Positions 1-64,000 of a DNA stretch of 64,000 bases are shown piece by piece. This stretch comes from Phycisphaeraceae bacterium (lineage in GTDB: Bacteria; Planctomycetota; Phycisphaerae; Phycisphaerales; UBA1924): NCBI GenBank assembly GCA_019636675.1, contig JAHBXC010000002.1, positions 620,001-684,000 of the forward strand, written 5' to 3'. The notes beneath the pieces are model-generated. The model saw only the letters and a list, made by a program, of their open reading frames with translations. It was not told the origin of the DNA and searched no databases. How positions within the stretch are numbered: the stretch's first letter is position 1; every line of letters begins with the position of its first letter. The translations under genes were made by a program, and so were the position numbers.

Positions 1-690
1 TGCCTGCGCGTCGAAGAGGGGCGCCCCTGGGTGATCGCGAAGTGGGCGCAGACGCTGGACGGGCGCGTCGCGACGCGGACCGGCGATTCGAAGTGGATCT
101 CGGGCGAGCGATCGCGCGCGATGGTGCATCGCTGGCGCGGGCGCGTCGACGCGGTGCTCACCGGCGTGGGCACGGTCGTCGCGGACGACCCGATGCTGAC
201 GGCGCGTGCGCCACGCCCGGCGCGACGCGTCGCGCTGCGCGCCGTGGTCGACCCGTCGCTGCGCACCCCGCCCGGCGCGACGATCGTGCGCACCGCGTAC
301 GAGACGCCCGTCGTGCTGTTCTGCGAGCCCGACGCCGCCGATCGCGCCGACGCGCTGCGTGATCGCGGCGTGGTCGTCGTGCCCATCGGCCCCGATCGTC
401 ACGACCCGGCGCGTCTCGACCTGCGCGAGGCGATGGAATGGCTCGCGCGCGAGCGCGGGGCGACGAATGTGCTCCTCGAGGCCGGGCCGGGGCTGCTCTC
501 GTCGATGCTGCGCGCCGACCTGATCGACGAGGCGCGCGTGTTCGTCTCGCCCGTGCTCCTGGGGGACAGGGCCGCGATCCCGGCGTTTGACCTCCGACCG
601 CTCGACCGCCTCGCCGACGCGCGCCGCGTCGAAACAACGGGCGTCCGGCGCATCGGCGACGACGCGCTGCTCACGCTGCGATTCCGGTGA
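1..690 (+). CDS. ribD: RibD reductase domain, 5' truncated by window edge
   Basis: This is the C-terminal reductase domain of riboflavin biosynthesis protein RibD, which reduces diaminohydroxyribosylaminopyrimidine 5'-phosphate with NADPH in the cytoplasm. The frame is open to base 1 (the first codons read CLRVEEGRPWVIAKWAQTLD), so the N-terminal deaminase domain probably lies outside the window. Family signatures are the W-A-Q-T-L-D-G-R stretch, S-K-W-I-S-G, the G-V-G-T-V-V-A-D-D-P-M-L-T substrate loop and L-L-E-A-G-P-G near the end. It ends 4 bases before the convergent DUF4340 gene. A stand-alone reductase starting at the GTG at 31 is possible but less likely, because the reading frame and homologous residues continue upstream. 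Confidence 0.88.
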   Translation, partial: CLRVEEGRPWVIAKWAQTLDGRVATRTGDSKWISGERSRAMVHRWRGRVDAVLTGVGTVVADDPMLTARAPRPARRVALRAVVDPSLRTPPGATIVRTAYETPVVLFCEPDAADRADALRDRGVVVVPIGPDRHDPARLDLREAMEWLARERGATNVLLEAGPGLLSSMLRADLIDEARVFVSPVLLGDRAAIPAFDLRPLDRLADARRVETTGVRRIGDDALLTLRFR

Positions 691-694
691 TGGA

Positions 695-2053
695 TCACTC
701 GGCGTCGAGCCACGCGCGCAGCAGGCGCGGCGTCTGGCTCTCGGCGTAGCGGCGCTCGACGCGCTCCTCGCGGACCACGAGGACGCGGCCTCGCTCCGAC
801 GGCTCCCAGCGCAGGCCCAGCGCGGCGCGGTCGTCGTCGGCGAGCCCGTAGAGTCGCACGCTGGCTTCGTTCGGCGGCGCGTCTGACTGCGCGAGCGAGA
901 CGCTCGACGGCTGCGCGTTGGCGAGGAACTGCAGCACCAGGTCGATGGCGCCCGGGTCGTCGGCCGGGTTGAGCTGGCGCTCCGCTTCGCTGCCCAGCGC
1001 GACCCAGGACATGACTTCGCGCCGGAAGGCGCCCTCGCGCCCTCGCTCGTCGCGCAGGGCGATCATGCCGATGTCGGCCGGCGACGCGCCGGTCGACGAC
1101 TGCGCGAGCAGCTCGGCGAGCGCGACGACGAGCCGATCGAGCGACGCGCCGCGCACGAGCACGGGCACGCCGTCGACTTCGCACAGGACGCTCTCGCCCG
1201 AATCGTCGAGCGTGCCGATGACGCGCAGCGCCGTCGCGTCGGTGGTGGTCGCGACGCCCCCGTCGTCTGCACGGAGCGTGCGCCGGTCGGTCTCGACGAC
1301 GACGGCGCGCAGCGCGGTGGAGTGCGCCGGCTGCGCCCTCGCGGCGGCGACGTCTTCGGGCGACGCGAAGCGCTGCACGCGAAGGTCGATCATCGCACCC
1401 AGCAGCGCGCCGATGCGCCGCTCGTCGGCGCGGCTGCGCAGCGGTTCACGAACGCGCCAACGCCCGGCGGTGCGCGCGAGCGAGATCGCCTCATCGTCCG
1501 CGTAGGCGAGTGTGATGCGCGACGCTTCGACCTCGACCCGGGGCATGGCGACGGGGCTGCGCCACGCGTCGGGGCGGATGTCGCCGAGCGCCTGGGCCAG
1601 TTCGACGGAGGCCGACCCGTACCCGCCGCGCTCGTTGGCGAGGAGGGCGCGCCCCCCGAAGGCCGCCTCGCCGCGCTCGAGCGTGAGGACCGATTCGTGG
1701 TCCCCGAAGCGGATCGCGACGCGCGTGCCGTCGCGCACCGACGCGCCTCGCCCCTCGATGCGGACCTCGCTGAGCAGGCGGAGCGTGGCGCGGACCGCGG
1801 GCTCGTTGGCCGGCCACCCGTCGTCGCTGAAGACCCACGCCCCGTCGGGGGTGCGCCGGAGCGACAGGGCCGGCGAGCGCCCCAGCGGCGGGGTGATGTC
1901 GAGCGAGGTGGCTTCCCAGACCTGCCGCGGGACGAGGGGCTGTCCGGTCGCGTCGGCCTCGGTGGACGGTCGGGCGCCGCTGACCAGCGCGAGCGCGAGC
2001 GCCACGAGGGCCGCGGCGAGGAGGCCGGCGATGATCAGCGCTCGCGTCAGCAT
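695..2053 (-). CDS. DUF4340 domain protein of a Gld-type ABC system
   Basis: The protein has about 452 residues, with one N-terminal membrane helix (roughly residues 5-25) and a long extracytoplasmic part resembling the DUF4340 family. Such proteins are usually encoded last in operons with a Gld-like ABC exporter, as here: its start lies about 37 bases after the GldG-like gene. The DUF4340 fold occurs twice in many members, and the region D-G-A-W-V-F-S-D-D-G-W-P-A-N fits the first copy. I chose the ATG at 2053; an in-frame GTG two codons upstream (2059) is equally possible because neither has a clear Shine-Dalgarno site. The biochemical role is not established; a cell-envelope role follows from context. 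Confidence 0.75.
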   Translation of the reverse strand: MLTRALIIAGLLAAALVALALALVSGARPSTEADATGQPLVPRQVWEATSLDITPPLGRSPALSLRRTPDGAWVFSDDGWPANEPAVRATLRLLSEVRIEGRGASVRDGTRVAIRFGDHESVLTLERGEAAFGGRALLANERGGYGSASVELAQALGDIRPDAWRSPVAMPRVEVEASRITLAYADDEAISLARTAGRWRVREPLRSRADERRIGALLGAMIDLRVQRFASPEDVAAARAQPAHSTALRAVVVETDRRTLRADDGGVATTTDATALRVIGTLDDSGESVLCEVDGVPVLVRGASLDRLVVALAELLAQSSTGASPADIGMIALRDERGREGAFRREVMSWVALGSEAERQLNPADDPGAIDLVLQFLANAQPSSVSLAQSDAPPNEASVRLYGLADDDRAALGLRWEPSERGRVLVVREERVERRYAESQTPRLLRAWLDAE

Positions 2054-2090
2054 GCCCACAATGTATCGCGTTCGGGCGCGGCGCGCCCGT

Positions 2091-4232
2091 TCACCCTCGG
2101 AGGATTCGGAGGAGCGCGCCCAGGAGAAGCGTCATCGTCGCGGGGCCGAGGATGCAGAGCCACCAGAGCAGGCGCAGCGAGCCGGGGGGGATCGGGCGCA
2201 CGCGCGGGCCGGCGTCGCGCGACGAGCCGGGCGCGATCAGGTCGTCCTGGCCCGCGAGCCAGAGGACGCTCGCGTCGAAGAGTTCGAGGTTGCCCGGGTT
2301 GGTCTCGACGACGCGCCCGTCAACCTCCTGCGTCTGCTGGGCGAGGGCGTCGAGGAACCAGCCGTTGCTGCCCACGACGACGACGCGCTGAGGGGCGGTC
2401 GTGCTTTCGAGGAAGCGCTCACCGGCGGCGGCGACGATCCATGGCCCGCCCCCGAGGTCGACGCGCGGGTCGAACTCCGCCGTCGCGGCGCCCCCTCGCG
2501 CAAGCGTGGGCCACTGCGACTCGCCCCAGATCCGGTCGCTGCGATCGACGAGGAGCAGGGGGGTGAACACGGTTTCGCCCCCGTCCACCGGCTCGATGAG
2601 CATCGACGAGGGCCAGAGCAGGACCGTCGCGAGCCCGTCGAGGGCGGCGCCGATGGGGTGGTCGCGCTCGGCGCGCAGGAGTCGGAAGGCGGAGCCCGAG
2701 CGGGGCCCCGAGGGAGTCGACATTGTCTCGACGAGCGGCCTGCCCGACTCCACGCGAAGCCCCAGCGGCGCGAACGGCGCGACGAGCGGGTCGGGCTCGC
2801 CCACGCGCGGCAGGAGCGAGGGCGTCGCGCTGAGCAGGATGTTCTCGCCCTCGCTCACGAGCGATTCGACGGCGCGCGCGAGCATGCCCATGCGCCCGGC
2901 CGCCTCGGCGACATCGGAACGACCGGGCAGGACGATCCAGACGACCGGGCGCCCTGCGGCGCGCGCGTCGGCGAGCGAGGGGCGCGCCTGGTCGACGCCG
3001 GTCGCCCACTCGCGCACGAGCATGCCCCGGGCCGAGACGCGATCGAGCAGCTGGCGCATCGCGCCGGCTGCGTCGGTCTGCGTCGGGCCGAGGGGCTCGA
3101 GGATGCGGACCTGCTGGCTATGAACGAGCACGAGGACCGGCGCCGAGGCGCCTCCGGCGGCGGCGAGGGCCGACGAGATCGCGTCCTCGGCGGCGAAGCG
3201 GATGCGCCCCGCGCCGCCCGGGGCGTCGGGACGCTCGGCGAGCACGCTCTCGATGCGGATCGCGACGACCTCGTCTTTGGAGAGGATGACCGCGACGTCC
3301 TGGCTCTGCAGGAGTTTCAGCGTGTCGAGGAGTTTGACGCGCGGGGCGCGCATGATCGCGTCGTGGGCGCGCAGGGCCTCGTCGCGCGCCAGCTCGGCCT
3401 CGCGCTGCACGGCGCGGGCGTCGGGGGCGATCGCGCCGAACTGCTCGCGCGGCGCGAGCTGCGAGGCGGCGCGCGCGATGGTCTCGAGCGCGTCGGCGGC
3501 GCGCTTCAGCACCACGCCCAACGAGCCCTGCGCGGCCGGGATGTCCGGCAGTTCGACGCCGGCGACGCGCACCACGCCTGCAACGGGGAACGAGTCGGCG
3601 ACCTGCGTGAGTTCGCGTTCGTGCACGCGCGGGACGGCTGCCAGCTCGTCGAGCGCGCCGAGCAGTTCGGGCGACTCGCCCGGCAGCGCGGCGCTCCACG
3701 CGCCCAGGCGCGAGCCCATCGCCTGCAGTCGCCCGGCGATATCGCGGGCGGCGTCGGCGGCGCGCCGGATGTCCTCGCGCGCTTGCGCGACCTCGGCCTC
3801 GCGAAGCGCGAGCAGGCGCGTGGGCAGCGTTTCGAAGGAGGCGCGCCCGACGGGCGAGGAGGGGTCGAGCCACGCGGCCGACAGGTTGGGCGAGGCGCGC
3901 CCGAGCGTGTCGAGAAGATCGACGAGCCGGCGCGCCGAGGCCTGGTCGAGCCGATCGCCGCCGGCGACGACGATGAGCTCGTGCGGCGTGTCGAGGGACG
4001 CGAGCATCGCGAGGGTGCGCGGCGAGAGGGAGTGCTCGCGCGTCGCGGTGACATCGAGTCGCACGCGCCGTGTCTCGGCGAGGAACTGGGCCGCGGCGCA
4101 GAACACCGTGGTGACCGCGATGAGCGCGAGCGTGAGCAGGGCGTAGCGGACGCGCCGGGCCGACGCGCCGCGAGACGCCGCGCGGAAGGCGTCGCGTTCG
4201 GTGGTGTTGCCTGGGGAGGGCGTGTTCGTCAT
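2091..4232 (-). CDS. GldG-like ABC-2 auxiliary protein
   Basis: This 713-residue protein has an N-terminal membrane helix (about residues 28-48), a large extracytoplasmic GldG/IFT52-like region and a C-terminal helix (G-P-A-T-M-T-L-L-L-G-A-L-L) ending L-R-I-L-R-G. Segments typical of the family are R-L-D-V-T-A-T-R-E-H-S-L-S-P near residue 60, P-V-L-V-L-V-H-S-Q-Q in the middle and the late V-V-V-G-S-N-G-W-F. The start is the ATG at 4232, which overlaps the permease stop by 4 bases (ATGA), a sign of translational coupling. The reading frame stays open far upstream, but that part lies over the permease and ATPase genes and is a shadow. It probably works with the ABC transporter on an envelope or motility substrate; the substrate is unknown. 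Confidence 0.78.
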   Translation of the reverse strand: MTNTPSPGNTTERDAFRAASRGASARRVRYALLTLALIAVTTVFCAAAQFLAETRRVRLDVTATREHSLSPRTLAMLASLDTPHELIVVAGGDRLDQASARRLVDLLDTLGRASPNLSAAWLDPSSPVGRASFETLPTRLLALREAEVAQAREDIRRAADAARDIAGRLQAMGSRLGAWSAALPGESPELLGALDELAAVPRVHERELTQVADSFPVAGVVRVAGVELPDIPAAQGSLGVVLKRAADALETIARAASQLAPREQFGAIAPDARAVQREAELARDEALRAHDAIMRAPRVKLLDTLKLLQSQDVAVILSKDEVVAIRIESVLAERPDAPGGAGRIRFAAEDAISSALAAAGGASAPVLVLVHSQQVRILEPLGPTQTDAAGAMRQLLDRVSARGMLVREWATGVDQARPSLADARAAGRPVVWIVLPGRSDVAEAAGRMGMLARAVESLVSEGENILLSATPSLLPRVGEPDPLVAPFAPLGLRVESGRPLVETMSTPSGPRSGSAFRLLRAERDHPIGAALDGLATVLLWPSSMLIEPVDGGETVFTPLLLVDRSDRIWGESQWPTLARGGAATAEFDPRVDLGGGPWIVAAAGERFLESTTAPQRVVVVGSNGWFLDALAQQTQEVDGRVVETNPGNLELFDASVLWLAGQDDLIAPGSSRDAGPRVRPIPPGSLRLLWWLCILGPATMTLLLGALLRILRG

Positions 4233-4945
4233 CGCCACCTCCTCAGCGTGAGCATCGCGCCGGAGAGGACGAGGAACCAGGCGCTCGCGACGAGGAAGAA
4301 GACGACGTGCGAGGTGTCGATGACGCCCTTGGCGAAATCCCCCATGCGCATGTCGATGGACAGCGGGTAGAGATACTGCGCCCACGGGTCGCCCAGGTAC
4401 GCGGCCCCCTGGAGCGTGGCGATGCGCAGGAGAAGGAAGAAGAACAGCGACGCGAGGAACGCGACGATCTGGCTGTCGGTGAGCGTGGAGAACAGCAGCC
4501 CGACGCTGAGATAGAGCGCGCCGACGAGGACGAGACCGAGGTATCCGGCTCCGATGGGGCCGTAGTCGGGGTCGGCGAAGACTTCGAGCACTCCGACATA
4601 GACGAGCGTGGGCGCGAGCATCGCGAGCAGGAACCCGGCGGCGCCGAGGTACTTCCCGACGACGATGGCCCAGTCCGAGACCGGCGAGGTCATCAGTGGC
4701 TCGAGCGTGCCGACGCGCTGCTCGTCGGCGAGCAGGCGCATCGACGCGGCCGGGGCGACGAAGAGCAGCAGCCAGGTCGAGACGGCGAAGAACCCGCGCA
4801 GCGTCGCGGGCGAGCCCGGCTGGAGACTGCCCAGCGCGAAGACCGCGCCGCTGAGGGCGAGGTAGAGCGCGATCACGACCCAGCCCATCGGCTGGCGGAA
4901 GAACCCGGCGAACTCGCGCGACGCGATGGCGAGCACGCCCCTCAT
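4229..4945 (-). CDS. ABC-2 type transporter permease
   Basis: This 238-residue integral membrane protein has about six hydrophobic helices (for example around 20-40, 55-75, 110-135, 145-170, 180-200 and 210-232). It matches the GldF/NosY-type ABC-2 permease family: residues 75-90 carry the D-E-Q-R-V-G-T-L-E-P-L-M-T-S-P-V signature typical of this group. It overlaps the upstream ATPase gene and the downstream GldG-like gene by 4 bases each, so the three are translated as a coupled set. It forms the membrane channel of the exporter; the substrate cannot be read from the sequence. Confidence 0.88.
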   Translation of the reverse strand: MRGVLAIASREFAGFFRQPMGWVVIALYLALSGAVFALGSLQPGSPATLRGFFAVSTWLLLFVAPAASMRLLADEQRVGTLEPLMTSPVSDWAIVVGKYLGAAGFLLAMLAPTLVYVGVLEVFADPDYGPIGAGYLGLVLVGALYLSVGLLFSTLTDSQIVAFLASLFFFLLLRIATLQGAAYLGDPWAQYLYPLSIDMRMGDFAKGVIDTSHVVFFLVASAWFLVLSGAMLTLRRWR

Positions 4946-5907
4946 GACAGGGCCTCCTCGTCGGCCTGGGCGATCGCGCGAGCGAAGACGTCCTCGAGCG
5001 ACGCGTGCTCGGCGTGCAGCTCACGCAGGGCGGCGCCGGCGCGATGCAGCTCCGCGGCGAGTCGTTCGCGAAGGTCGCCGGCGCCCGGCGCGGGCTCGAC
5101 GCGCAGGCGCGCCCACCCATCGGGCAGCGTCTCGCCGACCGCCATGCCGACGCCCCCGGTGGCGCGCGCGGCTTCGATGAGCGCCTCGACCGAGTGTCCG
5201 TCGCGCGGCTTGGCCTCGACGCTGATCGACGCGGCGCGGGCGACGCTCCGGGTCAGCTCGTCGGGCGACCCGTCGGCGCGGACCTTGCCCCGGGCGATGA
5301 CGATGATCCGATCGCAGGTCCGCTCGACTTCCGGCAGGATGTGCGAGCTGAGCAGGAGCGTGCGATCTCCGGCGAGGTCGCGCAGGAGGCGGCGCGTCTC
5401 GATGATCTGCGTGGGGTCGAGCCCGCTGGTGGGCTCGTCGAGGATCAGCACGGGCGGGTCGTGCAGGAGCGCCGACGCCAGCCCGACGCGCTGCCGGTAT
5501 CCCTTGCTGAGCTGCCCGATCCGTTTGCGTCGGACCTCGCGCAGCCAGCAGCGATCGACGACCCGGCCGATCGCTGCACGCCGGGCCGGGCGCGCCATCG
5601 CGAACAGGCGACCCCGGTAGTCGAGAAACTCCTCGACGCGCATCTCGCGATAGAGCGGGGCCGACTCGGGCAGGTACCCGATCCGTCGCCGGACCTTGTG
5701 GCTCTCGTCCACGCAGTCGAACCCGTCGACGCGCGCCGAGCCGGCCGAGGGGGCGAAGAACCCCGTCAGCACGCGGATCGTGGTCGTCTTCCCGGCCCCG
5801 TTCGGGCCCAGGAACCCCACGACCTGCCCCCTGGGCACGGAGAACGACACCCCTCGCACGGCGGCGAAGGCGCCAAAGACTTTCCAAAGCCCGTCCGCTT
5901 CGATCAT
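4942..5907 (-). CDS. ABC transporter ATP-binding protein
   Basis: This 321-residue ATPase has a Walker A motif (G-P-N-G-A-G-K-T-T) near residue 38, a Q-loop region at G-Y-L-P-E-S, a signature motif L-S-K-G-Y-R-Q-R near residue 138, Walker B L-I-L-D-E-P-T-S-G-L-D-P and the switch histidine in S-S-H-I-L. A C-terminal domain of about 90 residues follows, as in GldA/CcmA-like exporters. The start is the ATG at 5907, giving M-I-E-A-D-G-L-W-K; the longer open frame upstream covers the divergent regulator gene and is spurious. It is the first gene of the four-gene minus-strand operon. It energises the ABC-2 permease. Confidence 0.92.
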   Translation of the reverse strand: MIEADGLWKVFGAFAAVRGVSFSVPRGQVVGFLGPNGAGKTTTIRVLTGFFAPSAGSARVDGFDCVDESHKVRRRIGYLPESAPLYREMRVEEFLDYRGRLFAMARPARRAAIGRVVDRCWLREVRRKRIGQLSKGYRQRVGLASALLHDPPVLILDEPTSGLDPTQIIETRRLLRDLAGDRTLLLSSHILPEVERTCDRIIVIARGKVRADGSPDELTRSVARAASISVEAKPRDGHSVEALIEAARATGGVGMAVGETLPDGWARLRVEPAPGAGDLRERLAAELHRAGAALRELHAEHASLEDVFARAIAQADEEALS

Positions 5908-6042
5908 GAGAAGGGGCACAGTACCGCTGGTGGTGCGTCCGATGTCAAGGGGTCCGGTCTCATCGGTCCTACGCGTAGGACCGATGCAGGTTTCCTCTTC
6001 CTGCGTACACTCCGCGGCCCGGAGACCGCCTTGCCCGACGAC

Positions 6043-7806
6043 ATGAACCGACAGTCGGAACACCCCAGCGAGAACGGCCGGCCCGTTCGTCCGGGGATCG
6101 ACCGCCCTCGCCTCTTCGTGCTCGACACAGCCGAGCCCGGCGAGCAGGCGCTGCTGTGTCTGCGCGGGCAGTTCGATGTTTCGGTCCTGCCGCTCAACGA
6201 GTTCCGTGCCGCGGATTTCGATCTCGCGCTCGTGCCTGCGTCGATCCGCGCGTCCGACCTGACCGGGCTGACCATCGGCGCGCGCGCCGTGCTCGACTCG
6301 CTGGGCGAGGGCGCGTGCCTGTGCGACACCGAGGGGTCGCTCGTCTGGTGCACCGGGCGCTTCGACCTCTTCGACCAGCCCACACGCGAGAAGATCATCG
6401 TCGCCTGCCGCGAGGCCGCATCCCGGTACGGCGCGATGTTCGCCGAGATGGTCGAGTATGACCGCACCCGCCCGATCCCGACGCGCAAGATCGTCGTCAC
6501 CTCCGACGAGTCCTCGCGTGTGTTCGAGGTCATCATCTCCGCGGTGCTCGACGCCGAGCTGGCGCTGCAGGGCCGGGCGGTCCTGCGCCGCGTCGCGGCG
6601 GTCGTGTTCGACATCACCGCCGCCCGCCGGGCGTCGCAGAAGACCCAGACGATCGAGCGTGCCGCCGAGGAGCTGGTGCGCATCGAGCCCGACACGGTCC
6701 GAAAGATGCACGTCGCCGAGCGCCTGAACCTGCTGCGGCAGCGCATCGTCACGCTCGCGCACGAGCTGCTCCAGTTCGACCACTTCGCGATCTGGCTCGT
6801 CGAGCCCGACACGAAGCGACTCGAGTTGGTGATGAGCACGGGCCTCTCGCCCGAGGTGCAGACGATCGACCTGTACGCGATGCCCGAGAACAACGGAATC
6901 TCCGGGTATGTCGGCGCGACCGGCCGGTCGTACATCTGCCACGATGTCGCCAAGGACCCCCGCTATATCAAGGGCATGGACACGCCCGGCAGCTCGCTGA
7001 CGCTCCCGCTTCTGCTGAACGACAAGGTCATCGGCGTCTTCAACATCGAATCCAACCGGATCGGCGCCTTCAGCGAGGACGACCGGCACTTCGCCGAGAA
7101 CTTCGCGCGGTACGTCGCCCTCGCGCTCAACATGCTCAACCTGATGGTCGCCGAGCGCATCGCGACGAGCGCCACGGTGTCGGAGCGCGTGGAGGGATCG
7201 ATCTCCGAGCCGCTCAACGACCTGATGATCGAGGTCGACTGGCTGCGCGAGCAGGCGGCGGTCGCCGACCCCAAGATCGCGGTGCATGTCGCGCGCATCA
7301 CCAAGGACATCGAGGCGATCCGCTCTCGCGTCAAACAGGCGGCCAGCGGCGCGAGCACGATCCTCGGGATCGACCGCGAGCTCGAGCGCAAGGACCACGA
7401 CCCGCTCATCGCGGGGCGCACCATCCTCCTCGCCGACGACGACCCGGTCATCCGCGACCTGGCGCGGAGCGTCCTGCTCCATCGCGGCGCAGTCGTGCGC
7501 GAGTGCGAGAACGGGAAGGAAGCACTGAAGATCCTGCGCACCCCGGAGGGCGAGCCGCTCGCGGTCTCGCCCGTCGATCTGATCGTCTCCGACATCCGAA
7601 TGCCCGACCACAACGGCTACGAGATCTTCGCCGCGGCCCAGCGCATCCCGAACCCTCCACCGGTGATCCTGATGACCGGGTTCGGCTACGACCCGCACCA
7701 CTCCATCGTTCGTGCGTCGCAGGAGGGCCTGCAGTGCGTGCTCTTCAAGCCGTTCCAGATCGATCAACTGATCGCCGAGGTCCACAAGGCCTTCAGCGCG
7801 CCGTGA
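6043..7806 (+). CDS. GAF domain protein with C-terminal response-regulator receiver domain
   Basis: This is a 587-residue cytoplasmic signalling protein. Residues 20-65 look like a degenerate receiver or linker, residues about 85-200 resemble a PAS-like sensor, residues about 220-370 form a GAF domain (H-V-A-E-R-L-N-L-L to V-A-L-A-L-N), a helical stretch follows, and residues about 460-587 are a complete receiver domain. The receiver has the acidic cluster D-D-D near 465, the phosphoacceptor D517 in S-D-I-R-M-P-D and the switch lysine K569 in F-K-P-F. No kinase or DNA-binding domain is present. ATG at 6043 is chosen; TTG at 6031 is in frame. It diverges from the ABC operon and overlaps prmC by 14 bases tail to tail. 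The partner kinase is unknown. Confidence 0.85.
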   Translation: MNRQSEHPSENGRPVRPGIDRPRLFVLDTAEPGEQALLCLRGQFDVSVLPLNEFRAADFDLALVPASIRASDLTGLTIGARAVLDSLGEGACLCDTEGSLVWCTGRFDLFDQPTREKIIVACREAASRYGAMFAEMVEYDRTRPIPTRKIVVTSDESSRVFEVIISAVLDAELALQGRAVLRRVAAVVFDITAARRASQKTQTIERAAEELVRIEPDTVRKMHVAERLNLLRQRIVTLAHELLQFDHFAIWLVEPDTKRLELVMSTGLSPEVQTIDLYAMPENNGISGYVGATGRSYICHDVAKDPRYIKGMDTPGSSLTLPLLLNDKVIGVFNIESNRIGAFSEDDRHFAENFARYVALALNMLNLMVAERIATSATVSERVEGSISEPLNDLMIEVDWLREQAAVADPKIAVHVARITKDIEAIRSRVKQAASGASTILGIDRELERKDHDPLIAGRTILLADDDPVIRDLARSVLLHRGAVVRECENGKEALKILRTPEGEPLAVSPVDLIVSDIRMPDHNGYEIFAAAQRIPNPPPVILMTGFGYDPHHSIVRASQEGLQCVLFKPFQIDQLIAEVHKAFSAP

Positions 7807-8767
7807 CCGGCCTCGCGCCGACGATCACGCGCTCGAACCCCTCGAAATCCTTCAGCACCCGGGCCCGCTCGAAGCCGGCGCGTTCGGCCAGCGCCCTCGC
7901 GTCGCTCGCGTGCGACGCGGCGACCTCGACGAGCAGCTCTCCCCCCGGGCGCAGCAGCGCGCCGGCCCGGGCGAACAGCGGGCGCGCCAGGTCGAGCCCG
8001 TCCGCCCCGCCGCGCAGCGCCGATTCGGGCTCGAACAGCTTGACGTTGGGTTCGACCGCTTCCCACTCGTGGTCGGGGATGTAGGGAGGGTTGCTCAGCA
8101 CGAACGCGAAGCCATCGGGGGCGATCCCGCGGTGCGCGGCCTCGATCGGCGCGAGCAGGTCGCCCTGCGCGAGGGTGAGTCGATCGAGGACCCCGTGTCG
8201 CTGGGCGTTCATCGCGGCGACCGCGAGCGCGTCGTCTGAGAGGTCGCTCGCGATCCCCCGTGCGCCGGGGAGGTTCTTCAGCAGCGCGATCGCGATGCAC
8301 CCGCTGCCGGTGCACACATCCGCGAAGACCAGACCGGCGCCGTCGGGGCCGCAGCCCAGACTCGCGCAGTCCTGGCGCACGCGCTGAAGGGCGTGCTCCA
8401 CGATCGTCTCGGTCGCCGGGCGAGGCACGAGGACGCGCCGGTCGACGTGGAAGGGCAGCGAGAAGAACCACGCCTCGCCCACGAGGTACTGGACCGGCTC
8501 GTGCTTGAGCGCACGACCGACGAGCGTGCGCAGGGCGACGCGCTCCGCCTGCGACGCCGGGCGATCGGCGTGCGTGTAGAGCGCGAGGCGGTCGCACGCG
8601 AAGACATGGCACAGCAGAAGCTCGGCCAGCAGGCGGGGAGAGTCCAGCCCCTTGTCCCGGAAGGCGCCGGTCATCCAGTCGAGCAGGCGGCGCGTCGTCC
8701 AGGCCTGCGCGTCGGTGTTCCCGGGGGGGGCAGGGGCGTCGGCGCTCGCTGGGGGGGGCGTGGTCAT
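7793..8767 (-). CDS. prmC: Peptide chain release factor N5-glutamine methyltransferase
   Basis: PrmC (HemK) methylates the glutamine of the GGQ motif in release factors RF1 and RF2 using S-adenosylmethionine. The 324-residue product has the N-terminal helical substrate domain (residues about 25-115), the F-H-V-D-R-R-V-L-V-P-R-P-A-T-E link, the SAM-binding loop D-V-C-T-G-S-G-C-I-A and the catalytic N-P-P-Y at residues 226-229. The first 25 residues are a low-complexity proline/alanine extension. The start is the ATG at 8767, 42 bases from the divergent lipB start. Confidence 0.95.
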   Translation of the reverse strand: MTTPPPASADAPAPPGNTDAQAWTTRRLLDWMTGAFRDKGLDSPRLLAELLLCHVFACDRLALYTHADRPASQAERVALRTLVGRALKHEPVQYLVGEAWFFSLPFHVDRRVLVPRPATETIVEHALQRVRQDCASLGCGPDGAGLVFADVCTGSGCIAIALLKNLPGARGIASDLSDDALAVAAMNAQRHGVLDRLTLAQGDLLAPIEAAHRGIAPDGFAFVLSNPPYIPDHEWEAVEPNVKLFEPESALRGGADGLDLARPLFARAGALLRPGGELLVEVAASHASDARALAERAGFERARVLKDFEGFERVIVGARPVTAR

Positions 8768-8809
8768 CCGACGCGAGTGTAGTGACGCCCGTGGCGGCTA
8801 GCATTCTGG

Positions 8810-9559
8810 ATGACGAGGGCGTCCGCCGCGCCGAGCGCGTTTGAGGTTGTGGATCTGCGACGGATGGGCTACGCGCCCGCCTACGACGCGCAGATCGCCC
8901 ACCTCGAGCGCGTGCTCGCGTCCCGCGAGGCGGAGGGCGACAGCCGACGCTCCGCCGGCTTTCTCCTGCTCGTCGAGCACGACCCACCGGTCATCACGAT
9001 CAGCCGCAGGCCCGCGGCGGCGGAGCACCTGCTCGCGTCGACCGAGCTGCTCGCGCGGGCCGGCATCGAGATCCAGCCCACCGACCGGGGTGGCGACATC
9101 ACCTACCACGGGCCCGGGCAGCTCGTGGCGTACCCGATCCTCGACCTCAACCTGCTCGGGCTGCGCCTCCACGAATACATGCGCGCCCTCGAGGACGCGG
9201 TGATCGCGCTGTGCGAATCGTTCGGCGTGAGCGCCGTGCGCGACCAGCACGCGACGGGCGTCTGGGCCGCCGACGACACGGGCGCCGCCGAACGGAAGAT
9301 CTGCGCGATGGGCGTGCGCGTGAAGCGGTGGGTCTCGATGCACGGGCTCGCGCTGAATGTCACGACGAACCTGGCGCACTTCGATCACATCGTGCCCTGC
9401 GGCCTGGCGGGCAGACCGGTGACCTCGCTGCGGCGCGAGCTGGGCGATCGGAGCCCGACGATGGACGAGACGAAGGACGCGTTGATCCGAGAGCTGGATG
9501 CGGTGCTCTCGCCTCGGCTCACGAGATCATCGTCTGCGCCCGGTCCGGACCGACGCTGA
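8810..9559 (+). CDS. lipB: Octanoyl-ACP:protein N-octanoyltransferase
   Basis: LipB transfers octanoate from acyl carrier protein to lipoyl domains, the first step of lipoate assembly on 2-oxoacid dehydrogenases and the glycine cleavage system. The 249-residue protein shows the R-G-G-D-I-T-Y-H-G-P-G-Q signature, the catalytic lysine K163 in K-I-C-A-M-G-V-R and the catalytic cysteine C197 in I-V-P-C-G-L. Its last 41 bases overlap the 3' end of convergent purA. The final 15 or so residues (R-S-S-S-A-P-G-P-D-R-R) have no family counterpart and are coded by the overlap. lipA is not in the window. Confidence 0.95.
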   Translation: MTRASAAPSAFEVVDLRRMGYAPAYDAQIAHLERVLASREAEGDSRRSAGFLLLVEHDPPVITISRRPAAAEHLLASTELLARAGIEIQPTDRGGDITYHGPGQLVAYPILDLNLLGLRLHEYMRALEDAVIALCESFGVSAVRDQHATGVWAADDTGAAERKICAMGVRVKRWVSMHGLALNVTTNLAHFDHIVPCGLAGRPVTSLRRELGDRSPTMDETKDALIRELDAVLSPRLTRSSSAPGPDRR

Positions 9560-10868
9560 GCACATCGACCGGGAGGCCGATTTGCTCCTCGACGAACGCC
9601 ACGTAGCGGGCGGCGTTCGCCGGCAGGGCGGCGCGATCGGTGCACGACGCGATCTCTTCGCCGAACCCGGGCAGCGTCTCATAGACCGGCTGCGCGACGG
9701 AGAGGTCGTGCGCGTCGGGCGGGAATCGGTCGGTGATCTCTCCACGCACGCGGTACTTCGTGCAGACCTTGAGCTCGTCGAACCCGCTGAGCACATCGAA
9801 GAGCATCAGCGCCAGCCCGGTCGCGCCGTTGATCATCGCGCTGTAGCGGACGGCGACGAGGTCGAGCCAGCCGCAGCGACGGGGGCGACCGGTGGTGGTG
9901 CCGTACTCGCGTCCGCGCTCGCGGATGCGCGCGCCGGTGTCGTCCTTGAGTTCGGTGGGGAAGGGGCCTGCGCCGACGCGCGTGGAGTAGGCCTTCATGA
10001 CGCCCAGGATGCGCCCGATTTTCTGGGGGGGGATGCCCGTGCCGGCGCCGATGCCCAGCGCGCAGGTGCTCGAGCTGGTGACATAGGGGTAGGTGCCGTG
10101 GTCCACGTCGAGCAGGGTGGCGTTGGCGCCCTCGAAGAGGATCGTCTTCCCGGCGCGTTCCATGTCGTGCAGCATGTAGACGGTGTCGGCGATGTGGGGG
10201 CGGAGCCGCTCGCCCCACGCGACGCACGATCTGAACTGCGCGTCTGCGTCCCACGCGACGGCGAGCGCGGCGTCGTTCGTGAGCGCGCCGAGAGTGCGTG
10301 CCTTGAGCGCGCAAGCGAGGTCGAGCTTGGATCGCAGCGCGTCGGGGCGCAGCAGGTCGCCGACGCGGATCGCTGTGGCGCGCTGCACCTTCTCGGCATA
10401 GGCCGGCCCGATGCCGCGCTTGGTCGTGCCGATCGAGAGGTCGCCCCCGGCGCCGCCCGCGTCGCTCATCGATCCGCGGCTGAGCATCTGCTCGCGCAGG
10501 GCGTCCTCGGCTTTGTGATAGGGGAGGACGACATGGGCGCGATCGGAGACGACCAGGCCCGAGGTGTCGACGCCGCGCGCGCGCAGGCCGTCGATCTCCT
10601 TGAGGAGCGTCTCGGGGCAGACGACGACGCCGTTGCCGATGACAGCCGGCTTGCCCGGGAAGAGGATGCCCGAGGGCATGAGGTGCAGGGCGTAGCGCTC
10701 CCCCTTGACGACGACGGAGTGACCGGCGTTCGCGCCGCCGTTATACCGGACAACCGCGTCGTGGGAGCGCGCGAGGATGTCGACGACCTTGCCCTTGCCC
10801 TCGTCGCCCCACTGGAGGCCGATAACCGCGGTGCATGACGCGTGACGCGATGGATTGGGGTTCGGCAC
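9519..10868 (-). CDS. purA: Adenylosuccinate synthetase
   Basis: PurA joins aspartate to IMP with GTP in the first committed step of AMP synthesis. The family signatures are all present: G-L-Q-W-G-D-E-G-K-G-K near the N-terminus (P-loop and catalytic Asp), N-G-G-A-N-A-G-H, G-T-T-K-R-G-I-G-P-A-Y, L-F-E-G-A-N and G-R-P-R-R-C-G-W-L-D. I chose the GTG at 10868 (V-P-N-P-N-P-S before T-A-V-I-G-L-Q-W), about 449 residues, close to the family's usual length. An ATG at 10973 would add 35 unrelated residues and leave only 17 bases to the divergent zinc-ribbon gene. The 3' end overlaps lipB by 41 bases, convergently. Confidence 0.93.
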   Translation of the reverse strand: MPNPNPSRHASCTAVIGLQWGDEGKGKVVDILARSHDAVVRYNGGANAGHSVVVKGERYALHLMPSGILFPGKPAVIGNGVVVCPETLLKEIDGLRARGVDTSGLVVSDRAHVVLPYHKAEDALREQMLSRGSMSDAGGAGGDLSIGTTKRGIGPAYAEKVQRATAIRVGDLLRPDALRSKLDLACALKARTLGALTNDAALAVAWDADAQFRSCVAWGERLRPHIADTVYMLHDMERAGKTILFEGANATLLDVDHGTYPYVTSSSTCALGIGAGTGIPPQKIGRILGVMKAYSTRVGAGPFPTELKDDTGARIRERGREYGTTTGRPRRCGWLDLVAVRYSAMINGATGLALMLFDVLSGFDELKVCTKYRVRGEITDRFPPDAHDLSVAQPVYETLPGFGEEIASCTDRAALPANAARYVAFVEEQIGLPVDVLSVGPDRAQTMIS

Positions 10869-10990
10869 GGTGGAGAGGCCCTGCGCAGGGAGTTTTTTGG
10901 TGAGTTTCGTACGCGCGCTCGGGGCTCGCGGGTCAAGACGGGTGGCGCATTCGCCGATGCTGCGTCTATCCACGCGGAGACGATGCCCTT

Positions 10991-11194
10991 ATGCCGAGCG
11001 ATGTTATCCGCATCATGTGTCCGAAGCTGACCTGCCGCAAGGTTCTCGCTGTCCCCGTGACGGCACGGGGACGGACCGTTCGCTGCCGGTCGTGCGGAGC
11101 CACGCTGCGCGTGCCCACGAAGCAGGACGAAGCGGCGCTCAACGCGAAGAACGCGCCCAACGCGCCGCCTCCCGAGCAGGCCGACGCGGCCTGA
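10991..11194 (+). CDS. Small zinc-ribbon-like protein
   Basis: This 67-residue protein carries a four-cysteine pattern, C10-x4-C15 and C32-x2-C35 (C-P-K-L-T-C and C-R-S-C-G), that would bind one zinc ion. A tail rich in alanine, proline and charged residues follows. Many planctomycete proteins carry a similar short ribbon (I-x-C-P-x-C) at their start, so this may be a stand-alone version. The pattern I-R-I-M-C-P followed by V-R-C-R-S-C-G supports real coding. It lies 10 bases before the convergent FHA gene. The function is unknown. Confidence 0.62.
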   Translation: MPSDVIRIMCPKLTCRKVLAVPVTARGRTVRCRSCGATLRVPTKQDEAALNAKNAPNAPPPEQADAA

Positions 11195-11204
11195 GGGGAG
11201 CGTT

Positions 11205-11804
11205 TCAGCGAAGGTCGTCCTCGTCTTCGTCGTCGTCGCTCGTGAAGAAGTCGAAGTCGAAATCGTCGTCGTCGTCCTGACGCTCGATCATCTTCGAGAG
11301 CGGGTCGTCGAAACCGCCCGAGCCGGAGCGGTCGCTGTCATCCTCGTCCTCGTCGTCGTCGCCCGAGCGCACCGGGGGGGCCGGGGCCTTGGGCTTGGCT
11401 GCGCCGACGGCGGCCGCCGCCGGGGCGCTCGCGCGCACCGGCTGGTCCATCATCGACGAGCCGTCAGGGCCGACGCCGTCGCCCTCCTCCGGAGGGGTCA
11501 CCACGTCGGGGATACCGTCCACAACCACGGTGAAGGTCGTCGGGCCCACCCTGACCAGATCCCCTGCGCCCAGCGTCGCTTCCGTCACGCGCTTCCCGTT
11601 CAGGAAGGTCCCGTTGCTCGAGCCCAGGTCGCGCAGCACGACCTCGTCGTCCTCGACCCGGAACTCGCAGTGGTGTCGGGACACGATGCCCACGGGGATC
11701 CTCAGGTCAGCGGCGGTGTCGCGTCCCACGACGCACTTCCCGCCTTTGACTCGGAAATCAACCCGTGTACCGTCTGGCTTGAACGCCACGAGCGTCACAT
11801 TCAC
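11205..11804 (-). CDS. FHA domain protein with acidic tail
   Basis: This 199-residue protein has an N-terminal forkhead-associated domain (residues about 5-95) with the expected G-R-D near 28, S-R-H-H-C near 42 and S-S-N-G-T-F-L-N-G near 63. These residues bind phosphothreonine on partner proteins. Residues 110-199 are disordered: an Ala/Pro linker, then runs of Asp and Glu (D-D-D-E-D-E-D-D and similar), encoded by repeated GAC/GAG-type triplets. It could read out a Ser/Thr kinase such as the one at 42465-44507, but no kinase is adjacent. Confidence 0.87.
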   Translation of the reverse strand: MNVTLVAFKPDGTRVDFRVKGGKCVVGRDTAADLRIPVGIVSRHHCEFRVEDDEVVLRDLGSSNGTFLNGKRVTEATLGAGDLVRVGPTTFTVVVDGIPDVVTPPEEGDGVGPDGSSMMDQPVRASAPAAAAVGAAKPKAPAPPVRSGDDDEDEDDSDRSGSGGFDDPLSKMIERQDDDDDFDFDFFTSDDDEDEDDLR

Positions 11805-11920
11805 GCGGATGGATCCCTTCCGTAACGAGCGGCGTTCCTCAAGACTGTCCGGCCTGTCCGTGCAGACGGGCGGGACTCCACGCTGACCACGCCCCGAACC
11901 GGCGAGAGGACAGTATAGAA

Positions 11921-13201
11921 CTGCCCCAGTACGAGCAAGACCGAGGGCGGAACCGTTCGGCGTCCAACGCCGACGCGAGCGACGCCCTCTCCTCCGACCA
12001 CGAGCCGGCGAGGTCGCTCTATCTCCATGTCCCGTTCTGCTTCCACAAGTGTCACTACTGCGACTTCTACTCCTTCGTCGATACGCAGGACAGGCAGGGT
12101 GCGTTCCTCGACGCCCTCGAGATCGAGTTGGCCTCGCTCGCCCGGCACGCCGGCCCCCTCAGGACCATTTTCGTGGGGGGGGGCACCCCTTCCCTCCTGC
12201 ACACCGACCTCTGGACCCGCCTGCTGGCGTCTCTGGCCCGCCTGTTCGATCTGGAGCGGCTGGACGAGTTCACGGTCGAGTGCAACCCCGAGACCGTCAC
12301 CGAGGCCCTGGCTGGCGTCCTGAAGGCCGGGGGCGTCACCCGGGTTTCGATGGGGGCCCAGTCCTTCGACCCGCGCCACCTCAAAACCCTCGAACGCTGG
12401 CACGACCCGGCGAGCGTCCCGAGGGCCCTGCGCCTCGCCGCCGACGCGGGGATCCAGCGAAGATCGATCGATCTGATCTACGCGATCCCGGGCCAGACCC
12501 TCGACGACTGGAAGCGCGACCTCGACATCGCGCTCTCGCTGCCCCAGAACATCGGCGTCGAGCACCTCTCGTGCTACGCCCTCACCTACGAACCAAACAC
12601 CGCGATGACCAGACGGCTCGCCCTCGGGCGCTTCACGCCTGCCGACGAGGACCTCGAGGCCGATATGTTCGAGACCACGGTCTCGACGCTGCGCGGCGCT
12701 GGGCTTGAGCGATACGAGGTCAGCAACTTCGCGCGCCCGGGGCGCGAGTGCGCGCACAACATGGCGTACTGGCGCCAGGAATCCTGGCTCGCCGCGGGTC
12801 CGTCCGCGTCGGCGCACCTGCGCCTGCGCGACCCGGTCGCCGGTGGGTGGAGGTGGAAGAACCTGCCCCGGCTCACCGACTGGATGGAGGGCGTGCACGC
12901 GAACAACGCGCTGCCCCCGGTCGTCGATCTGGAGCCACCCGACCCGCGCCGCGCGCTCGCCGAGCGGATCATGACCGGGCTGCGCCTCGCCGAAGGGATC
13001 GACGCGGAATCGCTGCGCCGGGACGTGCGCGCGGCCGCGCCGGAATCCCTCGACGCGCTGCGCGACTCGATCGCGCACGAAACGACAACCGGCCTGCTGC
13101 GCGAGCAGGCCGGTCGGTTGGTTCTCTCGGATCGCGGGTTCCTCTTCGCCGACGGGATCGCGTCGCGCCTCATGGCGCCGCTCCTGCGCGCCGCGCGATG
13201 A
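11921..13201 (+). CDS. hemW: Radical SAM HemW-like protein, start codon non-standard
   Basis: HemW is a heme chaperone of the oxygen-independent coproporphyrinogen III oxidase-like family. Reading from about 12014 gives S-L-Y-L-H-V-P-F-C with the radical SAM cluster motif C-x3-C-x2-C (C-F-H-K-C-H-Y-C). G-G-G-T-P-S-L-L, E-C-N-P-E-T-V-T and R-V-S-M-G-A-Q-S-F follow. No in-frame ATG, GTG or TTG exists between the gene's conserved start and far upstream; the first is a TTG at 12128, after the essential cysteines. The only in-frame near-cognate codon nearby is the CTG at 11921, used here provisionally. Translation from CTG or ATA, or an error in the sequence, are the alternatives. The end is secure; it meets sdhB convergently. 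Confidence 0.82.
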   Translation: MPQYEQDRGRNRSASNADASDALSSDHEPARSLYLHVPFCFHKCHYCDFYSFVDTQDRQGAFLDALEIELASLARHAGPLRTIFVGGGTPSLLHTDLWTRLLASLARLFDLERLDEFTVECNPETVTEALAGVLKAGGVTRVSMGAQSFDPRHLKTLERWHDPASVPRALRLAADAGIQRRSIDLIYAIPGQTLDDWKRDLDIALSLPQNIGVEHLSCYALTYEPNTAMTRRLALGRFTPADEDLEADMFETTVSTLRGAGLERYEVSNFARPGRECAHNMAYWRQESWLAAGPSASAHLRLRDPVAGGWRWKNLPRLTDWMEGVHANNALPPVVDLEPPDPRRALAERIMTGLRLAEGIDAESLRRDVRAAAPESLDALRDSIAHETTTGLLREQAGRLVLSDRGFLFADGIASRLMAPLLRAAR

Positions 13202-13204
13202 GCG

Positions 13205-14047
13205 TCACTTCTTCCCGGCGAAGAACTTCTTCACGCGATACACCGTGACGGCGCGCCCGATCGCGGCGATGGACTCGGTGAGCGGGATCTCCTTCGGGCA
13301 GACCTTCACGCAGTTCTGCGCGTTGCCGCACTCCGACACGCCGCCCGCGCCGGACATGACCTCGAGGCGATCGTTCGCGAGGACCGAGCCGGTGGGGTGG
13401 CTGTTGAAGAGCCGGGTGAGGCTGATGGAGTGCGCCCCGATGAACGAGGTGTCCCACTCGCTCTTGTCCTCGACCTTCTCGAATTGGGGGCAGGCGTCGA
13501 GGCAGCAGCCGCAGGACATGCACTCGGAGAGCTTGTAGCGCACCTCCTGCTGCTCGGGGGTCTCTTTGGGTCCCGAGCCGAGGTGGTAGGTGCCGTCGAT
13601 GGGGACCCAGCCCTTGATGCGCTTCTGGTTGTGGAACATGCGCTCGCGATCGACGAGCAGGTCGCGCACGACCGGGAACTTGCTCATCGGCTGGAGGGAG
13701 ATCTCTTCGCCGTCGCGCGTGACGTACTGGCCGACGAGCGCCGTGCACGACTGGCGCACCTTGCCGTTGACGCGCATGGTGCAGGCGCCGCAGACCTGCT
13801 CGAGGCAGCCCGAGTCCCACACGACGGGCTTGGACTTCTTGCCCTCGACCGTGGTGGGGTTGGCGGCGATCTGCTGGAGGCACGAGAGCACGTTGGCCGT
13901 CGGCTCGGCGTTGACCTCGAAGGTCTCCCAGAACGACGGTTTGCCGGGCCCCTCGCAGCGCTCGATGCGGAACCGCACCTTCACGGTGCGCATGCCGCCG
14001 CGCTGCTGTCCCTGGTTCTGCGAAGGAGCGTTCGTCGTGGTGCTCAT
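13205..14047 (-). CDS. sdhB: Succinate dehydrogenase iron-sulfur subunit
   Basis: SdhB passes electrons from the flavin of SdhA through three iron-sulfur centres to the membrane anchor. The 280-residue protein has the [2Fe-2S] cysteines in S-G-C-L-E-Q-V-C-G-A-C with a later C in R-Q-S-C, the C-M-S-C-G-C-C-L-D-A-C-P cluster motif and C-V-K-V-C-P-K-E near the end. The first 18 residues are a polar extension; initiation at the internal M19 (M-R-T-V-K-V-R-F) is possible. It is the last gene of the sdhCAB operon, 76 bases after sdhA. Confidence 0.95.
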   Translation of the reverse strand: MSTTTNAPSQNQGQQRGGMRTVKVRFRIERCEGPGKPSFWETFEVNAEPTANVLSCLQQIAANPTTVEGKKSKPVVWDSGCLEQVCGACTMRVNGKVRQSCTALVGQYVTRDGEEISLQPMSKFPVVRDLLVDRERMFHNQKRIKGWVPIDGTYHLGSGPKETPEQQEVRYKLSECMSCGCCLDACPQFEKVEDKSEWDTSFIGAHSISLTRLFNSHPTGSVLANDRLEVMSGAGGVSECGNAQNCVKVCPKEIPLTESIAAIGRAVTVYRVKKFFAGKK

Positions 14048-14123
14048 CGTCGTCCTGCCGCGCGTCGCGGCGAAAAGAGATGCTGTCAGAACCGATCCGC
14101 GCCCGTTCGGGCCGCGAGGGGAA

Positions 14124-16082
14124 TCAGGCCGGCGTGGAGCCGGCGCCGGCGGGCTCGCGCGCCTTGGCCGGGTCGCTCGACGCCGCGGGCTTCTTCGGCG
14201 CGTCGCCCTCGACCTTGCCGTAGGTGCGCTTTCTGGGCTTCACCAGGGGCGTGGGGAGGTCCTCGAAATCGATGGAGACGCGCCCGTTCTCGAACTTCGC
14301 GACGGTGGTTTTGAGGAACCGATCGTCGTTGCGCTCGGTGAAATCGGTGCGGTAGTGCGAGCCGCGGGACTCCTCGCGCGCCAGCCCGCCGCGCAGGTTG
14401 GCCTCGGCGAGGAAGAACATGTCGTTGAGCGCCCGCGCGAACGAGAGCGACTGGTTCGTCCACATGCCCGAATCGGCGAGCGTGATGCGCTTGAAGCGGT
14501 CGCGCAGCGCGTCGACGCGCTCGATCGCCTTGCGCAGGCGGGCGTCGCTCTTGACGACTGTTGACGCTTCGGTCATCTCGGCGCCGAGTTCGCGGTGGAG
14601 AAGGTACGGGTTCTCGTCGCCCGTCGAATCGACGAGGCGCTTGATCTTCGCCTCTTCCTGCGCGACGGCGGCGTCGTACAGCGTCTGGGGGCGCTGGCCC
14701 GCAGGGGGGCGGTTGACATCGCGCACGTAGTTCACGACGCCCATGCCGCAGAACAGCCCGTCGAAGATGCACGAGAGCAGCGCGTTGGCGCCCAGGCGGT
14801 TGCCGCCGTGGTACTGGTAGTTGACCTCGCCGAAGGCGTAGAGCCCGGGCACGTTGGTCATCATCGAGTTGGGGGCGCCGAACACCATGCCCTTGTTGTC
14901 GTCCTTGGGCGTGAAGGTGGTGTAGAGCCCGCCCATCGAGTAGTGCACGCCCGGGAAGATGCGCATGGGCATCTCGGCGGGGTCCTCGCCGACGAACTTG
15001 CGGTAGATCTCGATGATGCCCCCGAGTTTGCGCTCGAGGTACTCGCGCCCCAGGTGCGTGAGGTCGAGGTAGACCTGGTTGTCGCCTCCCACGCCGAAGC
15101 CGTCGACGCAGATCTGGAAGATCTCGCGCGTCGCGATGTCGCGAGGGACGATGTTGCCGTACTTGGGGTACTTCTCCTCGAGGAAGTACCAGCGCTCGCT
15201 GTCGGGGAGCTGGCGCGGGTCGCGCCCGCTGTCGGGGTGGGGCTTCCACGCGCCGGTCGCGTCTTTCTTCGCCGGCACCCAGACGCGCCCGCCCTCGCCG
15301 CGCGCGGATTCCGACATCAGGCGCAACTTGTCGGCCCCCGGGATCGCCGTCGGGTGGACCTGGATGAACTCGGGGTTGCCGTACCACGCGCCGGCCTGGA
15401 AGCAGCGCGCCGCGGCGCCGCCGGTGCACATGACCGAGTTGGTCGACTTGCCCCACACGAGCCCGGGCCCGCCCGTCGCCATGACGACGGCGTCTGCGCG
15501 GAACGAACGGACCTGCATCGTGCGGAGGTCCTGCGCCACGATCCCCACGCACGACCCATCGTCCGCGAGGATCGGCCAGAGGAACTCCCAGTGCTCGTAC
15601 TTGCTGACGAGGCCCTCGACCTCCCAGCGGCGGACCTGCTCGTCGAGCGCGTAGATGAGTTGCTGGCCGGTCGTCGCGCCTGCGAAGTGCGTGCGCTTGT
15701 AGAGCGAACCGCCGAAGAGGCGCAGGTCGCGCTGCCCCTCGTGCGTGCGGTTGAAGGGCACGCCCATGCGATCGAGCAGGTCGATGATGCGCGGGGCCCA
15801 GTGCGCCATCTCGTAGACCGGCGCCTGGTGCGCGAGGAAGTCGCCGCCGTAGATCGACTCGTCGAAGTGCTCGTACTCGCTGTAGCCCTGCTGGCGCGCG
15901 ATCTCGTTGCAGGCGTTGATGCCGCCCTGCGCACAGACCGAGTGCGACCGCTTGACAGGCACGACCGAGAACAGGTCGACCGGGACGCCGGCCTCCGCGA
16001 TGCGCACCGTCGCGGCAAGGCCCGCGAGTCCGCCTCCGACCACGATCACGCGCTGCTTGGCGCCGCCTGCTGAACTGACCAT
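14124..16082 (-). CDS. sdhA: Succinate dehydrogenase flavoprotein subunit
   Basis: SdhA oxidises succinate to fumarate in the TCA cycle. The 652-residue protein has the N-terminal FAD-binding loop V-V-G-G-G-L-A-G-L-A, the flavin-attachment histidine in R-S-H-S-V-C-A-Q-G-G, H-P-T-A-I-P-G and the G-L-Y-A-F-G-E active-site region. It is longer than the usual 580-600 residues because of an Ala/Pro/Lys-rich tail (after K-P-R-K-R-T-Y). It lies 52 bases after sdhC and is transcribed with it. Confidence 0.96.
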   Translation of the reverse strand: MVSSAGGAKQRVIVVGGGLAGLAATVRIAEAGVPVDLFSVVPVKRSHSVCAQGGINACNEIARQQGYSEYEHFDESIYGGDFLAHQAPVYEMAHWAPRIIDLLDRMGVPFNRTHEGQRDLRLFGGSLYKRTHFAGATTGQQLIYALDEQVRRWEVEGLVSKYEHWEFLWPILADDGSCVGIVAQDLRTMQVRSFRADAVVMATGGPGLVWGKSTNSVMCTGGAAARCFQAGAWYGNPEFIQVHPTAIPGADKLRLMSESARGEGGRVWVPAKKDATGAWKPHPDSGRDPRQLPDSERWYFLEEKYPKYGNIVPRDIATREIFQICVDGFGVGGDNQVYLDLTHLGREYLERKLGGIIEIYRKFVGEDPAEMPMRIFPGVHYSMGGLYTTFTPKDDNKGMVFGAPNSMMTNVPGLYAFGEVNYQYHGGNRLGANALLSCIFDGLFCGMGVVNYVRDVNRPPAGQRPQTLYDAAVAQEEAKIKRLVDSTGDENPYLLHRELGAEMTEASTVVKSDARLRKAIERVDALRDRFKRITLADSGMWTNQSLSFARALNDMFFLAEANLRGGLAREESRGSHYRTDFTERNDDRFLKTTVAKFENGRVSIDFEDLPTPLVKPRKRTYGKVEGDAPKKPAASSDPAKAREPAGAGSTPA

Positions 16083-16134
16083 CGTGACTCTCCTGTCGGG
16101 AGCGTCGCGGCGAACGCCGCGGGCGCTCTGCGGA

Positions 16135-16998
16135 TTACTTCGCCGGGATCGCGCTGGTGGATACTTCGGACTCGGGGGTCGATTGGGTCAGCGCCTCTTC
16201 GATCTCGACGGCGCGCTCGAGGCGCATCGCCTCTTCGACCCGGCGTGCCTCGGCCGGGCTGAGCATCGCGAAGCCGATCACCGCTGACCAGCCGGCGAGC
16301 ATCAGCCCGGCGCCCAGGGCGGCGCAGACATAGCCCCAGCGTCGCTGCGCCGCGGTGGTGATCGTGATGCCCCAGGTGATCGCGGCGGTCCACAGACCGT
16401 TGGCGAAGTGGAAGACGAGCATGGTGACGCCCAGGAAATAGAAGAGCGACACCGCGAGGCCCATCGCGGTGAAGTCCTCGCCGCCGCGAAGCGCAGACGC
16501 GAGCGTGGACGCCGAGTAGTGGTGGCTCCACTTCGTGCCCCCGGGCACGAGGAAGGTCCAGCCCCAGCGCAGCGTGGCGATGTGGTAGAAGATGAAGAGG
16601 ATGCCGAGATAGCCCGACACGCGCTGCAGCGTGTACCGCCAGTTGCCCTGGTACTTGTACGCGCCGGTGTTGGGTTTGCCCTGGAAGGCGTACACGAAGC
16701 CGAGCGCGGAGTGGAAGCCGATCGCCAGCCACAGCGTGATCTCGATCAGGATCAGGAAGGGCAGGTTGTTGATGAACTCAACCTCGTGCTGGAAGGTGGC
16801 GACGCCGGCGTCGCCGTACTTGTCGGCGCCGCGGGGCAGCGCGCGCGCCCAGAGGATCGAGGAGTTCGTCGTGAGGTGCGCGATGAGGAAGACGCCGATG
16901 GGCACGATCCCGGTGAGGGAGTGCAGGCGGCGCATCAGGAAGTGGTGGCGCTCCAGGAAGCTCAGCCGTTTGGCAGGCGCGGTGTTCGAATCCGACAC
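16135..16998 (-). CDS. sdhC: Succinate dehydrogenase cytochrome b subunit
   Basis: This 287-residue membrane anchor has about five helices (residues around 30-50, 80-100, 130-150, 180-205 and 220-245). The histidines in F-L-I-A-H-L, I-G-F-H-S-A, I-F-Y-H-I-A and L-V-F-H-F-A are suited to ligate two haem groups. A single large anchor without SdhD is the type B arrangement seen in Bacillus and Bacteroidetes. A C-terminal cytoplasmic tail of about 45 residues is rich in glutamate. It is the first gene of sdhCAB. Confidence 0.9.
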   Translation of the reverse strand: MSDSNTAPAKRLSFLERHHFLMRRLHSLTGIVPIGVFLIAHLTTNSSILWARALPRGADKYGDAGVATFQHEVEFINNLPFLILIEITLWLAIGFHSALGFVYAFQGKPNTGAYKYQGNWRYTLQRVSGYLGILFIFYHIATLRWGWTFLVPGGTKWSHHYSASTLASALRGGEDFTAMGLAVSLFYFLGVTMLVFHFANGLWTAAITWGITITTAAQRRWGYVCAALGAGLMLAGWSAVIGFAMLSPAEARRVEEAMRLERAVEIEEALTQSTPESEVSTSAIPAK

Positions 16999-17215
16999 GC
17001 GGATGACTCCTTCACCGCCCGGCGACGGGTCGCCTGGGCCCAGTGAGATGCGCCGAGCGGTGCGTTCCGTCCGCGACCGCCGGCGTGTGTATCGATCGTC
17101 GCAAGTCTAAGTGTCGTCCTGTCAATCGGCAACGCGTGCGGTCTGACAGCAACGATCACGCCGGATCGCCGGGGATCGCTCGGACATCCGCATCGCTTGC
17201 TGCCGCAATCCCCGC

Positions 17216-17680
17216 TCAGGTCGAGGTGGGGAAGGTGAACACCGAGTCGGGGCCGCTCTGGGGCATCCCCCCGGCGGCCTGCTTCTTCCTCGCCTCGGCG
17301 ACCATGCCGGTGAGTTGCACGAACCGCGAACGGAGCTCCCTCAGGACCTCCGTCAGCTCCTCGTTCTCGTCGTTGGTCAGGTTGCCCTTGGTCTTCTCGG
17401 CGAGCGTGGCCAGCAGGTCGATCGTGTGGGCGGCGACATCGAGGGCGACCATCGCGCGACCCTGCTCGTCGGGGATCGCGCCCATGTACATCAGCGCCTG
17501 CGTCGCGAGCATCCCCACCAGCGTGCGGAAGTCGGCAGGGGGCATCCCATCGGCGTCGGCCCCTCCGGACTGGGCGGCCTTGGCCTGTTCCTGCTGGGCG
17601 AGACGCTCTTTCTCGGCCTGCGCCTGGGCTTTCCAGTCCGAGTCGATGATCAGTTTCGGTTGTTCGGCGCCGTCGGACAT
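17216..17680 (-). CDS. DUF1844 family protein
   Basis: This 154-residue cytoplasmic protein begins M-S-D-G-A-E-Q-P-K with a charged coiled-coil-like stretch (D-W-K-A-Q-A-Q-A-E-K-E-R). A DUF1844 domain follows at about residues 60-125, with the typical L-A-T-Q-A-L-M-Y-M-G and D-L-L-A-T-L-A-E-K-T-K-G-N-L-T patterns. The ATG at 17680 is preferred to the longer frame from 17803, which covers the promoter region of the divergent lipoprotein gene. The function of the family is unknown. Confidence 0.85.
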   Translation of the reverse strand: MSDGAEQPKLIIDSDWKAQAQAEKERLAQQEQAKAAQSGGADADGMPPADFRTLVGMLATQALMYMGAIPDEQGRAMVALDVAAHTIDLLATLAEKTKGNLTNDENEELTEVLRELRSRFVQLTGMVAEARKKQAAGGMPQSGPDSVFTFPTST

Positions 17681-17815
17681 GGTGGCTCGCTCGCTGGGTT
17701 GGGGCCGGGTCGCGGCGGGGAAAGGCGTCCGCTGCTCGCGTGAACCGGCGCAGGAAGTCAGGTACTGTAGACGGGAGAGTACGGCCCGAAGCCGAAAGCC
17801 CACCCGGAAGCCCAG

Positions 17816-19210
17816 ATGCGACCACGACCAGAACCACGCCGGACCGCCCTGATGCTCGTACTCGCCTGCGGCGTCGCGATCACGCTCGCCCCGCTCGGGG
17901 GGTGCTCGGGCCAGCGTTCGCGCGCTAACGAGGACCGCATCCTGAAGCGAGCCGGGCTCACGCCCACCGAGCGCCAGCCCGGCACGCCAGCGGATCAGGA
18001 ACGCGAAGGGTCGCAGCTGCAGGGCGTGCGTGCGGCGGCCCCGGAGTCCATCGCCGACGTGCGGATTCTCGTGGGTTCGCCCGATATGCAGACGGACCCG
18101 ACGCCGGCGCGGACCGAGCCGGCGCCCCGGCGCAGCGCCACCGAGGACGCAAGCCCCGCAGGTCCTGGGGCCACCGACACTCCGACGTCGTCAGCGCCTG
18201 CGCGCGCCGGCGGCGAGCCGAGCGGGTTCGTCGACTCCGTGGTCGGGCAGATCAACGGGCGCCCGGTCTACGCCAGCGAGTTCTTCGCACCCATGGACGC
18301 GCGACTGCGCTCCGAGGCGGCCCGGCTCCCGCCCGCCCGGTGGGTCGAGCAGACCAGGCAGATCGTGCTGAACGCGCTGCGAGAGCGCATGCGTGAAGAG
18401 TTGCTCCTCGCCGAGTTCCAGGCGTCGCTCACTCGAGAGCAGCGACAGGGGCTGCTGGCGTTCGTCGGCAACCTGCGCCAGCGCCTCGTGGCCGAGAACC
18501 TCGGCAGCGAATCGCTCGCCTCCAGCCGCCTCGAAGAGGCCGAGGGTCTGACGCTCGACCAGAAGATCCAGCAGCAGCGCGACACCGAGATCATCCGCGC
18601 GCAGCTCACCCGCGCCGTCGGTGATCGCCTGTATGTCTCCTGGCGCGAGATCGAGCTCGAGTACGAGCGCAACTACGACCAGTACAACCCGGCTCCGATC
18701 GCGCGCCTGCGCATGATCCAGGTGCCGGCGGCCAACACGGAGCGGGTGGACGCGGTCCGCGAAGCCCTCGCGTCCGGAACGCCCTTCGCCGAGGTCGCGT
18801 CGTCCTCCAGCGACTTCCGCGCCAGCGAGGGCGGGCTCTGGACTATCGCGGTCGAGCGCGGCGGGTACGAGGCGACCCGCATCTTCGCGCCCGACGAGCT
18901 CAACCGCGTCGCGGTCGGGCTCTCCCCGGGCCAGGTCAGCGAGCCGTTCGCATGGGCGAACTCCACTGTGTGGCTGCACCTCGAAGCGATCGAGCAGCCC
19001 CCGACCAGGTCGCTCTACGACGCGCAGATCGAGATCCACAACCGGCTCCGCTTCCAGCGCTGGCAGGAGGAAGAGGGGGAGTACTACGTGCGCCTCTTCG
19101 GGCGCGCGAGCGTGACCGACCTCGACGAGATGTTCTCGCGACTGATGGAGATCGCCGTCCAGCGATACCTCCAGCAGCCGGCGCCCACGCCGGCTCCGGG
19201 CGGGCGCTGA
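17816..19210 (+). CDS. Lipoprotein peptidyl-prolyl isomerase, parvulin/SurA-like
   Basis: This 464-residue exported protein starts with a lipoprotein signal whose lipobox is L27-G-G-C30. A Pro/Ala-rich linker extends to about residue 140. A SurA/PrsA-like N-domain then begins at V-V-G-Q-I-N-G-R-P-V-Y, followed by a long helical region and a parvulin domain at about residues 295-390 (A-L-A-S-G-T-P-F-A-E-V-A then A-S-E-G-G-L-W). The parvulin fold is recognisable but weak, so chaperone activity is surer than isomerase activity. It probably helps fold outer-membrane or exported proteins. The yraN GTG start follows 4 bases after its stop. Confidence 0.82.
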   Translation: MRPRPEPRRTALMLVLACGVAITLAPLGGCSGQRSRANEDRILKRAGLTPTERQPGTPADQEREGSQLQGVRAAAPESIADVRILVGSPDMQTDPTPARTEPAPRRSATEDASPAGPGATDTPTSSAPARAGGEPSGFVDSVVGQINGRPVYASEFFAPMDARLRSEAARLPPARWVEQTRQIVLNALRERMREELLLAEFQASLTREQRQGLLAFVGNLRQRLVAENLGSESLASSRLEEAEGLTLDQKIQQQRDTEIIRAQLTRAVGDRLYVSWREIELEYERNYDQYNPAPIARLRMIQVPAANTERVDAVREALASGTPFAEVASSSSDFRASEGGLWTIAVERGGYEATRIFAPDELNRVAVGLSPGQVSEPFAWANSTVWLHLEAIEQPPTRSLYDAQIEIHNRLRFQRWQEEEGEYYVRLFGRASVTDLDEMFSRLMEIAVQRYLQQPAPTPAPGGR

Positions 19211-19214
19211 CGCC

Positions 19215-19643
19215 GTGCTGGCGTGGGTCCGGCTGCTGCTGGCCCGTCCCGAGGCGCGCCGGCGAGGGCGAGACCCGCTCGGCCCTCGCGGCGAGCGCCT
19301 CGCGAAGCGTTTCCTCCGCGATGCCGGGTACAAAGCGCTGGACGCCAATGTTCGCACCAGCGCCGGCGAGATCGACCTCATCGTCGAGGCCCCTGATCGT
19401 CGCACGGTTGTGTTCGTCGAGGTGAAGACCCGGCGCGTCGGCGCGGTGCGTCCGGGCGGTTCTCCACCGCCCGAGGCGAGCGTCCACGCACGCAAACGCG
19501 CGAAGCTCGTCCTTCTCGCGAAACAGATCTCGCGCGCTCGTGGGTGGACCGACCGCCCGTTGCGCATCGACGTCGTCGCGATCGAGGCCCCGGAGGTCGG
19601 GGAACCCACGATCCGGCATTTCGTCAACGCCGTCTCAGGGTGA
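19215..19643 (+). CDS. yraN: YraN/UPF0102 family nuclease-like protein
   Basis: This 142-residue protein is of the UPF0102 family, which has a Holliday-resolvase-like nuclease fold. It shows G-E-R-L-A-K-R-F-L, the acidic G-E-I-D-L-I (about residue 51) and F-V-E-V-K-T-R (about 67). Together these make the D-x(n)-E-x-K metal-binding site. The GTG start at 19215 is 4 bases after the upstream lipoprotein stop, suggesting coupled translation. Its last 9 bases overlap the convergent histidine kinase gene. The cellular role is not firmly known. Confidence 0.92.
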   Translation: MLAWVRLLLARPEARRRGRDPLGPRGERLAKRFLRDAGYKALDANVRTSAGEIDLIVEAPDRRTVVFVEVKTRRVGAVRPGGSPPPEASVHARKRAKLVLLAKQISRARGWTDRPLRIDVVAIEAPEVGEPTIRHFVNAVSG

Positions 19644-21347
19644 GCCGTTCGTTCGGATCGAGGGCAGGATGCCGGACTCGTCTGGTTGCAGACTCGACAG
19701 GCGCGTCGACGCGCGCCGGGACGCGTCCTGCGCCTGCGAGACATCGATCTCCACCGGCACGATCAGACTGAACATCGACCCCGACCCGGGAGCGCTCTCG
19801 AGCTGGATCTCGCCCTGAAGGATGTGCGCGAGTTCCCGCGCGATCGCCAGGCCCAGGCCGGTGCCGCCGTGCTGCTTGGTGTGGCCCGCGTCGAGCTGCC
19901 TGAACTTCTCGAAGATCGCCTCGTGAAACTCCTCGGGGATGCCCGGGCCCGTGTCGAGCACGCTGACGCGGATGCGCGGCATCCCGTGGGCGTCGCGGAT
20001 GCGCTCGGCGCGGAGCGTGATCCGCCCGTCCTCGGGGGTGAACTTCACGGCGTTGCTGAGGAAGTTGAAGACGACCTGCTGGAACTTGCGCGGATCGGTG
20101 GTGACCACCGGCAGCGCGCCCTGGCCTTCGGTCGGGGGGGATTCGAGCGTGAGCCGGATCCGCTTGCGGTCCGCCTGGGGGCGGATGAGCCCCAGCAGCC
20201 CGTCGCAGGTCTCGACGACGTTCATCTGCTCCACGCGCACGTCGATGCGACCCGCTTCGATCTTCGCCATCTCGAGGAGCTCGTTGATCATCTCCAGCAG
20301 CGACCGCCCGGCGTTGACGATGTTGTCGAGGTACCTCGACCGCTTCGCCAGCATCGCGAGCTCCTCGTCGGTCTTGGTTCCCCGGTTCGAGTCCGACTCG
20401 GCGATGCTCTGCAGCAGCTCGGCGAACCCGATGATCGAGTTGAGGGGCGTGCGCAGCTCGTGGCTCACGTTCGCGAGGAACTCGCCCTTGAGCTTGGCCG
20501 ATTCGTAGAGCGCGATGTTGCTGCGCGAGAGCTCGTCGACGCGAAGGTCAAGAGAACGGTTGATCGTGCGCAGGCGGTCCGTGCTCTCGGTCAGGCCCTG
20601 CAGCATCTCGTTGAAGGTCTGGCCGAGCTCCTCGAACTCGTCGCCCGTGGTGATCTGCGAGCGCGCCGACAGGTCGCCCCGACGCACGAGGTCCGCGACC
20701 TCTCGCAGCGTGCGCACCGGCTTGAGGATGATCCTCGTCGTGATGAGGTAGAACACCATCGACGCGAAGAGGCCGGCGAGCACGCCGGCGACGACGAGGT
20801 ACATCCGGTTGATGAGCAGCAGGCTCTGCGCCTGGGGCGAGCGGCGTTCGAGGAGGAGCACGCTGACGAGCTCCCTGGTGTCCGGCTCGCGCTGCGCCCG
20901 CGCGTAGCGGTAGATGCGGTCCCCGTCCCAGATCGCCTCGTGGTGCTCGCTGATGGGCTCGCGCCGGGTCCTGCGGAAACGCTCAACCGCCGCCGCCAGA
21001 AAGGCCGAGTCCGCCGCCGCCGCGTCCAGGTCCGCGGCGGGGATCCGCCGGATGACCGGCTCGTCGGGGCGCGAGGGCGGCGCGTCGGCAGGCGCCGGCG
21101 CCCGGGATGTCGGGAACGCGAGATCGAACGCCGACCCGTCGCCCTCGGAGGTGCGCTCCCACAGGCGTGAGATCTGTCGAGAGGTCTCGAGCTGGCTCGC
21201 GTCCACGACGCTGAGCGTGCGGAACCAGGGCACCAGGAGCGCCGACGAGATGATGAGCACGATCGCCGCCCCGAACAGGAGCTGGCATTTCGTCGCGAGG
21301 CTGACGCCCCGGAGCATCGACTGGATGGTGTTGGAGGGCCGATCCAT
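19635..21347 (-). CDS. Membrane sensor histidine kinase with HAMP domain
   Basis: This 570-residue transmembrane kinase has two helices (residues about 22-45 and 180-205) that flank an extracytoplasmic sensor rich in Ala and Pro. A HAMP linker follows (R-T-L-R-E-V-A-D-L-V-R-R-G-D-L), then a HisKA domain with the phosphoacceptor H296 in S-H-E-L-R-T-P-L-N-S. The ATPase part has N-A-V-K-F-T-P, D-T-G-P-G-I-P and G-T-G-L-G-L-A-I. No response regulator is adjacent, so it is an orphan in this window. It overlaps yraN by 9 bases tail to tail. Confidence 0.93.
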   Translation of the reverse strand: MDRPSNTIQSMLRGVSLATKCQLLFGAAIVLIISSALLVPWFRTLSVVDASQLETSRQISRLWERTSEGDGSAFDLAFPTSRAPAPADAPPSRPDEPVIRRIPAADLDAAAADSAFLAAAVERFRRTRREPISEHHEAIWDGDRIYRYARAQREPDTRELVSVLLLERRSPQAQSLLLINRMYLVVAGVLAGLFASMVFYLITTRIILKPVRTLREVADLVRRGDLSARSQITTGDEFEELGQTFNEMLQGLTESTDRLRTINRSLDLRVDELSRSNIALYESAKLKGEFLANVSHELRTPLNSIIGFAELLQSIAESDSNRGTKTDEELAMLAKRSRYLDNIVNAGRSLLEMINELLEMAKIEAGRIDVRVEQMNVVETCDGLLGLIRPQADRKRIRLTLESPPTEGQGALPVVTTDPRKFQQVVFNFLSNAVKFTPEDGRITLRAERIRDAHGMPRIRVSVLDTGPGIPEEFHEAIFEKFRQLDAGHTKQHGGTGLGLAIARELAHILQGEIQLESAPGSGSMFSLIVPVEIDVSQAQDASRRASTRLSSLQPDESGILPSIRTNGSP

Positions 21348-21381
21348 GCGAGGGTGTGTCCCGACGGGTGACCCGCCCAGT

Positions 21382-21756
21382 CTACTCGATGGGCTCGTAG
21401 AGCATCACACGCTCGATGGTGTTGTCGTCGCGCATGATCGCGGCCTTCGGTCGGTGGGCCCGGTGTTCGTCGTCGGTCATGAGGGCGAAGTGCATCACGA
21501 TCACCTTGTCGCCCGGCTCGACCAGGTGCGCCGCCGCCCCGTTGACCTCGATCTTGCCCGACCCCGGCTCGCCCCAGAAGACATAGGTCTCGAAGCGCGC
21601 GCCGGTGCGGCAGTTGGCGACGAGCACCGCGTCGTTCACGCGCAGGCCGATGGCGCGGAGGATGTCGGCGTCGATGGTGATCGAGCCGACGTAGTCGGGC
21701 AGGGCCTTGGTGACCGTCGCCCGGTGAACTTTGGAATGGAGGACCTTGCGAAGCAT
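21382..21756 (-). CDS. panD: Aspartate 1-decarboxylase
   Basis: PanD makes beta-alanine for pantothenate and coenzyme A. The 124-residue proenzyme begins M-L-R-K-V-L-H-S-K-V-H-R-A-T and cleaves itself between G24 and S25 (Y-V-G-S-I-T-I-D), so S25 becomes the pyruvoyl cofactor. The conserved N-G-A-A-A-H-L and P-G-D-K-V-I-V-M segments follow. The ATG at 21756 matches the family; the frame extends 16 codons upstream into rsfS and is not needed. It begins 5 bases after the rsfS stop, in one operon. No panB or panC is nearby. Confidence 0.95.
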   Translation of the reverse strand: MLRKVLHSKVHRATVTKALPDYVGSITIDADILRAIGLRVNDAVLVANCRTGARFETYVFWGEPGSGKIEVNGAAAHLVEPGDKVIVMHFALMTDDEHRAHRPKAAIMRDDNTIERVMLYEPIE

Positions 21757-21761
21757 CGACG

Positions 21762-22295
21762 TCAGTCTCTCGCGTCCGATCGCGCATCGGCGCGAGGCGA
21801 CCACTCGCTGGGCGTCGGCTTGGCGCGGTGCAGCCCGGCGCGATCGAGCCCGCCCGGCCCGGCCGCCCCGGGAACGGTCAGGCGAGGCGCGTCGCCCCAG
21901 AGCATCTCCAGGTCGTAGTGCAGGCGTGTCTGGGGCTCGAAGAGGTGCACGACGACATCGACGAAGTCGAGGACGATCCAGGTCGGGTTCAGGTCATGGG
22001 TGTTGGAACGGAACATCGACATGCCCTGCGCGTCGCCGATCTTCTCGACATTGCGCGCGGCGCTGCGCATCTGCACGTCCGATGTGCCCGACGCGATGAC
22101 GAAGAAGTCCGTCAGCTGGCTCTTGCCGCGCAGGTCGAGGACCACCAGATCCGTGCACTTGTCGGAGGCGAGCTCCGCGGCGGCGGCGAGGGCGAACTCG
22201 CGGGCCTTCTCGTGATCCCGGCCGGGCTGGGGCCTGGGCGAGGCGGGCGTCTGCCCTGCGTCGTCGATAGCGTCGGTCTTGCGTGGGTTCTTCAT
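21762..22295 (-). CDS. rsfS: Ribosomal silencing factor RsfS
   Basis: RsfS binds ribosomal protein uL14 and blocks subunit joining under low nutrients. The core at about residues 30-130 has the family pattern: A-A-E-L-A-S-D-K, V-V-L-D-L-R-G-K-S-Q-L-T-D-F-F-V-I-A-S-G-T-S and W-I-V-L-D-F-V-D-V-V-V-H-L-F. A 25-residue Pro/Lys leader and a 40-residue Gly/Pro/Arg tail are extra to the usual 105-130 residues. The start used is the ATG at 22295; a TTG four codons upstream is possible. It is followed 5 bases later by panD. Confidence 0.93.
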   Translation of the reverse strand: MKNPRKTDAIDDAGQTPASPRPQPGRDHEKAREFALAAAAELASDKCTDLVVLDLRGKSQLTDFFVIASGTSDVQMRSAARNVEKIGDAQGMSMFRSNTHDLNPTWIVLDFVDVVVHLFEPQTRLHYDLEMLWGDAPRLTVPGAAGPGGLDRAGLHRAKPTPSEWSPRADARSDARD

Positions 22296-22370
22296 CGCTG
22301 TGTCCAAGAGAGTAGGGGGCCGCGCCGGGGCGGTTCCACGCCCGGGGGTGACGACGCTGCTGGGAGGGCC

Positions 22371-22410
22371 GGAACAGAAACGCGGGGCGGCGCGTCGGCG
22401 CCGCCCCGCG
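22371..22410 (-). terminator. Intrinsic terminator after hppA
   Basis: On the minus strand a perfect 13-bp GC-rich stem (22381-22393 with 22398-22410) closes a 4-base loop. It is followed by a T-rich stretch read from 22380 down to 22371 (TTTCTGTTCC). It lies 31 bases beyond the hppA stop. Confidence 0.7.
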
Positions 22411-22441
22411 CAGGGGGTGCTGGGTCAGGGCGTGGGCCCGA

Positions 22442-25231
22442 TTACTGGAGGCCGATCATCGAGGCGAACATCGGGCCGAACTTCACGGTGAGGCCCGCGA
22501 AGACGACGGCGACGATCGAGATCAGCTTGATGAGGATGTTGAGAGACGGGCCGGAGGTGTCCTTGAAGGGGTCGCCGACGGTGTCGCCCACGACGGTGGC
22601 CTTGTGGTCGTCGGAGCCCTTGCCGTAGACATAGGCCGCGCCCTTGCCGTTGCGGACGTAGTCCTCGGCGCGGGCCGCGATCGCGTCACGGATCTCGGCC
22701 GGGACCTTCTCGCGCGAGGCGGCGTTGGCGATGAAGTCATCGGCGGTGATGCGCCCGTACGACTCGAGGAGCTTCTTGGCGTTGTCCCACGCGCCGCCGG
22801 CGTTGGCCATGAAGATGGCGACGGCGAAGCCGGAGGTCAGGCCGCCGGCGAGCATGCCGACCACGCCCGGCACGCCGAGCACGAGGCCGACGACGATGGG
22901 GACGATGATCGCCAGGGCGGAGGGCACGACCATCTCGCGCTGCGCGCCGGCGGTCGAGATCGACACGCAGGACGCGTAGTCGGGGTAGTTGACGCCCTCG
23001 TGCTGGACCTGCTTGGGCCACTTCTCGGGGTCGGCGATGTCGGCCTCGGACATGCCCTGCGCGCGGAAGGCGGCGCGCATCTTGGCGAACTGGCGGCGAC
23101 ACTCGATCATCATCGCGTTCGCGGCGCGACCGACGGCGCTCATGGTCATGGCGCAGAAGAGGAACGCGAGGAGCACGCCCATGAACAGGCCGCCCAGCAC
23201 GCGCGGGTTCAGAAGCGTGACCTCGTAGAACCCGAGGATGTCGGAGACCTGCGCGTTGCGGGCCGCGACGACCTCGATGTCGGTGCGGGCGTCCGCCGGG
23301 CCGCCGGTCAGGCGCAGCAGGCGGGCCTCGGAGAAGGTGGTCTCGCCCGAGTGGGCGGCGGAGACGGCGAAGGTGGAGCCGACGGAGAGGTTGTCGGCGT
23401 TGCCTGCGGTCTTCTGGGCGCGATCGACGAGCAGGCCCGCGTCGCGGGTCCCGTCGGCGAGCACGATCGCGAACTTGCCGTAGCCCTGGTAGATCGCCGC
23501 GCCGGCGAAGGACGCGTCAACCTGCACCTCGCGGGCGCGGGCGAAGCTGTCGGCCTGCGTGGTGAGCTGGATCTGCACGATCTGGATGTAGGCGGCGAAG
23601 AGCGCGAGCGCCGTGAGGGCCGCCGAGCCGATGGCGAAGCCCTTGCCGGTCGCGGCGGTGGTGTTGCCCAGCGAGTCGAGCATGTCGGTGCGCTGGCGGA
23701 CGTGGGGGGGCTGACCGGTCATCTCGGCGTTGCCGCCGGCGTTGTCGGCGATGGGGCCGTACGCGTCGGTCGCGAGGGTGATGCCGAGGGTGGCCAGCAT
23801 GCCGACGGCGGCGATGCCGACGCCGTAGAGACCCATGAGGAACGACTCGCCGCCGCCGGCGAGGGTGAAGGCGGCGATGATCGCGACGGAGACGGTGATG
23901 AGGGCGGCCCAGGTGGACTTCATGCCCTCGGCGATGCCGGCGATGATGACGGTCGCGGGGCCGGTGAGCGCCTGGCGCGCGATGCGCTTGGTCGGCTCGT
24001 GCTCGTACGAGGTGTAGTACTCGGTCGCGATCGCGATGACGTTGCCTGCGATGAGGCCGGCGACGATCGCGAGGGCGAGGCGCCACCAGGAGGAGCCGAG
24101 CGCCGCGAGGGCGGTCGACGCGTCGCCGCTGCCCAGCAGCAGCCACAGGATGCCGAAGCAGCCGACGCCGATGAGCGCCGACGCGACGTAGACGCCGGTG
24201 TGGAGGCCCTTGAGGAGCTGCGCGAAGGACGCGTTCTCCTTGGCCTTGACGGTGAAGATGCCGGCGATCGAGCAGAGGATGCCCAGGCCGGCGATCGCGA
24301 TGGGCGCGAGCGCGAGCTTCATGCCCAGCTCGACGGACTGCGTGTAGGCGAGGCCCGCGCCGGTGACGGCGGCGGCGCCGAGCGCCATGGTCGCGAGCAT
24401 CGAGCCGTAGTACGACTCGTACAGGTCGGCGCCCATGCCGGCGACGTCGCCGACGTTGTCGCCCACGTTGTCGGCGATGGTGGCGGGGTTGCGTGCGTCG
24501 TCCTCGGGGATGCCCGCCTCGACCTTGCCGACCAGGTCGGCGCCCACGTCGGCGGCCTTGGTGTAGATGCCGCCGCCGACACGCGCGAACAGCGCCTGCG
24601 TCGACGCGCCCATGCCGAAGGAGAGCATGACCGTGGTCATCGCGACCAGGCCCTGGGGCGTGCCCTTGGCGATGCCGAAGGCGTCACCGAAGGTATTGAA
24701 GATGAAGAACCACAGCGAGACGTCGAGCAGCGCGAAGCCGACGACGACCAGGCCCATCACGGCGCCCGAGCGGAACGCGACGGTCAGGCCCTCGTTGAGC
24801 GAGGCCTTGGCGGCGTTGGCGGTGCGCGCCGACGCGTTGGTCGCCATCTTCATGCCGAACCAGCCGCAGAGACCGGAGAACAGGCCGGCGAGCGGGACGC
24901 CGATCATGGTCATCGCGGCCTGCAGGTTGAGCTGCCAGAGGATCGCGAGCAGGCCGATCAGGACGACGAAGACGATCGCGACGACCTTGTACTGGCGCGT
25001 GAGGTAGGCCATCGCGCCCTCGCGCACGGCCTGCGCGATGCGGATCATCTCCGCGTCGCCCTCGGACTTGGACATGACCATCCGCGAGAAGACGAAGGCC
25101 ATGATCAACGCCGCGACGGCGCCGATCGGGCCGAGCAGGTACGGCGAGAAGGGTGTAAACGCGCCGGCCGTCGATCCCGTCGGGAGAGCGGCGGTCGCCA
25201 GATGCAACGCTGCAGAAGCGAGTTCGGTCAC
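22442..25231 (-). CDS. hppA: Membrane-bound pyrophosphatase (ion-pumping), enlarged
   Basis: This integral membrane enzyme couples pyrophosphate hydrolysis to H+ or Na+ export. The 929-residue protein has the D-V-G-A-D-L-V-G-K-V-E motif, D-N-V-G-D-N-V-G-D-V-A-G, D-A-Y-G-P-I-A-D-N-A-G-G-N and the late G-D-T-V-G-D-P-F-K-D-T-S-G-P. In G-N-T-T-A-A-T-G-K-G the alanine and glycine occupy the positions that are Lys and Thr in potassium-independent enzymes, so the K+-dependent class is inferred. About 110 residues (557-669) are inserted between two helices, and about 45 extra residues lie between W-D-N-A-K-K and G-K-G-S-D-D-H-K. Usual members have 670-800 residues. H+ versus Na+ cannot be read with certainty. 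Confidence 0.93.
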   Translation of the reverse strand: MTELASAALHLATAALPTGSTAGAFTPFSPYLLGPIGAVAALIMAFVFSRMVMSKSEGDAEMIRIAQAVREGAMAYLTRQYKVVAIVFVVLIGLLAILWQLNLQAAMTMIGVPLAGLFSGLCGWFGMKMATNASARTANAAKASLNEGLTVAFRSGAVMGLVVVGFALLDVSLWFFIFNTFGDAFGIAKGTPQGLVAMTTVMLSFGMGASTQALFARVGGGIYTKAADVGADLVGKVEAGIPEDDARNPATIADNVGDNVGDVAGMGADLYESYYGSMLATMALGAAAVTGAGLAYTQSVELGMKLALAPIAIAGLGILCSIAGIFTVKAKENASFAQLLKGLHTGVYVASALIGVGCFGILWLLLGSGDASTALAALGSSWWRLALAIVAGLIAGNVIAIATEYYTSYEHEPTKRIARQALTGPATVIIAGIAEGMKSTWAALITVSVAIIAAFTLAGGGESFLMGLYGVGIAAVGMLATLGITLATDAYGPIADNAGGNAEMTGQPPHVRQRTDMLDSLGNTTAATGKGFAIGSAALTALALFAAYIQIVQIQLTTQADSFARAREVQVDASFAGAAIYQGYGKFAIVLADGTRDAGLLVDRAQKTAGNADNLSVGSTFAVSAAHSGETTFSEARLLRLTGGPADARTDIEVVAARNAQVSDILGFYEVTLLNPRVLGGLFMGVLLAFLFCAMTMSAVGRAANAMMIECRRQFAKMRAAFRAQGMSEADIADPEKWPKQVQHEGVNYPDYASCVSISTAGAQREMVVPSALAIIVPIVVGLVLGVPGVVGMLAGGLTSGFAVAIFMANAGGAWDNAKKLLESYGRITADDFIANAASREKVPAEIRDAIAARAEDYVRNGKGAAYVYGKGSDDHKATVVGDTVGDPFKDTSGPSLNILIKLISIVAVVFAGLTVKFGPMFASMIGLQ

Positions 25232-25464
25232 CGTCAGAGCTCCTCACGCAGATGGTGGGGTGATGTCCAGCGCGGCGTGCGAATGCGCCGAGTGGACGAA
25301 CCGCCTGTGGGCGTCGATGCGAAGACGACGCCGCGGACGGGCGGAATATAGCGATCACAAACTTGACGAGCGAACGGACCGCCACAGGTCCTTCACGGGC
25401 CCGACGCTCACCGAATCATCCTCATCGGCCCTTTCGGCGCCGGAGGACGCAATTCAGGGAACGG

Positions 25465-25671
25465 TCAGGCCGGGGTCCGGAACCCGCCGCGCGCCGCGAC
25501 GATGCGGTTGGCGCTCTTGCGCTGCGCACGACGACGACGCTCCGAGGGCTTCTCGAAGTACTGCTTGCGCTTCACATCCTTGGTCAGGCCCTCTTTCTCG
25601 CAGAGCTTCTTGAAGCGCCGCTGGAGCTGCTCGACCGACTCGCCGCTACGCGCACGAACGCGGATCGCCAT
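25465..25671 (-). CDS. rpsU: Small ribosomal subunit protein bS21
   Basis: This 68-residue basic protein is bS21, the last protein to join the 30S platform near the anti-Shine-Dalgarno end of 16S rRNA. It shows the family pattern V-R-A-R-S-G-E-S-V-E-Q-L-Q-R-R-F-K-K, K-R-K-Q-Y-F-E-K-P-S-E-R-R-R and a basic tail. The ATG at 25671 (M-A-I-R-V-R) is preferred; a GTG three codons upstream is in frame. About 230 bases separate its end from hppA on the same strand. Confidence 0.95.
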   Translation of the reverse strand: MAIRVRARSGESVEQLQRRFKKLCEKEGLTKDVKRKQYFEKPSERRRRAQRKSANRIVAARGGFRTPA

Positions 25672-25875
25672 AACCGTCACTATCCTTCCAGCCGCTTGAA
25701 GGGCGGCAGCGTGTGAATCACATCAGGCCCGCGAGGCGCAGGCCGACAACCATTCCCGCCACTCAGGCCGGGAGTCAGGCCGAGAGTATCCCGCCCAGAC
25801 CCCTCCCGGACAAGCGGACCGGGCCATGAATCCGGGCCGCGCCCGCCAGACACGACCCCCCCGAAAGGCCTCCGA

Positions 25876-26667
25876 GTGTTGCTCGTCGACGCGTACAACG
25901 CGATCCATGTCACCGGCGTGCTGCCCCCGCACCTGGCCGGGATCGACGCGCCGGCGCTGGCCGAGCTGGTCTCCGGATCGCGCTGGGGCCGGGGGAAAGC
26001 CCTGCTTGTCTGCGATGGGACAAGGCCGCGCGGCTGGCCCCGGGCGGTCGGGGGCGTTGAGTTGCGCTTCGCCGGGCCCGGTCGCGACGCGGACACCCTC
26101 ATCGAGCGGCTGCTGCGAGATTCCCCAGACCCGCGCCGGGTCACGGTCGTGTCCTCGGACCAGCGCCTGCGCCGGGCAGCCAAGCGGGCGGGCGCCGCCT
26201 CGATCACCAGCGAGGGGTTCCTGGCGCAGCTCGCCTCCGACATCGACGCCCCCAAAGCGCGCGCCGTGTCGCCCGCAGCCGGCAAGCCCGAGGTCCCGCT
26301 CGACCCCTACGCCCTGCGCCGGTGGCTTGAGGAGTTCGGGCTGGGCCCCGACGAGCTGCGTCGAATCGCCGGGGAGGCGAGCGCATGCAGGGCGGCGCCG
26401 CTCAAGGTCGAGCCGACGAGGGATCACGACGCCCCGCGACGCGCCGGGGAGGGCCGAGCTGCCGCGCGGCGAGAGCCCACGCCGCCGGCCGGGGAGTCGC
26501 GCCCGCTGGACCTGTCGGACGCCCAGCTCCACGCCATGCTCGCCGACGCTCTCAAGATGTGGCCCGGCGCGGATCTTCCTGCCGATCTCGACATCACCCA
26601 ATGGCTCGCCACCCTCACCGACGATCCGCTCTCGCCGCCCTCGCGCTCTGCGCGCTCGTCGCGGTGA
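25876..26667 (+). CDS. NYN-domain (YacP-like) RNase-type protein
   Basis: Residues 1-120 form a NYN/PIN-like domain: L-L-V-D-A-Y-N at the start, D-A-D-T-L-I-E-R-L near residue 75, V-V-S-S-D-Q-R-L-R-R-A-A near 92 and A-x-S-I-T-S-E-G-F. The acidic residues D4, D73/D75 and D94 are placed to bind the catalytic metal of this nuclease family. Residues 120-263 are a low-complexity, charged linker with a short helical end (D-A-Q-L-H-A-M-L-A-D-A-L). The GTG start fits the M-x-L-V-D-A-Y-N family beginning. It overlaps the next lipoprotein gene by 67 bases. Confidence 0.8.
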   Translation: MLLVDAYNAIHVTGVLPPHLAGIDAPALAELVSGSRWGRGKALLVCDGTRPRGWPRAVGGVELRFAGPGRDADTLIERLLRDSPDPRRVTVVSSDQRLRRAAKRAGAASITSEGFLAQLASDIDAPKARAVSPAAGKPEVPLDPYALRRWLEEFGLGPDELRRIAGEASACRAAPLKVEPTRDHDAPRRAGEGRAAARREPTPPAGESRPLDLSDAQLHAMLADALKMWPGADLPADLDITQWLATLTDDPLSPPSRSARSSR

Positions 26668-27062
26668 CGACCGCCTGCAGTTCGACGCCCTCGCCCCCCT
26701 GGGTGTCGGGCGGGCGTTTCGTCGACCTGCCCGAGACGCTCGACATGCGCTCGGTGCACGTCGCCGCCCGTCTCTCGTTGGAGGCGCAGGGGTACACCAT
26801 CGAGTCCGACAGCGTGACGCAGACTCGCGGCGAGATCCTCGCGCGCTCGCCGGTGAGCGATTCGCCCGGTTTTTTCCGCTCGGCGATCGTCGTGAAGACA
26901 CGGCGCGACATCGAGGGTCCCATCCGTCTCACGGTCTCGCGCTGGCCCTCTGAGAGCCGCGACCATGAGACCAACGCCACGCTGAGCATGATCGTGGACA
27001 CGCTGGGCGTGCGCCCTCTCCCGACGCTGGAAGAGCGCCAGCGCGCCGCGGCGCAGCGCTAG
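26601..27062 (+). CDS. Lipoprotein of unknown function
   Basis: This 153-residue protein has a signal peptide with basic start (M-A-R-H-P-H-R-R), a hydrophobic core and the lipobox V-T-T-A-C26, so it is a predicted lipoprotein. The mature part has no family I recognise. It contains W-V-S-G-G-R-F-V-D-L, a beta-rich pattern T-I-E-S-D-S-V-T-Q-T-R-G-E-I-L-A and T-N-A-T-L-S-M-I-V-D. The ATG at 26601 lies inside the end of the NYN gene in another frame, so the two are likely coupled. The longer frame from 26385 is spurious. Confidence 0.7.
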   Translation: MARHPHRRSALAALALCALVAVTTACSSTPSPPWVSGGRFVDLPETLDMRSVHVAARLSLEAQGYTIESDSVTQTRGEILARSPVSDSPGFFRSAIVVKTRRDIEGPIRLTVSRWPSESRDHETNATLSMIVDTLGVRPLPTLEERQRAAAQR

Positions 27063-27064
27063 TC

Positions 27065-27097
27065 AAAAAAGAAAGCGCGGGCCTCTCGGGCCCGCGC
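27065..27097 (-). terminator. Intrinsic terminator after gltA
   Basis: On the minus strand a perfect 9-bp GC stem (27075-27083 with 27089-27097) is followed by TTTCTTTTTT (27074 to 27065). It sits 30 bases after the citrate synthase stop. It also lies just past the convergent lipoprotein gene. Confidence 0.85.
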
Positions 27098-27126
27098 CTG
27101 GATCACTCGTCATGCGAAGCGTCGGC

Positions 27127-28263
27127 TCAGCCGCGCTCGTTGAGGGGGACGTACTTGACGCCGTGGGGGCCGACGTACGCCGCCTTGGGGCGGATGAGCC
27201 GGTTGTCGGAGAGCTGCTCGAGGTTGTGGCCAGCCCAGCCGGAGATGCGGCTCATGGCGAACATCGGGGTGAAGAGGTCGAGCTTGAGCCCGAGCGAGTG
27301 GTACATGGTGGCGGAGTAGAAGTCGACGTTGGGGTAGATGCCCTTGGCGGAGACGGCGGCGTGCATCGCGTCCTCGATGCGTTTGCTCATCTTGTAGAGC
27401 TCTTCGTTGCCGGTGTCCTTGGAGAGCTGCTCGGCGAGGGTCTTGAGGTACTTGGCGCGCGGGTCGTAGGCCTTGTAGACGCGGTGCCCGAAGCCCATGA
27501 TCTTCTTCTTGTTGGCGAGCGCGTCGGCGACGAAGGCGTCGACCTTGTCGAGGGAGCCGATCTCGCGCAGCGTGACCATCACGCCCTCGTTCGCGCCGCC
27601 GTGCAGCGGCCCGCGCAGCGCGCCGATCGCGCCGGTCATCGAGGAGTAGAAGTCCGAGAGCGTCGAGGTGATGACCAGCGAGGTGAAGGTGCTGGCGTTG
27701 AGCCCGTGGTCGGCGTGGAGGATCATGCACGCGTCGAAGGCGCGCTCCATGGTCGCGGTCGGCTTCTCGCCGTTGAGCATGTAGAGGAAGTTGGCGGCGA
27801 AGGAGAGGTTGTGATCGGGGGCGATCGGCTCCTTGCCGTTTCGGATGCGGTCGAACGCCGCGATGATGGTGGGGGTCTGCGCGAGGAGGATCGTCGCCTT
27901 GCGCCGGTACTCGCCCAGCTCGATGTTGTTGGGGTCCTTGTCGAGCATGGCCATGGCGGACACCATCGTCCGGAGCATGTGCATCGGCTGCGCGGACTTG
28001 GGCATCTGGCGCAGGAGGGTCATCAGCTCGGCCGGGATCGCGTAGTGCGAGCGCAGGTTCTTGTTGAACGCCTCGAGCTCGGCCTTCTTCGGCAGGCGAC
28101 GGTTCCACAGAAGGAAGACCGTCTCCTCGAAGGTGCTGTGCCGGGCGAGCGAATCGATGTCGATGCCGACGTATTCGAGAACGCCCTTCTCGCCGTCGAT
28201 GAAAGACATCTCGGTTTCGGCGGCGACGACCCCTTCGAGGCCCTTGGCTGCGGCTGTAGTCAT
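27127..28263 (-). CDS. gltA: Citrate synthase
   Basis: Citrate synthase condenses oxaloacetate and acetyl-CoA, the entry step of the TCA cycle. The 378-residue protein has the catalytic residues in L-H-G-G-A-N-E (His), M-G-F-G-H-R-V-Y (His) and the aspartate of N-V-D-F-Y-S-A-T. Its size fits the short, Gram-positive/archaeal-type citrate synthases. The ATG at 28263 (M-T-T-A-A-A-K-G-L-E-G) is used; the frame runs 43 codons upstream without family support. It is divergent from the guanine deaminase gene with 149 bases between. Confidence 0.95.
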   Translation of the reverse strand: MTTAAAKGLEGVVAAETEMSFIDGEKGVLEYVGIDIDSLARHSTFEETVFLLWNRRLPKKAELEAFNKNLRSHYAIPAELMTLLRQMPKSAQPMHMLRTMVSAMAMLDKDPNNIELGEYRRKATILLAQTPTIIAAFDRIRNGKEPIAPDHNLSFAANFLYMLNGEKPTATMERAFDACMILHADHGLNASTFTSLVITSTLSDFYSSMTGAIGALRGPLHGGANEGVMVTLREIGSLDKVDAFVADALANKKKIMGFGHRVYKAYDPRAKYLKTLAEQLSKDTGNEELYKMSKRIEDAMHAAVSAKGIYPNVDFYSATMYHSLGLKLDLFTPMFAMSRISGWAGHNLEQLSDNRLIRPKAAYVGPHGVKYVPLNERG

Positions 28264-28412
28264 GTCGAGCAACCCTGCGTGCTGGAAGCGTTTGAGTTCG
28301 GATGAATGCGACCGGACGCTCGCAATCGTGTCGCGTGCGCCAGGCCCGGACTGTACGCCCCGACCCACTCGGGGGACACACCGACGCGACAAACCGTTGC
28401 TACCCTCGCCCT

Positions 28413-29666
28413 GTGCTCGTCCAAGGAAGACTCATCCTCGACCCCGCCCGACCCCCGGTCCCCGGCTGGCTTCGTCTCGAACAGGACCGGATCTCCGAGG
28501 TCGGGGAGGGCGCGCTGCCCTCGGGCATGCGTCCCGACGCCGGGGGGCCGAACCTGGTGGTCTCGCCGGCGTTCATCGACGCGCACCTCCATATCCCCCA
28601 GTTCGGCGCCGAGGGCTGCGACGGGCTGCCCCTGCTCGAGTGGCTCCGCGAGGTCGTCTTCCCGGCCGAGTCGTGGTTCGGCGCCGGCGCCGCCCGCGAG
28701 GTGACCCGCCGGGCGCTGCGGTCCCTCGCCCGGGAGGGCACGCTCGCCTTCGCCGGGTACCTCTCGAGCCACGCCGAAGCGGCGCGCGACTCGATGACCC
28801 TCATCGAGCGATCCGGACTGCGCGCCACCGTCGGACGCGTCCAGATGGACCGCGAAGCGCCGGCCTCGCTCGTCTCCGAGGACCGCGAGCGGGTCAGACT
28901 CTCGCCCGTGCCCACGCCGTTCCTCGCCCCTCGCGATGAGCGGGGATCGCGCGTCCGCCCGTCGCTGAACCCGCGCTTCGCGATCGCGTGCTCCGACGAG
29001 CTGCTCGCCGAGTGCGGCTGGTGCGCCAAGGAGCGTCCTGATCTGTTCATCCAGACGCATCTGTGCGAGTCCCTCGCCGAGATCGCCCGTGTGCGTGATC
29101 TCTTCCCCGACGACCCGACCTATACGCATGTGTATGACCGGTTCGGCCTGCTGACGGCGCGCACGCTGCTCGCCCACGCGGTCCACCTCTCGTCCGACGA
29201 GTGGGCGCTGATCGCGGCGCGGCGCAGCGTCGTGGTGCACTGCCCGACCGCCAACACCTTCCTGCGCTCGGGGCTGTTCGATCTCACGACGGCGCGCGAG
29301 CACGGCGTGCGCGTCGCGCTGGGCTCCGATGTCGCCGGAGGGCCGGACCACGCGATGCCCCGCGTCGCCAGAGCGATGATCGAGGTCGCCAAGACGCGAT
29401 CCATCCTCGCGAGCGACCCCTCCTCTGTCTTCGTCCCGACCCCGGCCGACGCGTGGCGCATGATCACGCGCGACAACGCGTCGGCGCTGGGCCTCGACGA
29501 CGCCGGCGCGCTGCGCGTCGGCGCGAGCGCCGACATCCTGCTCCTGCGCGTCCCCGACGACTGGCACGACGAGCACCTGCTCGGACGCGTCCTCCATCGC
29601 TGGTCGCACGAACTGATCGACACCCGAATCCTGCGCGGCGTGCGCGTCGATCCCGATACCATCTGA
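28413..29666 (+). CDS. guaD: Guanine deaminase / amidohydrolase
   Basis: This 417-residue metal-dependent amidohydrolase has the N-terminal zinc motif F-I-D-A-H-L-H-I-P-Q-F-G, the typical W-L-R-E-V-V-F-P-A-E segment, a His in I-Q-T-H-L-C-E-S, the later V-V-H-C-P-T-A-N-T-F-L-R-S-G and D in L-G-S-D-V-A-G-G. The P-Q-F-G and C-P-T-A-N-x-F-L-x-S-G signatures are characteristic of guanine deaminase, which converts guanine to xanthine; other amidohydrolase substrates cannot be excluded. The GTG at 28413 (V-L-V-Q-G-R-L-I-L) is chosen. The rhomboid gene follows after 6 bases. Confidence 0.88.
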   Translation: MLVQGRLILDPARPPVPGWLRLEQDRISEVGEGALPSGMRPDAGGPNLVVSPAFIDAHLHIPQFGAEGCDGLPLLEWLREVVFPAESWFGAGAAREVTRRALRSLAREGTLAFAGYLSSHAEAARDSMTLIERSGLRATVGRVQMDREAPASLVSEDRERVRLSPVPTPFLAPRDERGSRVRPSLNPRFAIACSDELLAECGWCAKERPDLFIQTHLCESLAEIARVRDLFPDDPTYTHVYDRFGLLTARTLLAHAVHLSSDEWALIAARRSVVVHCPTANTFLRSGLFDLTTAREHGVRVALGSDVAGGPDHAMPRVARAMIEVAKTRSILASDPSSVFVPTPADAWRMITRDNASALGLDDAGALRVGASADILLLRVPDDWHDEHLLGRVLHRWSHELIDTRILRGVRVDPDTI

Positions 29667-29672
29667 CCTCCC

Positions 29673-30824
29673 GTGTACATCCCACTCGGCACAGATCGAC
29701 CTCTCCGGCTCCCGACGCTGACCACCTACGCGCTGCTCGCGAGCAACGCGATCATGTTCATCGCGCAGATGCTCGTCGATTCCGGAGCACGCGCCGGCGG
29801 CGCCACGCCCCTGACCGACGCGCTCATGCTCGCGCCGGGCTCTCCGTTCTGGACCTACCTGACCTACCAGTTCATGCACGGCGACATCTGGCACTTCGCC
29901 GGCAACATGCTGGTGCTCTGGGTCTTCGGGCCCAACGTCGAGGACCGCTTCGGGCGCCTCTGGTTCCTGCTGTTCTATCTCGTCGGGGGGGTCATCGCGG
30001 GCGCGGTGCACATGCTCGTCGACAACACCGCGGTGATCGGGGCCAGCGGGTCCATCGCCGCCGTCACCGGCGCCTATCTGGTGCTGTTCCCTCGCACGCG
30101 CATCCGCGGGTTCCTGTTCTTCTTCCTCATCATGCCCCTGGTCATCCCGGCGACCTGGTTCATCGGCTTCGCGATCTTCCGCGACATCGCCATGCGCGGC
30201 ATCGGGAGCGGGAATGTCGCGACGGCGGCACACCTCGGGGGCTACGCCTTCGGCATCTCGGTCGCGTTCGCGCTCCTGGGGACCGGCGTCCTCGCCCGCG
30301 AGCCCTACGACCTGCTGACGCTGTTCAAGCAGTCGCGCCGGCGCAGGCGTTTCAAGGAGCTCAGCGTCAGGAACGACCCGTGGACGGCCCGCCCGACCGA
30401 GCCCGCTGCCGACGAGCGCACGCGCCGGGCTCGCGCCGAGACCGACGATCAACGCATGCGCCTGCGCTCGAACCTGACGCGCGCCGTGGGCACGGGCGAC
30501 GCAGACGCCGCCGAGCGCGCCTACGCCGCGCTCCTCGACGCGCACGCCGACGACACGCTCCCCCGCGCCGCCCAGCTCTCGCTCGCGAATCTGCTGTTCG
30601 CGTCCGGCAAGCACGAGCCGGCGTCGACCGCCTACGCGGCGTTCCTCAGGGCCAACCCCTACGACGCCGAATCGGCTCGCGTCCGGCTGATGTCGGCGCT
30701 GCTCGCCGGCAGGTACCTCAACGACCCGGTGCGCGCGAAGACCCTGCTGCGCGAGTGCGAGGGCAAGCTGCGCAGGGACGACGAGATCGCGATGTGGGAA
30801 TCGCTCTGGGCCGAGCTGGGCTGA
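29673..30824 (+). CDS. Rhomboid family intramembrane serine protease with C-terminal TPR-like region
   Basis: This 383-residue protein has six or seven membrane helices in residues 15-215, then a cytoplasmic part of about 165 residues. The catalytic serine is S125 in G-A-S-G-S, with H187 in A-H-L-G-G-Y as partner. Also present are H-x2-x-N (H-F-A-G-N-M-L) and E-D-R-F-G, typical of rhomboids. Residues 265-383 form repeated helices (A-A-L-L-D-A-H, A-Y-A-A-F-L-R-A-N-P-Y) resembling tetratricopeptide repeats that could bind substrate or partner proteins. The GTG start is 6 bases after the guanine deaminase stop. Confidence 0.9.
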   Translation: MYIPLGTDRPLRLPTLTTYALLASNAIMFIAQMLVDSGARAGGATPLTDALMLAPGSPFWTYLTYQFMHGDIWHFAGNMLVLWVFGPNVEDRFGRLWFLLFYLVGGVIAGAVHMLVDNTAVIGASGSIAAVTGAYLVLFPRTRIRGFLFFFLIMPLVIPATWFIGFAIFRDIAMRGIGSGNVATAAHLGGYAFGISVAFALLGTGVLAREPYDLLTLFKQSRRRRRFKELSVRNDPWTARPTEPAADERTRRARAETDDQRMRLRSNLTRAVGTGDADAAERAYAALLDAHADDTLPRAAQLSLANLLFASGKHEPASTAYAAFLRANPYDAESARVRLMSALLAGRYLNDPVRAKTLLRECEGKLRRDDEIAMWESLWAELG

Positions 30825-30830
30825 CCTGCG

Positions 30831-31274
30831 TCACGCCGACTGCGTGAACGAGGTCCCCGGGGCGACATCGAAGCTCACGAGCTGGCCGACCTTGAAGTCG
30901 CCGGCGTGCTGGATCCCGTTGGTCTTGCACACGAAGGGCAGGTCGGTGTGCGCGAGCACGACGAGGGTGTCGGTGTTGGGGTCCAGCGAGACGATCTGCC
31001 CCTGCACGCGCCGGGGCTTGCCGTAGACCGGCTCCACGAAGCGACCGCCCGTGGTGACAACGTCGATCCGACGCGCCTGGGCGCGGATCGTGCCGACGAT
31101 GCGCTTCCCGATCTCGCCGGGGGGCAGCGGCGCCGCGACGGCGAGGCGCAGCAGGTAGTCGGTCCCGATCACCGCGAAGTCGATCGCGCCCGCGTGCTCG
31201 GCGGTCAGGATGCCGCGCGCCTGCGAGGAAGTGGACATCGGGGTGCTGGACATCGTGGAAGTGCTGTCGGCCAC
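30831..31274 (-). CDS. Conserved hypothetical protein, beta-rich
   Basis: This 147-residue protein comes from GTG at 31274, which has a good GAGGAG site 6 bases upstream. ATG codons at 31253 and 31238 are later alternatives in a Ser/Thr/Met-rich leader (S-S-T-P-M-S-T-S-S). The rest looks like a single beta-rich domain: A-A-P-L-P-P-G-E-I-G-K-R-I-V-G-T-I, R-V-Q-G-Q-I-V-S-L-D-P-N-T-D-T-L-V-V and G-Q-L-V-S-F-D-V-A-P-G-T. It resembles an OB- or PilZ-like barrel, but I do not recognise the family. It lies 20 bases after trpG, in the same operon. Confidence 0.7.
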   Translation of the reverse strand: MADSTSTMSSTPMSTSSQARGILTAEHAGAIDFAVIGTDYLLRLAVAAPLPPGEIGKRIVGTIRAQARRIDVVTTGGRFVEPVYGKPRRVQGQIVSLDPNTDTLVVLAHTDLPFVCKTNGIQHAGDFKVGQLVSFDVAPGTSFTQSA

Positions 31275-31294
31275 TGGCGTCTCCTCGTCTCGGA

Positions 31295-31993
31295 TCAGCG
31301 TGAGGGCACGATCGTAGCCGGCGTCGCGCCGGGGCGTGGATCGCCGGCGCGTCCGGGCGTCATCCTCAGGAAGTTCGCGAGCATCTCGATCCCTCGTTCG
31401 GTCAGGTAGCTCTCGGGGTGGAACTGGACCCCCTCGACCGGCGCCAGGCCGGGGGCGTTCCAGACCCGGCGCAGGCCCATCACGATGCGGGTCTCTGCGT
31501 CGCTCGTGCGGTCCGTGGTCCACGCGCTGACCTCCCAGCGCCCGGACGCGTCGCGCGCCCGCTCGACGGCGTCCGCGCCGGTGTGCAGACTGTGGTACCG
31601 CGCCGCGCGCAGGGGCGAGGGCAGCCCGGCGAACACGCCGCGACCGTCGTGGACGAGCTCGCACGCCTTGCCGTGAACGGGCGTGGGCGCGCGCGTCACG
31701 GGCATGCCGAACGCTTCGGCGATGGCCTGGTGCCCGAGGCACACGCCGAGGATCGGCGTCCGCCCGGCGAGGGTGCGCACGAGATCGACGCAGACCCCCG
31801 CGTCGCGCGGGCCGCACGGGCCGGGCGAGAGCACGACGCACGAGGGCGACATCGCGGCGGCGTCGTGCGCGCGCAGCGCGTCGTTGCGGACGACGCGCAC
31901 CTCGTGGCCCAGGCCCAGTGCGCTGCTCGCGAGAGACAGCGCGTGGACGAGGTTCCAGGTGAAGCTGTCGTAGTTGTCGATGACGAGGATCAC
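31295..31993 (-). CDS. trpG: Anthranilate / aminodeoxychorismate synthase glutamine amidotransferase
   Basis: This 232-residue glutaminase subunit releases ammonia for anthranilate synthase (tryptophan) or 4-amino-4-deoxychorismate synthase (folate). It has the N-terminal I-D-N-Y-D-S-F-T-W-N-L, L-S-P-G-P-C-G-P, the catalytic cysteine in G-V-C-L-G-H-Q and the His-Glu pair in V-Q-F-H-P-E-S-Y. The sequence does not show which pathway it serves, and no trpE or pabB is present. The start is GTG at 31993. The C-terminal 15 residues are extra to the family. Confidence 0.9.
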   Translation of the reverse strand: MILVIDNYDSFTWNLVHALSLASSALGLGHEVRVVRNDALRAHDAAAMSPSCVVLSPGPCGPRDAGVCVDLVRTLAGRTPILGVCLGHQAIAEAFGMPVTRAPTPVHGKACELVHDGRGVFAGLPSPLRAARYHSLHTGADAVERARDASGRWEVSAWTTDRTSDAETRIVMGLRRVWNAPGLAPVEGVQFHPESYLTERGIEMLANFLRMTPGRAGDPRPGATPATIVPSR

Positions 31994-32034
31994 GGGGGTG
32001 CTGATCGTACGCGCGCCGCCCGTTCACACCCTCG

Positions 32035-32850
32035 TCAGGCGGCCTGATCGCGGTCGCACGCCTCGTCGGTGCCCGCGATTCCGTCGCGCGTCACGAAGAA
32101 GTAGCGCGAGCTGATGGGGTAGGGCATTCGACGGTAGTCGCGATCGACCTTCTCGTGGACCTTGGAGAGCAACTCGTCGGGCGCCGCCGAGACGGCGACG
32201 AGCACGTCGCGCGCCGGGGTGGCGACGAAGAAGTCGCCCCCGAGCCGGGGCGCGAGCTGCTGGTGCAGGTCGTTGAGGAGGAGGCGCGCCGCGTCGTAGC
32301 CGTCCTGCTCGGCGATGATCGCCGCCTTGCCGCCGCTGTCGTGCTCGATGAGCCGGTAGGGGAGCTTGGGCGTGAACATGCGCAGGTTCTTGCGGGCGAT
32401 ATCCTCGAGGTCCTCGACGCTGACGCCCCAGCGCACGATCTGCTCGGTCGTGACGCTGACCGTGACGTGGGGCAGGTCGATGACGAACACGATCACCGTG
32501 TCGTTGACGAAGGGCACATGGGCCACCTGCTCGCGCGAGAGTCGCTGGAAGATCGATTCGGGCTGGATGCGAGGCATGATCCGCTGGCGTGCCATCTCGA
32601 GGGGCATGGCAGCGGCGGTGATCGCCTCGCCCGCGAAGAGGTGGTCGAGGTACTGCTCGACGATCTCGACGCCGCGGTCGGGGTCCTGGATGACCATCCT
32701 GTACAGGTTCTCAAGGTCGAGGCGTCGCCCATCGACGATGAGCTCGTTGGGCCCGCTGGTGTCGACCTCCAGGTCGGGTCGCATGCGCTCGAGCATCGCT
32801 CGGACCTGGTCGCAGAACGCTTCTGGTTGCTGGGGCATCGCCGCCATCAT
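32035..32850 (-). CDS. DUF1444-like protein
   Basis: This 271-residue cytoplasmic protein has G-P-N-E-L-I-V-D-G-R-R-L-D-L-E-N-L-Y, I-M-P-R-I-Q, F-V-I-D-L-P-H-V-T-V-S-V-T and F-V-A-T-P-A-R-D-V-L-V-A patterns of the DUF1444 (YtpQ-like) family. The adjacent ATG codons at 32850 and 32847 follow a GGAGG site; the frame continues 15 codons upstream without support. It is first in an operon with trpG and the beta-rich protein, with gaps of 41 and 20 bases. The function is unknown. Confidence 0.78.
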   Translation of the reverse strand: MMAAMPQQPEAFCDQVRAMLERMRPDLEVDTSGPNELIVDGRRLDLENLYRMVIQDPDRGVEIVEQYLDHLFAGEAITAAAMPLEMARQRIMPRIQPESIFQRLSREQVAHVPFVNDTVIVFVIDLPHVTVSVTTEQIVRWGVSVEDLEDIARKNLRMFTPKLPYRLIEHDSGGKAAIIAEQDGYDAARLLLNDLHQQLAPRLGGDFFVATPARDVLVAVSAAPDELLSKVHEKVDRDYRRMPYPISSRYFFVTRDGIAGTDEACDRDQAA

Positions 32851-33086
32851 GCGCCTCCGTACGCCTCTTGACTGCCTGTACGCACGCGGGGGCATGATGG
32901 GTTCTCGAACCCGCCGAACGATGTCCCGCGCGTGGGTTCATCGACGCACGCCGGGGGGCGGTGCAACCCGGCGCCGACCCCGGGGACGAAGGCGGTCCGG
33001 TCGTGCCGGATCGGTGGACGCGCGTGTTATGGCGCCGCCCGGCCCGCGACCAGATGCGCTAGTGTTGCGCGTCGAAAGGGAGTCCA

Positions 33087-33956
33087 ATGTCGAGAGTCTG
33101 CGAAGTCGCGTCCAAGCCCGGTTCCGGCGTCAAGCCCGTGGTTATCGGCGCACGAAACCCCCTCGCGATCATCGCCGGGCCGTGCGTGCTCGAGTCGGTC
33201 GAGTTGTGCCTTGCCGTGGGGCGTGCGATGCGCGACGCGTGCGACGCCGCCGGCGCGCAGTACATCTTCAAGGCCAGCTTCGACAAGGCCAACCGCACGA
33301 GCATCGGTTCCTCGCGCGGGCCGGGCATCCGCCAGGGCCTCGACGCGCTCGCCGGAATCCGCGAGACGCTGGGCGTGCCCGTCACCACCGACATCCACGA
33401 GCCCGAGCACGCGGCCCTCGCGGCGGAGGTGGTCGACATCCTGCAGATCCCGGCGTTCCTGTGCCGCCAGACCGACCTGCTGCTGGCCGCCGGCGAGGCG
33501 GGCGCGTCGAAGGGGTGCGCCGTCAATGTCAAGAAGGGTCAGTTCCTCTCGCCGCGCGAGATGAGCGGGCCGCTGAAGAAGCTCGCGCAGACCGGCTGCC
33601 GCGACCTCATGTTCACCGAGCGGGGGACTTTCTTCGGGTATCACCGTCTGGTGAACGACTTCATCGGGGTCGTCGACATGATCGAGCTGGCGGGCGACGA
33701 CTCGCCCCCGGTGTGCTTCGACGCGACCCACTCGACGCAGCTGCCCGGCGCGACCGACACCACCGGGGGGCGTCCCGAGCGCGCCGGGATGCTCGCCAAG
33801 GCCGCCGTCGCCGCCGGCGTGCACGCCGTCTTCCTCGAATGCCACACAGCCCCTCGCCAGGCCCTGTCCGACGCGAGCACGATGCTCGACGTCCGCGAAG
33901 CCGCGGCGCTGGTCCCCACGCTGCTCGCGGTCCGTCGCGCGTCCGGGCACGCGTGA
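33087..33956 (+). CDS. kdsA: 3-deoxy-8-phosphooctulonate synthase
   Basis: KdsA condenses phosphoenolpyruvate with arabinose 5-phosphate to KDO-8-phosphate, needed for lipid A-core in the outer membrane. The 289-residue protein has I-I-A-G-P-C-V-L-E-S, F-K-A-S-F-D-K-A-N-R-T-S, T-D-I-H-E-P, I-P-A-F-L-C-R-Q-T-D-L-L, V-N-V-K-K-G-Q-F-L-S-P and F-D-A-T-H-S-T-Q. The gene shows that this organism makes LPS. It has a non-coding space of 236 bases upstream; mcsA follows 63 bases later. Confidence 0.96.
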   Translation: MSRVCEVASKPGSGVKPVVIGARNPLAIIAGPCVLESVELCLAVGRAMRDACDAAGAQYIFKASFDKANRTSIGSSRGPGIRQGLDALAGIRETLGVPVTTDIHEPEHAALAAEVVDILQIPAFLCRQTDLLLAAGEAGASKGCAVNVKKGQFLSPREMSGPLKKLAQTGCRDLMFTERGTFFGYHRLVNDFIGVVDMIELAGDDSPPVCFDATHSTQLPGATDTTGGRPERAGMLAKAAVAAGVHAVFLECHTAPRQALSDASTMLDVREAAALVPTLLAVRRASGHA

Positions 33957-34019
33957 GACGCGTCGGGTGCGCACACGCCCGGCGCTCGCCCGACACACCC
34001 GGGACGGCTAGCGTTCCCC

Positions 34020-34610
34020 ATGAAGTGCGAGGTCCCCGGCTGCCAGAATGAAGCGACCGTTCACGAGGTCGTGATCAAGAGCGGCAAGAAGGTCGAGCGG
34101 CACCTCTGCGAGCAGCACGCCCAGACCGAGGGCGTCGTCGTCGCGCACACCCCGATCAACGAGCTCCTCACCAAGTTCGTCATGACCCAGGCCGGCGCTC
34201 AGGCCGAGCAGGCCAGGCCCGCCGAGTGCCCGACCTGCGGCAGCACCTGGGCCGAGTTCCGTGAGAAGGGGCTTCTCGGCTGTCCCGACTGCTACGACAC
34301 CTTCGAGGAGCAGCTCACGCCGCTGCTCTCGCGCGCCCACGAGGGGGCGACGCACCACGTCGGCAGAACGCCTAAACGCGCCGGCATCTCCGCCGGGCTG
34401 CATCGCGAGCTGACGGCGCTTCGGCGCGAGCTCGAGGACGCGATCCGCTCCGAGGAATACGAGAAGGCCGCGTCGATCCGCGACCGCATCCGCAAACTCC
34501 ACGGCGAGCAGGGGGGCGAGCCCGAGTCGAAACCCGCGCGCACGGCGCCGGCCGAGCAGGGCAAAGCCCGGCGCGCGGGCGACCAGCGACCAGAGGAGGA
34601 GCGCGGGTGA
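34020..34610 (+). CDS. mcsA: McsA-like zinc-binding UVR-motif protein
   Basis: McsA is the zinc-binding activator of the arginine kinase McsB. The 196-residue protein has two cysteine sets at the start (M-K-C-E-V-P-G-C and H-L-C-E-Q-H), two more in the middle (C-P-T-C and C-P-D-C) and a UVR coiled-coil motif (E-L-E-D-A-I-R-S-E-E-Y-E-K-A-A-S-I-R). The last 45 residues are low-complexity and charged. It overlaps mcsB by 4 bases (GTGA). In Bacillus the pair marks proteins with phosphoarginine for ClpCP; no clpC or ctsR is in the window. Confidence 0.9.
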   Translation: MKCEVPGCQNEATVHEVVIKSGKKVERHLCEQHAQTEGVVVAHTPINELLTKFVMTQAGAQAEQARPAECPTCGSTWAEFREKGLLGCPDCYDTFEEQLTPLLSRAHEGATHHVGRTPKRAGISAGLHRELTALRRELEDAIRSEEYEKAASIRDRIRKLHGEQGGEPESKPARTAPAEQGKARRAGDQRPEEERG

Positions 34611-35665
34611 GCCCCACCCCCAAACGCTTCGAGGGCGGCGCCGAGTGGCTGCGCACCGGGGGACGCGAGGGCGATGTCGTCATGTCGTCGCGCATCCGGT
34701 TCGCGCGCAACATCGCCGGGTTCCCCTTCCCGCATCGCGCGAAGCGCGACGAGCGGCGAGAACTCCTCACCCTCGTGCGCGACCGCGCGATCAATTCTCA
34801 CCTCGCGTCCCAGCTGCTCTGGGTTGATCTCGAGGAATCACCGACGATCGAGCGCCTCGTCCTGCACGAGCGACACCTGATCTCCAAGCAGCACGCCCGC
34901 GCGAGCGAGCCGCGCGCCGTCGCGATCTCGGCGCCCGACGAGTGGCTCTCGATCATGGTCAACGAAGAGGACCACCTGCGCATTCAGGTCATGCGCAGCG
35001 GGCTGGCGCTCGAAGAGGCGCTCAAGCACATCGAGGAGGTCGACGAGAAGCTCGAAGACCGCCTCGACTACGCCTTCTCGCAGCGGTTTGGCTTCCTCAC
35101 CGCCTGCCCGACCAATGTCGGCACCGGCCTGCGCGTCTCGGCCATGCTGCACATGCCGGCACTGAAACTCACTGGCGAAATCGACAAGGTCCGGCGCGCC
35201 GCCAAGGCGCTCAACATCGCTGTGCGAGGGTTCTACGGCGAGGGCTCCGAGGCCGCGGGCGACATCTATCAGCTCTCCAACCAGACCACGCTGGGACGCA
35301 CCGAGCACGACCTGCTCGCCGAACTCTCCGAACGCATCATCCCCGAGGTGATCCAGTACGAGCGCCACGCGCGCGGCGTGCTGATGGAGAAGCGTCGAAG
35401 CTTCCTCGAGGACCGCGTCCATCGCGCGCTCGGGACGCTGCTCCACGCGCGCATGATCGACGCCGAGGAATCGCTCCAGCAGCTCAGTCTCGTCCGCCTG
35501 GGCATCCAGGTCGGCGTCATCAAGGAGGTCGGGCTCGAGCCGGTGAACCAGCTCATCCTGCTCTCCCAGCCGGCCCACCTCCAGCGCCTCGCCGGGCGCG
35601 AGATGGACCAGAACGAGCGCCGCGTCGAGCGCGCGACGCTTATCCGCCAGCGCCTGCGCGCCTGA
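34607..35665 (+). CDS. mcsB: Protein arginine kinase McsB
   Basis: McsB transfers phosphate from ATP to arginine side chains in proteins. The 352-residue protein is an ATP:guanido phosphotransferase: S-S-R-I-R-F-A-R-N near residue 26, N-E-E-D-H-L-R-I-Q near 120, T-A-C-P-T-N-V-G-T-G-L-R with C167 and R-G-F-Y-G-E-G-S-E-A-x-G near 208, where phosphoarginine binds in Bacillus McsB. The GTG start overlaps the end of mcsA by 4 bases. Length and the absence of the N-terminal domain of eukaryotic creatine/arginine kinases both fit McsB. Confidence 0.95.
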   Translation: MSPTPKRFEGGAEWLRTGGREGDVVMSSRIRFARNIAGFPFPHRAKRDERRELLTLVRDRAINSHLASQLLWVDLEESPTIERLVLHERHLISKQHARASEPRAVAISAPDEWLSIMVNEEDHLRIQVMRSGLALEEALKHIEEVDEKLEDRLDYAFSQRFGFLTACPTNVGTGLRVSAMLHMPALKLTGEIDKVRRAAKALNIAVRGFYGEGSEAAGDIYQLSNQTTLGRTEHDLLAELSERIIPEVIQYERHARGVLMEKRRSFLEDRVHRALGTLLHARMIDAEESLQQLSLVRLGIQVGVIKEVGLEPVNQLILLSQPAHLQRLAGREMDQNERRVERATLIRQRLRA

Positions 35666-35714
35666 GCCCCGGCGGCCCTCCCGTCTGGACAGCCCGGTCG
35701 CGTTTCGCGACACT

Positions 35715-36623
35715 GTGAGCATGTCCGGCGAGAACCAACGCAGCAGCGAGATCGCCCCGCTTCCGGCAGTCCCGGCTCCGTTCGTGTGGCCGCCCCTGCC
35801 GCCCGGTCCGGCGCCGGGGGGGTCGCCCGCCCCTGCGTCCATCCCTTCTCGCGCTCCTGATCCCTCGCCAGCAAGGGGGTCGTCGGCGATCGAGTTTCTG
35901 CGCCGGATCGAGGCGTTCTGGCTCGCGCCCGTCGCGTCGCCGCTCGCGCGGCGCATCGAAGAACTCGGCTGGAAACCCGATGATTTCGACGAGTATTGCA
36001 ACCGCTGCGGCGGCGACGTCGGCCCGGGCGAAGAGGACGAGTTCGGGTGCGCGCGCTGCCGCCAGTGGAAGCACCCGTGGTCGCGATTCGTGCGTCTGGG
36101 CGCCTACGAGGGCGACCTGGCGTCGTGGATCAAAGAGGTGAAGTTCACGCGGCACGCGCCGCTCGGGGTGGCGCTTGGGAGGGTGCTCGCCGCGCGCCTG
36201 CGAGAGGCGGGCTTGCCCGGGGAGCGGGTCTGCGTCGTCCCGGTGGGGATGAGTCTGCGTCGGCGATGGGCGAGGGGCATCGACCACGCCGGGGTGATCG
36301 GGGAGGGGGTGGCGCTGGGGCTCGGGGCGCCGCTGGTCCGGGGCCTGCGGCGATCGCACCGGGCGAGCCAGCGCCGGCAGGAGAGCCGGGCGGCCCGGGA
36401 ACGGAATGCGAAGGGGTCGTTCACCCTCCGCGGGGGGATCGATCTGGGGGGCTGGACGGTGGTGCTGGTGGACGATGTCTCGACGACCGGGGCGACGCTG
36501 CGAGCGGCGAGCCGGGCGCTGCGTGCGCGTCGGCGGGAGGGTCGTCCGGAGTCGATCTGGGCGGCGACGCTGGGGGTCACGCCCGAGAGGCGTCGAGGGG
36601 CGCCGGCCGGTGGTTGTGCGTGA
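35715..36623 (+). CDS. comF: ComF family phosphoribosyltransferase-like protein
   Basis: This 302-residue protein has a Pro/Ala-rich N-terminus (residues 10-55), a zinc ribbon with C-N-R-C-G and C-A-R-C at about residues 95-115 and a type I phosphoribosyltransferase domain. The PRPP loop reads V-V-L-V-D-D-V-S-T-T-G-A-T near residue 255. ComF proteins act in DNA uptake in naturally competent bacteria; the molecular role is not settled. Two starts are in frame, GTG at 35715 and ATG at 35721. The 3' end has a visibly high density of G on the coding strand. Confidence 0.87.
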   Translation: MSMSGENQRSSEIAPLPAVPAPFVWPPLPPGPAPGGSPAPASIPSRAPDPSPARGSSAIEFLRRIEAFWLAPVASPLARRIEELGWKPDDFDEYCNRCGGDVGPGEEDEFGCARCRQWKHPWSRFVRLGAYEGDLASWIKEVKFTRHAPLGVALGRVLAARLREAGLPGERVCVVPVGMSLRRRWARGIDHAGVIGEGVALGLGAPLVRGLRRSHRASQRRQESRAARERNAKGSFTLRGGIDLGGWTVVLVDDVSTTGATLRAASRALRARRREGRPESIWAATLGVTPERRRGAPAGGCA

Positions 36624-36742
36624 GCGGGGGCGTGGCGGGCAGAGGTCCGAAAGGCCTTGTTTTGCAGTGGTTTACGGCGACTTTCGGGGAGTCGGGCCGA
36701 GGGGGCGTGAGGATTCGGCGAAGAAAATGAAAGTCCCTCCGC

Positions 36743-36770
36743 TTGACACCCCGGGGCGTCCGGCTATCTT
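36743..36770 (+). promoter_or_regulatory. Promoter of the 16S rRNA unit
   Basis: A perfect -35 hexamer TTGACA (36743-36748) and a -10-like TATCTT (36765-36770) are separated by 16 bases. This is the only strong sigma-70-type promoter in the 530-base stretch between comF and 16S. The predicted leader is about 375 bases. Confidence 0.75.
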
Positions 36771-36832
36771 TCCCCGCTCGTCAGCCAGCGGCTGGCGGGT
36801 CACCCCGACAACCCGGCGAGATGCTGGAATGG

Positions 36833-36856
36833 GGTTGTTCTTTGGCAAGTGAGCAG
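36833..36856 (+). promoter_or_regulatory. boxA-like antitermination site in the rRNA leader
   Basis: The stretch GTTGTTCTTTGGCAAGTG resembles the TGTTCTTTGA-type boxA sites that recruit NusB-S10 to rRNA transcripts. Its place, 60-90 bases after the promoter, suits this role. The match is by eye. Confidence 0.45.
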
Positions 36857-37044
36857 TTGGGAAAGCCGCGAGAATGTGACGCGGCGGAAACGGTCGCACG
36901 ACCGGCCCTTGGCAGGGCATCCGTCGCGTACAGATCAAACGCTGGTCGAGTGGGTATCACAGCCCCCTCGATCGGTCACTGATTCTCGTGCAGGCTTTCA
37001 AACTCATCGTAAGATGAGCGCCCAAAAGAATGAGTGATCAAGAG

Positions 37045-37140
37045 CCCATGGGTCCTTTGAACCCATGGGGACCGGCCGGCGACTTCGGTCGTCGGCGCCG
37101 GACAAACCTTCTCATCGCAGGAACCCTCGCTTCGGCGAGG
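37045..37140 (+). other. Leader hairpins upstream of 16S rRNA
   Basis: Three hairpins stand in a row: a 9-bp stem (37045-37053 with 37061-37069); a stem with a UUCG loop (about 37078-37083 with 37088-37093, one G-U pair); and a 6-bp stem with a UUCG loop (37125-37130 with 37135-37140). They probably guide leader folding and processing before the 16S 5' end. No tRNA lies in the leader; the rest of 36624-37152 shows only the promoter and boxA-like site. Confidence 0.55.
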
Positions 37141-37152
37141 ACCAACGATACA

Positions 37153-38799
<1,647 letters not shown>

Positions 38800-38840
38800 A
38801 CAACGCCCGGTCCTCCACAGGCCGGGCGTTGTGCATTTTT
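38800..38840 (+). terminator. Intrinsic terminator of the 16S unit
   Basis: A perfect 11-bp stem (38800-38810 with 38822-38832) is followed by GCATTTTT (38833-38840). It ends transcription 156 bases after 16S, which shows that the rRNA unit stops here. Confidence 0.9.
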
Positions 38841-38979
38841 CGGCGCACCGCGTTCTCTGCGATCATGTACTCTCGCTGGCGGGTCCCCGTCGGTGTCGCC
38901 GTCGCCGCGCTGACGCACTTTCGTTCTCACCGCTGGCGCTCCCTGATCCAGCCCGCCTGCGCCATGAGGTCATACGACT

Positions 38980-39947
38980 ATGCACGCCATCGGCTACATC
39001 GTCTTCTTCGTGACCTTCCTCTCCCTCGCCGTGCTTGCGTGGCTAGTCCTGTTGCTCTGGCGACTTCTGGGGAACAGGCGCCGCAAACCCACCCAGCCAG
39101 AGTGCGCGAGCTGCGGCTACCCGACGATCCGGCTCTCCTCGCCACGCTGCCCCGAGTGCGGCGCCGATCTGCTCCGGGAAGGCGTCCTCGCGCCCTCGAT
39201 GCGAGTGCGCGGCGCCGGGGGGGTCTTCCTCGTGATCGTCGCGTGGACGATCGCGATCACGACCCTGACGCTCTTTCTCGCGTCATGGGTCGCGTTCGCG
39301 CTCCCCGCCACGGCGCAGACCGCGAGCACATCCACCGGAGAGCCCGCTTCGGCCCAGTATCAACGCGTGGTCGTGAGGGCCTCGGGCACGTTCGATTCGC
39401 GCCTGCTCTCGAATCCGTTCTCGCAGTCGCTGACCGATATCACCGTGACCGTGGTCGCGCTCGACGGAGCCGCCCACGACCTGCGACTGTCGCGAGAAAA
39501 CCCGTTGTTCCCGTTCCGGCTTGAAACCGGCGAGCATCTCGACGAAATCGCCGGCCCCTACGCCGTCGATGTGCTGCGAGCGCTGCTGGTGCGGGCCGGC
39601 GCATCGCCCGATGACCCGGCGACGCGCGCCGAGGCCGCGGAACTCGCGAACATCATCAACGGGAGTTCGTTCTGGGATTCGGCACGGGGAGAGCCGGTCC
39701 GTTCATCAACACGACCACCGCCGCGAGCGCGAATCCCGCTGGCAACGCGTCAGGCGTACTCTGGGTGCTCATGCCGGTCGGGGTGTGTCTTACCGGTCTT
39801 GGCCTCTGGATCGCAGGCGTGGTCATCATCGCGAACCAGCACATGAAGCGCTTCCGGCCCATCAGGGCCGGGAGACAGCAGCCCTACGGCGACCCACTCC
39901 CTGACCAACCCGCGCAGCAGCATGCCAGCCCCGACCCGTCGTCGTGA
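38980..39947 (+). pseudogene. Zinc-ribbon membrane protein with probable frameshift
   Basis: Frame 1 starts at ATG 38980: an N-terminal helix, a zinc ribbon C-A-S-C-G-Y with C-P-E-C-G-A, a second helix (residues about 85-110) and an extracytoplasmic domain. After N-I-I-N-G at about 39661 this frame becomes atypical (S-R-T-S-T-like, Arg/Pro/Ser-rich) and stops at 39846. Removing one G from the GGG at 39661-39663 instead gives E-F-V-L-G-F-G-T-G-R-A-G-P-F-I-N-T-T-T, then a clear membrane helix (V-G-V-C-L-T-G-L-G-L-W-I-A-G-V-V) and a stop at 39947. The intact form would have about 322 residues. Either a real mutation or an assembly error is possible. The ribbon resembles that of the protein at 47478. 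Function unknown. Confidence 0.72.
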
Positions 39948-39975
39948 GCCGGGCCAGCGGCGCGGAACGAGTTGA

Positions 39976-40731
39976 TCATGCCTCCGCGCACGGAGAGTCT
40001 GCCGGCGCGTGCGTCGGCGCAGGGGTCGTGAGCGTGAGCAAATGCTCCGCCCCGACCTGCTCCGGCAGTGTCTCCAGCGTCCACGCGTCCTCGACCTTGA
40101 ACCGGCCGACCGCTGTGCGGCGCAGCGCCGTGAGCATGCCGCCCGTACCCAGCGCCTCGCCCAGGTCGCGCGCGAGCGAGCGGATGTAGACGCCGCGACC
40201 CGAGCGGATGTCGAGCGTGAGGCGCGGCCATTCGTACGCGAAGACCTCGATCGCGTCGATGCGGATTCTTTTCGCAGCCGGTCGTTCGAGCAGTCTGCCG
40301 GCGCGCACGAGGTCGTACGCGCGCTCGCCCTTGATCTGCACCGCGGAATAGGTGGGGGGGCGCTGCTCGATCTCGCCCACGAACCGCGAGCACGCGTCGC
40401 GCACCTGATCGATGGTGGGGGGGCGATCGACCGGGACCGGATCGGGCTCGGTCTCGAGGTCGTCGCTCGGGGAGAACGCCGAAAGATCGAGGTCGGCGAG
40501 GTATCGTTTCTCGGTGCCCATCAGCGACTCGATCTGTTTCGTGGCCTTACCCAGGCAGAGCACGAGCACGCCGGTGGCGAGGGGGTCGAGCGTGCCGGCG
40601 TGCCCGACCTTCGCCCCGGCGGTGCGTTTGCGGACGATGCCGACGATCTTCGCCGAGGTCATGGCGTAGGGCTTGTCGACGACGAGGACGCCGTTGAGGT
40701 CGGGTCTGTGGTTTTTGCGTCCTCTGCTCAC
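39976..40731 (-). CDS. truB: tRNA pseudouridine(55) synthase
   Basis: TruB converts U55 in the T-arm of tRNAs to pseudouridine. The 251-residue protein begins near G-V-L-V-V-D-K-P-Y-A-M-T-S, has the catalytic aspartate in G-H-A-G-T-L-D-P-L-A-T-G-V-L, K-R-Y-L-A-D-L, R-P-P-T-Y-S-A-V-Q-I-K-G and S-G-R-G-V-Y-I-R-S-L-A-R-D-L-G. The GTG at 40731 gives V-S-R-G-R-K-N-H-R-P-D. The frame runs on upstream but covers the tRNA gene, so the longer version is excluded. It is shorter than E. coli TruB (314) because a C-terminal PUA domain is missing. Confidence 0.93.
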   Translation of the reverse strand: MSRGRKNHRPDLNGVLVVDKPYAMTSAKIVGIVRKRTAGAKVGHAGTLDPLATGVLVLCLGKATKQIESLMGTEKRYLADLDLSAFSPSDDLETEPDPVPVDRPPTIDQVRDACSRFVGEIEQRPPTYSAVQIKGERAYDLVRAGRLLERPAAKRIRIDAIEVFAYEWPRLTLDIRSGRGVYIRSLARDLGEALGTGGMLTALRRTAVGRFKVEDAWTLETLPEQVGAEHLLTLTTPAPTHAPADSPCAEA

Positions 40732-40861
40732 CGGGCATTGTTCGCCCCGGCGGCCCGGAAGGCCCCGTCCCGCCCGGGCATATCTGCTGACAACGGGCGG
40801 GGCGGTGCGTACCCTCTCGCTCCCTGCGCCGGTCGCCCTTCGGGTCGGTCGGCGACACCCC

Positions 40862-40948
40862 GGAGAGGTGTCCGAGAGGCTGAAGGAGCAGCACTGGAAA
40901 TGCTGTATACGGGTAACCGTATCGGGGGTTCGAATCCCCCCCTCTCCG
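40862..40948 (+). tRNA. tRNA-Ser (anticodon GGA)
   Basis: This is an 87-base class II tRNA. The acceptor stem is GGAGAGG (40862-40868) with CCTCTCC (40941-40947) and discriminator G. The anticodon stem CAGCA/TGCTG encloses CTGGAAA, with anticodon GGA at 40896-40898 (reads UCC and UCU). A long variable arm (TATACGGGTAACCGTATC) and the T-arm GGGGGTTCGAATCCCCC complete it. CCA is not encoded. Confidence 0.97.
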
Positions 40949-40957
40949 CTTGAAAGC

Positions 40958-40997
40958 GACCCCCGCGCCGTGAGAACGGCGCGGGGGTCTTTCTTTT
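40958..40997 (+). terminator. Intrinsic terminator of tRNA-Ser
   Basis: A perfect 14-bp GC stem (40958-40971 with 40976-40989) closes a GAGA loop and is followed by TTTCTTTT. It lies 9 bases after the tRNA. Confidence 0.93.
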
Positions 40998-41027
40998 GGC
41001 GTGGCGTTGCTGAAAGGCCTTGCCGGC

Positions 41028-42104
41028 TCAGCGCATGAGTTCGAGTATCGCGCTGACGTCGGCGCGATCCACGACGCCGTCGGCGTTGACATCGCCCAGG
41101 AGGGGGTTGTTCGCGTCGGGGGTGACCATGACCCGCATCATGATCTCGAGGTCGGCGTGGTCGACGACTCCATCGGCGTTGAGGTCGGCGGGGGAGAGCG
41201 TGAGGTTGACGACCTCGTTGGCGTTGATGCGCTCCATGATCTCTTCGGGAGTGATCACGCCGTCGCCGTCGATGTCGAAGAGGGCGAGACGGAGATCGTC
41301 GCCGGACACATCGGCTGCGATGGGTCCGAAGTCGCGGAAGGTGGCGACGGGCGCGGCGGTCATCATGTTGTCCGCTTTCTCGACGGGATCGATGGGCTCG
41401 AGACACAGGATGTTGCAGAACTCGAAGTCGTCGGCATAGCCGGGCCCGCCGATGAACGAGATCGAGTCGGTGGGCCTCCCGTCGGCGCGGACGCTGAAGA
41501 CGACCTCGACCTCGATCTCGTTGCCGGGCTGGATGAAGTTGTTGCCGGTGCAGTTGCAGCTGGTGAACGTGGTGAAGGGCACCTGGAGGATCCCTTCCTG
41601 CCCGGTGACTGAGGATCTCCGGTCGCGGGCGAGGGGGCACTTGATCATCTGCCCCGTCGTGCGGTTCGTGAGGACCGCGACGAGGGAGTACTCGACGAGC
41701 CCGCCCCGTGCGACGAGGAAGCTGTATTGCGCGCCGTAGCGGAAGCGGAGCGTCGGCGCCGTGGCGCTGAGAACGGTGCGCGAGAGCACGACCGTCGACG
41801 AGGCGGCGCTGCCGTTGGGCGTGAGGCACTCCCAGTCGGCTGACGCCTCGGTGAAGAAGGTGGCGATGTTGCCCTGCGCGGGGAGGAACCCGAGCGGGGT
41901 GGCCGAGACGAGGGCGTTCGTGCTCGTGTCGCCGAACTCACCGAGCTCGACGTCCGGGCTCCAGAAGGCGAAGCCGAGGTTGAAATTCCCGTTGTTCAGG
42001 GGGAAACAGAACGATGGGGTGATGCCCCCGACCGCAGCGGTCGCGCCGGCGAGCCCGACGAGGGCGGCGAGCGACCCGAGAACCGTTCGATGCGTGCGCA
42101 CCAT
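41028..42104 (-). CDS. Secreted protein with C-terminal dockerin-like calcium repeats
   Basis: The 358-residue protein from ATG 42104 (AAGGAG site 7-8 bases upstream) has a signal peptide (residues about 1-26, ending A-A-V-G-G). A beta-rich domain of about 220 residues with scattered cysteines follows. The last 80 residues hold EF-hand/dockerin type I-like repeats: D-I-D-G-D-G-V-I-T-P-E-E-I, D-L-N-A-D-G-V-V-D-H-A-D-L and D-V-N-A-D-G-V-V-D-R-A-D-V. Such repeats are very common on planctomycete surface proteins, where cellulosome docking is not implied. An upstream frame to 42158 lacks a site for ribosome binding. The substrate or role is unknown. Confidence 0.85.
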   Translation of the reverse strand: MVRTHRTVLGSLAALVGLAGATAAVGGITPSFCFPLNNGNFNLGFAFWSPDVELGEFGDTSTNALVSATPLGFLPAQGNIATFFTEASADWECLTPNGSAASSTVVLSRTVLSATAPTLRFRYGAQYSFLVARGGLVEYSLVAVLTNRTTGQMIKCPLARDRRSSVTGQEGILQVPFTTFTSCNCTGNNFIQPGNEIEVEVVFSVRADGRPTDSISFIGGPGYADDFEFCNILCLEPIDPVEKADNMMTAAPVATFRDFGPIAADVSGDDLRLALFDIDGDGVITPEEIMERINANEVVNLTLSPADLNADGVVDHADLEIMMRVMVTPDANNPLLGDVNADGVVDRADVSAILELMR

Positions 42105-42464
42105 GACTCTGCTCCTTGCGGCTGTCGCCGCGTTGAGGAGAAACCGCGCCCGGCTCACGATGACCCGAGCGGTGACAACGAATCAGCGGACGACGCACCC
42201 CCGGGTGCGAGAGCGGGTGCGCCGACAAGGGCGCGCCGCGTCACACGCGTGCGAGCGCACTGTACTGATCGCTCGCGCAAGCCACAAGCGCAAAGCGCGC
42301 AGAGACGCAGGAAAACATCCCCGTATCGCTATGTCATTCGCAAGCGAACAGTTGCGCGTGTGCGCCGGATCGCGCGGCAACAAATATGGTCCACAAGCGC
42401 GCCCAAAGGGCGAAGAAATGGTCCACAAGTCGATCCCGCACGTCCGTTGGCGTGCGATGGTCGC
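42105..42464. other. 360-base gap with two direct repeats
   Basis: No convincing gene lies here. The 12-mer ATGGTCCACAAG occurs twice (42386-42397 and 42418-42429), 32 bases apart, flanking a palindromic GCCCAAAGGGC (42401-42411). The stretch is less GC-rich near 42300-42400 and probably carries the dockerin gene promoter on the minus strand. I could not fix a -35/-10 pair. Confidence 0.5.
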
Positions 42465-44507
42465 TCACGATCCGCTCGCCGACAGGCTCGGCTCGACGCG
42501 TTCTCGCTCGCGGACGATCTTGTTCGTCTCGCGGATAAGCAGTCGCATCGGGCTCGCGTCCGTCATGCCGCGGACCTCGTTCGCCAGCGAGGCGAAGTGG
42601 TCATCGCTCGGGAGGGGCGCGCCGTTCAGCGAGGCACGCTGCGCGCCGATGCACTCCTCGAGCACACGAAGGATCGTGCGCCAGCGGTCGTCATCGGTGA
42701 GGCGATCTCGCCAGTGCGGCGCGAACTCGTCGAAGACCTGCGACGCGGCGTAGGTGTTCCCGACGAAAAGGTCGGAGTACACGGCGCTGGAGCCGAGCAC
42801 GAGCGCTTCGACGCTGTCGACGCCCTGCGTGCGCACGACTTCGGCGAAGGCGACGCGGTACAGCTCGGCGCGCTGGCGCCGGGTGGCGTCGACCATGGCG
42901 TTGTCGGTGATGAGCCCGCCGCCGAAGAGCGACTCTTGCGCCCAGAGCACGGTCAGGTTCTCCGTCGCGACGCCCTCACGCATGATGTGGCGCCACTGTC
43001 CCTGCAGGACGGAGATCGTCTTGCGCGCCTCGGTCTTCCATCGCTCTTCTTCTTCGAGGCGGGCCTGCGCGATCTGCGCGTCGAACGCCTTGGCCTTGGC
43101 TTCGGCGTCCGCGGCGCGAGCGAGGGCGTTGAGTCTGGCGACCGTCCCGGCGGCGGCCCCGGCCCCCAGGAGCGCCGCGAGCGCGACGCCGGCGACGATC
43201 GGGCGTCGGCGCACCCACATGGTCGCGACGCGGCCGGTCGAGGGCCTGGTCCACGGGATCGGGCGCTTCTCGATCCAGAGGCGCAGGTCGTCCGCGAACT
43301 GCGCCGCGGTGCGATGGCGCGCCTCCGGGTCGGGCGAGAGGGCGCGCAGCACGATCGCGCGCAAGTCGGTGGGGAGGTGCGCGAGGCACTCGCGCTGGCG
43401 ACGGTGCGAGGCGCCGGGGTCGTAGCCCCGCCGGTTCTCGAGCCCCGCGCTGTTGGGGAACCCTCCGGTCAGCAGCCAGTAGAGGATGCCTCCGAGGGCG
43501 TAGATGTCGGCGCGCGCGTCGAGTCGGGCCGTCTCGCCGCGGAGTTGTTCGGGCGCCATGAAGCCGATGGTGCCCGGCGTGGGGTCTGCCCCGTCGGACT
43601 TGAGCAGTCGCTCGGCGCTGCGCACCGCGAGACTGAAGTCGGCGACCTTGGGCGCGCCGTCGGCACCGAGCAGGATGTTGTCGGGCTTCAGGTCGAAGTG
43701 GATCAGCCCCGCAGCGTGCGCCGCCTGCACGCCGTCGGCGATCTGCGCGCACAGCCGCGCCGCGTCGCGCGCCGGCATGGGGGTCTGCACGGCGCGATCG
43801 CCCTTGCGCAGCGTCCCGCCCGGGACATACTCGGAGACGAGGTACGACAGCCCGTCGTCGGCGACGCCGGCGTCGTAGATCCGCACGACGTTGGGGTGGT
43901 CGATCCGGCGCGCCTTGGCGCCCTCGCTGGTGATGACGGCGCTGTCCTGACTCTCGGATTCCTCGGTCAGCAGCACCTTGATCGCGACCTGCGCCGGCCG
44001 GTCTGGCTCCGACAGCGCGCGGTCGATCGCGAGATAGACCGCGCCGTGCGCGCCCATGCCCAGCAACCCGACGAGCCGGAACCGCGCCTCGCGCCCGGGC
44101 AGGCGCGGGCCGAAGTCGGTGGGGGGCGTGGGGAGCAGGTCGGCGAGGGCGCGCTGCTTCATCGTGCGCGTCGAGCACATGAGCGCCGACAGCGCCGCGG
44201 CGTCTCTGATCGCGGGCGCCAGCTCGGGGTGCGCCTCCGACAACTCCTGCGAGGCGCGCAGGAGCGACTCGCGGTCCATCCGACCCCTGGTGTGCGACAG
44301 CAGCACGGACTCGATCGCGATGTCGAGCGCGACCGGGCTGCGTGCCAGGTGGGGGATCGCGTCCAGATACTCGCGCAGCGAGAGGCGATCGCCCGACGCG
44401 ATGCGTCGCCGGGCGTCGATCCCGATCGCTTCGGCGAGATTCTCATCGTCGAGCGGCCAGGGGGCCCGGCGCGGTTCGGCTCCTTCGTGACTGCTGCGTG
44501 TGTCCAT
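42465..44507 (-). CDS. Ser/Thr protein kinase with C-terminal membrane helix and atypical catalytic motifs
   Basis: This 680-residue protein has an N-terminal helical domain (residues 1-145), a Hanks-type kinase domain (about 150-425), one membrane helix (about 434-455) and an exported 220-residue tail. The kinase shows G-L-L-G-M-G-A-H-G-A-V-Y and V-A-I-K-V-L-L, but the catalytic loop reads H270-F-D-L-K-P-D-N (F instead of the usual R) and the magnesium loop reads D290-F-S (S instead of G). M-A-P-E-Q-L and D-I-Y-A-L-G-G-I-L are present. The ATG at 44507 follows a GGAG site; a frame reaching 44633 overlaps the sigma gene. It is paired with the upstream ECF sigma factor, a planctomycete hallmark. 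Confidence 0.88.
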   Translation of the reverse strand: MDTRSSHEGAEPRRAPWPLDDENLAEAIGIDARRRIASGDRLSLREYLDAIPHLARSPVALDIAIESVLLSHTRGRMDRESLLRASQELSEAHPELAPAIRDAAALSALMCSTRTMKQRALADLLPTPPTDFGPRLPGREARFRLVGLLGMGAHGAVYLAIDRALSEPDRPAQVAIKVLLTEESESQDSAVITSEGAKARRIDHPNVVRIYDAGVADDGLSYLVSEYVPGGTLRKGDRAVQTPMPARDAARLCAQIADGVQAAHAAGLIHFDLKPDNILLGADGAPKVADFSLAVRSAERLLKSDGADPTPGTIGFMAPEQLRGETARLDARADIYALGGILYWLLTGGFPNSAGLENRRGYDPGASHRRQRECLAHLPTDLRAIVLRALSPDPEARHRTAAQFADDLRLWIEKRPIPWTRPSTGRVATMWVRRRPIVAGVALAALLGAGAAAGTVARLNALARAADAEAKAKAFDAQIAQARLEEEERWKTEARKTISVLQGQWRHIMREGVATENLTVLWAQESLFGGGLITDNAMVDATRRQRAELYRVAFAEVVRTQGVDSVEALVLGSSAVYSDLFVGNTYAASQVFDEFAPHWRDRLTDDDRWRTILRVLEECIGAQRASLNGAPLPSDDHFASLANEVRGMTDASPMRLLIRETNKIVRERERVEPSLSASGS

Positions 44508-44530
44508 CGCGGTCTCGCTCCCGTCGCGGT

Positions 44531-45100
44531 TCAGTGATCGCCCCATTGTCGCAGGGTTTCTCGGAGGGTGAGGCGCATCGCGCGCCAACGCTGCCGCGTC
44601 GCTTCCGGGCTGAGCCCGAGCGCGGCGCCGCACGAGGCCAGGGTGTCGCCGGCGAGCCAGCGAGAGAGGATCGCGCGGTCGGTGTCCGAGGAGAGCGCGT
44701 TGAGCGCGTCGCCGATCAGCGGGTCGAGCGCGACCGCCGCGTCGTCGTCGCGCAACGCGGATATCAGCGGGCGCGCCCAGGCGGCGTCGGGCCCTTCCAC
44801 GCGCTGCAGCCGGCGCACCAGCCGGTGCTTCTCGAGGATCGCGTTGTGGGCGGTGGTCAGCACGAGCGAGAAGAGCTCGTCGGCCCCGGAGGCCCTGATC
44901 CGCCCGTCTCGCACGAACCGGTCGAGCCGGCGCGCCACGGTCGACATCATGTCCTGCGAATCGGCGAGCCGGCGCACCGACGGGCTCAGGCGCAGGCGCA
45001 CCCTCGCGCGGATGCGCTCGCCGTACGTCTGCAGGAAGATCGCGAACGCTTCCCGGTCGCCCGCGCGGACGCGCTCGACCAGGGCGTCAAGATCGCCCAT
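44531..45100 (-). CDS. ECF-type sigma factor
   Basis: This 189-residue protein has a sigma-70 region 2-like part (residues about 10-90: A-F-A-I-F-L-Q-T-Y, D-S-Q-D-M-M-S-T-V-A-R-R-L) and a region 4 helix-turn-helix near the end (L-A-G-D-T-L-A-S-C-G-A-A-L-G-L-S with R-Q-R-W). The ATG at 45100 has GGAGG just upstream at tight spacing; the frame continues further without support. It is followed 23 bases later by the Ser/Thr kinase, as in planctomycete ECF-STK groups where the kinase senses and the sigma factor responds. Start uncertain. Confidence 0.85.
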   Translation of the reverse strand: MGDLDALVERVRAGDREAFAIFLQTYGERIRARVRLRLSPSVRRLADSQDMMSTVARRLDRFVRDGRIRASGADELFSLVLTTAHNAILEKHRLVRRLQRVEGPDAAWARPLISALRDDDAAVALDPLIGDALNALSSDTDRAILSRWLAGDTLASCGAALGLSPEATRQRWRAMRLTLRETLRQWGDH

Positions 45101-45253
45101 TCCCTCCAGGGCGCCGGCGAACCCTGGAGAAATCTTTCCGGCGGGCCTCACGCTCCACCTCCCGTCGTCATCTCCAGAGGCGAACGGACGCGCCGCGAAG
45201 GCCCGGCTGGCGCCGGCGAGGCGGCCTCGTCCCACACCCTGGAGTGATTGACG

Positions 45254-45634
45254 ATGCGGGATCTCACGCCGCGTGCGCGGTGGCTCTGCGCCCTGAGGCA
45301 AGAGCCGAGAACCCGGGGGACGTGCGCCACACAGACCACATTCCTCAGAACCCTCGCGTGCAGCGCGTTCGCCGGCTTCGTGCTGGTGCAGAGCGCCTGC
45401 CCGATCGTCGCGGCGGTGTCGCGGTTCGCGCCAGACTCGATGCTCCGCGCGTCGATCGACCGCGCCGAGTCCGGCGACCAGGAGGAGTGCGTGCCCTGCC
45501 ATCTCGCCGGGGGAACCGACTGCTGGGAAGCGATACTCAGGTGGATCGATGCGCAGTTCAACGGAGACTCGGGGGTGCCGTTCCCGAACGACGAATGCTT
45601 CGCCGCCGAGAACGCCGGTGAGGAGATCGTGTGA
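45254..45634 (+). CDS. Small exported-type protein with CxxCH motif
   Basis: This 126-residue protein has one hydrophobic segment at about residues 35-55 (L-A-C-S-A-F-A-G-F-V-L-V-Q) behind a basic stretch, so it is membrane-anchored or exported. The mature part has E-E-C-V-P-C-H-L-A-G-G, a CxxCH pattern as in c-type haem proteins, and two more cysteines. I do not recognise a family and haem binding is only a possibility. ATG 45254 has a GGAG 9 bases upstream; TTG 45248 is an alternative. Its stop overlaps the XRE gene start by 4 bases. Confidence 0.6.
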   Translation: MRDLTPRARWLCALRQEPRTRGTCATQTTFLRTLACSAFAGFVLVQSACPIVAAVSRFAPDSMLRASIDRAESGDQEECVPCHLAGGTDCWEAILRWIDAQFNGDSGVPFPNDECFAAENAGEEIV

Positions 45635-46086
45635 CCGACTACAAGGTACCAGACGAGTTCATCCCACGCGACTACGACGCGTTGGAAAATCGCCGCAGGG
45701 CGATGAACATCGCCATCGGGGAGCGGATCCGCCTCCTCATGCACCGCCAGACGCTCCGGGGCTTCGGAGCCGAGATGGGCTTCCACGCGCAGAGCATTCG
45801 ACGCTGGATGCAGGGGGAATCCTCGCCCCCGGCGGCGTTCCTGATCGCCGTCTGCGAACGCTACGGCGTCTCGGCCGACTGGCTGCTCCTGGGCACGGGC
45901 CCGGGCGGGCCCGACCCGCATCGCGGATCGCCGAGCGTCCGGGTCGTCGACGCCATGCTCATTGAGAAGATGGCGAAACTGGGCGAGCAGCTTCGCGCGC
46001 TCGCCGACGAGGTCGACCAGCGCGCCGGGTTCCAGTCACAGCAGCCCGACGAAGACGAGATCGACCGCGCGATCCGCGGAGGGTGA
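45631..46086 (+). CDS. XRE-like helix-turn-helix protein
   Basis: This 151-residue protein has an XRE-type HTH at residues about 25-90: G-E-R-I-R-L-L-M, F-G-A-E-M-G-F-H-A-Q-S-I-R-R-W-M-Q-G-E-S-S at the turn-and-recognition helices, then F-L-I-A-V-C-E-R-Y-G-V-S-A-D-W-L-L-L-G. A C-terminal helical stretch (E-K-M-A-K-L-G-E-Q-L-R-A-L) may dimerise it. GTG at 45631 has AGGAGA 5 bases upstream and overlaps the CxxCH gene stop by 4 bases, so the two are coupled. The target is unknown. Confidence 0.82.
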   Translation: MTDYKVPDEFIPRDYDALENRRRAMNIAIGERIRLLMHRQTLRGFGAEMGFHAQSIRRWMQGESSPPAAFLIAVCERYGVSADWLLLGTGPGGPDPHRGSPSVRVVDAMLIEKMAKLGEQLRALADEVDQRAGFQSQQPDEDEIDRAIRGG

Positions 46087-46113
46087 ACTCCTCCTCATCC
46101 TCCCTTGCCCGGC

Positions 46114-46143
46114 ACGCCGGCGTTCTCCGGGGGACGCCGGCGT
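46114..46143. terminator. Possible bidirectional stem-loop between convergent genes
   Basis: A perfect 9-bp stem (46114-46122 with 46135-46143) has a 12-base loop and lies between the XRE gene and the CDGSH gene. No T-run follows, so termination is uncertain. Confidence 0.4.
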
Positions 46144-46153
46144 CGCCGCGCGC

Positions 46154-46399
46154 TCACGCCTTCGGGCCGTGACCGCCCACGGTGCGCCGGTCGCTCTCGC
46201 TCTCGTCGCGCACCTCGCCGACCGTCCGCTCGTCCGTGTAGACGTATGTTTTCCCGGCGGTCTCCTCGCGGCAGACCTTGTGCGTCCCGTCGCAGAAGGG
46301 GAACTTGCGCGTCAGCCCGCACCCGCAGATGAACACGGGCTTGTCCTGCGGCTCGATCTTGATGGGGCCGGAGCCCTCGAAGCGCACCAGTCGTGGCAT
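46154..46399 (-). CDS. CDGSH iron-sulfur domain protein
   Basis: This 81-residue protein has the CDGSH-type [2Fe-2S] binding pattern C-G-C-G-L-T-R-K-F-P-F-C-D-G-T-H. This supplies three cysteines and one histidine at residues about 25-40. The family is found in small redox or iron-handling proteins. The tail is charged. It is alone on its strand here, 31 bases after the end of the MoxR-type gene. Confidence 0.9.
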   Translation of the reverse strand: MPRLVRFEGSGPIKIEPQDKPVFICGCGLTRKFPFCDGTHKVCREETAGKTYVYTDERTVGEVRDESESDRRTVGGHGPKA

Positions 46400-46430
46400 C
46401 GTCGTCTGCTCTCTTCCAAAGGTGTGAAAC

Positions 46431-47453
46431 TCACACCGGGACGTCGGCGCTCTCGATCACGCGCTGGATGATGGTCCCGGCCGCGTCGATGCGCCCGCGC
46501 AGCGCGAACCCGCGCGTGCTCACGCGATGCGCCCAGACCGCAACCGCGTTGCTCGTGATGTCTTCGGGGATGCAGTAGTCACGCCCCTGCAGCAGCGCCG
46601 TCGCGCGCGCCGCCTGGGCGAGCGCCAGCGTGCCGCGGGGCGAGACGCCCACCTCGAGCTCCGGGTGGTTGCGCGTCGCGTTGGCCAGCGACACGATGTA
46701 GTCGATCAGCGATCGATCGATCTTCACCGTGTCGACCATTCGCTGCAGCTCGAGCACCTCGTCGCGCGTCGCCACCGGCTGCACGCGCGCCAGCGCGCCC
46801 AGGCGCGAATCGTCGCCGTTGAGCGAGCCGGCCGACTCCGACATCGTCAGCCCCGGTCGGAGCTCGAGCACCTGCGCCTCTTCCTCGGGCGTGGGGTAGC
46901 CGAGCTGGATGCGCATCAGGAACCGGTCGAGCTGGCTCTCGGGCAGGGGATAGGCGCCCTCGAACTCCAGCGGGTTCTGCGTCGCGATCACCATGAAGGG
47001 CTGCTCGAGCGGGATCACGCGACCCTCCAGCGACACGCTCGCCTCGTTCATCGCCTCCAGCATCGCCGCCTGAGTCCGGGGGGTCGTCCGGTTGATCTCG
47101 TCCGCCAGCACGATGTTCGCGAAGATCGGCCCGCGCTTCAGCTCGAACTGGCCCGTCTCCCGGTCATAGACCGATACCCCCAGCACGTCGCTGGGCAGCA
47201 TGTCCGGTGTAAACTGGATGCGGCTCAGCCGACAGTCGAGGGACTTCGACAGCGTCGTCGCCAGCAGCGTCTTCCCAACCCCGGGCACATCCTCGATCAG
47301 CACATGACCCCGGGCCAGCAGGCACACGATCAGCCGGTCAACGGCCCCCGGGTTGCCGAAGTACACGCGTCGGATATTCTCGCGGAGTCGTTCCAGCACT
47401 CGATGCATGATCTCGGCCTTTTCATACGCCCTCGCTCGCGGCGTCGGTGACAC
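46431..47453 (-). CDS. MoxR-family AAA ATPase
   Basis: This 340-residue ATPase has Walker A G-V-G-K-T near residue 58, Walker B V-L-A-D-E-I-N-R near 115, sensor A-T-Q-N-P near 160 and the C-terminal lid with G-V-S-P-R-G-T-L-A. MoxR proteins act as chaperones that load or activate von Willebrand factor A proteins, but no VWA or DUF58 partner is seen in this window. The GTG at 47453 is used; an ATG at 47408 is possible. It diverges from the zinc-ribbon membrane gene at 24 bases. Confidence 0.9.
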   Translation of the reverse strand: MSPTPRARAYEKAEIMHRVLERLRENIRRVYFGNPGAVDRLIVCLLARGHVLIEDVPGVGKTLLATTLSKSLDCRLSRIQFTPDMLPSDVLGVSVYDRETGQFELKRGPIFANIVLADEINRTTPRTQAAMLEAMNEASVSLEGRVIPLEQPFMVIATQNPLEFEGAYPLPESQLDRFLMRIQLGYPTPEEEAQVLELRPGLTMSESAGSLNGDDSRLGALARVQPVATRDEVLELQRMVDTVKIDRSLIDYIVSLANATRNHPELEVGVSPRGTLALAQAARATALLQGRDYCIPEDITSNAVAVWAHRVSTRGFALRGRIDAAGTIIQRVIESADVPV

Positions 47454-47477
47454 GGAAACTTCGGCGCCTCAACGATA

Positions 47478-48524
47478 GTGGATTCCATCCCTCGCGACGA
47501 CCAACGACCCTCCCCTGATGCGCACGGCGCGTCGAACGGTTCCTTGCCGCTCGGCTCCGACCCCCCCAAGCCCGCGACGCGATCGCAACTCGCCGAGGCC
47601 GACCCCGAACTCGCGATCGGCCTCTCCCTCACCGGCGCGATGCCCTGCATCACCTGCGGGTACGACCTCCAGGGGCTCTCCGTCATCGGCGTCTGCCCGG
47701 AGTGCGGCAGCGCGGTCCGGGCCACGATCCTCGCCAAGGTCGACCCGCAGGCGGACGAACTCCAGCCGCTGCTGCATCCCGGTCTCGCCGCCTACGGGCT
47801 CGCCGGGGGCGTCATCGCCGGCTTCATCGCGACGATCACCGCGTGGCTCCCCCGGGTCGCCGAAGCCGCCGAGCGCTACACCCCGCTCGACACGGCGCGG
47901 TTCTTCGAGTCGCGCTTCTTCGCTCTCGCGATTTTCCTGTGCGTCTCGGTCGCGGCCTTCGCGCCGCTCACCATCGTCAGGCCCGTCTCGAAGACGACGC
48001 GAGCGCAGATGCTCATCACGCTCGCGGCGTTCCCGCTCTTTGCCCCCATGCTGTGGGCGGTCCACCGCATCTATTTCGTCATCGACCCCGTCACCCCTCC
48101 GGCGTATTTCGTCGGGTCGCCCGACCCCGACCGCCTCGTTGCGCGCTTCGTCTTTACGGGCGCGCTGATCGGCGCGCTGCTGTGCGTCCGGCCCGCGGCG
48201 CGCCGGCTCGCACGCCGGTCGATGGCGATGCGCGCCGGGCGCCTGAACCGCCAGACCGTCTTCGCGATGGCCGGCGCGCTGCTCGTCGCGTCGGTGGGGG
48301 ATGTCCTTCGCGTGGTCGCCGTCGGCTCGCCGCCCGCCCTGCGCGACGGGCTCGACATCGCGGGCTCGCTCCTCGTCTTCGGGGGGTCGGCGATGTTCAC
48401 CGTGGGCGCCGCGTTCTGCGCCTACGACGCCGTGCGCGTCGCCCAGGCCCTGCGCCGCCCCCAGCCCGGGCTGCGCCAGGTGGTCGGCTCCGCGTCGCGC
48501 CCGTCGACGCCGGCCCGCCGATGA
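47478..48524 (+). CDS. Zinc-ribbon membrane protein of unknown function
   Basis: This 348-residue protein has a disordered start, a zinc ribbon C-I-T-C-G-Y-D-L-Q-G with C-P-E-C-G (residues about 57-77) and about six membrane helices in two or three groups. The ribbon form (C-x2-C-G-Y-x-L, then C-P-E-C-G) is common to a large group of planctomycete membrane proteins and also occurs in the gene at 38980. Function unknown. GTG at 47478 is the start; the 270 bases after it, before groEL1, hold no gene. Confidence 0.75.
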   Translation: MDSIPRDDQRPSPDAHGASNGSLPLGSDPPKPATRSQLAEADPELAIGLSLTGAMPCITCGYDLQGLSVIGVCPECGSAVRATILAKVDPQADELQPLLHPGLAAYGLAGGVIAGFIATITAWLPRVAEAAERYTPLDTARFFESRFFALAIFLCVSVAAFAPLTIVRPVSKTTRAQMLITLAAFPLFAPMLWAVHRIYFVIDPVTPPAYFVGSPDPDRLVARFVFTGALIGALLCVRPAARRLARRSMAMRAGRLNRQTVFAMAGALLVASVGDVLRVVAVGSPPALRDGLDIAGSLLVFGGSAMFTVGAAFCAYDAVRVAQALRRPQPGLRQVVGSASRPSTPARR

Positions 48525-48794
48525 CTGCCAACATGGCAGGCGCTCCTCGCGACCGCGTCACACTCTGACGCTCGACGCGCCGCGAACCGACTCCCCACCC
48601 CGCCGCAACGGTCCCAGGGCCCAGTCCGGGCGATCTCGGGTCTACCCGGTTGCAGCACCGGGCTGGCGCCCGCCTTGCCACTCCCCATGACAGCAATGAC
48701 CCGCGCCGCGGCCGCGGTCCACCCGGATCGCCTTCCCCGGCGCGCTTCTCACAGACACCCAGACCCACGACCGACCCTCGGAGATACGAACCCC

Positions 48795-50528
<1,734 letters not shown>

Positions 50529-50532
50529 GGAA

Positions 50533-51417
50533 ATGAACGCGCCGGCTCCGGCACTTTGCCGTGATCAACACTTTGTTGCACAAATGATCAGTCGCCGTTT
50601 CTGTAACGCAGACGGCAAGCTGTTTCAGTTGCGCAAGCAGACTTGGAGCGTCGATGCTGGGGCAAAGTCGCCGAAAGGTGTTCTTTGGGGCAAGGAGTTC
50701 TACGGGCCGCCGGGTAATCTTCTCGATCGGATCTACACACGAATCGAGAATGAATTCGGTAAGATCTACGACGAATTGTGCGGGGCAGACAAGGTTAGCA
50801 GGAAAGCACTGGATACATTTATTCAATTCTCTGCTGCGCAGGCCACTCGGACCCCGTTTGTTGGCCTCGCTTTCAATGACGCCTCACTAGCCGGCGATTC
50901 TCTTGCATGGGCAAGGGTGTCTGAGACTCGGTTATGGATGTGGCGACAAACCCTGCAGATCTTTCGGCAAGACTGGTGGGGATGGCGTCGACTCTGCCTG
51001 CCTGAGGATGGCGAGCCGCTATTGCTCACGGATCACCCTGCGTGCTTTGCTCCGCGCATAGGCTCTGGCGGGCTTTTCTGGCTCTTTCCGTTGTCGCCGT
51101 ATGTTGTCTATGTTGGTGGCGAACGTGTGTCGCTCGGCAGCATTGATGAGCATGATGTGCAGGGGCTTAACCTGATGTTGTTGGGGGCGGCGGTAGATCG
51201 TGTGTATTCAGGGAACAAAGGGCTTCTTGATCAATTGCAGGCATCGCTTTCACCTGACCGTGATGGGGGCGATACCGAGATTGCTGCCGTTCTTCGCGCG
51301 CCTTCATTTGGTGACCTTGCAGAGCCCTCAGGTGCTCCCGATTGGCTGAAGTCTGTTAGTCTTGTCGACGCAGCAAAAATCGCCTTTATGGCATCGAACC
51401 AAGTTGGAGTGATGTAA
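50533..51417 (+). CDS. DUF4238-like protein, low-GC insertion between groEL and groES
   Basis: This protein of about 294 residues starts at ATG 50533 (AAGGAA site), 5 bases after the groEL stop, and ends 5 bases before the groES start. It shows the DUF4238 pattern: D-Q-H-F-V-A-Q-M-I-S-R-R-F at the start, L-L-L-T-D-H-P-A-C-F in the middle and F-P-L-S-P-Y-V-V-Y-V. Base composition differs: 28 and 31 G/C of 60 in two lines (50761-50820, 51181-51240) against 42 of 60 in groEL (50161-50220). Codons such as GAT, TTT, AAG and TTG are also freer. This looks like a horizontally gained gene. The role of DUF4238 is not known. Confidence 0.85.
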   Translation: MNAPAPALCRDQHFVAQMISRRFCNADGKLFQLRKQTWSVDAGAKSPKGVLWGKEFYGPPGNLLDRIYTRIENEFGKIYDELCGADKVSRKALDTFIQFSAAQATRTPFVGLAFNDASLAGDSLAWARVSETRLWMWRQTLQIFRQDWWGWRRLCLPEDGEPLLLTDHPACFAPRIGSGGLFWLFPLSPYVVYVGGERVSLGSIDEHDVQGLNLMLLGAAVDRVYSGNKGLLDQLQASLSPDRDGGDTEIAAVLRAPSFGDLAEPSGAPDWLKSVSLVDAAKIAFMASNQVGVM

Positions 51418-51421
51418 GAAT

Positions 51422-51709
51422 ATGGCCGTCAAACCCCTTGAAGACCGCGTGCTCGTGAAGCCCATCGAGCAGAACACGAAGACCGAATCGGGGCTCTACC
51501 TGCCCGAGACCGCGAAGGAGCGCCCTATGCAGGGGCAGGTCGTCGCGACCGGGCCGGGCAAGCGCCTCGACAACGGCACGATCGCCAAGCCCTCCGTGAA
51601 GAACGGCGACACCGTCGTGTTCGGCAAGTACGCCGGCTCGGAGATCGAGATCAAAGGCGTCAAGCACCTGATCATGCGCGAGAGCGAACTGCTGGGCGTG
51701 CTGGCCTAA
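51422..51709 (+). CDS. groES: Co-chaperonin GroES
   Basis: This 95-residue co-chaperonin forms the heptameric lid of GroEL. It has L-E-D-R-V-L-V-K-P-I, the mobile loop T-E-S-G-L-Y-L-P-E-T-A, and E-I-E-I-K-G-V-K-H-L-I-M with the usual late G-V-L-A. It is the only groES in the window, between two groEL genes. The ATG at 51422 follows the DUF4238 stop by 4 bases. Confidence 0.96.
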   Translation: MAVKPLEDRVLVKPIEQNTKTESGLYLPETAKERPMQGQVVATGPGKRLDNGTIAKPSVKNGDTVVFGKYAGSEIEIKGVKHLIMRESELLGVLA

Positions 51710-51715
51710 TTCCGG

Positions 51716-52062
51716 TCCCCCTCCCACTCGTGGGAGGGGCTAGGGGAGGGTCTTCGATCTGTTGGAGATCGAGGAGAGAGGAAGAGCCCTCCCCCTGCCC
51801 CCTCCCGCAAGTGGGAGCGGGGAAAGAAAGAGTCCCCCTCCCACTCGTGGGAGGGGTTAGGGGAGGGTCTTCGATCTGGTTGAGATCGAGGAGAGAGGAA
51901 GAGCCCTCCCCCTGCCCCCTCCCGCAAGCGGGAGGCGGGAAAGAAAGAGTCCCCCTCCCACTCGTGGGAGGGGTTAGGGGAGGGTCTTCGATCTGGTTGA
52001 GATCGAGGAGAGAGGAAGACCCTCCCCCTGCCCCCTCCCGCAAGCGGGAGGGGGGAAAGAAC
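51716..52062. repeat. Three tandem 117-bp hairpin repeats
   Basis: Three units start at 51716, 51833 and 51950, each 117 bases (the last slightly shorter, with a 1-base deletion and different end). They differ at only a few positions, such as C/T after GAGGGG and a few in the AAGTGGGAG stretch. Each holds two small palindromes (CCCCTCCCACTCGTGGGAGG and CCTCCCGCAAGCGGGAGG) and a long imperfect inverted repeat whose arms are about 24 bases (GGGTCTTC with GAAGACCC at its core). The rest of 51710-52232 holds no gene. Confidence 0.92.
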
Positions 52063-52232
52063 CTGACCCCACGCCGTGGCACGGCTTCGCCGTACCACGC
52101 CACCCCACGATCACAGTGGGACGACATACGAGAGACAGAGACCCCTCCCGCGATCTCACCGTCGCCTGAGGGATTCGCAGACGACACCACCAAACACCGC
52201 CGCTTCTGGCGACCTTTGCAGGACAGACACAC

Positions 52233-53846
52233 ATGGCCACCAAGCAGATGATGTTCGACGACGCCGCCCTCCTCGAGATGAAAGAGGGCGTCACGCGCCT
52301 CGCCCGCGCCGTCAAGGTCACCATGGGTCCGACCGGGCGCAATGTGATGCTCCAGAAGTCCTACGGCGGGCCGCAGGTCACCAAGGACGGCGTGACCGTT
52401 GCGAAGGAAGTCTCGCTGCCCGAGGCGTTCCAGAACATGGGCGCCAAGATGGTGCACGAGGTCGCGAAGAAGACCAACGACATCGCCGGCGACGGCACGA
52501 CCACGGCGACGGTGCTCGCCGAGGCGATCTTCAGCGAGGGGCTGCGCATCGTGGCCTCGGGCGCGAACCCGGTGCAGGTGCAGCGCGGCATCAACGCCGC
52601 TGCCCAGGCCGCGTCGGACGCGATCGGCGAGATGGCCACCAAGTGCAAGGGCAAGGACGACTACAAGAAGGTCGCGACGGTCTCGGCGAACCACGACGCG
52701 TCGATCGGCGAGATCATCGCCGAGGCGATCGCGAAGGTCGGCGCCGAGGGCGTGGTCGAGGTGGAAGAGGGCAAGGCCTCCGACACGACGCTCGAGTATG
52801 TCGAGGGCATGCAGTTCGATAAGGGCTACCTGTCGCCCTACTTCATGACCGACCCCAAGAGCGCCGAGTGCGTGCTCGAGGACGCGCTGGTCCTCCTCCA
52901 CGAGAAGAAGATCAGCAACCTCGCCGACTTCCTGCCCCTGCTCAACAAGGTCGCCAGCAGCGGCAAGCCCCTGCTCATCGTCGCCGAAGAGGTCGAGAAC
53001 GAGGCGCTCGCGGCGCTGGTCGTCAACCGCCTGCGCGGCGTGCTGAAGATCTGCGCCGTCAAGGCGCCCGGCTTCGGCGACCGTCGCAAGGCCATGATGC
53101 AGGACCTCGCGGTCCTCACGGGCGGAACCTTCTTCAGCGAGGACCTCGGGCGCTCGCTCGAGTCGATCGACCTGTCCGAGATGGGCCGCGCGAAGAAGAT
53201 CATCGTCACCAAGGACGACACGACCGTGATCGAGGGCGCCGGCAAGAAGGCCGACATCAAGTCCCGCGCGGATCAGATCAAGGCGCAGCACGAGAAGTCC
53301 ACCAGCGAGTACGACCGCGAGAAGCTCATGGAGCGCCTCGCGAAGCTGACCGGCGGCGTGGCGATCATCCATGTCGGCGGCTCGACCGAGATGGAGGTCA
53401 AGGAGCGCAAGGACCGCGTCGACGACGCGCTGAACTCCACCCGGGCCGCGGCCAAGGAGGGCTATGTCCCCGGCGGCGGCGTCGCGCTGCTCCGCTCGCA
53501 GAGCGCCATCGAGACCGCCAAGGCCAAGGCCAAGGGCGACGAGAAACTCGGCTACGACATCGTCTCGCGCGCCGTCGAGGCGTGCGTGAAGCAGATCGCC
53601 GAGAACGGCGGGTACGACGGCGACCTGGTCGTCGAGAAGGTGAAGGAGTCGGCGAAGAATGTCGGCTTCAACGCCGCCACCGGCGAGTACGAGGACCTGG
53701 TGAAGGCCGGGATCATCGACGCGGCGCTGGTCCCCAAGACCGCGCTCGTGAACGCCGCGTCCGTCGCCGGGCTGATGCTCACGACCGAGGTGCTGATCAG
53801 CGACCTGAAGGACGACAAGAAGCCCGAGGCCCAGGCCGTTTCCTGA
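52233..53846 (+). CDS. groEL2: Chaperonin GroEL, second paralogue
   Basis: This is a second, clearly different 60-kDa chaperonin of 537 residues: [37 protein letters not shown] and a charged end (D-K-K-P-E-A-Q-A-V-S). The Gly-Met tail of a typical GroEL is missing, and it is the more standard length of the two. It follows the repeats and could use the groES at 51422. Subfunctionalised paralogues of this kind are known in several phyla; the client set is unknown. Confidence 0.95.
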   Translation: MATKQMMFDDAALLEMKEGVTRLARAVKVTMGPTGRNVMLQKSYGGPQVTKDGVTVAKEVSLPEAFQNMGAKMVHEVAKKTNDIAGDGTTTATVLAEAIFSEGLRIVASGANPVQVQRGINAAAQAASDAIGEMATKCKGKDDYKKVATVSANHDASIGEIIAEAIAKVGAEGVVEVEEGKASDTTLEYVEGMQFDKGYLSPYFMTDPKSAECVLEDALVLLHEKKISNLADFLPLLNKVASSGKPLLIVAEEVENEALAALVVNRLRGVLKICAVKAPGFGDRRKAMMQDLAVLTGGTFFSEDLGRSLESIDLSEMGRAKKIIVTKDDTTVIEGAGKKADIKSRADQIKAQHEKSTSEYDREKLMERLAKLTGGVAIIHVGGSTEMEVKERKDRVDDALNSTRAAAKEGYVPGGGVALLRSQSAIETAKAKAKGDEKLGYDIVSRAVEACVKQIAENGGYDGDLVVEKVKESAKNVGFNAATGEYEDLVKAGIIDAALVPKTALVNAASVAGLMLTTEVLISDLKDDKKPEAQAVS

Positions 53847-53957
53847 TGAACGGCGCCCGGCTCGATTGACCGATGAAAGCACACGGGCCCGCGGGAGAAT
53901 CACCCCGCGGGCTCGATTCACGAACGAAGGCCGCAGCGCACGGACGCGAGACCACGC

Positions 53958-55121
53958 ATGGGCAGCACGACACGCGACTATTACGAGATCCTCTCCGTCG
54001 AGCGCGGGGCGAACGGCGAGGAGATCAAGCGCGCGTATCGGCGCCTGGCGATGAAGTACCACCCGGACCGCAACCCGGGCGACAAGGAAGCGGAGACGAA
54101 GTTCAAGGAGTGCGCCGAGGCCTACGAGGTGCTCTCCGACGACCAGAAGCGCCAGGTCTACGACAAGTACGGGCACGAGGGCCTGCGCGGTCGGGCCGCC
54201 GGCGGGCCGGGCGCGGCGCACGACTTCTCGCGGATGAACGTCGAGGACATCTTCTCGATGTTCAACGACATCTTCGACGGCGTCGGCGGGGGGCGCGCCG
54301 GTCGGGCGCGGCGCGGCGTGGCGCGCGGGTATGACCTCGAGACCGAGATCACGCTGACGCTCAAGGATGTGCTCGAGGGCACGACGCGCGAGGTCGAGTT
54401 CACGCGCCTCGATGTCTGCCAGGAGTGCGCGGGCTCGGGCGCCGAGAAGGGCAGCGAGCCGGTGCAGTGCACCACCTGCGCCGGGCACGGCTTCGTGATC
54501 CAGACGGGTCTGGGCGGGATGTTCCGGATGCAGACCGTGTGCCCGGGCTGCCGCGGCCGCGGCAAGATGGTGCTCGACAGCTGCACGAAGTGCCGGGGCA
54601 AGGGGCGCGTTCCCTCGAAGCGCCGCCTGTCGGTGAAGATCCCCAGGGGCATCCACGACGGGCAGGCGGTGCGCATCGCGGGCGAGGGCGAGCCGCCCCA
54701 GCAGGAGGTCTCGGCCGACGGGAGCGGGCAGCGCGGCGACCTGCACGTCGTGGTGCGCGTCGAAGCGGACGACCTGTTCGAGCGCGACGGCGACAACCTG
54801 CTCATCGAACTGCCCATCACCTACACGCAGGCGGCGCTGGGCGCACAGATCACGGTGCCCTCCATCGACACCGAGCACCAGCTGGCTGTTCCCCGTGGAA
54901 CACAGCACGGCGCGGTCTTCACGATCAACGGCGCGGGGCTCCCGAACCTGCGCAGCGGCAAGCGCGGGAACCTGATGGTCGTCACCGACCTGCAGGTGCC
55001 CAAGAAGCTCACCGAGAAGCAGGAGCAGCTGCTGCGCCAGCTGGCGGAGACCGAGGACGTGGCGGTGGCGCCGCGCAAGAGCGGGCTGTGGTCGAAACTC
55101 CGCGACGCGATGGGCGCGTGA
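53958..55121 (+). CDS. dnaJ: Chaperone DnaJ
   Basis: DnaJ is the Hsp40 co-chaperone that stimulates DnaK. The 387-residue protein has the J domain (residues 1-70, H-P-D in Y-H-P-D-R-N-P-G-D), a Gly/Ala-rich linker, the zinc domain with four C-x2-C-x-G-x-G repeats ([32 protein letters not shown]) and the C-terminal substrate-binding domains. dnaK is not next to it. grpE follows 21 bases after its stop. Confidence 0.97.
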
Positions 55122-55142
55122 TCCGAGGGGGAAGGTGACCGG

Positions 55143-55760
55143 ATGGCATTCTCACGAAAGAAACGCGAGCAGCGAGCCATGATGCAAGGCGACACGGAAC
55201 GACAGCACGACGAAGGCCACGACGAGGTCGAGCCCAAGACCGGCGCGCAGGGCGACGGGTTCGCGGCGCTCGAAGAGCAGGTCGCGAACCTGGAGCGCGA
55301 GCTGGAGGAGGCGAAGGGCCTGCGTCTGCGCGCGCTCGCCGACTTCCAGAACTTCCAGCGCCGCTCGATCCAGAACGAGGAAGAGGCGAAGAAGCAGGGG
55401 GCGGCCGGCGTGCTGCGCACCGTCATCAACGCGCTGGACCACTTCGACCAGGCGCTCAGCCAGCCGGCGGAGAAGATCACCGCCGAGCAGGCGGTCGCCG
55501 GGCTGAAACTGATCCGCGACGAGCTGGTGCGCGCGGTCCAGCAGGCGCACGGCGTGACAATCATCCGGCCCGAGGCCAACGACGAGTTCACGCCGGGTCG
55601 TCACGAGGCGCTCGCCCAGATGCCGCGCGAGGGCGTGAAGCCCGGTCGCGTCGTCGAGGTGTACCAGCCCGGGTACGCGCTGGGCGATCGCGTGCTGCGC
55701 GCCGCGAAGGTCATCGTCTCGCCCGGCGCCGACAGCGACGCCGGCGGGTCGGAGGAATAA
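55143..55760 (+). CDS. grpE: Nucleotide exchange factor GrpE
   Basis: GrpE releases ADP from DnaK. The 205-residue protein has the long helix (L-E-E-Q-V-A-N-L-E-R-E-L-E-E-A-K), A-D-F-Q-N-F-Q-R-R, V-I-N-A-L-D-H-F-D-Q-A-L and the beta domain V-T-I-I-R-P and R-V-L-R-A-A-K-V-I-V-S-P. The first 45 residues are charged. GAAGG sits 8 bases before the ATG. It is second in the dnaJ-grpE-fmdB group. Confidence 0.96.
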   Translation: MAFSRKKREQRAMMQGDTERQHDEGHDEVEPKTGAQGDGFAALEEQVANLERELEEAKGLRLRALADFQNFQRRSIQNEEEAKKQGAAGVLRTVINALDHFDQALSQPAEKITAEQAVAGLKLIRDELVRAVQQAHGVTIIRPEANDEFTPGRHEALAQMPREGVKPGRVVEVYQPGYALGDRVLRAAKVIVSPGADSDAGGSEE

Positions 55761-55763
55761 CCC

Positions 55764-56114
55764 ATGCCCACCTACGACTATCGCTGCAACGCCTGTCAGC
55801 ACGAGTTCGAGCTGTTCCAGTCGATGAAGGACTCGCCCAAGCGCAAGTGCCCCGAGTGCGGCAAGAACGCGCTGGAGCGCCTCATCGGCCTGGGCGGCGG
55901 GATCATCTTCAAGGGCGGCGGTTTCTACGAGACGGACTACCGATCCGACTCGTATAAGAAGAGCGCCGAGGCCGACAAGAAGGCGTCGAGCGATACCCCC
56001 GCCTCCCCCGGCCCCGGGGGCGGCTCGTGCGCCTGCGGCAAGAATGCCGCGTCCGAGTGCGCCTCGTCGGCGAAGCCCGCGAAACCGACCAAGCCCGCCA
56101 AGGCCGCGGACTGA
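55764..56114 (+). CDS. FmdB-family zinc-ribbon protein
   Basis: This 116-residue protein has the FmdB-type putative regulatory ribbon: M-P-T-Y-D-Y-R-C-N-A-C at the start, then K-R-K-C-P-E-C-G-K, giving a C-x2-C ... C-x2-C zinc site. G-G-G-I-I-F-K-G-G-G-F-Y-E-T-D-Y follows, also typical. The remaining part is low-complexity Ala/Lys/Pro with C-A-C-G. It lies 3 bases after grpE and is surely co-transcribed. The cellular role is not known. Confidence 0.9.
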   Translation: MPTYDYRCNACQHEFELFQSMKDSPKRKCPECGKNALERLIGLGGGIIFKGGGFYETDYRSDSYKKSAEADKKASSDTPASPGPGGGSCACGKNAASECASSAKPAKPTKPAKAAD

Positions 56115-56233
56115 CCGTGGGCTGCCCCCAGGGCCCCCGGCGCCCGGGCCGGGTGATCGCCCGGCGTTCTAGACTCCGTGCCTGCGAAGGCCGGGGCGAT
56201 CCGTTCGAACAACTCTCGCACGAAAGCCCGTTC

Positions 56234-57406
56234 ATGCCAACCGCGATTCACCAGCCCACGACCGAGTTCGAGAAGATGGACCGCTGCGCCGACCTGCCCC
56301 ACAGGCCGCGCGTGCTGCTGGGCAAGATGGGTCTGGACGGGCACGACCGAGGCGTGAAGATCATCGCGCGGGCGCTGCGCGACAGCGGCGCGCACGTGAT
56401 CTATTCCGGGCTGTGGCAGACGCCGCAGTCGCTGGCGATCTCGGCGCGCGACGAGGACTGCGACGTGATCGCGGCGTCGATGATGAGCAACTCGCACCTG
56501 GTGCTGGGCCCGCGCCTGCTGGAGTCGCTGAGGGCGCTGGGTCGCCCGGACATCCCGGTGTACATGGGGGGGATCCTGCCCCAGGACGACATCCCGAAGC
56601 TGAAGGCGGCCGGCGTGAAGGAGTGCTTCACGACCGGCACGGGCCTGCTGGACATCGTGAACGCGGTGCGCGGGTCGGTGGTGGAGCGCGCCGAGAAGGT
56701 GTCGGGCCACGCGACGGCGCAGCTCGCGCGGGATATCTCGCTGCTGCACGAGAAGGGATCGCTGCGCAAGGGCGCGCCGCTGCGCCGGCCGAAGCGCGTG
56801 ATCGGCGTGACGGGCTCGCCCGGCGCCGGCAAGTCGACGCTCGTGGCGCAGCTGGTGAACGAGTACTGCCGTCGCGCGAAGACGGACAAGTCGCTCGGGC
56901 GCGTCGCGGTGGTGGCGTTCGACCCGATGTCGCCCATCACGAAGGGCGCGCTGCTGGGCGATCGCCTGCGCGTGGACTTCAACTCGATGAGCGAGGCGGC
57001 GTTCTATCGCTCGCTGGCGATCAGCGGCGAGGACTACCACCACCTGGACCAGATCGTGCAACTCATCGGCGGCGCGCAGCCCCCGGAGGCCGACGGCCTG
57101 TCGGGCCAGTTCGACACCGTGTTCATCGAGACCGTGGGCGCCGGCCAGAACGAGACGAAGATCCGCGAGCACGTCGACAAGACGGCGCTGGTGCTCGTCC
57201 CCGGCATGGGCGACGCGGTGCAGATGGACAAGGCGGGCATCCTCGAGATCGCCGATGTGTTCGTCTGCAACAAGGCGGACCACCCCGGCCAGAACGAGCT
57301 GATGCGCGACCTGCGCGAGATCGCGGGCCGGCGCCCGGCGCTGGAGACCATCGCCACGCGTTCGCAGGGCATCCCCGAGCTGCTGGACATCCTGCTGGGG
57401 GGCTGA
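56234..57406 (+). CDS. meaB: Cobalamin-binding domain fused to MeaB/ArgK-type GTPase
   Basis: This 390-residue fusion has two parts. Residues 20-155 are a B12-binding domain with the D-G-H-D-R-G pattern (lower ligand histidine H37) and G-G-I-L-P-Q-D-D. Residues 165-390 are a MeaB/ArgK G3E-type GTPase with Walker A G-S-P-G-A-G-K-S-T (K200), D-P-M-S-P-I-T, E-T-V-G-A-G-Q and N-K-A-D. MeaB guards B12 loading of methylmalonyl-CoA mutase. No mutase catalytic subunit is present here, so the fusion may belong to a separately coded mutase of the propionyl-CoA pathway. The start ATG 56234 lacks a strong ribosome site. Confidence 0.9.
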   Translation: MPTAIHQPTTEFEKMDRCADLPHRPRVLLGKMGLDGHDRGVKIIARALRDSGAHVIYSGLWQTPQSLAISARDEDCDVIAASMMSNSHLVLGPRLLESLRALGRPDIPVYMGGILPQDDIPKLKAAGVKECFTTGTGLLDIVNAVRGSVVERAEKVSGHATAQLARDISLLHEKGSLRKGAPLRRPKRVIGVTGSPGAGKSTLVAQLVNEYCRRAKTDKSLGRVAVVAFDPMSPITKGALLGDRLRVDFNSMSEAAFYRSLAISGEDYHHLDQIVQLIGGAQPPEADGLSGQFDTVFIETVGAGQNETKIREHVDKTALVLVPGMGDAVQMDKAGILEIADVFVCNKADHPGQNELMRDLREIAGRRPALETIATRSQGIPELLDILLGG

Positions 57407-57477
57407 TCGCCCCCGGTCGGGCGAGGTTCGGGGGAAGTCGCGCGCGAAAAAGGCGCCGCCCCGGTCCGGTATTCCTG

Positions 57478-57483
57478 TATACT
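57478..57483 (+). promoter_or_regulatory. Possible extended -10 before the DUF1579 gene
   Basis: TGTATACT at 57476-57483 contains a TATACT -10 hexamer in an otherwise GC-rich stretch, 78 bases before the ATG. A matching -35 is not clear. Confidence 0.35.
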
Positions 57484-57560
57484 CATGTCGACCCGACGGT
57501 GCTACGGACGGGCCGGGTGATCCCGGCGGCGTCGGGCCGTGCATGGACTCAGGAGATCCG

Positions 57561-58217
57561 ATGATGAAACTCTCGATGTTTGCGCTGGGCGCTGCGCTCA
57601 CGCTCCAGGTCGCGTCCAGCGGCGCGCTCGCGCAGGCGGCGCTGCAGGACACGAAGCAGCCCTCGAAGCCCGCGACGCCGGCTCCCGCCGCCGCTGCGCA
57701 GCCAGAGATGGAAGACATGATGAAGGCGGTCATGGAAGCCGGCACGCCCGGCAAGGAGCACAAGCTCCTCGACCCCATGGCGGGCAAGTGGACGGTCAAG
57801 GCCGCGTTCTGGATGGACCCGGGCGCCCCCCCGATGGAGATGGACGCCAAGGCCACGAACGAGTGGATCATGGGCGGCCGGTTCCTGAAGATGAGCTACG
57901 CCGGCGAGTTCATGGGCGCGCCCTTCGAGGGCATGGGCCTCACCGGCTTCAACAACATCAGCGGCCAGTTCGAGACCCTCTGGCTCGACAACATGGGCAC
58001 CGGCATCATGACCGGCTTCGGCTCGGTGTCGACCGACGGGAAGACCTTCACCTTCCACTCCGAGTACGACGACCCCATGAGCGGTTCTCGCAAGAAGACG
58101 CGCGAGGTCATCGTGATCGACTCCAAGGACCAGCACACCATGATGTCCTACGAGATCCTTCCCGACGGCGCCGAGCAGAAGACGATGAAGCTCGTCTACA
58201 CGCGCGCCAAGGACTGA
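57561..58217 (+). CDS. Exported DUF1579 family protein
   Basis: This 218-residue protein has a signal peptide (M-M-K-L-S-M-F-A-L-G to A-L-A-Q-A), a Lys/Pro/Ala-rich linker and a DUF1579 domain with G-K-W-T-V-K-A-A-F, E-W-I-M-G-G-R-F-L-K-M-S-Y, L-T-G-F-N-N and L-W-L-D-N-M-G-T-G. Members are beta-barrel-like secreted proteins of unknown role. ATG 57561 has AGGAGA 4-5 bases upstream. The terminator at 58243 follows. Confidence 0.88.
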   Translation: MMKLSMFALGAALTLQVASSGALAQAALQDTKQPSKPATPAPAAAAQPEMEDMMKAVMEAGTPGKEHKLLDPMAGKWTVKAAFWMDPGAPPMEMDAKATNEWIMGGRFLKMSYAGEFMGAPFEGMGLTGFNNISGQFETLWLDNMGTGIMTGFGSVSTDGKTFTFHSEYDDPMSGSRKKTREVIVIDSKDQHTMMSYEILPDGAEQKTMKLVYTRAKD

Positions 58218-58242
58218 TCCGCTCCACGAAGCAGAACAAGCA

Positions 58243-58282
58243 CGACAACGCCGACGGCGCAAGCCACCGTCGGCGTTGTTGT
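58243..58282 (+). terminator. Intrinsic terminator after the DUF1579 gene
   Basis: A perfect 13-bp stem (58243-58255 with 58265-58277) is followed by TGTTT. It ends the plus-strand unit before the convergent YeeE-type genes. Confidence 0.75.
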
Positions 58283-58302
58283 TTGGCGGGATGGAGCGGG
58301 GC

Positions 58303-58884
58303 TCACGCCGCGGCGATCGGAGCCCGCCCGCGTTCGAGACGCTCGATCGCGACGAAGAGCGCCACGGCGATCACGCCAGTCGCGAGGATGAACCACCAGG
58401 GCGACAGCCCGGTCTCGCTCGGGAAGGTGGCCTTGCCAAGGTCAATGACCTTGTTGAGGTGCGTGTTCAGCCACGCGTGGATCTCGGCGTAGACGCCGGC
58501 GCCCACGATCGCGCCGAACAGACCGAAGATCGCGTGGCGCGAGCCGTCGCCGATCGCGGCCACGCCGGTGCCGGGGCAGTAGCCCAGCACGGCCATGCCC
58601 ACGCCGAAGATCAGCCCGCCGACGGCGTTGCCAAGGATCGTCGCGTTCTTGACGTGCAGACCCTCGATCATGCCGAGCTGCAGCATGCCCCAGATCCCGA
58701 TCGCGCCGACGACGATCGCCGTCAGCATGACCTTGAGCACGGTGAAGTCACGGAACAAAAACTGATTGACGATGGTGTCGAACCGCGTGACGCGGGCCTT
58801 CTGCAGCAGGAAGCCGAAGACGAGGCCCACGAGCGCGCCCTGCGCGAGGTCGGACATCGGCGCGAAGACGGTGATGCCTTCCAT
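58303..58884 (-). CDS. YeeE/YedE-type sulfur transporter, C-terminal half
   Basis: This 193-residue membrane protein has about five helices and the G-Y-C-P-G-T-G-V-A-A signature of the YeeE/YedE (TsuA-like) family, in which the cysteine binds thiosulfate or other reduced sulfur. E. coli TsuA is one chain with two such halves; here the halves are separate genes (see 58887). The gap between the two is 2 bases. Substrate is inferred from family only. Confidence 0.85.
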   Translation of the reverse strand: MEGITVFAPMSDLAQGALVGLVFGFLLQKARVTRFDTIVNQFLFRDFTVLKVMLTAIVVGAIGIWGMLQLGMIEGLHVKNATILGNAVGGLIFGVGMAVLGYCPGTGVAAIGDGSRHAIFGLFGAIVGAGVYAEIHAWLNTHLNKVIDLGKATFPSETGLSPWWFILATGVIAVALFVAIERLERGRAPIAAA

Positions 58885-58886
58885 GG

Positions 58887-59429
58887 TCAGACTCCCTTCC
58901 CGGCCTTGACGCCGTAGAGCAGGAACGCGGCGGCGACCCCCGACGCGAACATCGCGACGAAGAAGGTCCAGCTCGAGACCGCGAACTGCAGCCCGCCCGA
59001 GATGCCGTGGCCGCTGGTGCAGCCGTTGGCGAGACGGGCCCCGATGATCATCACGAGCCCGCCCACGAAGGCGGCGGAATAGCGCAGCGCCTTGCTCGGG
59101 CCGAAGCGCCGCTTCCAGATCTCGGGAACGTGCTCGACGAACTTCTGTCGCGAGAGCCGCGCCGAGAGGAACGCGCCGACCGCGAGGAACACGACCAGCG
59201 CGAACTGCCAGTCGATCGCGTTGCCCGCGACGACCTGCTTCGCGAGGTACGAGTTCCCGCGCACGTGCTCGGGCGCGACGAGGCACTCGGCGAGCCCCGC
59301 CGCGTTCACCATGGTGGTTGATGTGCCCAGCGCCTTGTTCATGAACAGGAAGGTTGCCCACGAGAGCACGCCGATGCCGGCGCCGGCGGCATAGGGCGAC
59401 CACCGCGTCATCGTCAGGGGATTCCGCAT
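58887..59429 (-). CDS. YeeE/YedE-type sulfur transporter, N-terminal half
   Basis: This 180-residue membrane protein has about five helices and the N-G-C-T-S-G-H-G-I-S-G motif, with a conserved cysteine, of the YeeE/YedE family. ATG 59429 has AAGGAG 8 bases upstream. It is second in an operon with the ArsR-type regulator and the other half, so a regulated sulfur-compound uptake or release system is likely. Confidence 0.87.
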   Translation of the reverse strand: MRNPLTMTRWSPYAAGAGIGVLSWATFLFMNKALGTSTTMVNAAGLAECLVAPEHVRGNSYLAKQVVAGNAIDWQFALVVFLAVGAFLSARLSRQKFVEHVPEIWKRRFGPSKALRYSAAFVGGLVMIIGARLANGCTSGHGISGGLQFAVSSWTFFVAMFASGVAAAFLLYGVKAGKGV

Positions 59430-59481
59430 ATCGAACACTCCTTGTCCTCGTCCCGCGCGCAACGGCGCGATGCAGGGACGA

Positions 59482-59802
59482 TCAACCCGCGTCCGGGCCG
59501 GCGTGGGCTCGGATGCAGTTCAGGATGACCACGGCTCGCGGGTCCGCGATGCGGTACATCGCGACGCGCCCCTCGCGCACGCGCTCCACAAGCCCGTGCA
59601 CGCGCATCAGGTTCAGGTGCTGGCTGCACGCGGCGTGCGCCAAGCCCAGCTCGTCCGCAAGGTCGCCCACGCTGCGCGGCTGGTCGAGGTCGAGACGCTC
59701 GACCAGCTGAAGACGGACCGGGTGGGCAAGCACGCGAAAGACCTCCGCCGCACGCTCCAGCGCGTCGAGAGGCAGGGTCGGGGTGGTGGGGCGGGTGGTC
59801 AT
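59482..59802 (-). CDS. ArsR/SmtB-family repressor
   Basis: This 106-residue winged-helix protein has A-H-P-V-R-L-Q-L-V-E-R-L near residue 26 and V-G-D-L-A-D-E-L-G-L-A-H-A-A-C-S-Q-H-L near 45-63. Cysteines are C59 and C96 only, and the metal-binding C-V-C of ArsR is absent. A redox- or sulfide-sensing role, as in BigR/SqrR that control YeeE-like genes, is inferred from its neighbours. The cysteines do not sit exactly where those of SqrR do. It is the first gene of its operon; its operator lies upstream. Confidence 0.88.
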   Translation of the reverse strand: MTTRPTTPTLPLDALERAAEVFRVLAHPVRLQLVERLDLDQPRSVGDLADELGLAHAACSQHLNLMRVHGLVERVREGRVAMYRIADPRAVVILNCIRAHAGPDAG

Positions 59803-59811
59803 ATCATCTCA

Positions 59812-59835
59812 ATATATCAAACTATTCTGATATGT
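59812..59835 (-). promoter_or_regulatory. Inverted-repeat operator of the ArsR-type regulator
   Basis: ATATATCA, 8 bases, then TGATATGT form an inverted repeat with one mismatch (59812-59819 with 59828-59835). It lies 10 bases upstream of the regulator's start, in an AT-rich stretch that stands out from the genome. Autoregulation is likely. Confidence 0.65.
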
Positions 59836-59905
59836 CAAGGCGTCAGCGCGAAACCCGGGATCGGCAGGGCGGATGCACGGACCGGGCGGGCTACCCTTGC
59901 GCCCT

Positions 59906-60946
59906 ATGAACGCCGCAGTTATCAGCCGTCAGGGAAACCCCGTCGCCCCGAACATCCAGGCCGTGAAGGACTGGCCCGAGCCAGGGGCGCCGGCCCGGGG
60001 CGAGGCCCGCCTGCGCGTCGAGGCGACCGCCCTCAACCACATGGACCTCTGGGTCGGGCGAGGGCTTCCCGGAATCCCCCTCACCTGGCCGCGGATCTCG
60101 GGCTGCGATGTCTGCGGCACGGTCGAATCCGTGGGCGAGGGCGTGGACGCCTCGTGGGTCGGCCGGCGCGTCATCATGAACGCCGCGGTGCGCCAGCCCG
60201 ATCGCGTGCTGCCCGACGACCCCCCGGGCTCCACGCTCGCGCCCGAGTACGAACTCCTGGGCGAGCACCACCACGGCGGGCACTGCCAGTTCTTCAACGC
60301 GCCCGTCGCGCAACTCGCGCCCGTCGGCGACGCCGACCCGACCGAGGCGGCGGCGTTCGGCCTGACCTTCCTCACCGCGTGGGGCATGCTGCGCAAGGCG
60401 GAACTGCGCCCGGGCCAGAGCGTGCTCGTCACGGGCATCGGTGGGGGCGTCGCGACGGCCGCGATGAAGATCGCCAAGCACCTGGGCTGCCCGGTGACGG
60501 TGACCTCGCGCCACGCGTGGAAACTCGAGAAGGCCCAGCAGCTCGGCGCCGACCATGTCGTGCTCGACAAGGGCGAGGACTGGTCGCGCGACGCGCGCGC
60601 CGTCACGAACAAACGCGGGTTCGATGTGGCCGTCGATTCGATCGGCAAGGCCACGCACCTGTGGTGCGTCAAGTCCCTCGCGCGCGGCGGCGCGTATGTC
60701 ACCTGCGGCGCCACGACCGGCGCAGACGCCACCACCGACCTCGCGCGCGTCTTCTGGAACCAGTTGCGCATCCTCGGCTCGACGATGGGATCGCAGGACG
60801 AGTTCCGCGAGATCGTCGCGCTCTTCCGCGCCGGCAAACTCAAGCCGGTCGTCGACTCCGTGCACCCGTGGGAGAACGCCCGCCAGGCCTGGACCCGCAT
60901 CGAAGCGGGGGACCAGTTCGGCAATGTCGTTCTCGTGTGGAAGTGA
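59906..60946 (+). CDS. MDR-superfamily zinc-type alcohol dehydrogenase / quinone reductase
   Basis: This 346-residue oxidoreductase has the N-terminal G-C-D-V-C-G-T-V-E-S-V-G-E-G catalytic region and an NAD(P)-binding domain (V-L-V-T-G-I-G-G-G-V-A-T-A-A). E-A-A-A-F-G-L-T-F-L-T-A-W and the late G-K-L-K-P-V-V-D-S-V segment are present. N-H-M-D-L-W-V-G-R-G-L is typical. The structural-zinc cysteine set of liver-type ADH is not apparent. The substrate is unknown. ATG 59906 is used; the frame runs 11 codons upstream. Confidence 0.88.
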   Translation: MNAAVISRQGNPVAPNIQAVKDWPEPGAPARGEARLRVEATALNHMDLWVGRGLPGIPLTWPRISGCDVCGTVESVGEGVDASWVGRRVIMNAAVRQPDRVLPDDPPGSTLAPEYELLGEHHHGGHCQFFNAPVAQLAPVGDADPTEAAAFGLTFLTAWGMLRKAELRPGQSVLVTGIGGGVATAAMKIAKHLGCPVTVTSRHAWKLEKAQQLGADHVVLDKGEDWSRDARAVTNKRGFDVAVDSIGKATHLWCVKSLARGGAYVTCGATTGADATTDLARVFWNQLRILGSTMGSQDEFREIVALFRAGKLKPVVDSVHPWENARQAWTRIEAGDQFGNVVLVWK

Positions 60947-60955
60947 GAGAAGAGA

Positions 60956-60985
60956 TTTACCGCAGAGGTCGCAGAGGGCGCAGAG
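60956..60985 (+). repeat. Left 30-bp terminal inverted repeat of the GxxExxY cassette
   Basis: TTTACCGCAGAGG repeated as CGCAGAGG units forms a 30-base block. Its reverse complement occurs at 61428-61457, matching at 28 of 30 positions. It begins 10 bases after the oxidoreductase stop. Confidence 0.9.
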
Positions 60986-61000
60986 AAGAGAGGGGGGAGT

Positions 61001-61456
61001 GTGGAAGAGAAGAAGGTGGTGTATGAGCATGAGGCGTTGACCTCGAAGATCATCGGGGCTGCGATCTGTGTGCATCGTGAGTTGGGGCCGGGGTTGCTCG
61101 AGTCGGCTTATGAGGCGTGTCTTGCGCACGAACTCGGGGAGCAGGGGGTCACGTTTCGACGCCAGATCGCGCTGCCGGTCCGGTACCGTGGGATCGAGGT
61201 GGACGCCGGGTACCGCCTGGACTTCGTTGTGGAGGACGCGGTTGTCGTCGAGTTGAAGGCCGTCGACGCGCTTTCGGGGGTTCACGAGGCCCAACTGCTT
61301 ACCTACCTGCGGCTTTCCGGATACCCTGTGGGGCTTCTGATGAACTTCAATGTGGCCCGGCTCCGCGACGGCGTCATCCGACGCGCCCTGACCCGGGTCA
61401 CCCAGACCCATCCGACCCAATCCCCCCCTCTGCGACCTCTGCGTCCTCTGCGGTAA
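61001..61456 (+). CDS. GxxExxY family protein (PD-(D/E)XK nuclease-like)
   Basis: This 151-residue protein has the family signature G-P-G-L-L-E-S-A-Y (GxxExxY), with V-H-R-E-L-G before it. It also has the nuclease-like pattern Y-R-L-D-F-V-V ... V-V-V-E-L-K-A-V, which supplies D, E and K. It starts at GTG 61001. The last residues (P-L-R-P-L-R-P-L-R) and the stop are encoded by the right inverted repeat, so gene and repeat move as one unit. The biological role is unknown; nuclease activity is inferred from fold only. Confidence 0.88.
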   Translation: MEEKKVVYEHEALTSKIIGAAICVHRELGPGLLESAYEACLAHELGEQGVTFRRQIALPVRYRGIEVDAGYRLDFVVEDAVVVELKAVDALSGVHEAQLLTYLRLSGYPVGLLMNFNVARLRDGVIRRALTRVTQTHPTQSPPLRPLRPLR

Positions 61457-61457
61457 A
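61428..61457 (-). repeat. Right 30-bp terminal inverted repeat of the GxxExxY cassette
   Basis: This block is the reverse complement of 60956-60985 with two mismatches. It contains the end of the GxxExxY gene and its TAA stop (61454-61456). fabI starts 14 bases after the repeat. Confidence 0.9.
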
Positions 61458-61470
61458 ACAGGATCTGCCC

Positions 61471-62256
61471 ATGGCTCTTCTCACCGGCAAAGTCGGCCTC
61501 GTCTTCGGCGTCGCCAACGATCGTTCCTACGCCACGCACATCGCCGAGGCGATCCTCAAGCACGGCGGGCAGTGCGCCTTCGCGCATCTCCCCGGCGAGA
61601 AGAACGAGCGCCGCACCGCCAAGGCGGTCGAGAAGATGGGCGTCAGCAACCCGTGGCTTTTCCCCTGCGACGCCGGCAACGACGCCGACATCGACGCGAT
61701 CTTCACCGCCTATTCCGCGGCCCACGAGCGTCTCGACTTCGTGATCCACTCCATCGCCTTCGCCGATCGCGAGTGGCTGCAGCCGGGCAACTTCAACAAG
61801 ACGCCGCGGGAGGCGTACCTCTCGGCGATCGACATCTCGGCGTACACGCTGGCCGCGTTCGCCAAGCGCGCGCACGAGCCGATGAAGGCGAGCGGGGGCG
61901 GGTCGATCATCGGCATGTCCTACTACGGCAGCGAGAAGGTCGTCCCGGGGTATAACGTGATGGGCGTCGCGAAGGCTGCGCTGGAGTGCACCGCGCGCTA
62001 CCTCGCGGCGGAACTGGGCGCCGACAACATCCGCGTGAACACGATCTCGGGCGGTCCCCTGCGCACGCTCGCGAGCAGCGCGGTGGGTGGCATCGACACG
62101 CTCCTCGAATCGACGCCGCTGAAGTCGCCCCTTCGGCGCAATGTGGAGGGCAGCGATGTCGGCGGCGCCGCGGCGTTCCTCGTCAGCGACCTCTCGTCGG
62201 GCATCACGGGCGAGAACATCTATGTCGACTGCGGGCTGAGCACGATCGGGATCTGA
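61471..62256 (+). CDS. fabI: Enoyl-[acyl-carrier-protein] reductase FabI
   Basis: FabI reduces enoyl-ACP in the last step of fatty-acid elongation, using NADH. The 261-residue protein has G-V-A-N-D-R-S near residue 15, H-S-I-A-F-A near 92 and the catalytic Y-x6-K in G-Y-N-V-M-G-V-A-K. S-G-P-x-like T-I-S-G-G-P-L-R-T-L-A-S and Y-V-D-C-G at the end also fit. It is the target site of triclosan in sensitive bacteria. The start is ATG 61471, 14 bases after the GxxExxY inverted repeat. Confidence 0.95.
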   Translation: MALLTGKVGLVFGVANDRSYATHIAEAILKHGGQCAFAHLPGEKNERRTAKAVEKMGVSNPWLFPCDAGNDADIDAIFTAYSAAHERLDFVIHSIAFADREWLQPGNFNKTPREAYLSAIDISAYTLAAFAKRAHEPMKASGGGSIIGMSYYGSEKVVPGYNVMGVAKAALECTARYLAAELGADNIRVNTISGGPLRTLASSAVGGIDTLLESTPLKSPLRRNVEGSDVGGAAAFLVSDLSSGITGENIYVDCGLSTIGI

Positions 62257-63252
62257 TTACTTCATCACCACCGGCGCCAGCCGCCCCAGCACCCCCAGCG
62301 CCGCCTCCAGGTAGCGCGGGCTGCCGTCGGTGCGCAGGAACGCCGGGGCCGCCGCGGCCACCAGGAGGCGACGGATGTTCGCCAGATCGGCGTAGTCGTC
62401 GCCGTTGTCGAGCCCGACCGCCTTGCGCGCCTTCGCGAGCAGCGAGACGGGCTTGACGCCGTCGACCTTCTCGGAATGCGCCCAGTGCAGGCGCTCCATG
62501 TAGACAGCGTCCTCGACCCAGTGGCCCGGCGCGACTTCCGCGAAGTCGAGGAGCACGCAGCAGGGGGGGCCCCAGGGAGAGCCCTCCGGGCGCTTCATCG
62601 CGTTGCCTGCGTGCAGGTCGCCGTGCTTCCACGCGTTGATCGGTCGGGCGTCCCAGCGCGCGAGCACCGGGGCCAGGCCCTTCTGCACCTTCTTGAGCGC
62701 GTCGTTCCACTCGGTCTCGTGGGGGATGTGCGAGACCTTCACCGCCTCACGACCCTGCTCGATGAGTTTCGCCCAGTCGATCTTCTGGACCTTGCTCGCG
62801 TCGATGGGCCAGGCCTCTTCCGAGTGCTTGTAGTACACCGCGGCGGCGCCGGCGAGCAGGTCGAAGCTCTCCTTCGCGTGCCCGTTCTGCACGCTCAGGG
62901 GCAGCCCCGGCAGTTTCTCCATCACCACCCAGCCGACGTCGTACGAGCCGAGTTCCCACCCGTCGGCCGCGACGCGCGGCGTGGGCGCGTCGGTCTTCCC
63001 CAGCGCCACGAGGGTTTTGTGCTCGGTCGGCCCGATGGGCAGCTTCACGACGACGTCGCGCGGCGCGCTCTCGCCCTCGTACTGGAAAGTCGAGAACCCG
63101 GTCGCGGCGCCCCCTCGCTGCCAGTCGGTCCGGAACCATCTGACCGCCCCCAGTCTGCCGCCGCACGCGTCGCGCAGCGCGGGCTCAAGGGCGTGGGCGA
63201 GCTCGCTCGCGTCGGTGAGTCCGGGCATCATGCCCGCATGCTCGATTCGCAC
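62257..63252 (-). CDS. Aminoglycoside phosphotransferase-like kinase
   Basis: This 331-residue protein belongs to the APH/choline kinase-type fold. It has a nucleotide-binding lysine region (V-V-V-K-L-P), the Brenner box H-G-D-L-H-A-G-N at about residue 210 and the metal aspartate in L-L-D-F-A-E-V. Substrates of this family range from antibiotics to small sugars and amino alcohols; the sequence does not fix which. GTG 63252 is used; ATG codons at 63231 and 63228 are plausible. It overlaps none and converges on fabI, ending directly after the fabI stop. Confidence 0.85.
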   Translation of the reverse strand: MRIEHAGMMPGLTDASELAHALEPALRDACGGRLGAVRWFRTDWQRGGAATGFSTFQYEGESAPRDVVVKLPIGPTEHKTLVALGKTDAPTPRVAADGWELGSYDVGWVVMEKLPGLPLSVQNGHAKESFDLLAGAAAVYYKHSEEAWPIDASKVQKIDWAKLIEQGREAVKVSHIPHETEWNDALKKVQKGLAPVLARWDARPINAWKHGDLHAGNAMKRPEGSPWGPPCCVLLDFAEVAPGHWVEDAVYMERLHWAHSEKVDGVKPVSLLAKARKAVGLDNGDDYADLANIRRLLVAAAAPAFLRTDGSPRYLEAALGVLGRLAPVVMK

Positions 63253-63429
63253 TTATGGCGCATCGTCGTCGCTCCTCCGTGCGTGGGCGCACGCTGACAG
63301 TGATACCCCGGGTCGTGTGCATCGGTTCGCGCCGTCCGTGGGCGGATGCTCATGGACCGCCAAGATACCACGAACCCGCTCGGCTTTCACGGGGCGCCGA
63401 ACCTACTCTTGGTCGCAAGCCCCCGCCCC

Positions 63430-64000
63430 ATGCGAAAGCCGAACTACGACATCCTGGCGCTCGACCTCGACGGGACGCTGCTCGGGCCCACCGGCGGCGT
63501 GTCGGAGGCGAACATCGAGGCCGTCGACGCCGCCCGCCGGGCGGGGATCGAGGTCGTGATCTGCACCGGGCGCGGGCTCGTCGAGAGCAAGAAGGCCATC
63601 GCCGCCATCCGCGCGCACGAGCGCATGCCCGGCCTGCTCGACGCGCCCGTCGTCGTCGCGGGCGGCTCGATGATCGCCGACGCGTCGACCGGGCGCACGC
63701 TGCAGCGCTGGCCCATGAACACCGACCTGGTGCGCCGCGTCGTCGGGCGCTTCCGCGACGCGAACAGCGCCTCGATGGTCCTCAAGGACCCCGACGCCGC
63801 CGGCTTCGATTACCTCATCGTCGACACCGGCCCGCTCGACCCGGTGAATGTGTGGTGGTTCGAGAAGATGGGCATCCGTCGCCGGCACATCCCGGAACTC
63901 GACCACGACGAGCACCCCGAGCACACGGTGCGCGTGGGGCTCGCCGCGACGACAGACCGGATGTTCCACCTGGGCCAGGAGATCATCAGCGAGTTCGAGC
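63430..64000 (+). CDS. HAD-superfamily (Cof-like) hydrolase, 3' truncated by window edge
   Basis: The open frame from ATG 63430 runs to the last base without a stop. The N-terminus M-R-K-P-N-Y-D-I-L-A-L-D-L-D-G-T-L-L has the HAD nucleophile motif D-x-D-G-T, followed by N-I-E-A-V-D-A-A-R-R-A-G-I and V-I-C-T-G-R-G of motif II. V-V-A-G-G-S-M-I-A matches the Cof/type IIB cap group. About 190 residues are visible of a usual 260-280. Likely a sugar or nucleotide phosphatase; the substrate is unknown. Confidence 0.87.
   Translation, partial: MRKPNYDILALDLDGTLLGPTGGVSEANIEAVDAARRAGIEVVICTGRGLVESKKAIAAIRAHERMPGLLDAPVVVAGGSMIADASTGRTLQRWPMNTDLVRRVVGRFRDANSASMVLKDPDAAGFDYLIVDTGPLDPVNVWWFEKMGIRRRHIPELDHDEHPEHTVRVGLAATTDRMFHLGQEIISEFE

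Follow-up and report, generated by a model that had tools for sequence, protein, structure and literature searches.

Few bacterial operons are as conserved and essential as groEL-groES, which is usually taken as fixed. Variable gene content is familiar from other settings: integron cassette arrays, for example, gather promoterless, co-directional cargo, rich in toxin-antitoxin genes, that is read from an upstream promoter. Hotspots on chromosomes and genomic islands, such as those of PAPI-1, likewise hold fast-changing toxin-antitoxin and defence genes between conserved flanks, and PAPI-1 cargo of this kind includes DUF4238 genes (PMC12629846). In E. coli, strong T7 resistance was conferred by one DUF4238 protein encoded in a hotspot of P2-like prophages (PMC9122126), and DUF4238 has been counted among defence systems in later surveys (PMC12629846, PMC10855318). 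A literature search, in which subscription journals were thinly covered, found no earlier description of split groEL-groES pairs or of a variable slot between them.

The locus described here shares with PAPI-1-type hotspots its conserved flanks and its fast-changing content with toxin-antitoxin and defence genes, but differs in that the slot lies inside the groEL-groES operon and holds one to four closely spaced, co-directional genes, with no mobile element found. The finding is this slot, a family-wide gene-capture site within a chaperonin operon, rather than the DUF4238 gene that now occupies it in one genome; that gene belongs to a known domain family, and its horizontal acquisition is nothing unusual.

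A DUF4238 gene between groEL1 and groES

The window, that is, the whole 64,000-nucleotide stretch of DNA that was analysed, contains a chaperone cluster with the following features:

48795-50528, plus strand: groEL1 (Cpn60, by Pfam); its stop codon is the left edge of the slot
50469-50522, plus strand: 9/18-bp repeats encoding the GGM tail of GroEL1, immediately 5' of the insertion point
50529-51421, plus strand: the cargo slot, from groEL1 stop to groES start, 893 bp in the window and 25-2523 bp across the family
50533-51417, plus strand: gene for a DUF4238-domain protein of 294 aa, GC3 0.55, the current cargo (by Pfam and composition)
51406-51409, plus strand: GGAG, the probable groES ribosome-binding site, within the final DUF4238 codons
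51422-51709, plus strand: groES (Cpn10, by Pfam), the right edge of the slot
51710-52232, plus strand: groES-groEL2 gap, a second variable gap, holding three 117-bp palindromic repeats (51715-52061)
52233-53846, plus strand: groEL2 (Cpn60, by Pfam)
53958-55121, plus strand: dnaJ, read from the sequence, with which the chaperone cluster continues
55143-55760, plus strand: grpE, also read from the sequence

The DUF4238 gene sits flush between groEL1 and groES, all three on the plus strand. It starts with an ATG at 50533 and closes with a TAA whose last base is 51417, and groES opens with an ATG at 51422, leaving the 4-bp spacer on each side that the first-pass annotation had reported to the base. 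The downstream groEL2, dnaJ and grpE genes and the 117-bp repeats of the groES-groEL2 gap were absent from that annotation. The protein matches PF14022 (DUF4238) with E=6e-13 and 49.3 bits against a curated Pfam cut-off of 27 bits, and shares an N-terminal QH-V-Q motif and a TD-P motif with its relatives. The gene has a GC content of 0.546 and a GC3 of 0.549, compared with 0.663 and 0.941 for groEL1 and 0.642 and 0.917 for groES; GC3 of the neighbouring genes is 0.92-0.97. Among the 48 genes called in the window (mean GC3 0.882, sd 0.082), the DUF4238 gene ranks last in GC3, roughly 4 sd under the average; the annotation had described it as GC-poor and different in codon usage. The annotation's idea of an insertion is borne out by this foreign composition, by a protein search that found no copy in 60 relatives, and by the other loci examined, none of which has a DUF4238 gene between groEL and groES.

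Because both junctions are only 4 bp, too short to hold a terminator, and no promoter-like site was found in 48400-52300, co-transcription with groES is expected; spacing and collinearity predict that the gene is read together with groEL1 as well. No direct repeats flank the insertion at the window junctions, and no CIRCE operator was found. Of 84 loci, 71 have the tetramer GGAG no more than 22 bp ahead of groES. In the window it falls inside the last DUF4238 codons (GTT GGA GTG ATG TAA), so the gene appears to end within the original groES leader. The window genus is represented in our set by a single genome, so that the insertion is datable no finer than the genus split.

Variability and turnover of the slot across the family

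We located groES in 61 genomes assigned to the same GTDB-level family, as well as in 80 relatives spread across the order, which gave 83 measurable groEL1-groES neighbourhoods, 63 from the family and 20 from its sister families. The gene order groEL1-groES-groEL2 is common across Phycisphaerales, other families included; the difference lies in the spacing. The groEL1-groES gap exceeds 200 bp in 47/63 family loci (median 513 bp, maximum 2523 bp) but in only 2/20 loci of other families (median 86.5 bp, with 18 of the 20 at 40-155 bp); Fisher's test gives p=3e-7 for loci that are not phylogenetically independent. The annotation had taken chaperonin genes to be rarely split, a premise that is wrong for this family. 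Among control gaps in 30 family genomes (rplK-rplA, rplA-rplJ and rplJ-rplL), 0/90 exceeded 300 bp; the ATP-synthase operon was dropped as a second control because in these genomes atpG is not part of an operon. The junction is thus a variable-gene hotspot, with conserved flanks around content that is non-homologous across genomes and exceeds the control gaps. Empty slots of 25-129 bp are kept in 16 family loci, from which the compact state is probably ancestral.

A whole family swaps unrelated genes at this position, with no obvious mobile element; gene capture can thus take place inside an operon that is both essential and highly expressed. Cargo in the slot would be expressed as part of that operon, and the slot is a hunting ground for new toxin-antitoxin and defence genes.

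Turnover was assessed on a quick tree of the GroEL1, GroES and GroEL2 proteins, several branches of which are weak. Slot occupancy needs 16 changes on this tree, and shuffled labels need 16.3 on average. One genus of six species has three empty slots (68-75 bp) and three filled with distinct cargos (338, 548 and 667 bp). Cargo also differs within four sets of close relatives (L044/L119, L045/L118, L057/L114/L115 and L113/L117), in all of which homology ends at, or a few bases from, the groEL1 stop codon. For the first two pairs, DNA homology ends ≤3 bp from that stop and resumes past a module that is unique to one species or swapped in the other. In 32 of 46 slots, no more than 30 bp separate the groEL1 stop from the start of the first cargo gene. 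Cargo starting ≤10 bp from the stop has a mean GC3 of 0.64, against 0.89 for groEL1, and cargo starting farther away has a mean of 0.79 (p=0.0009 versus the nearer cargo).

We consider it likely that the DUF4238 gene was acquired horizontally and sits as a passenger, without a promoter of its own, in a family-specific slot, bounded by the groEL1 stop codon and the ribosome-binding leader of groES, whose cargo is frequently gained, lost and replaced. Foreign DNA would enter at the 3' end of groEL1, the position at which homology ends, leaving no transposon or integron signature; possible routes are via the repeats that encode the GGM tail, directly ahead of the stop, or through homologous exchange spanning the conserved groEL1 and groES flanks. 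Insertions that disrupt neither the reading frame of GroEL1 nor the leader of groES, as is the case at the observed junctions, would survive selection, and their genes would be read off the abundant chaperonin transcript, as the 4-bp spacing, the collinearity and the lack of a promoter-like site in the window suggest. Frequent entry of genes, in the orientation of the operon, and their frequent loss or replacement would explain why relatives carry differing cargo. Cargo would help the cell solely via its own activity, which for DUF4238 would most likely be phage defence or a similar protection.

Contents of the slot and possible selection on them

Slot genes were placed with a codon-based gene caller, which yielded 70 genes, every one of them in the operon direction; several more low-GC genes were recovered by hand. 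Cargo families were assigned from Pfam and PADLOC matches and from local homology. Open reading frames on the minus strand were set aside as antisense shadows, since codon scoring and homology place the genes on the plus strand.

The most frequent cargo is DedA/VTT (14 loci), followed by a disordered protein of ~70 aa with the pattern MSKAKDLLxKxG...RPKV (10 loci: L047, L054, L056, L058, L062, L070, L071, L072, L079 and L123), HicB with or without HicA (6 loci), a family of 150-200 aa with a DLGRE...W motif (6 loci: L041, L052, L059, L064, L078 and L085) and PepSY-like lipoproteins (5 loci). DUF4258/BrnT-like pairs and HIT proteins each occupy 3 loci; DUF433-DUF5615, a nucleotidyltransferase with or without HEPN (HEPN/MNT) and a caspase-like protein of ~225 aa (L063 and L086) each occupy 2; and a ParE-like protein, an AbiU2-like HEPN protein, DUF6680 and a sulfotransferase occur once each, as does DUF4238, in the window locus. 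The ~70-aa protein, which ends in RPKV, sits just after groEL1; the one member scanned had no Pfam match, nor did the scanned member of the DLGRE...W family. The L063 and L086 proteins, from two distant species, are 49% identical and have no Pfam, PADLOC or NCBIfam match; by eye, their H-G-D...S-S-C layout resembles caspase/CHAT proteases.

By our own count, toxin-antitoxin or defence-like genes are present in ~14/47 occupied slots, and DedA, HIT, lipoprotein-like and uncharacterised proteins are as frequent as defence-like cargo. The slot is therefore not a pure defence hotspot.

Such a mixture could mean that the cargo consists of neutral or weakly selfish passengers, and that the gap merely tolerates insertions and transcribes them strongly, with no benefit from each gene. 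Very fast turnover and heterogeneous content favour this explanation, as do HicB genes without a partner as well as fragments (L042, L049, L059) and one occupied slot without a clear gene (L122). Most cargo frames are intact, however, and some families turn up repeatedly: DedA is found in 14 loci, which needs 10 changes on the tree, and HicB in 6 loci, which needs 6. This suggests selection for some of them, and we regard purely neutral carriage as unlikely, though not negligible. Another explanation, which we offer tentatively and think unlikely, is that the junction is a maintained expression platform. Time and again, protective genes of toxin-antitoxin, abortive-infection-like or DUF4238 type would be drawn into the chaperonin mRNA; their dose would track chaperonin expression as stress or phage induces it, and anything that interferes with the transcript would release them.

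Function of DUF4238 and alternative origins

For the DUF4238 gene as a passenger in a slot of changing cargo, defence is the most likely function, judging from distant homology and the company the slot keeps; the gene is probably a defensive acquisition. Such a protective role is suggested by the one family member tested, together with the toxin-antitoxin and defence-like cargo of the slot elsewhere, and the annotation's suggestion of a defence role is plausible on the same grounds (PMC9122126). Like the single-gene anti-phage system (PMC9122126; DUF4238-Pers in PADLOC), the window gene is a one-gene DUF4238 unit that forms variable cargo between conserved genes. It differs in lying in a chromosomal chaperonin operon instead of a prophage, and in encoding a protein that is only ~25-32% identical even to its nearest relatives. 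The window protein did not match the PADLOC DUF4238-Pers model even at E≤5, whereas another DUF4238 protein of the same bacterial family (L034), used as a positive control, matched at 6e-22, which leaves distant homology as the ground for the defence reading.

The single good relative of the window protein in 392 phylum genomes, 29% identical and from the same bacterial family, is encoded by a lone low-GC3 gene in the Phycisphaerales MAG OFTM373, with neighbours unrelated to chaperonins. A three-member profile run against 397 class genomes added just two weaker matches, while PF14022 as a whole is present in 35/298 class genomes. No relatives were found in phages and viral contigs, plasmids gave weak N-terminal matches only, and a profile search of the PDB found no relative. 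An AlphaFold model made with one usable relative as input had a pLDDT of 34 and was left unused. The same genome has a second, very different DUF4238 gene (G000:C2:495035-495895; L001, L095), near which, by eye, are an apparent RhuM-type gene and an integrase.

These relatives bear on whether DUF4238 owes its position to a functional tie with GroEL/GroES, be it as partner, as regulator or as obligate client. The annotation had raised dependence on, regulation of or folding by the chaperonin, and the 4-bp junctions on both sides do imply co-expression. Against this, the same slot in relatives holds unrelated genes, the window gene is missing from the 60 relatives, and groEL, groES, dnaJ and grpE are absent from beside all of ~35 other distinct DUF4238 loci, nearest relatives included (flanks of ~1.5 kb or more per side except at contig ends). 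Occurrence of DUF4238 away from chaperonins is the observation that the annotation itself had named as counting against a functional link. Because DUF4238 relatives elsewhere never adjoin chaperonins, a specific GroEL link is unsupported, and we rate it as improbable.

Mobilization as integron cassettes, or by a transposon or integrase element aimed at the 3' end of groEL, has a certain appeal: the cargo is promoterless, co-directional and toxin-antitoxin-rich, as in integron arrays, and has a fixed left edge as in cassette arrays or 3'-end integration. The attC signal is not above chance, however, with 3 core pairs (RYYYAAC...GTTRRRY) observed and 2.2 expected over 47 slots; GTTRRRY is rarer than expected, and the window slot has no attC-like pair by this simple pattern, which is not a covariance model. 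The entry point, moreover, is the stop codon of an essential gene, no direct repeats flank the window insertion, no integrase was recognised among the cargo genes, and no recombinase was found among cargo proteins scanned against Pfam. We therefore consider this origin very improbable. Many relatives are draft genomes, but the chance that the split operon is an assembly or binning artefact is negligible, given seamless junctions within an 827-kb contig of a genome that is 98.6% complete with 0.36% contamination, and the same pattern in many independent genomes, single-contig ones too.

The groES-groEL2 gap of relatives (e.g., L045, L054, L115, L046, L048, L056) is a second variable slot. Its cargo includes 23S_rRNA_IVP four-helix-bundle genes (12 loci), sulfotransferases (10 loci, one in another family) and GxxExxY PD-(D/E)XK genes (2 loci), and some inserts end in short inverted repeats. 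A second, divergent groES (~50% identical) is present elsewhere in most family genomes and in the window's own genome (e.g., G000:C1:1316818). In the window, most of the groES-groEL2 gap is filled by three tandem copies of the 117-bp palindromic CCCTCCC...GGGAGGG repeat (51715-52061), a unit with about 60 matches scattered genome-wide.
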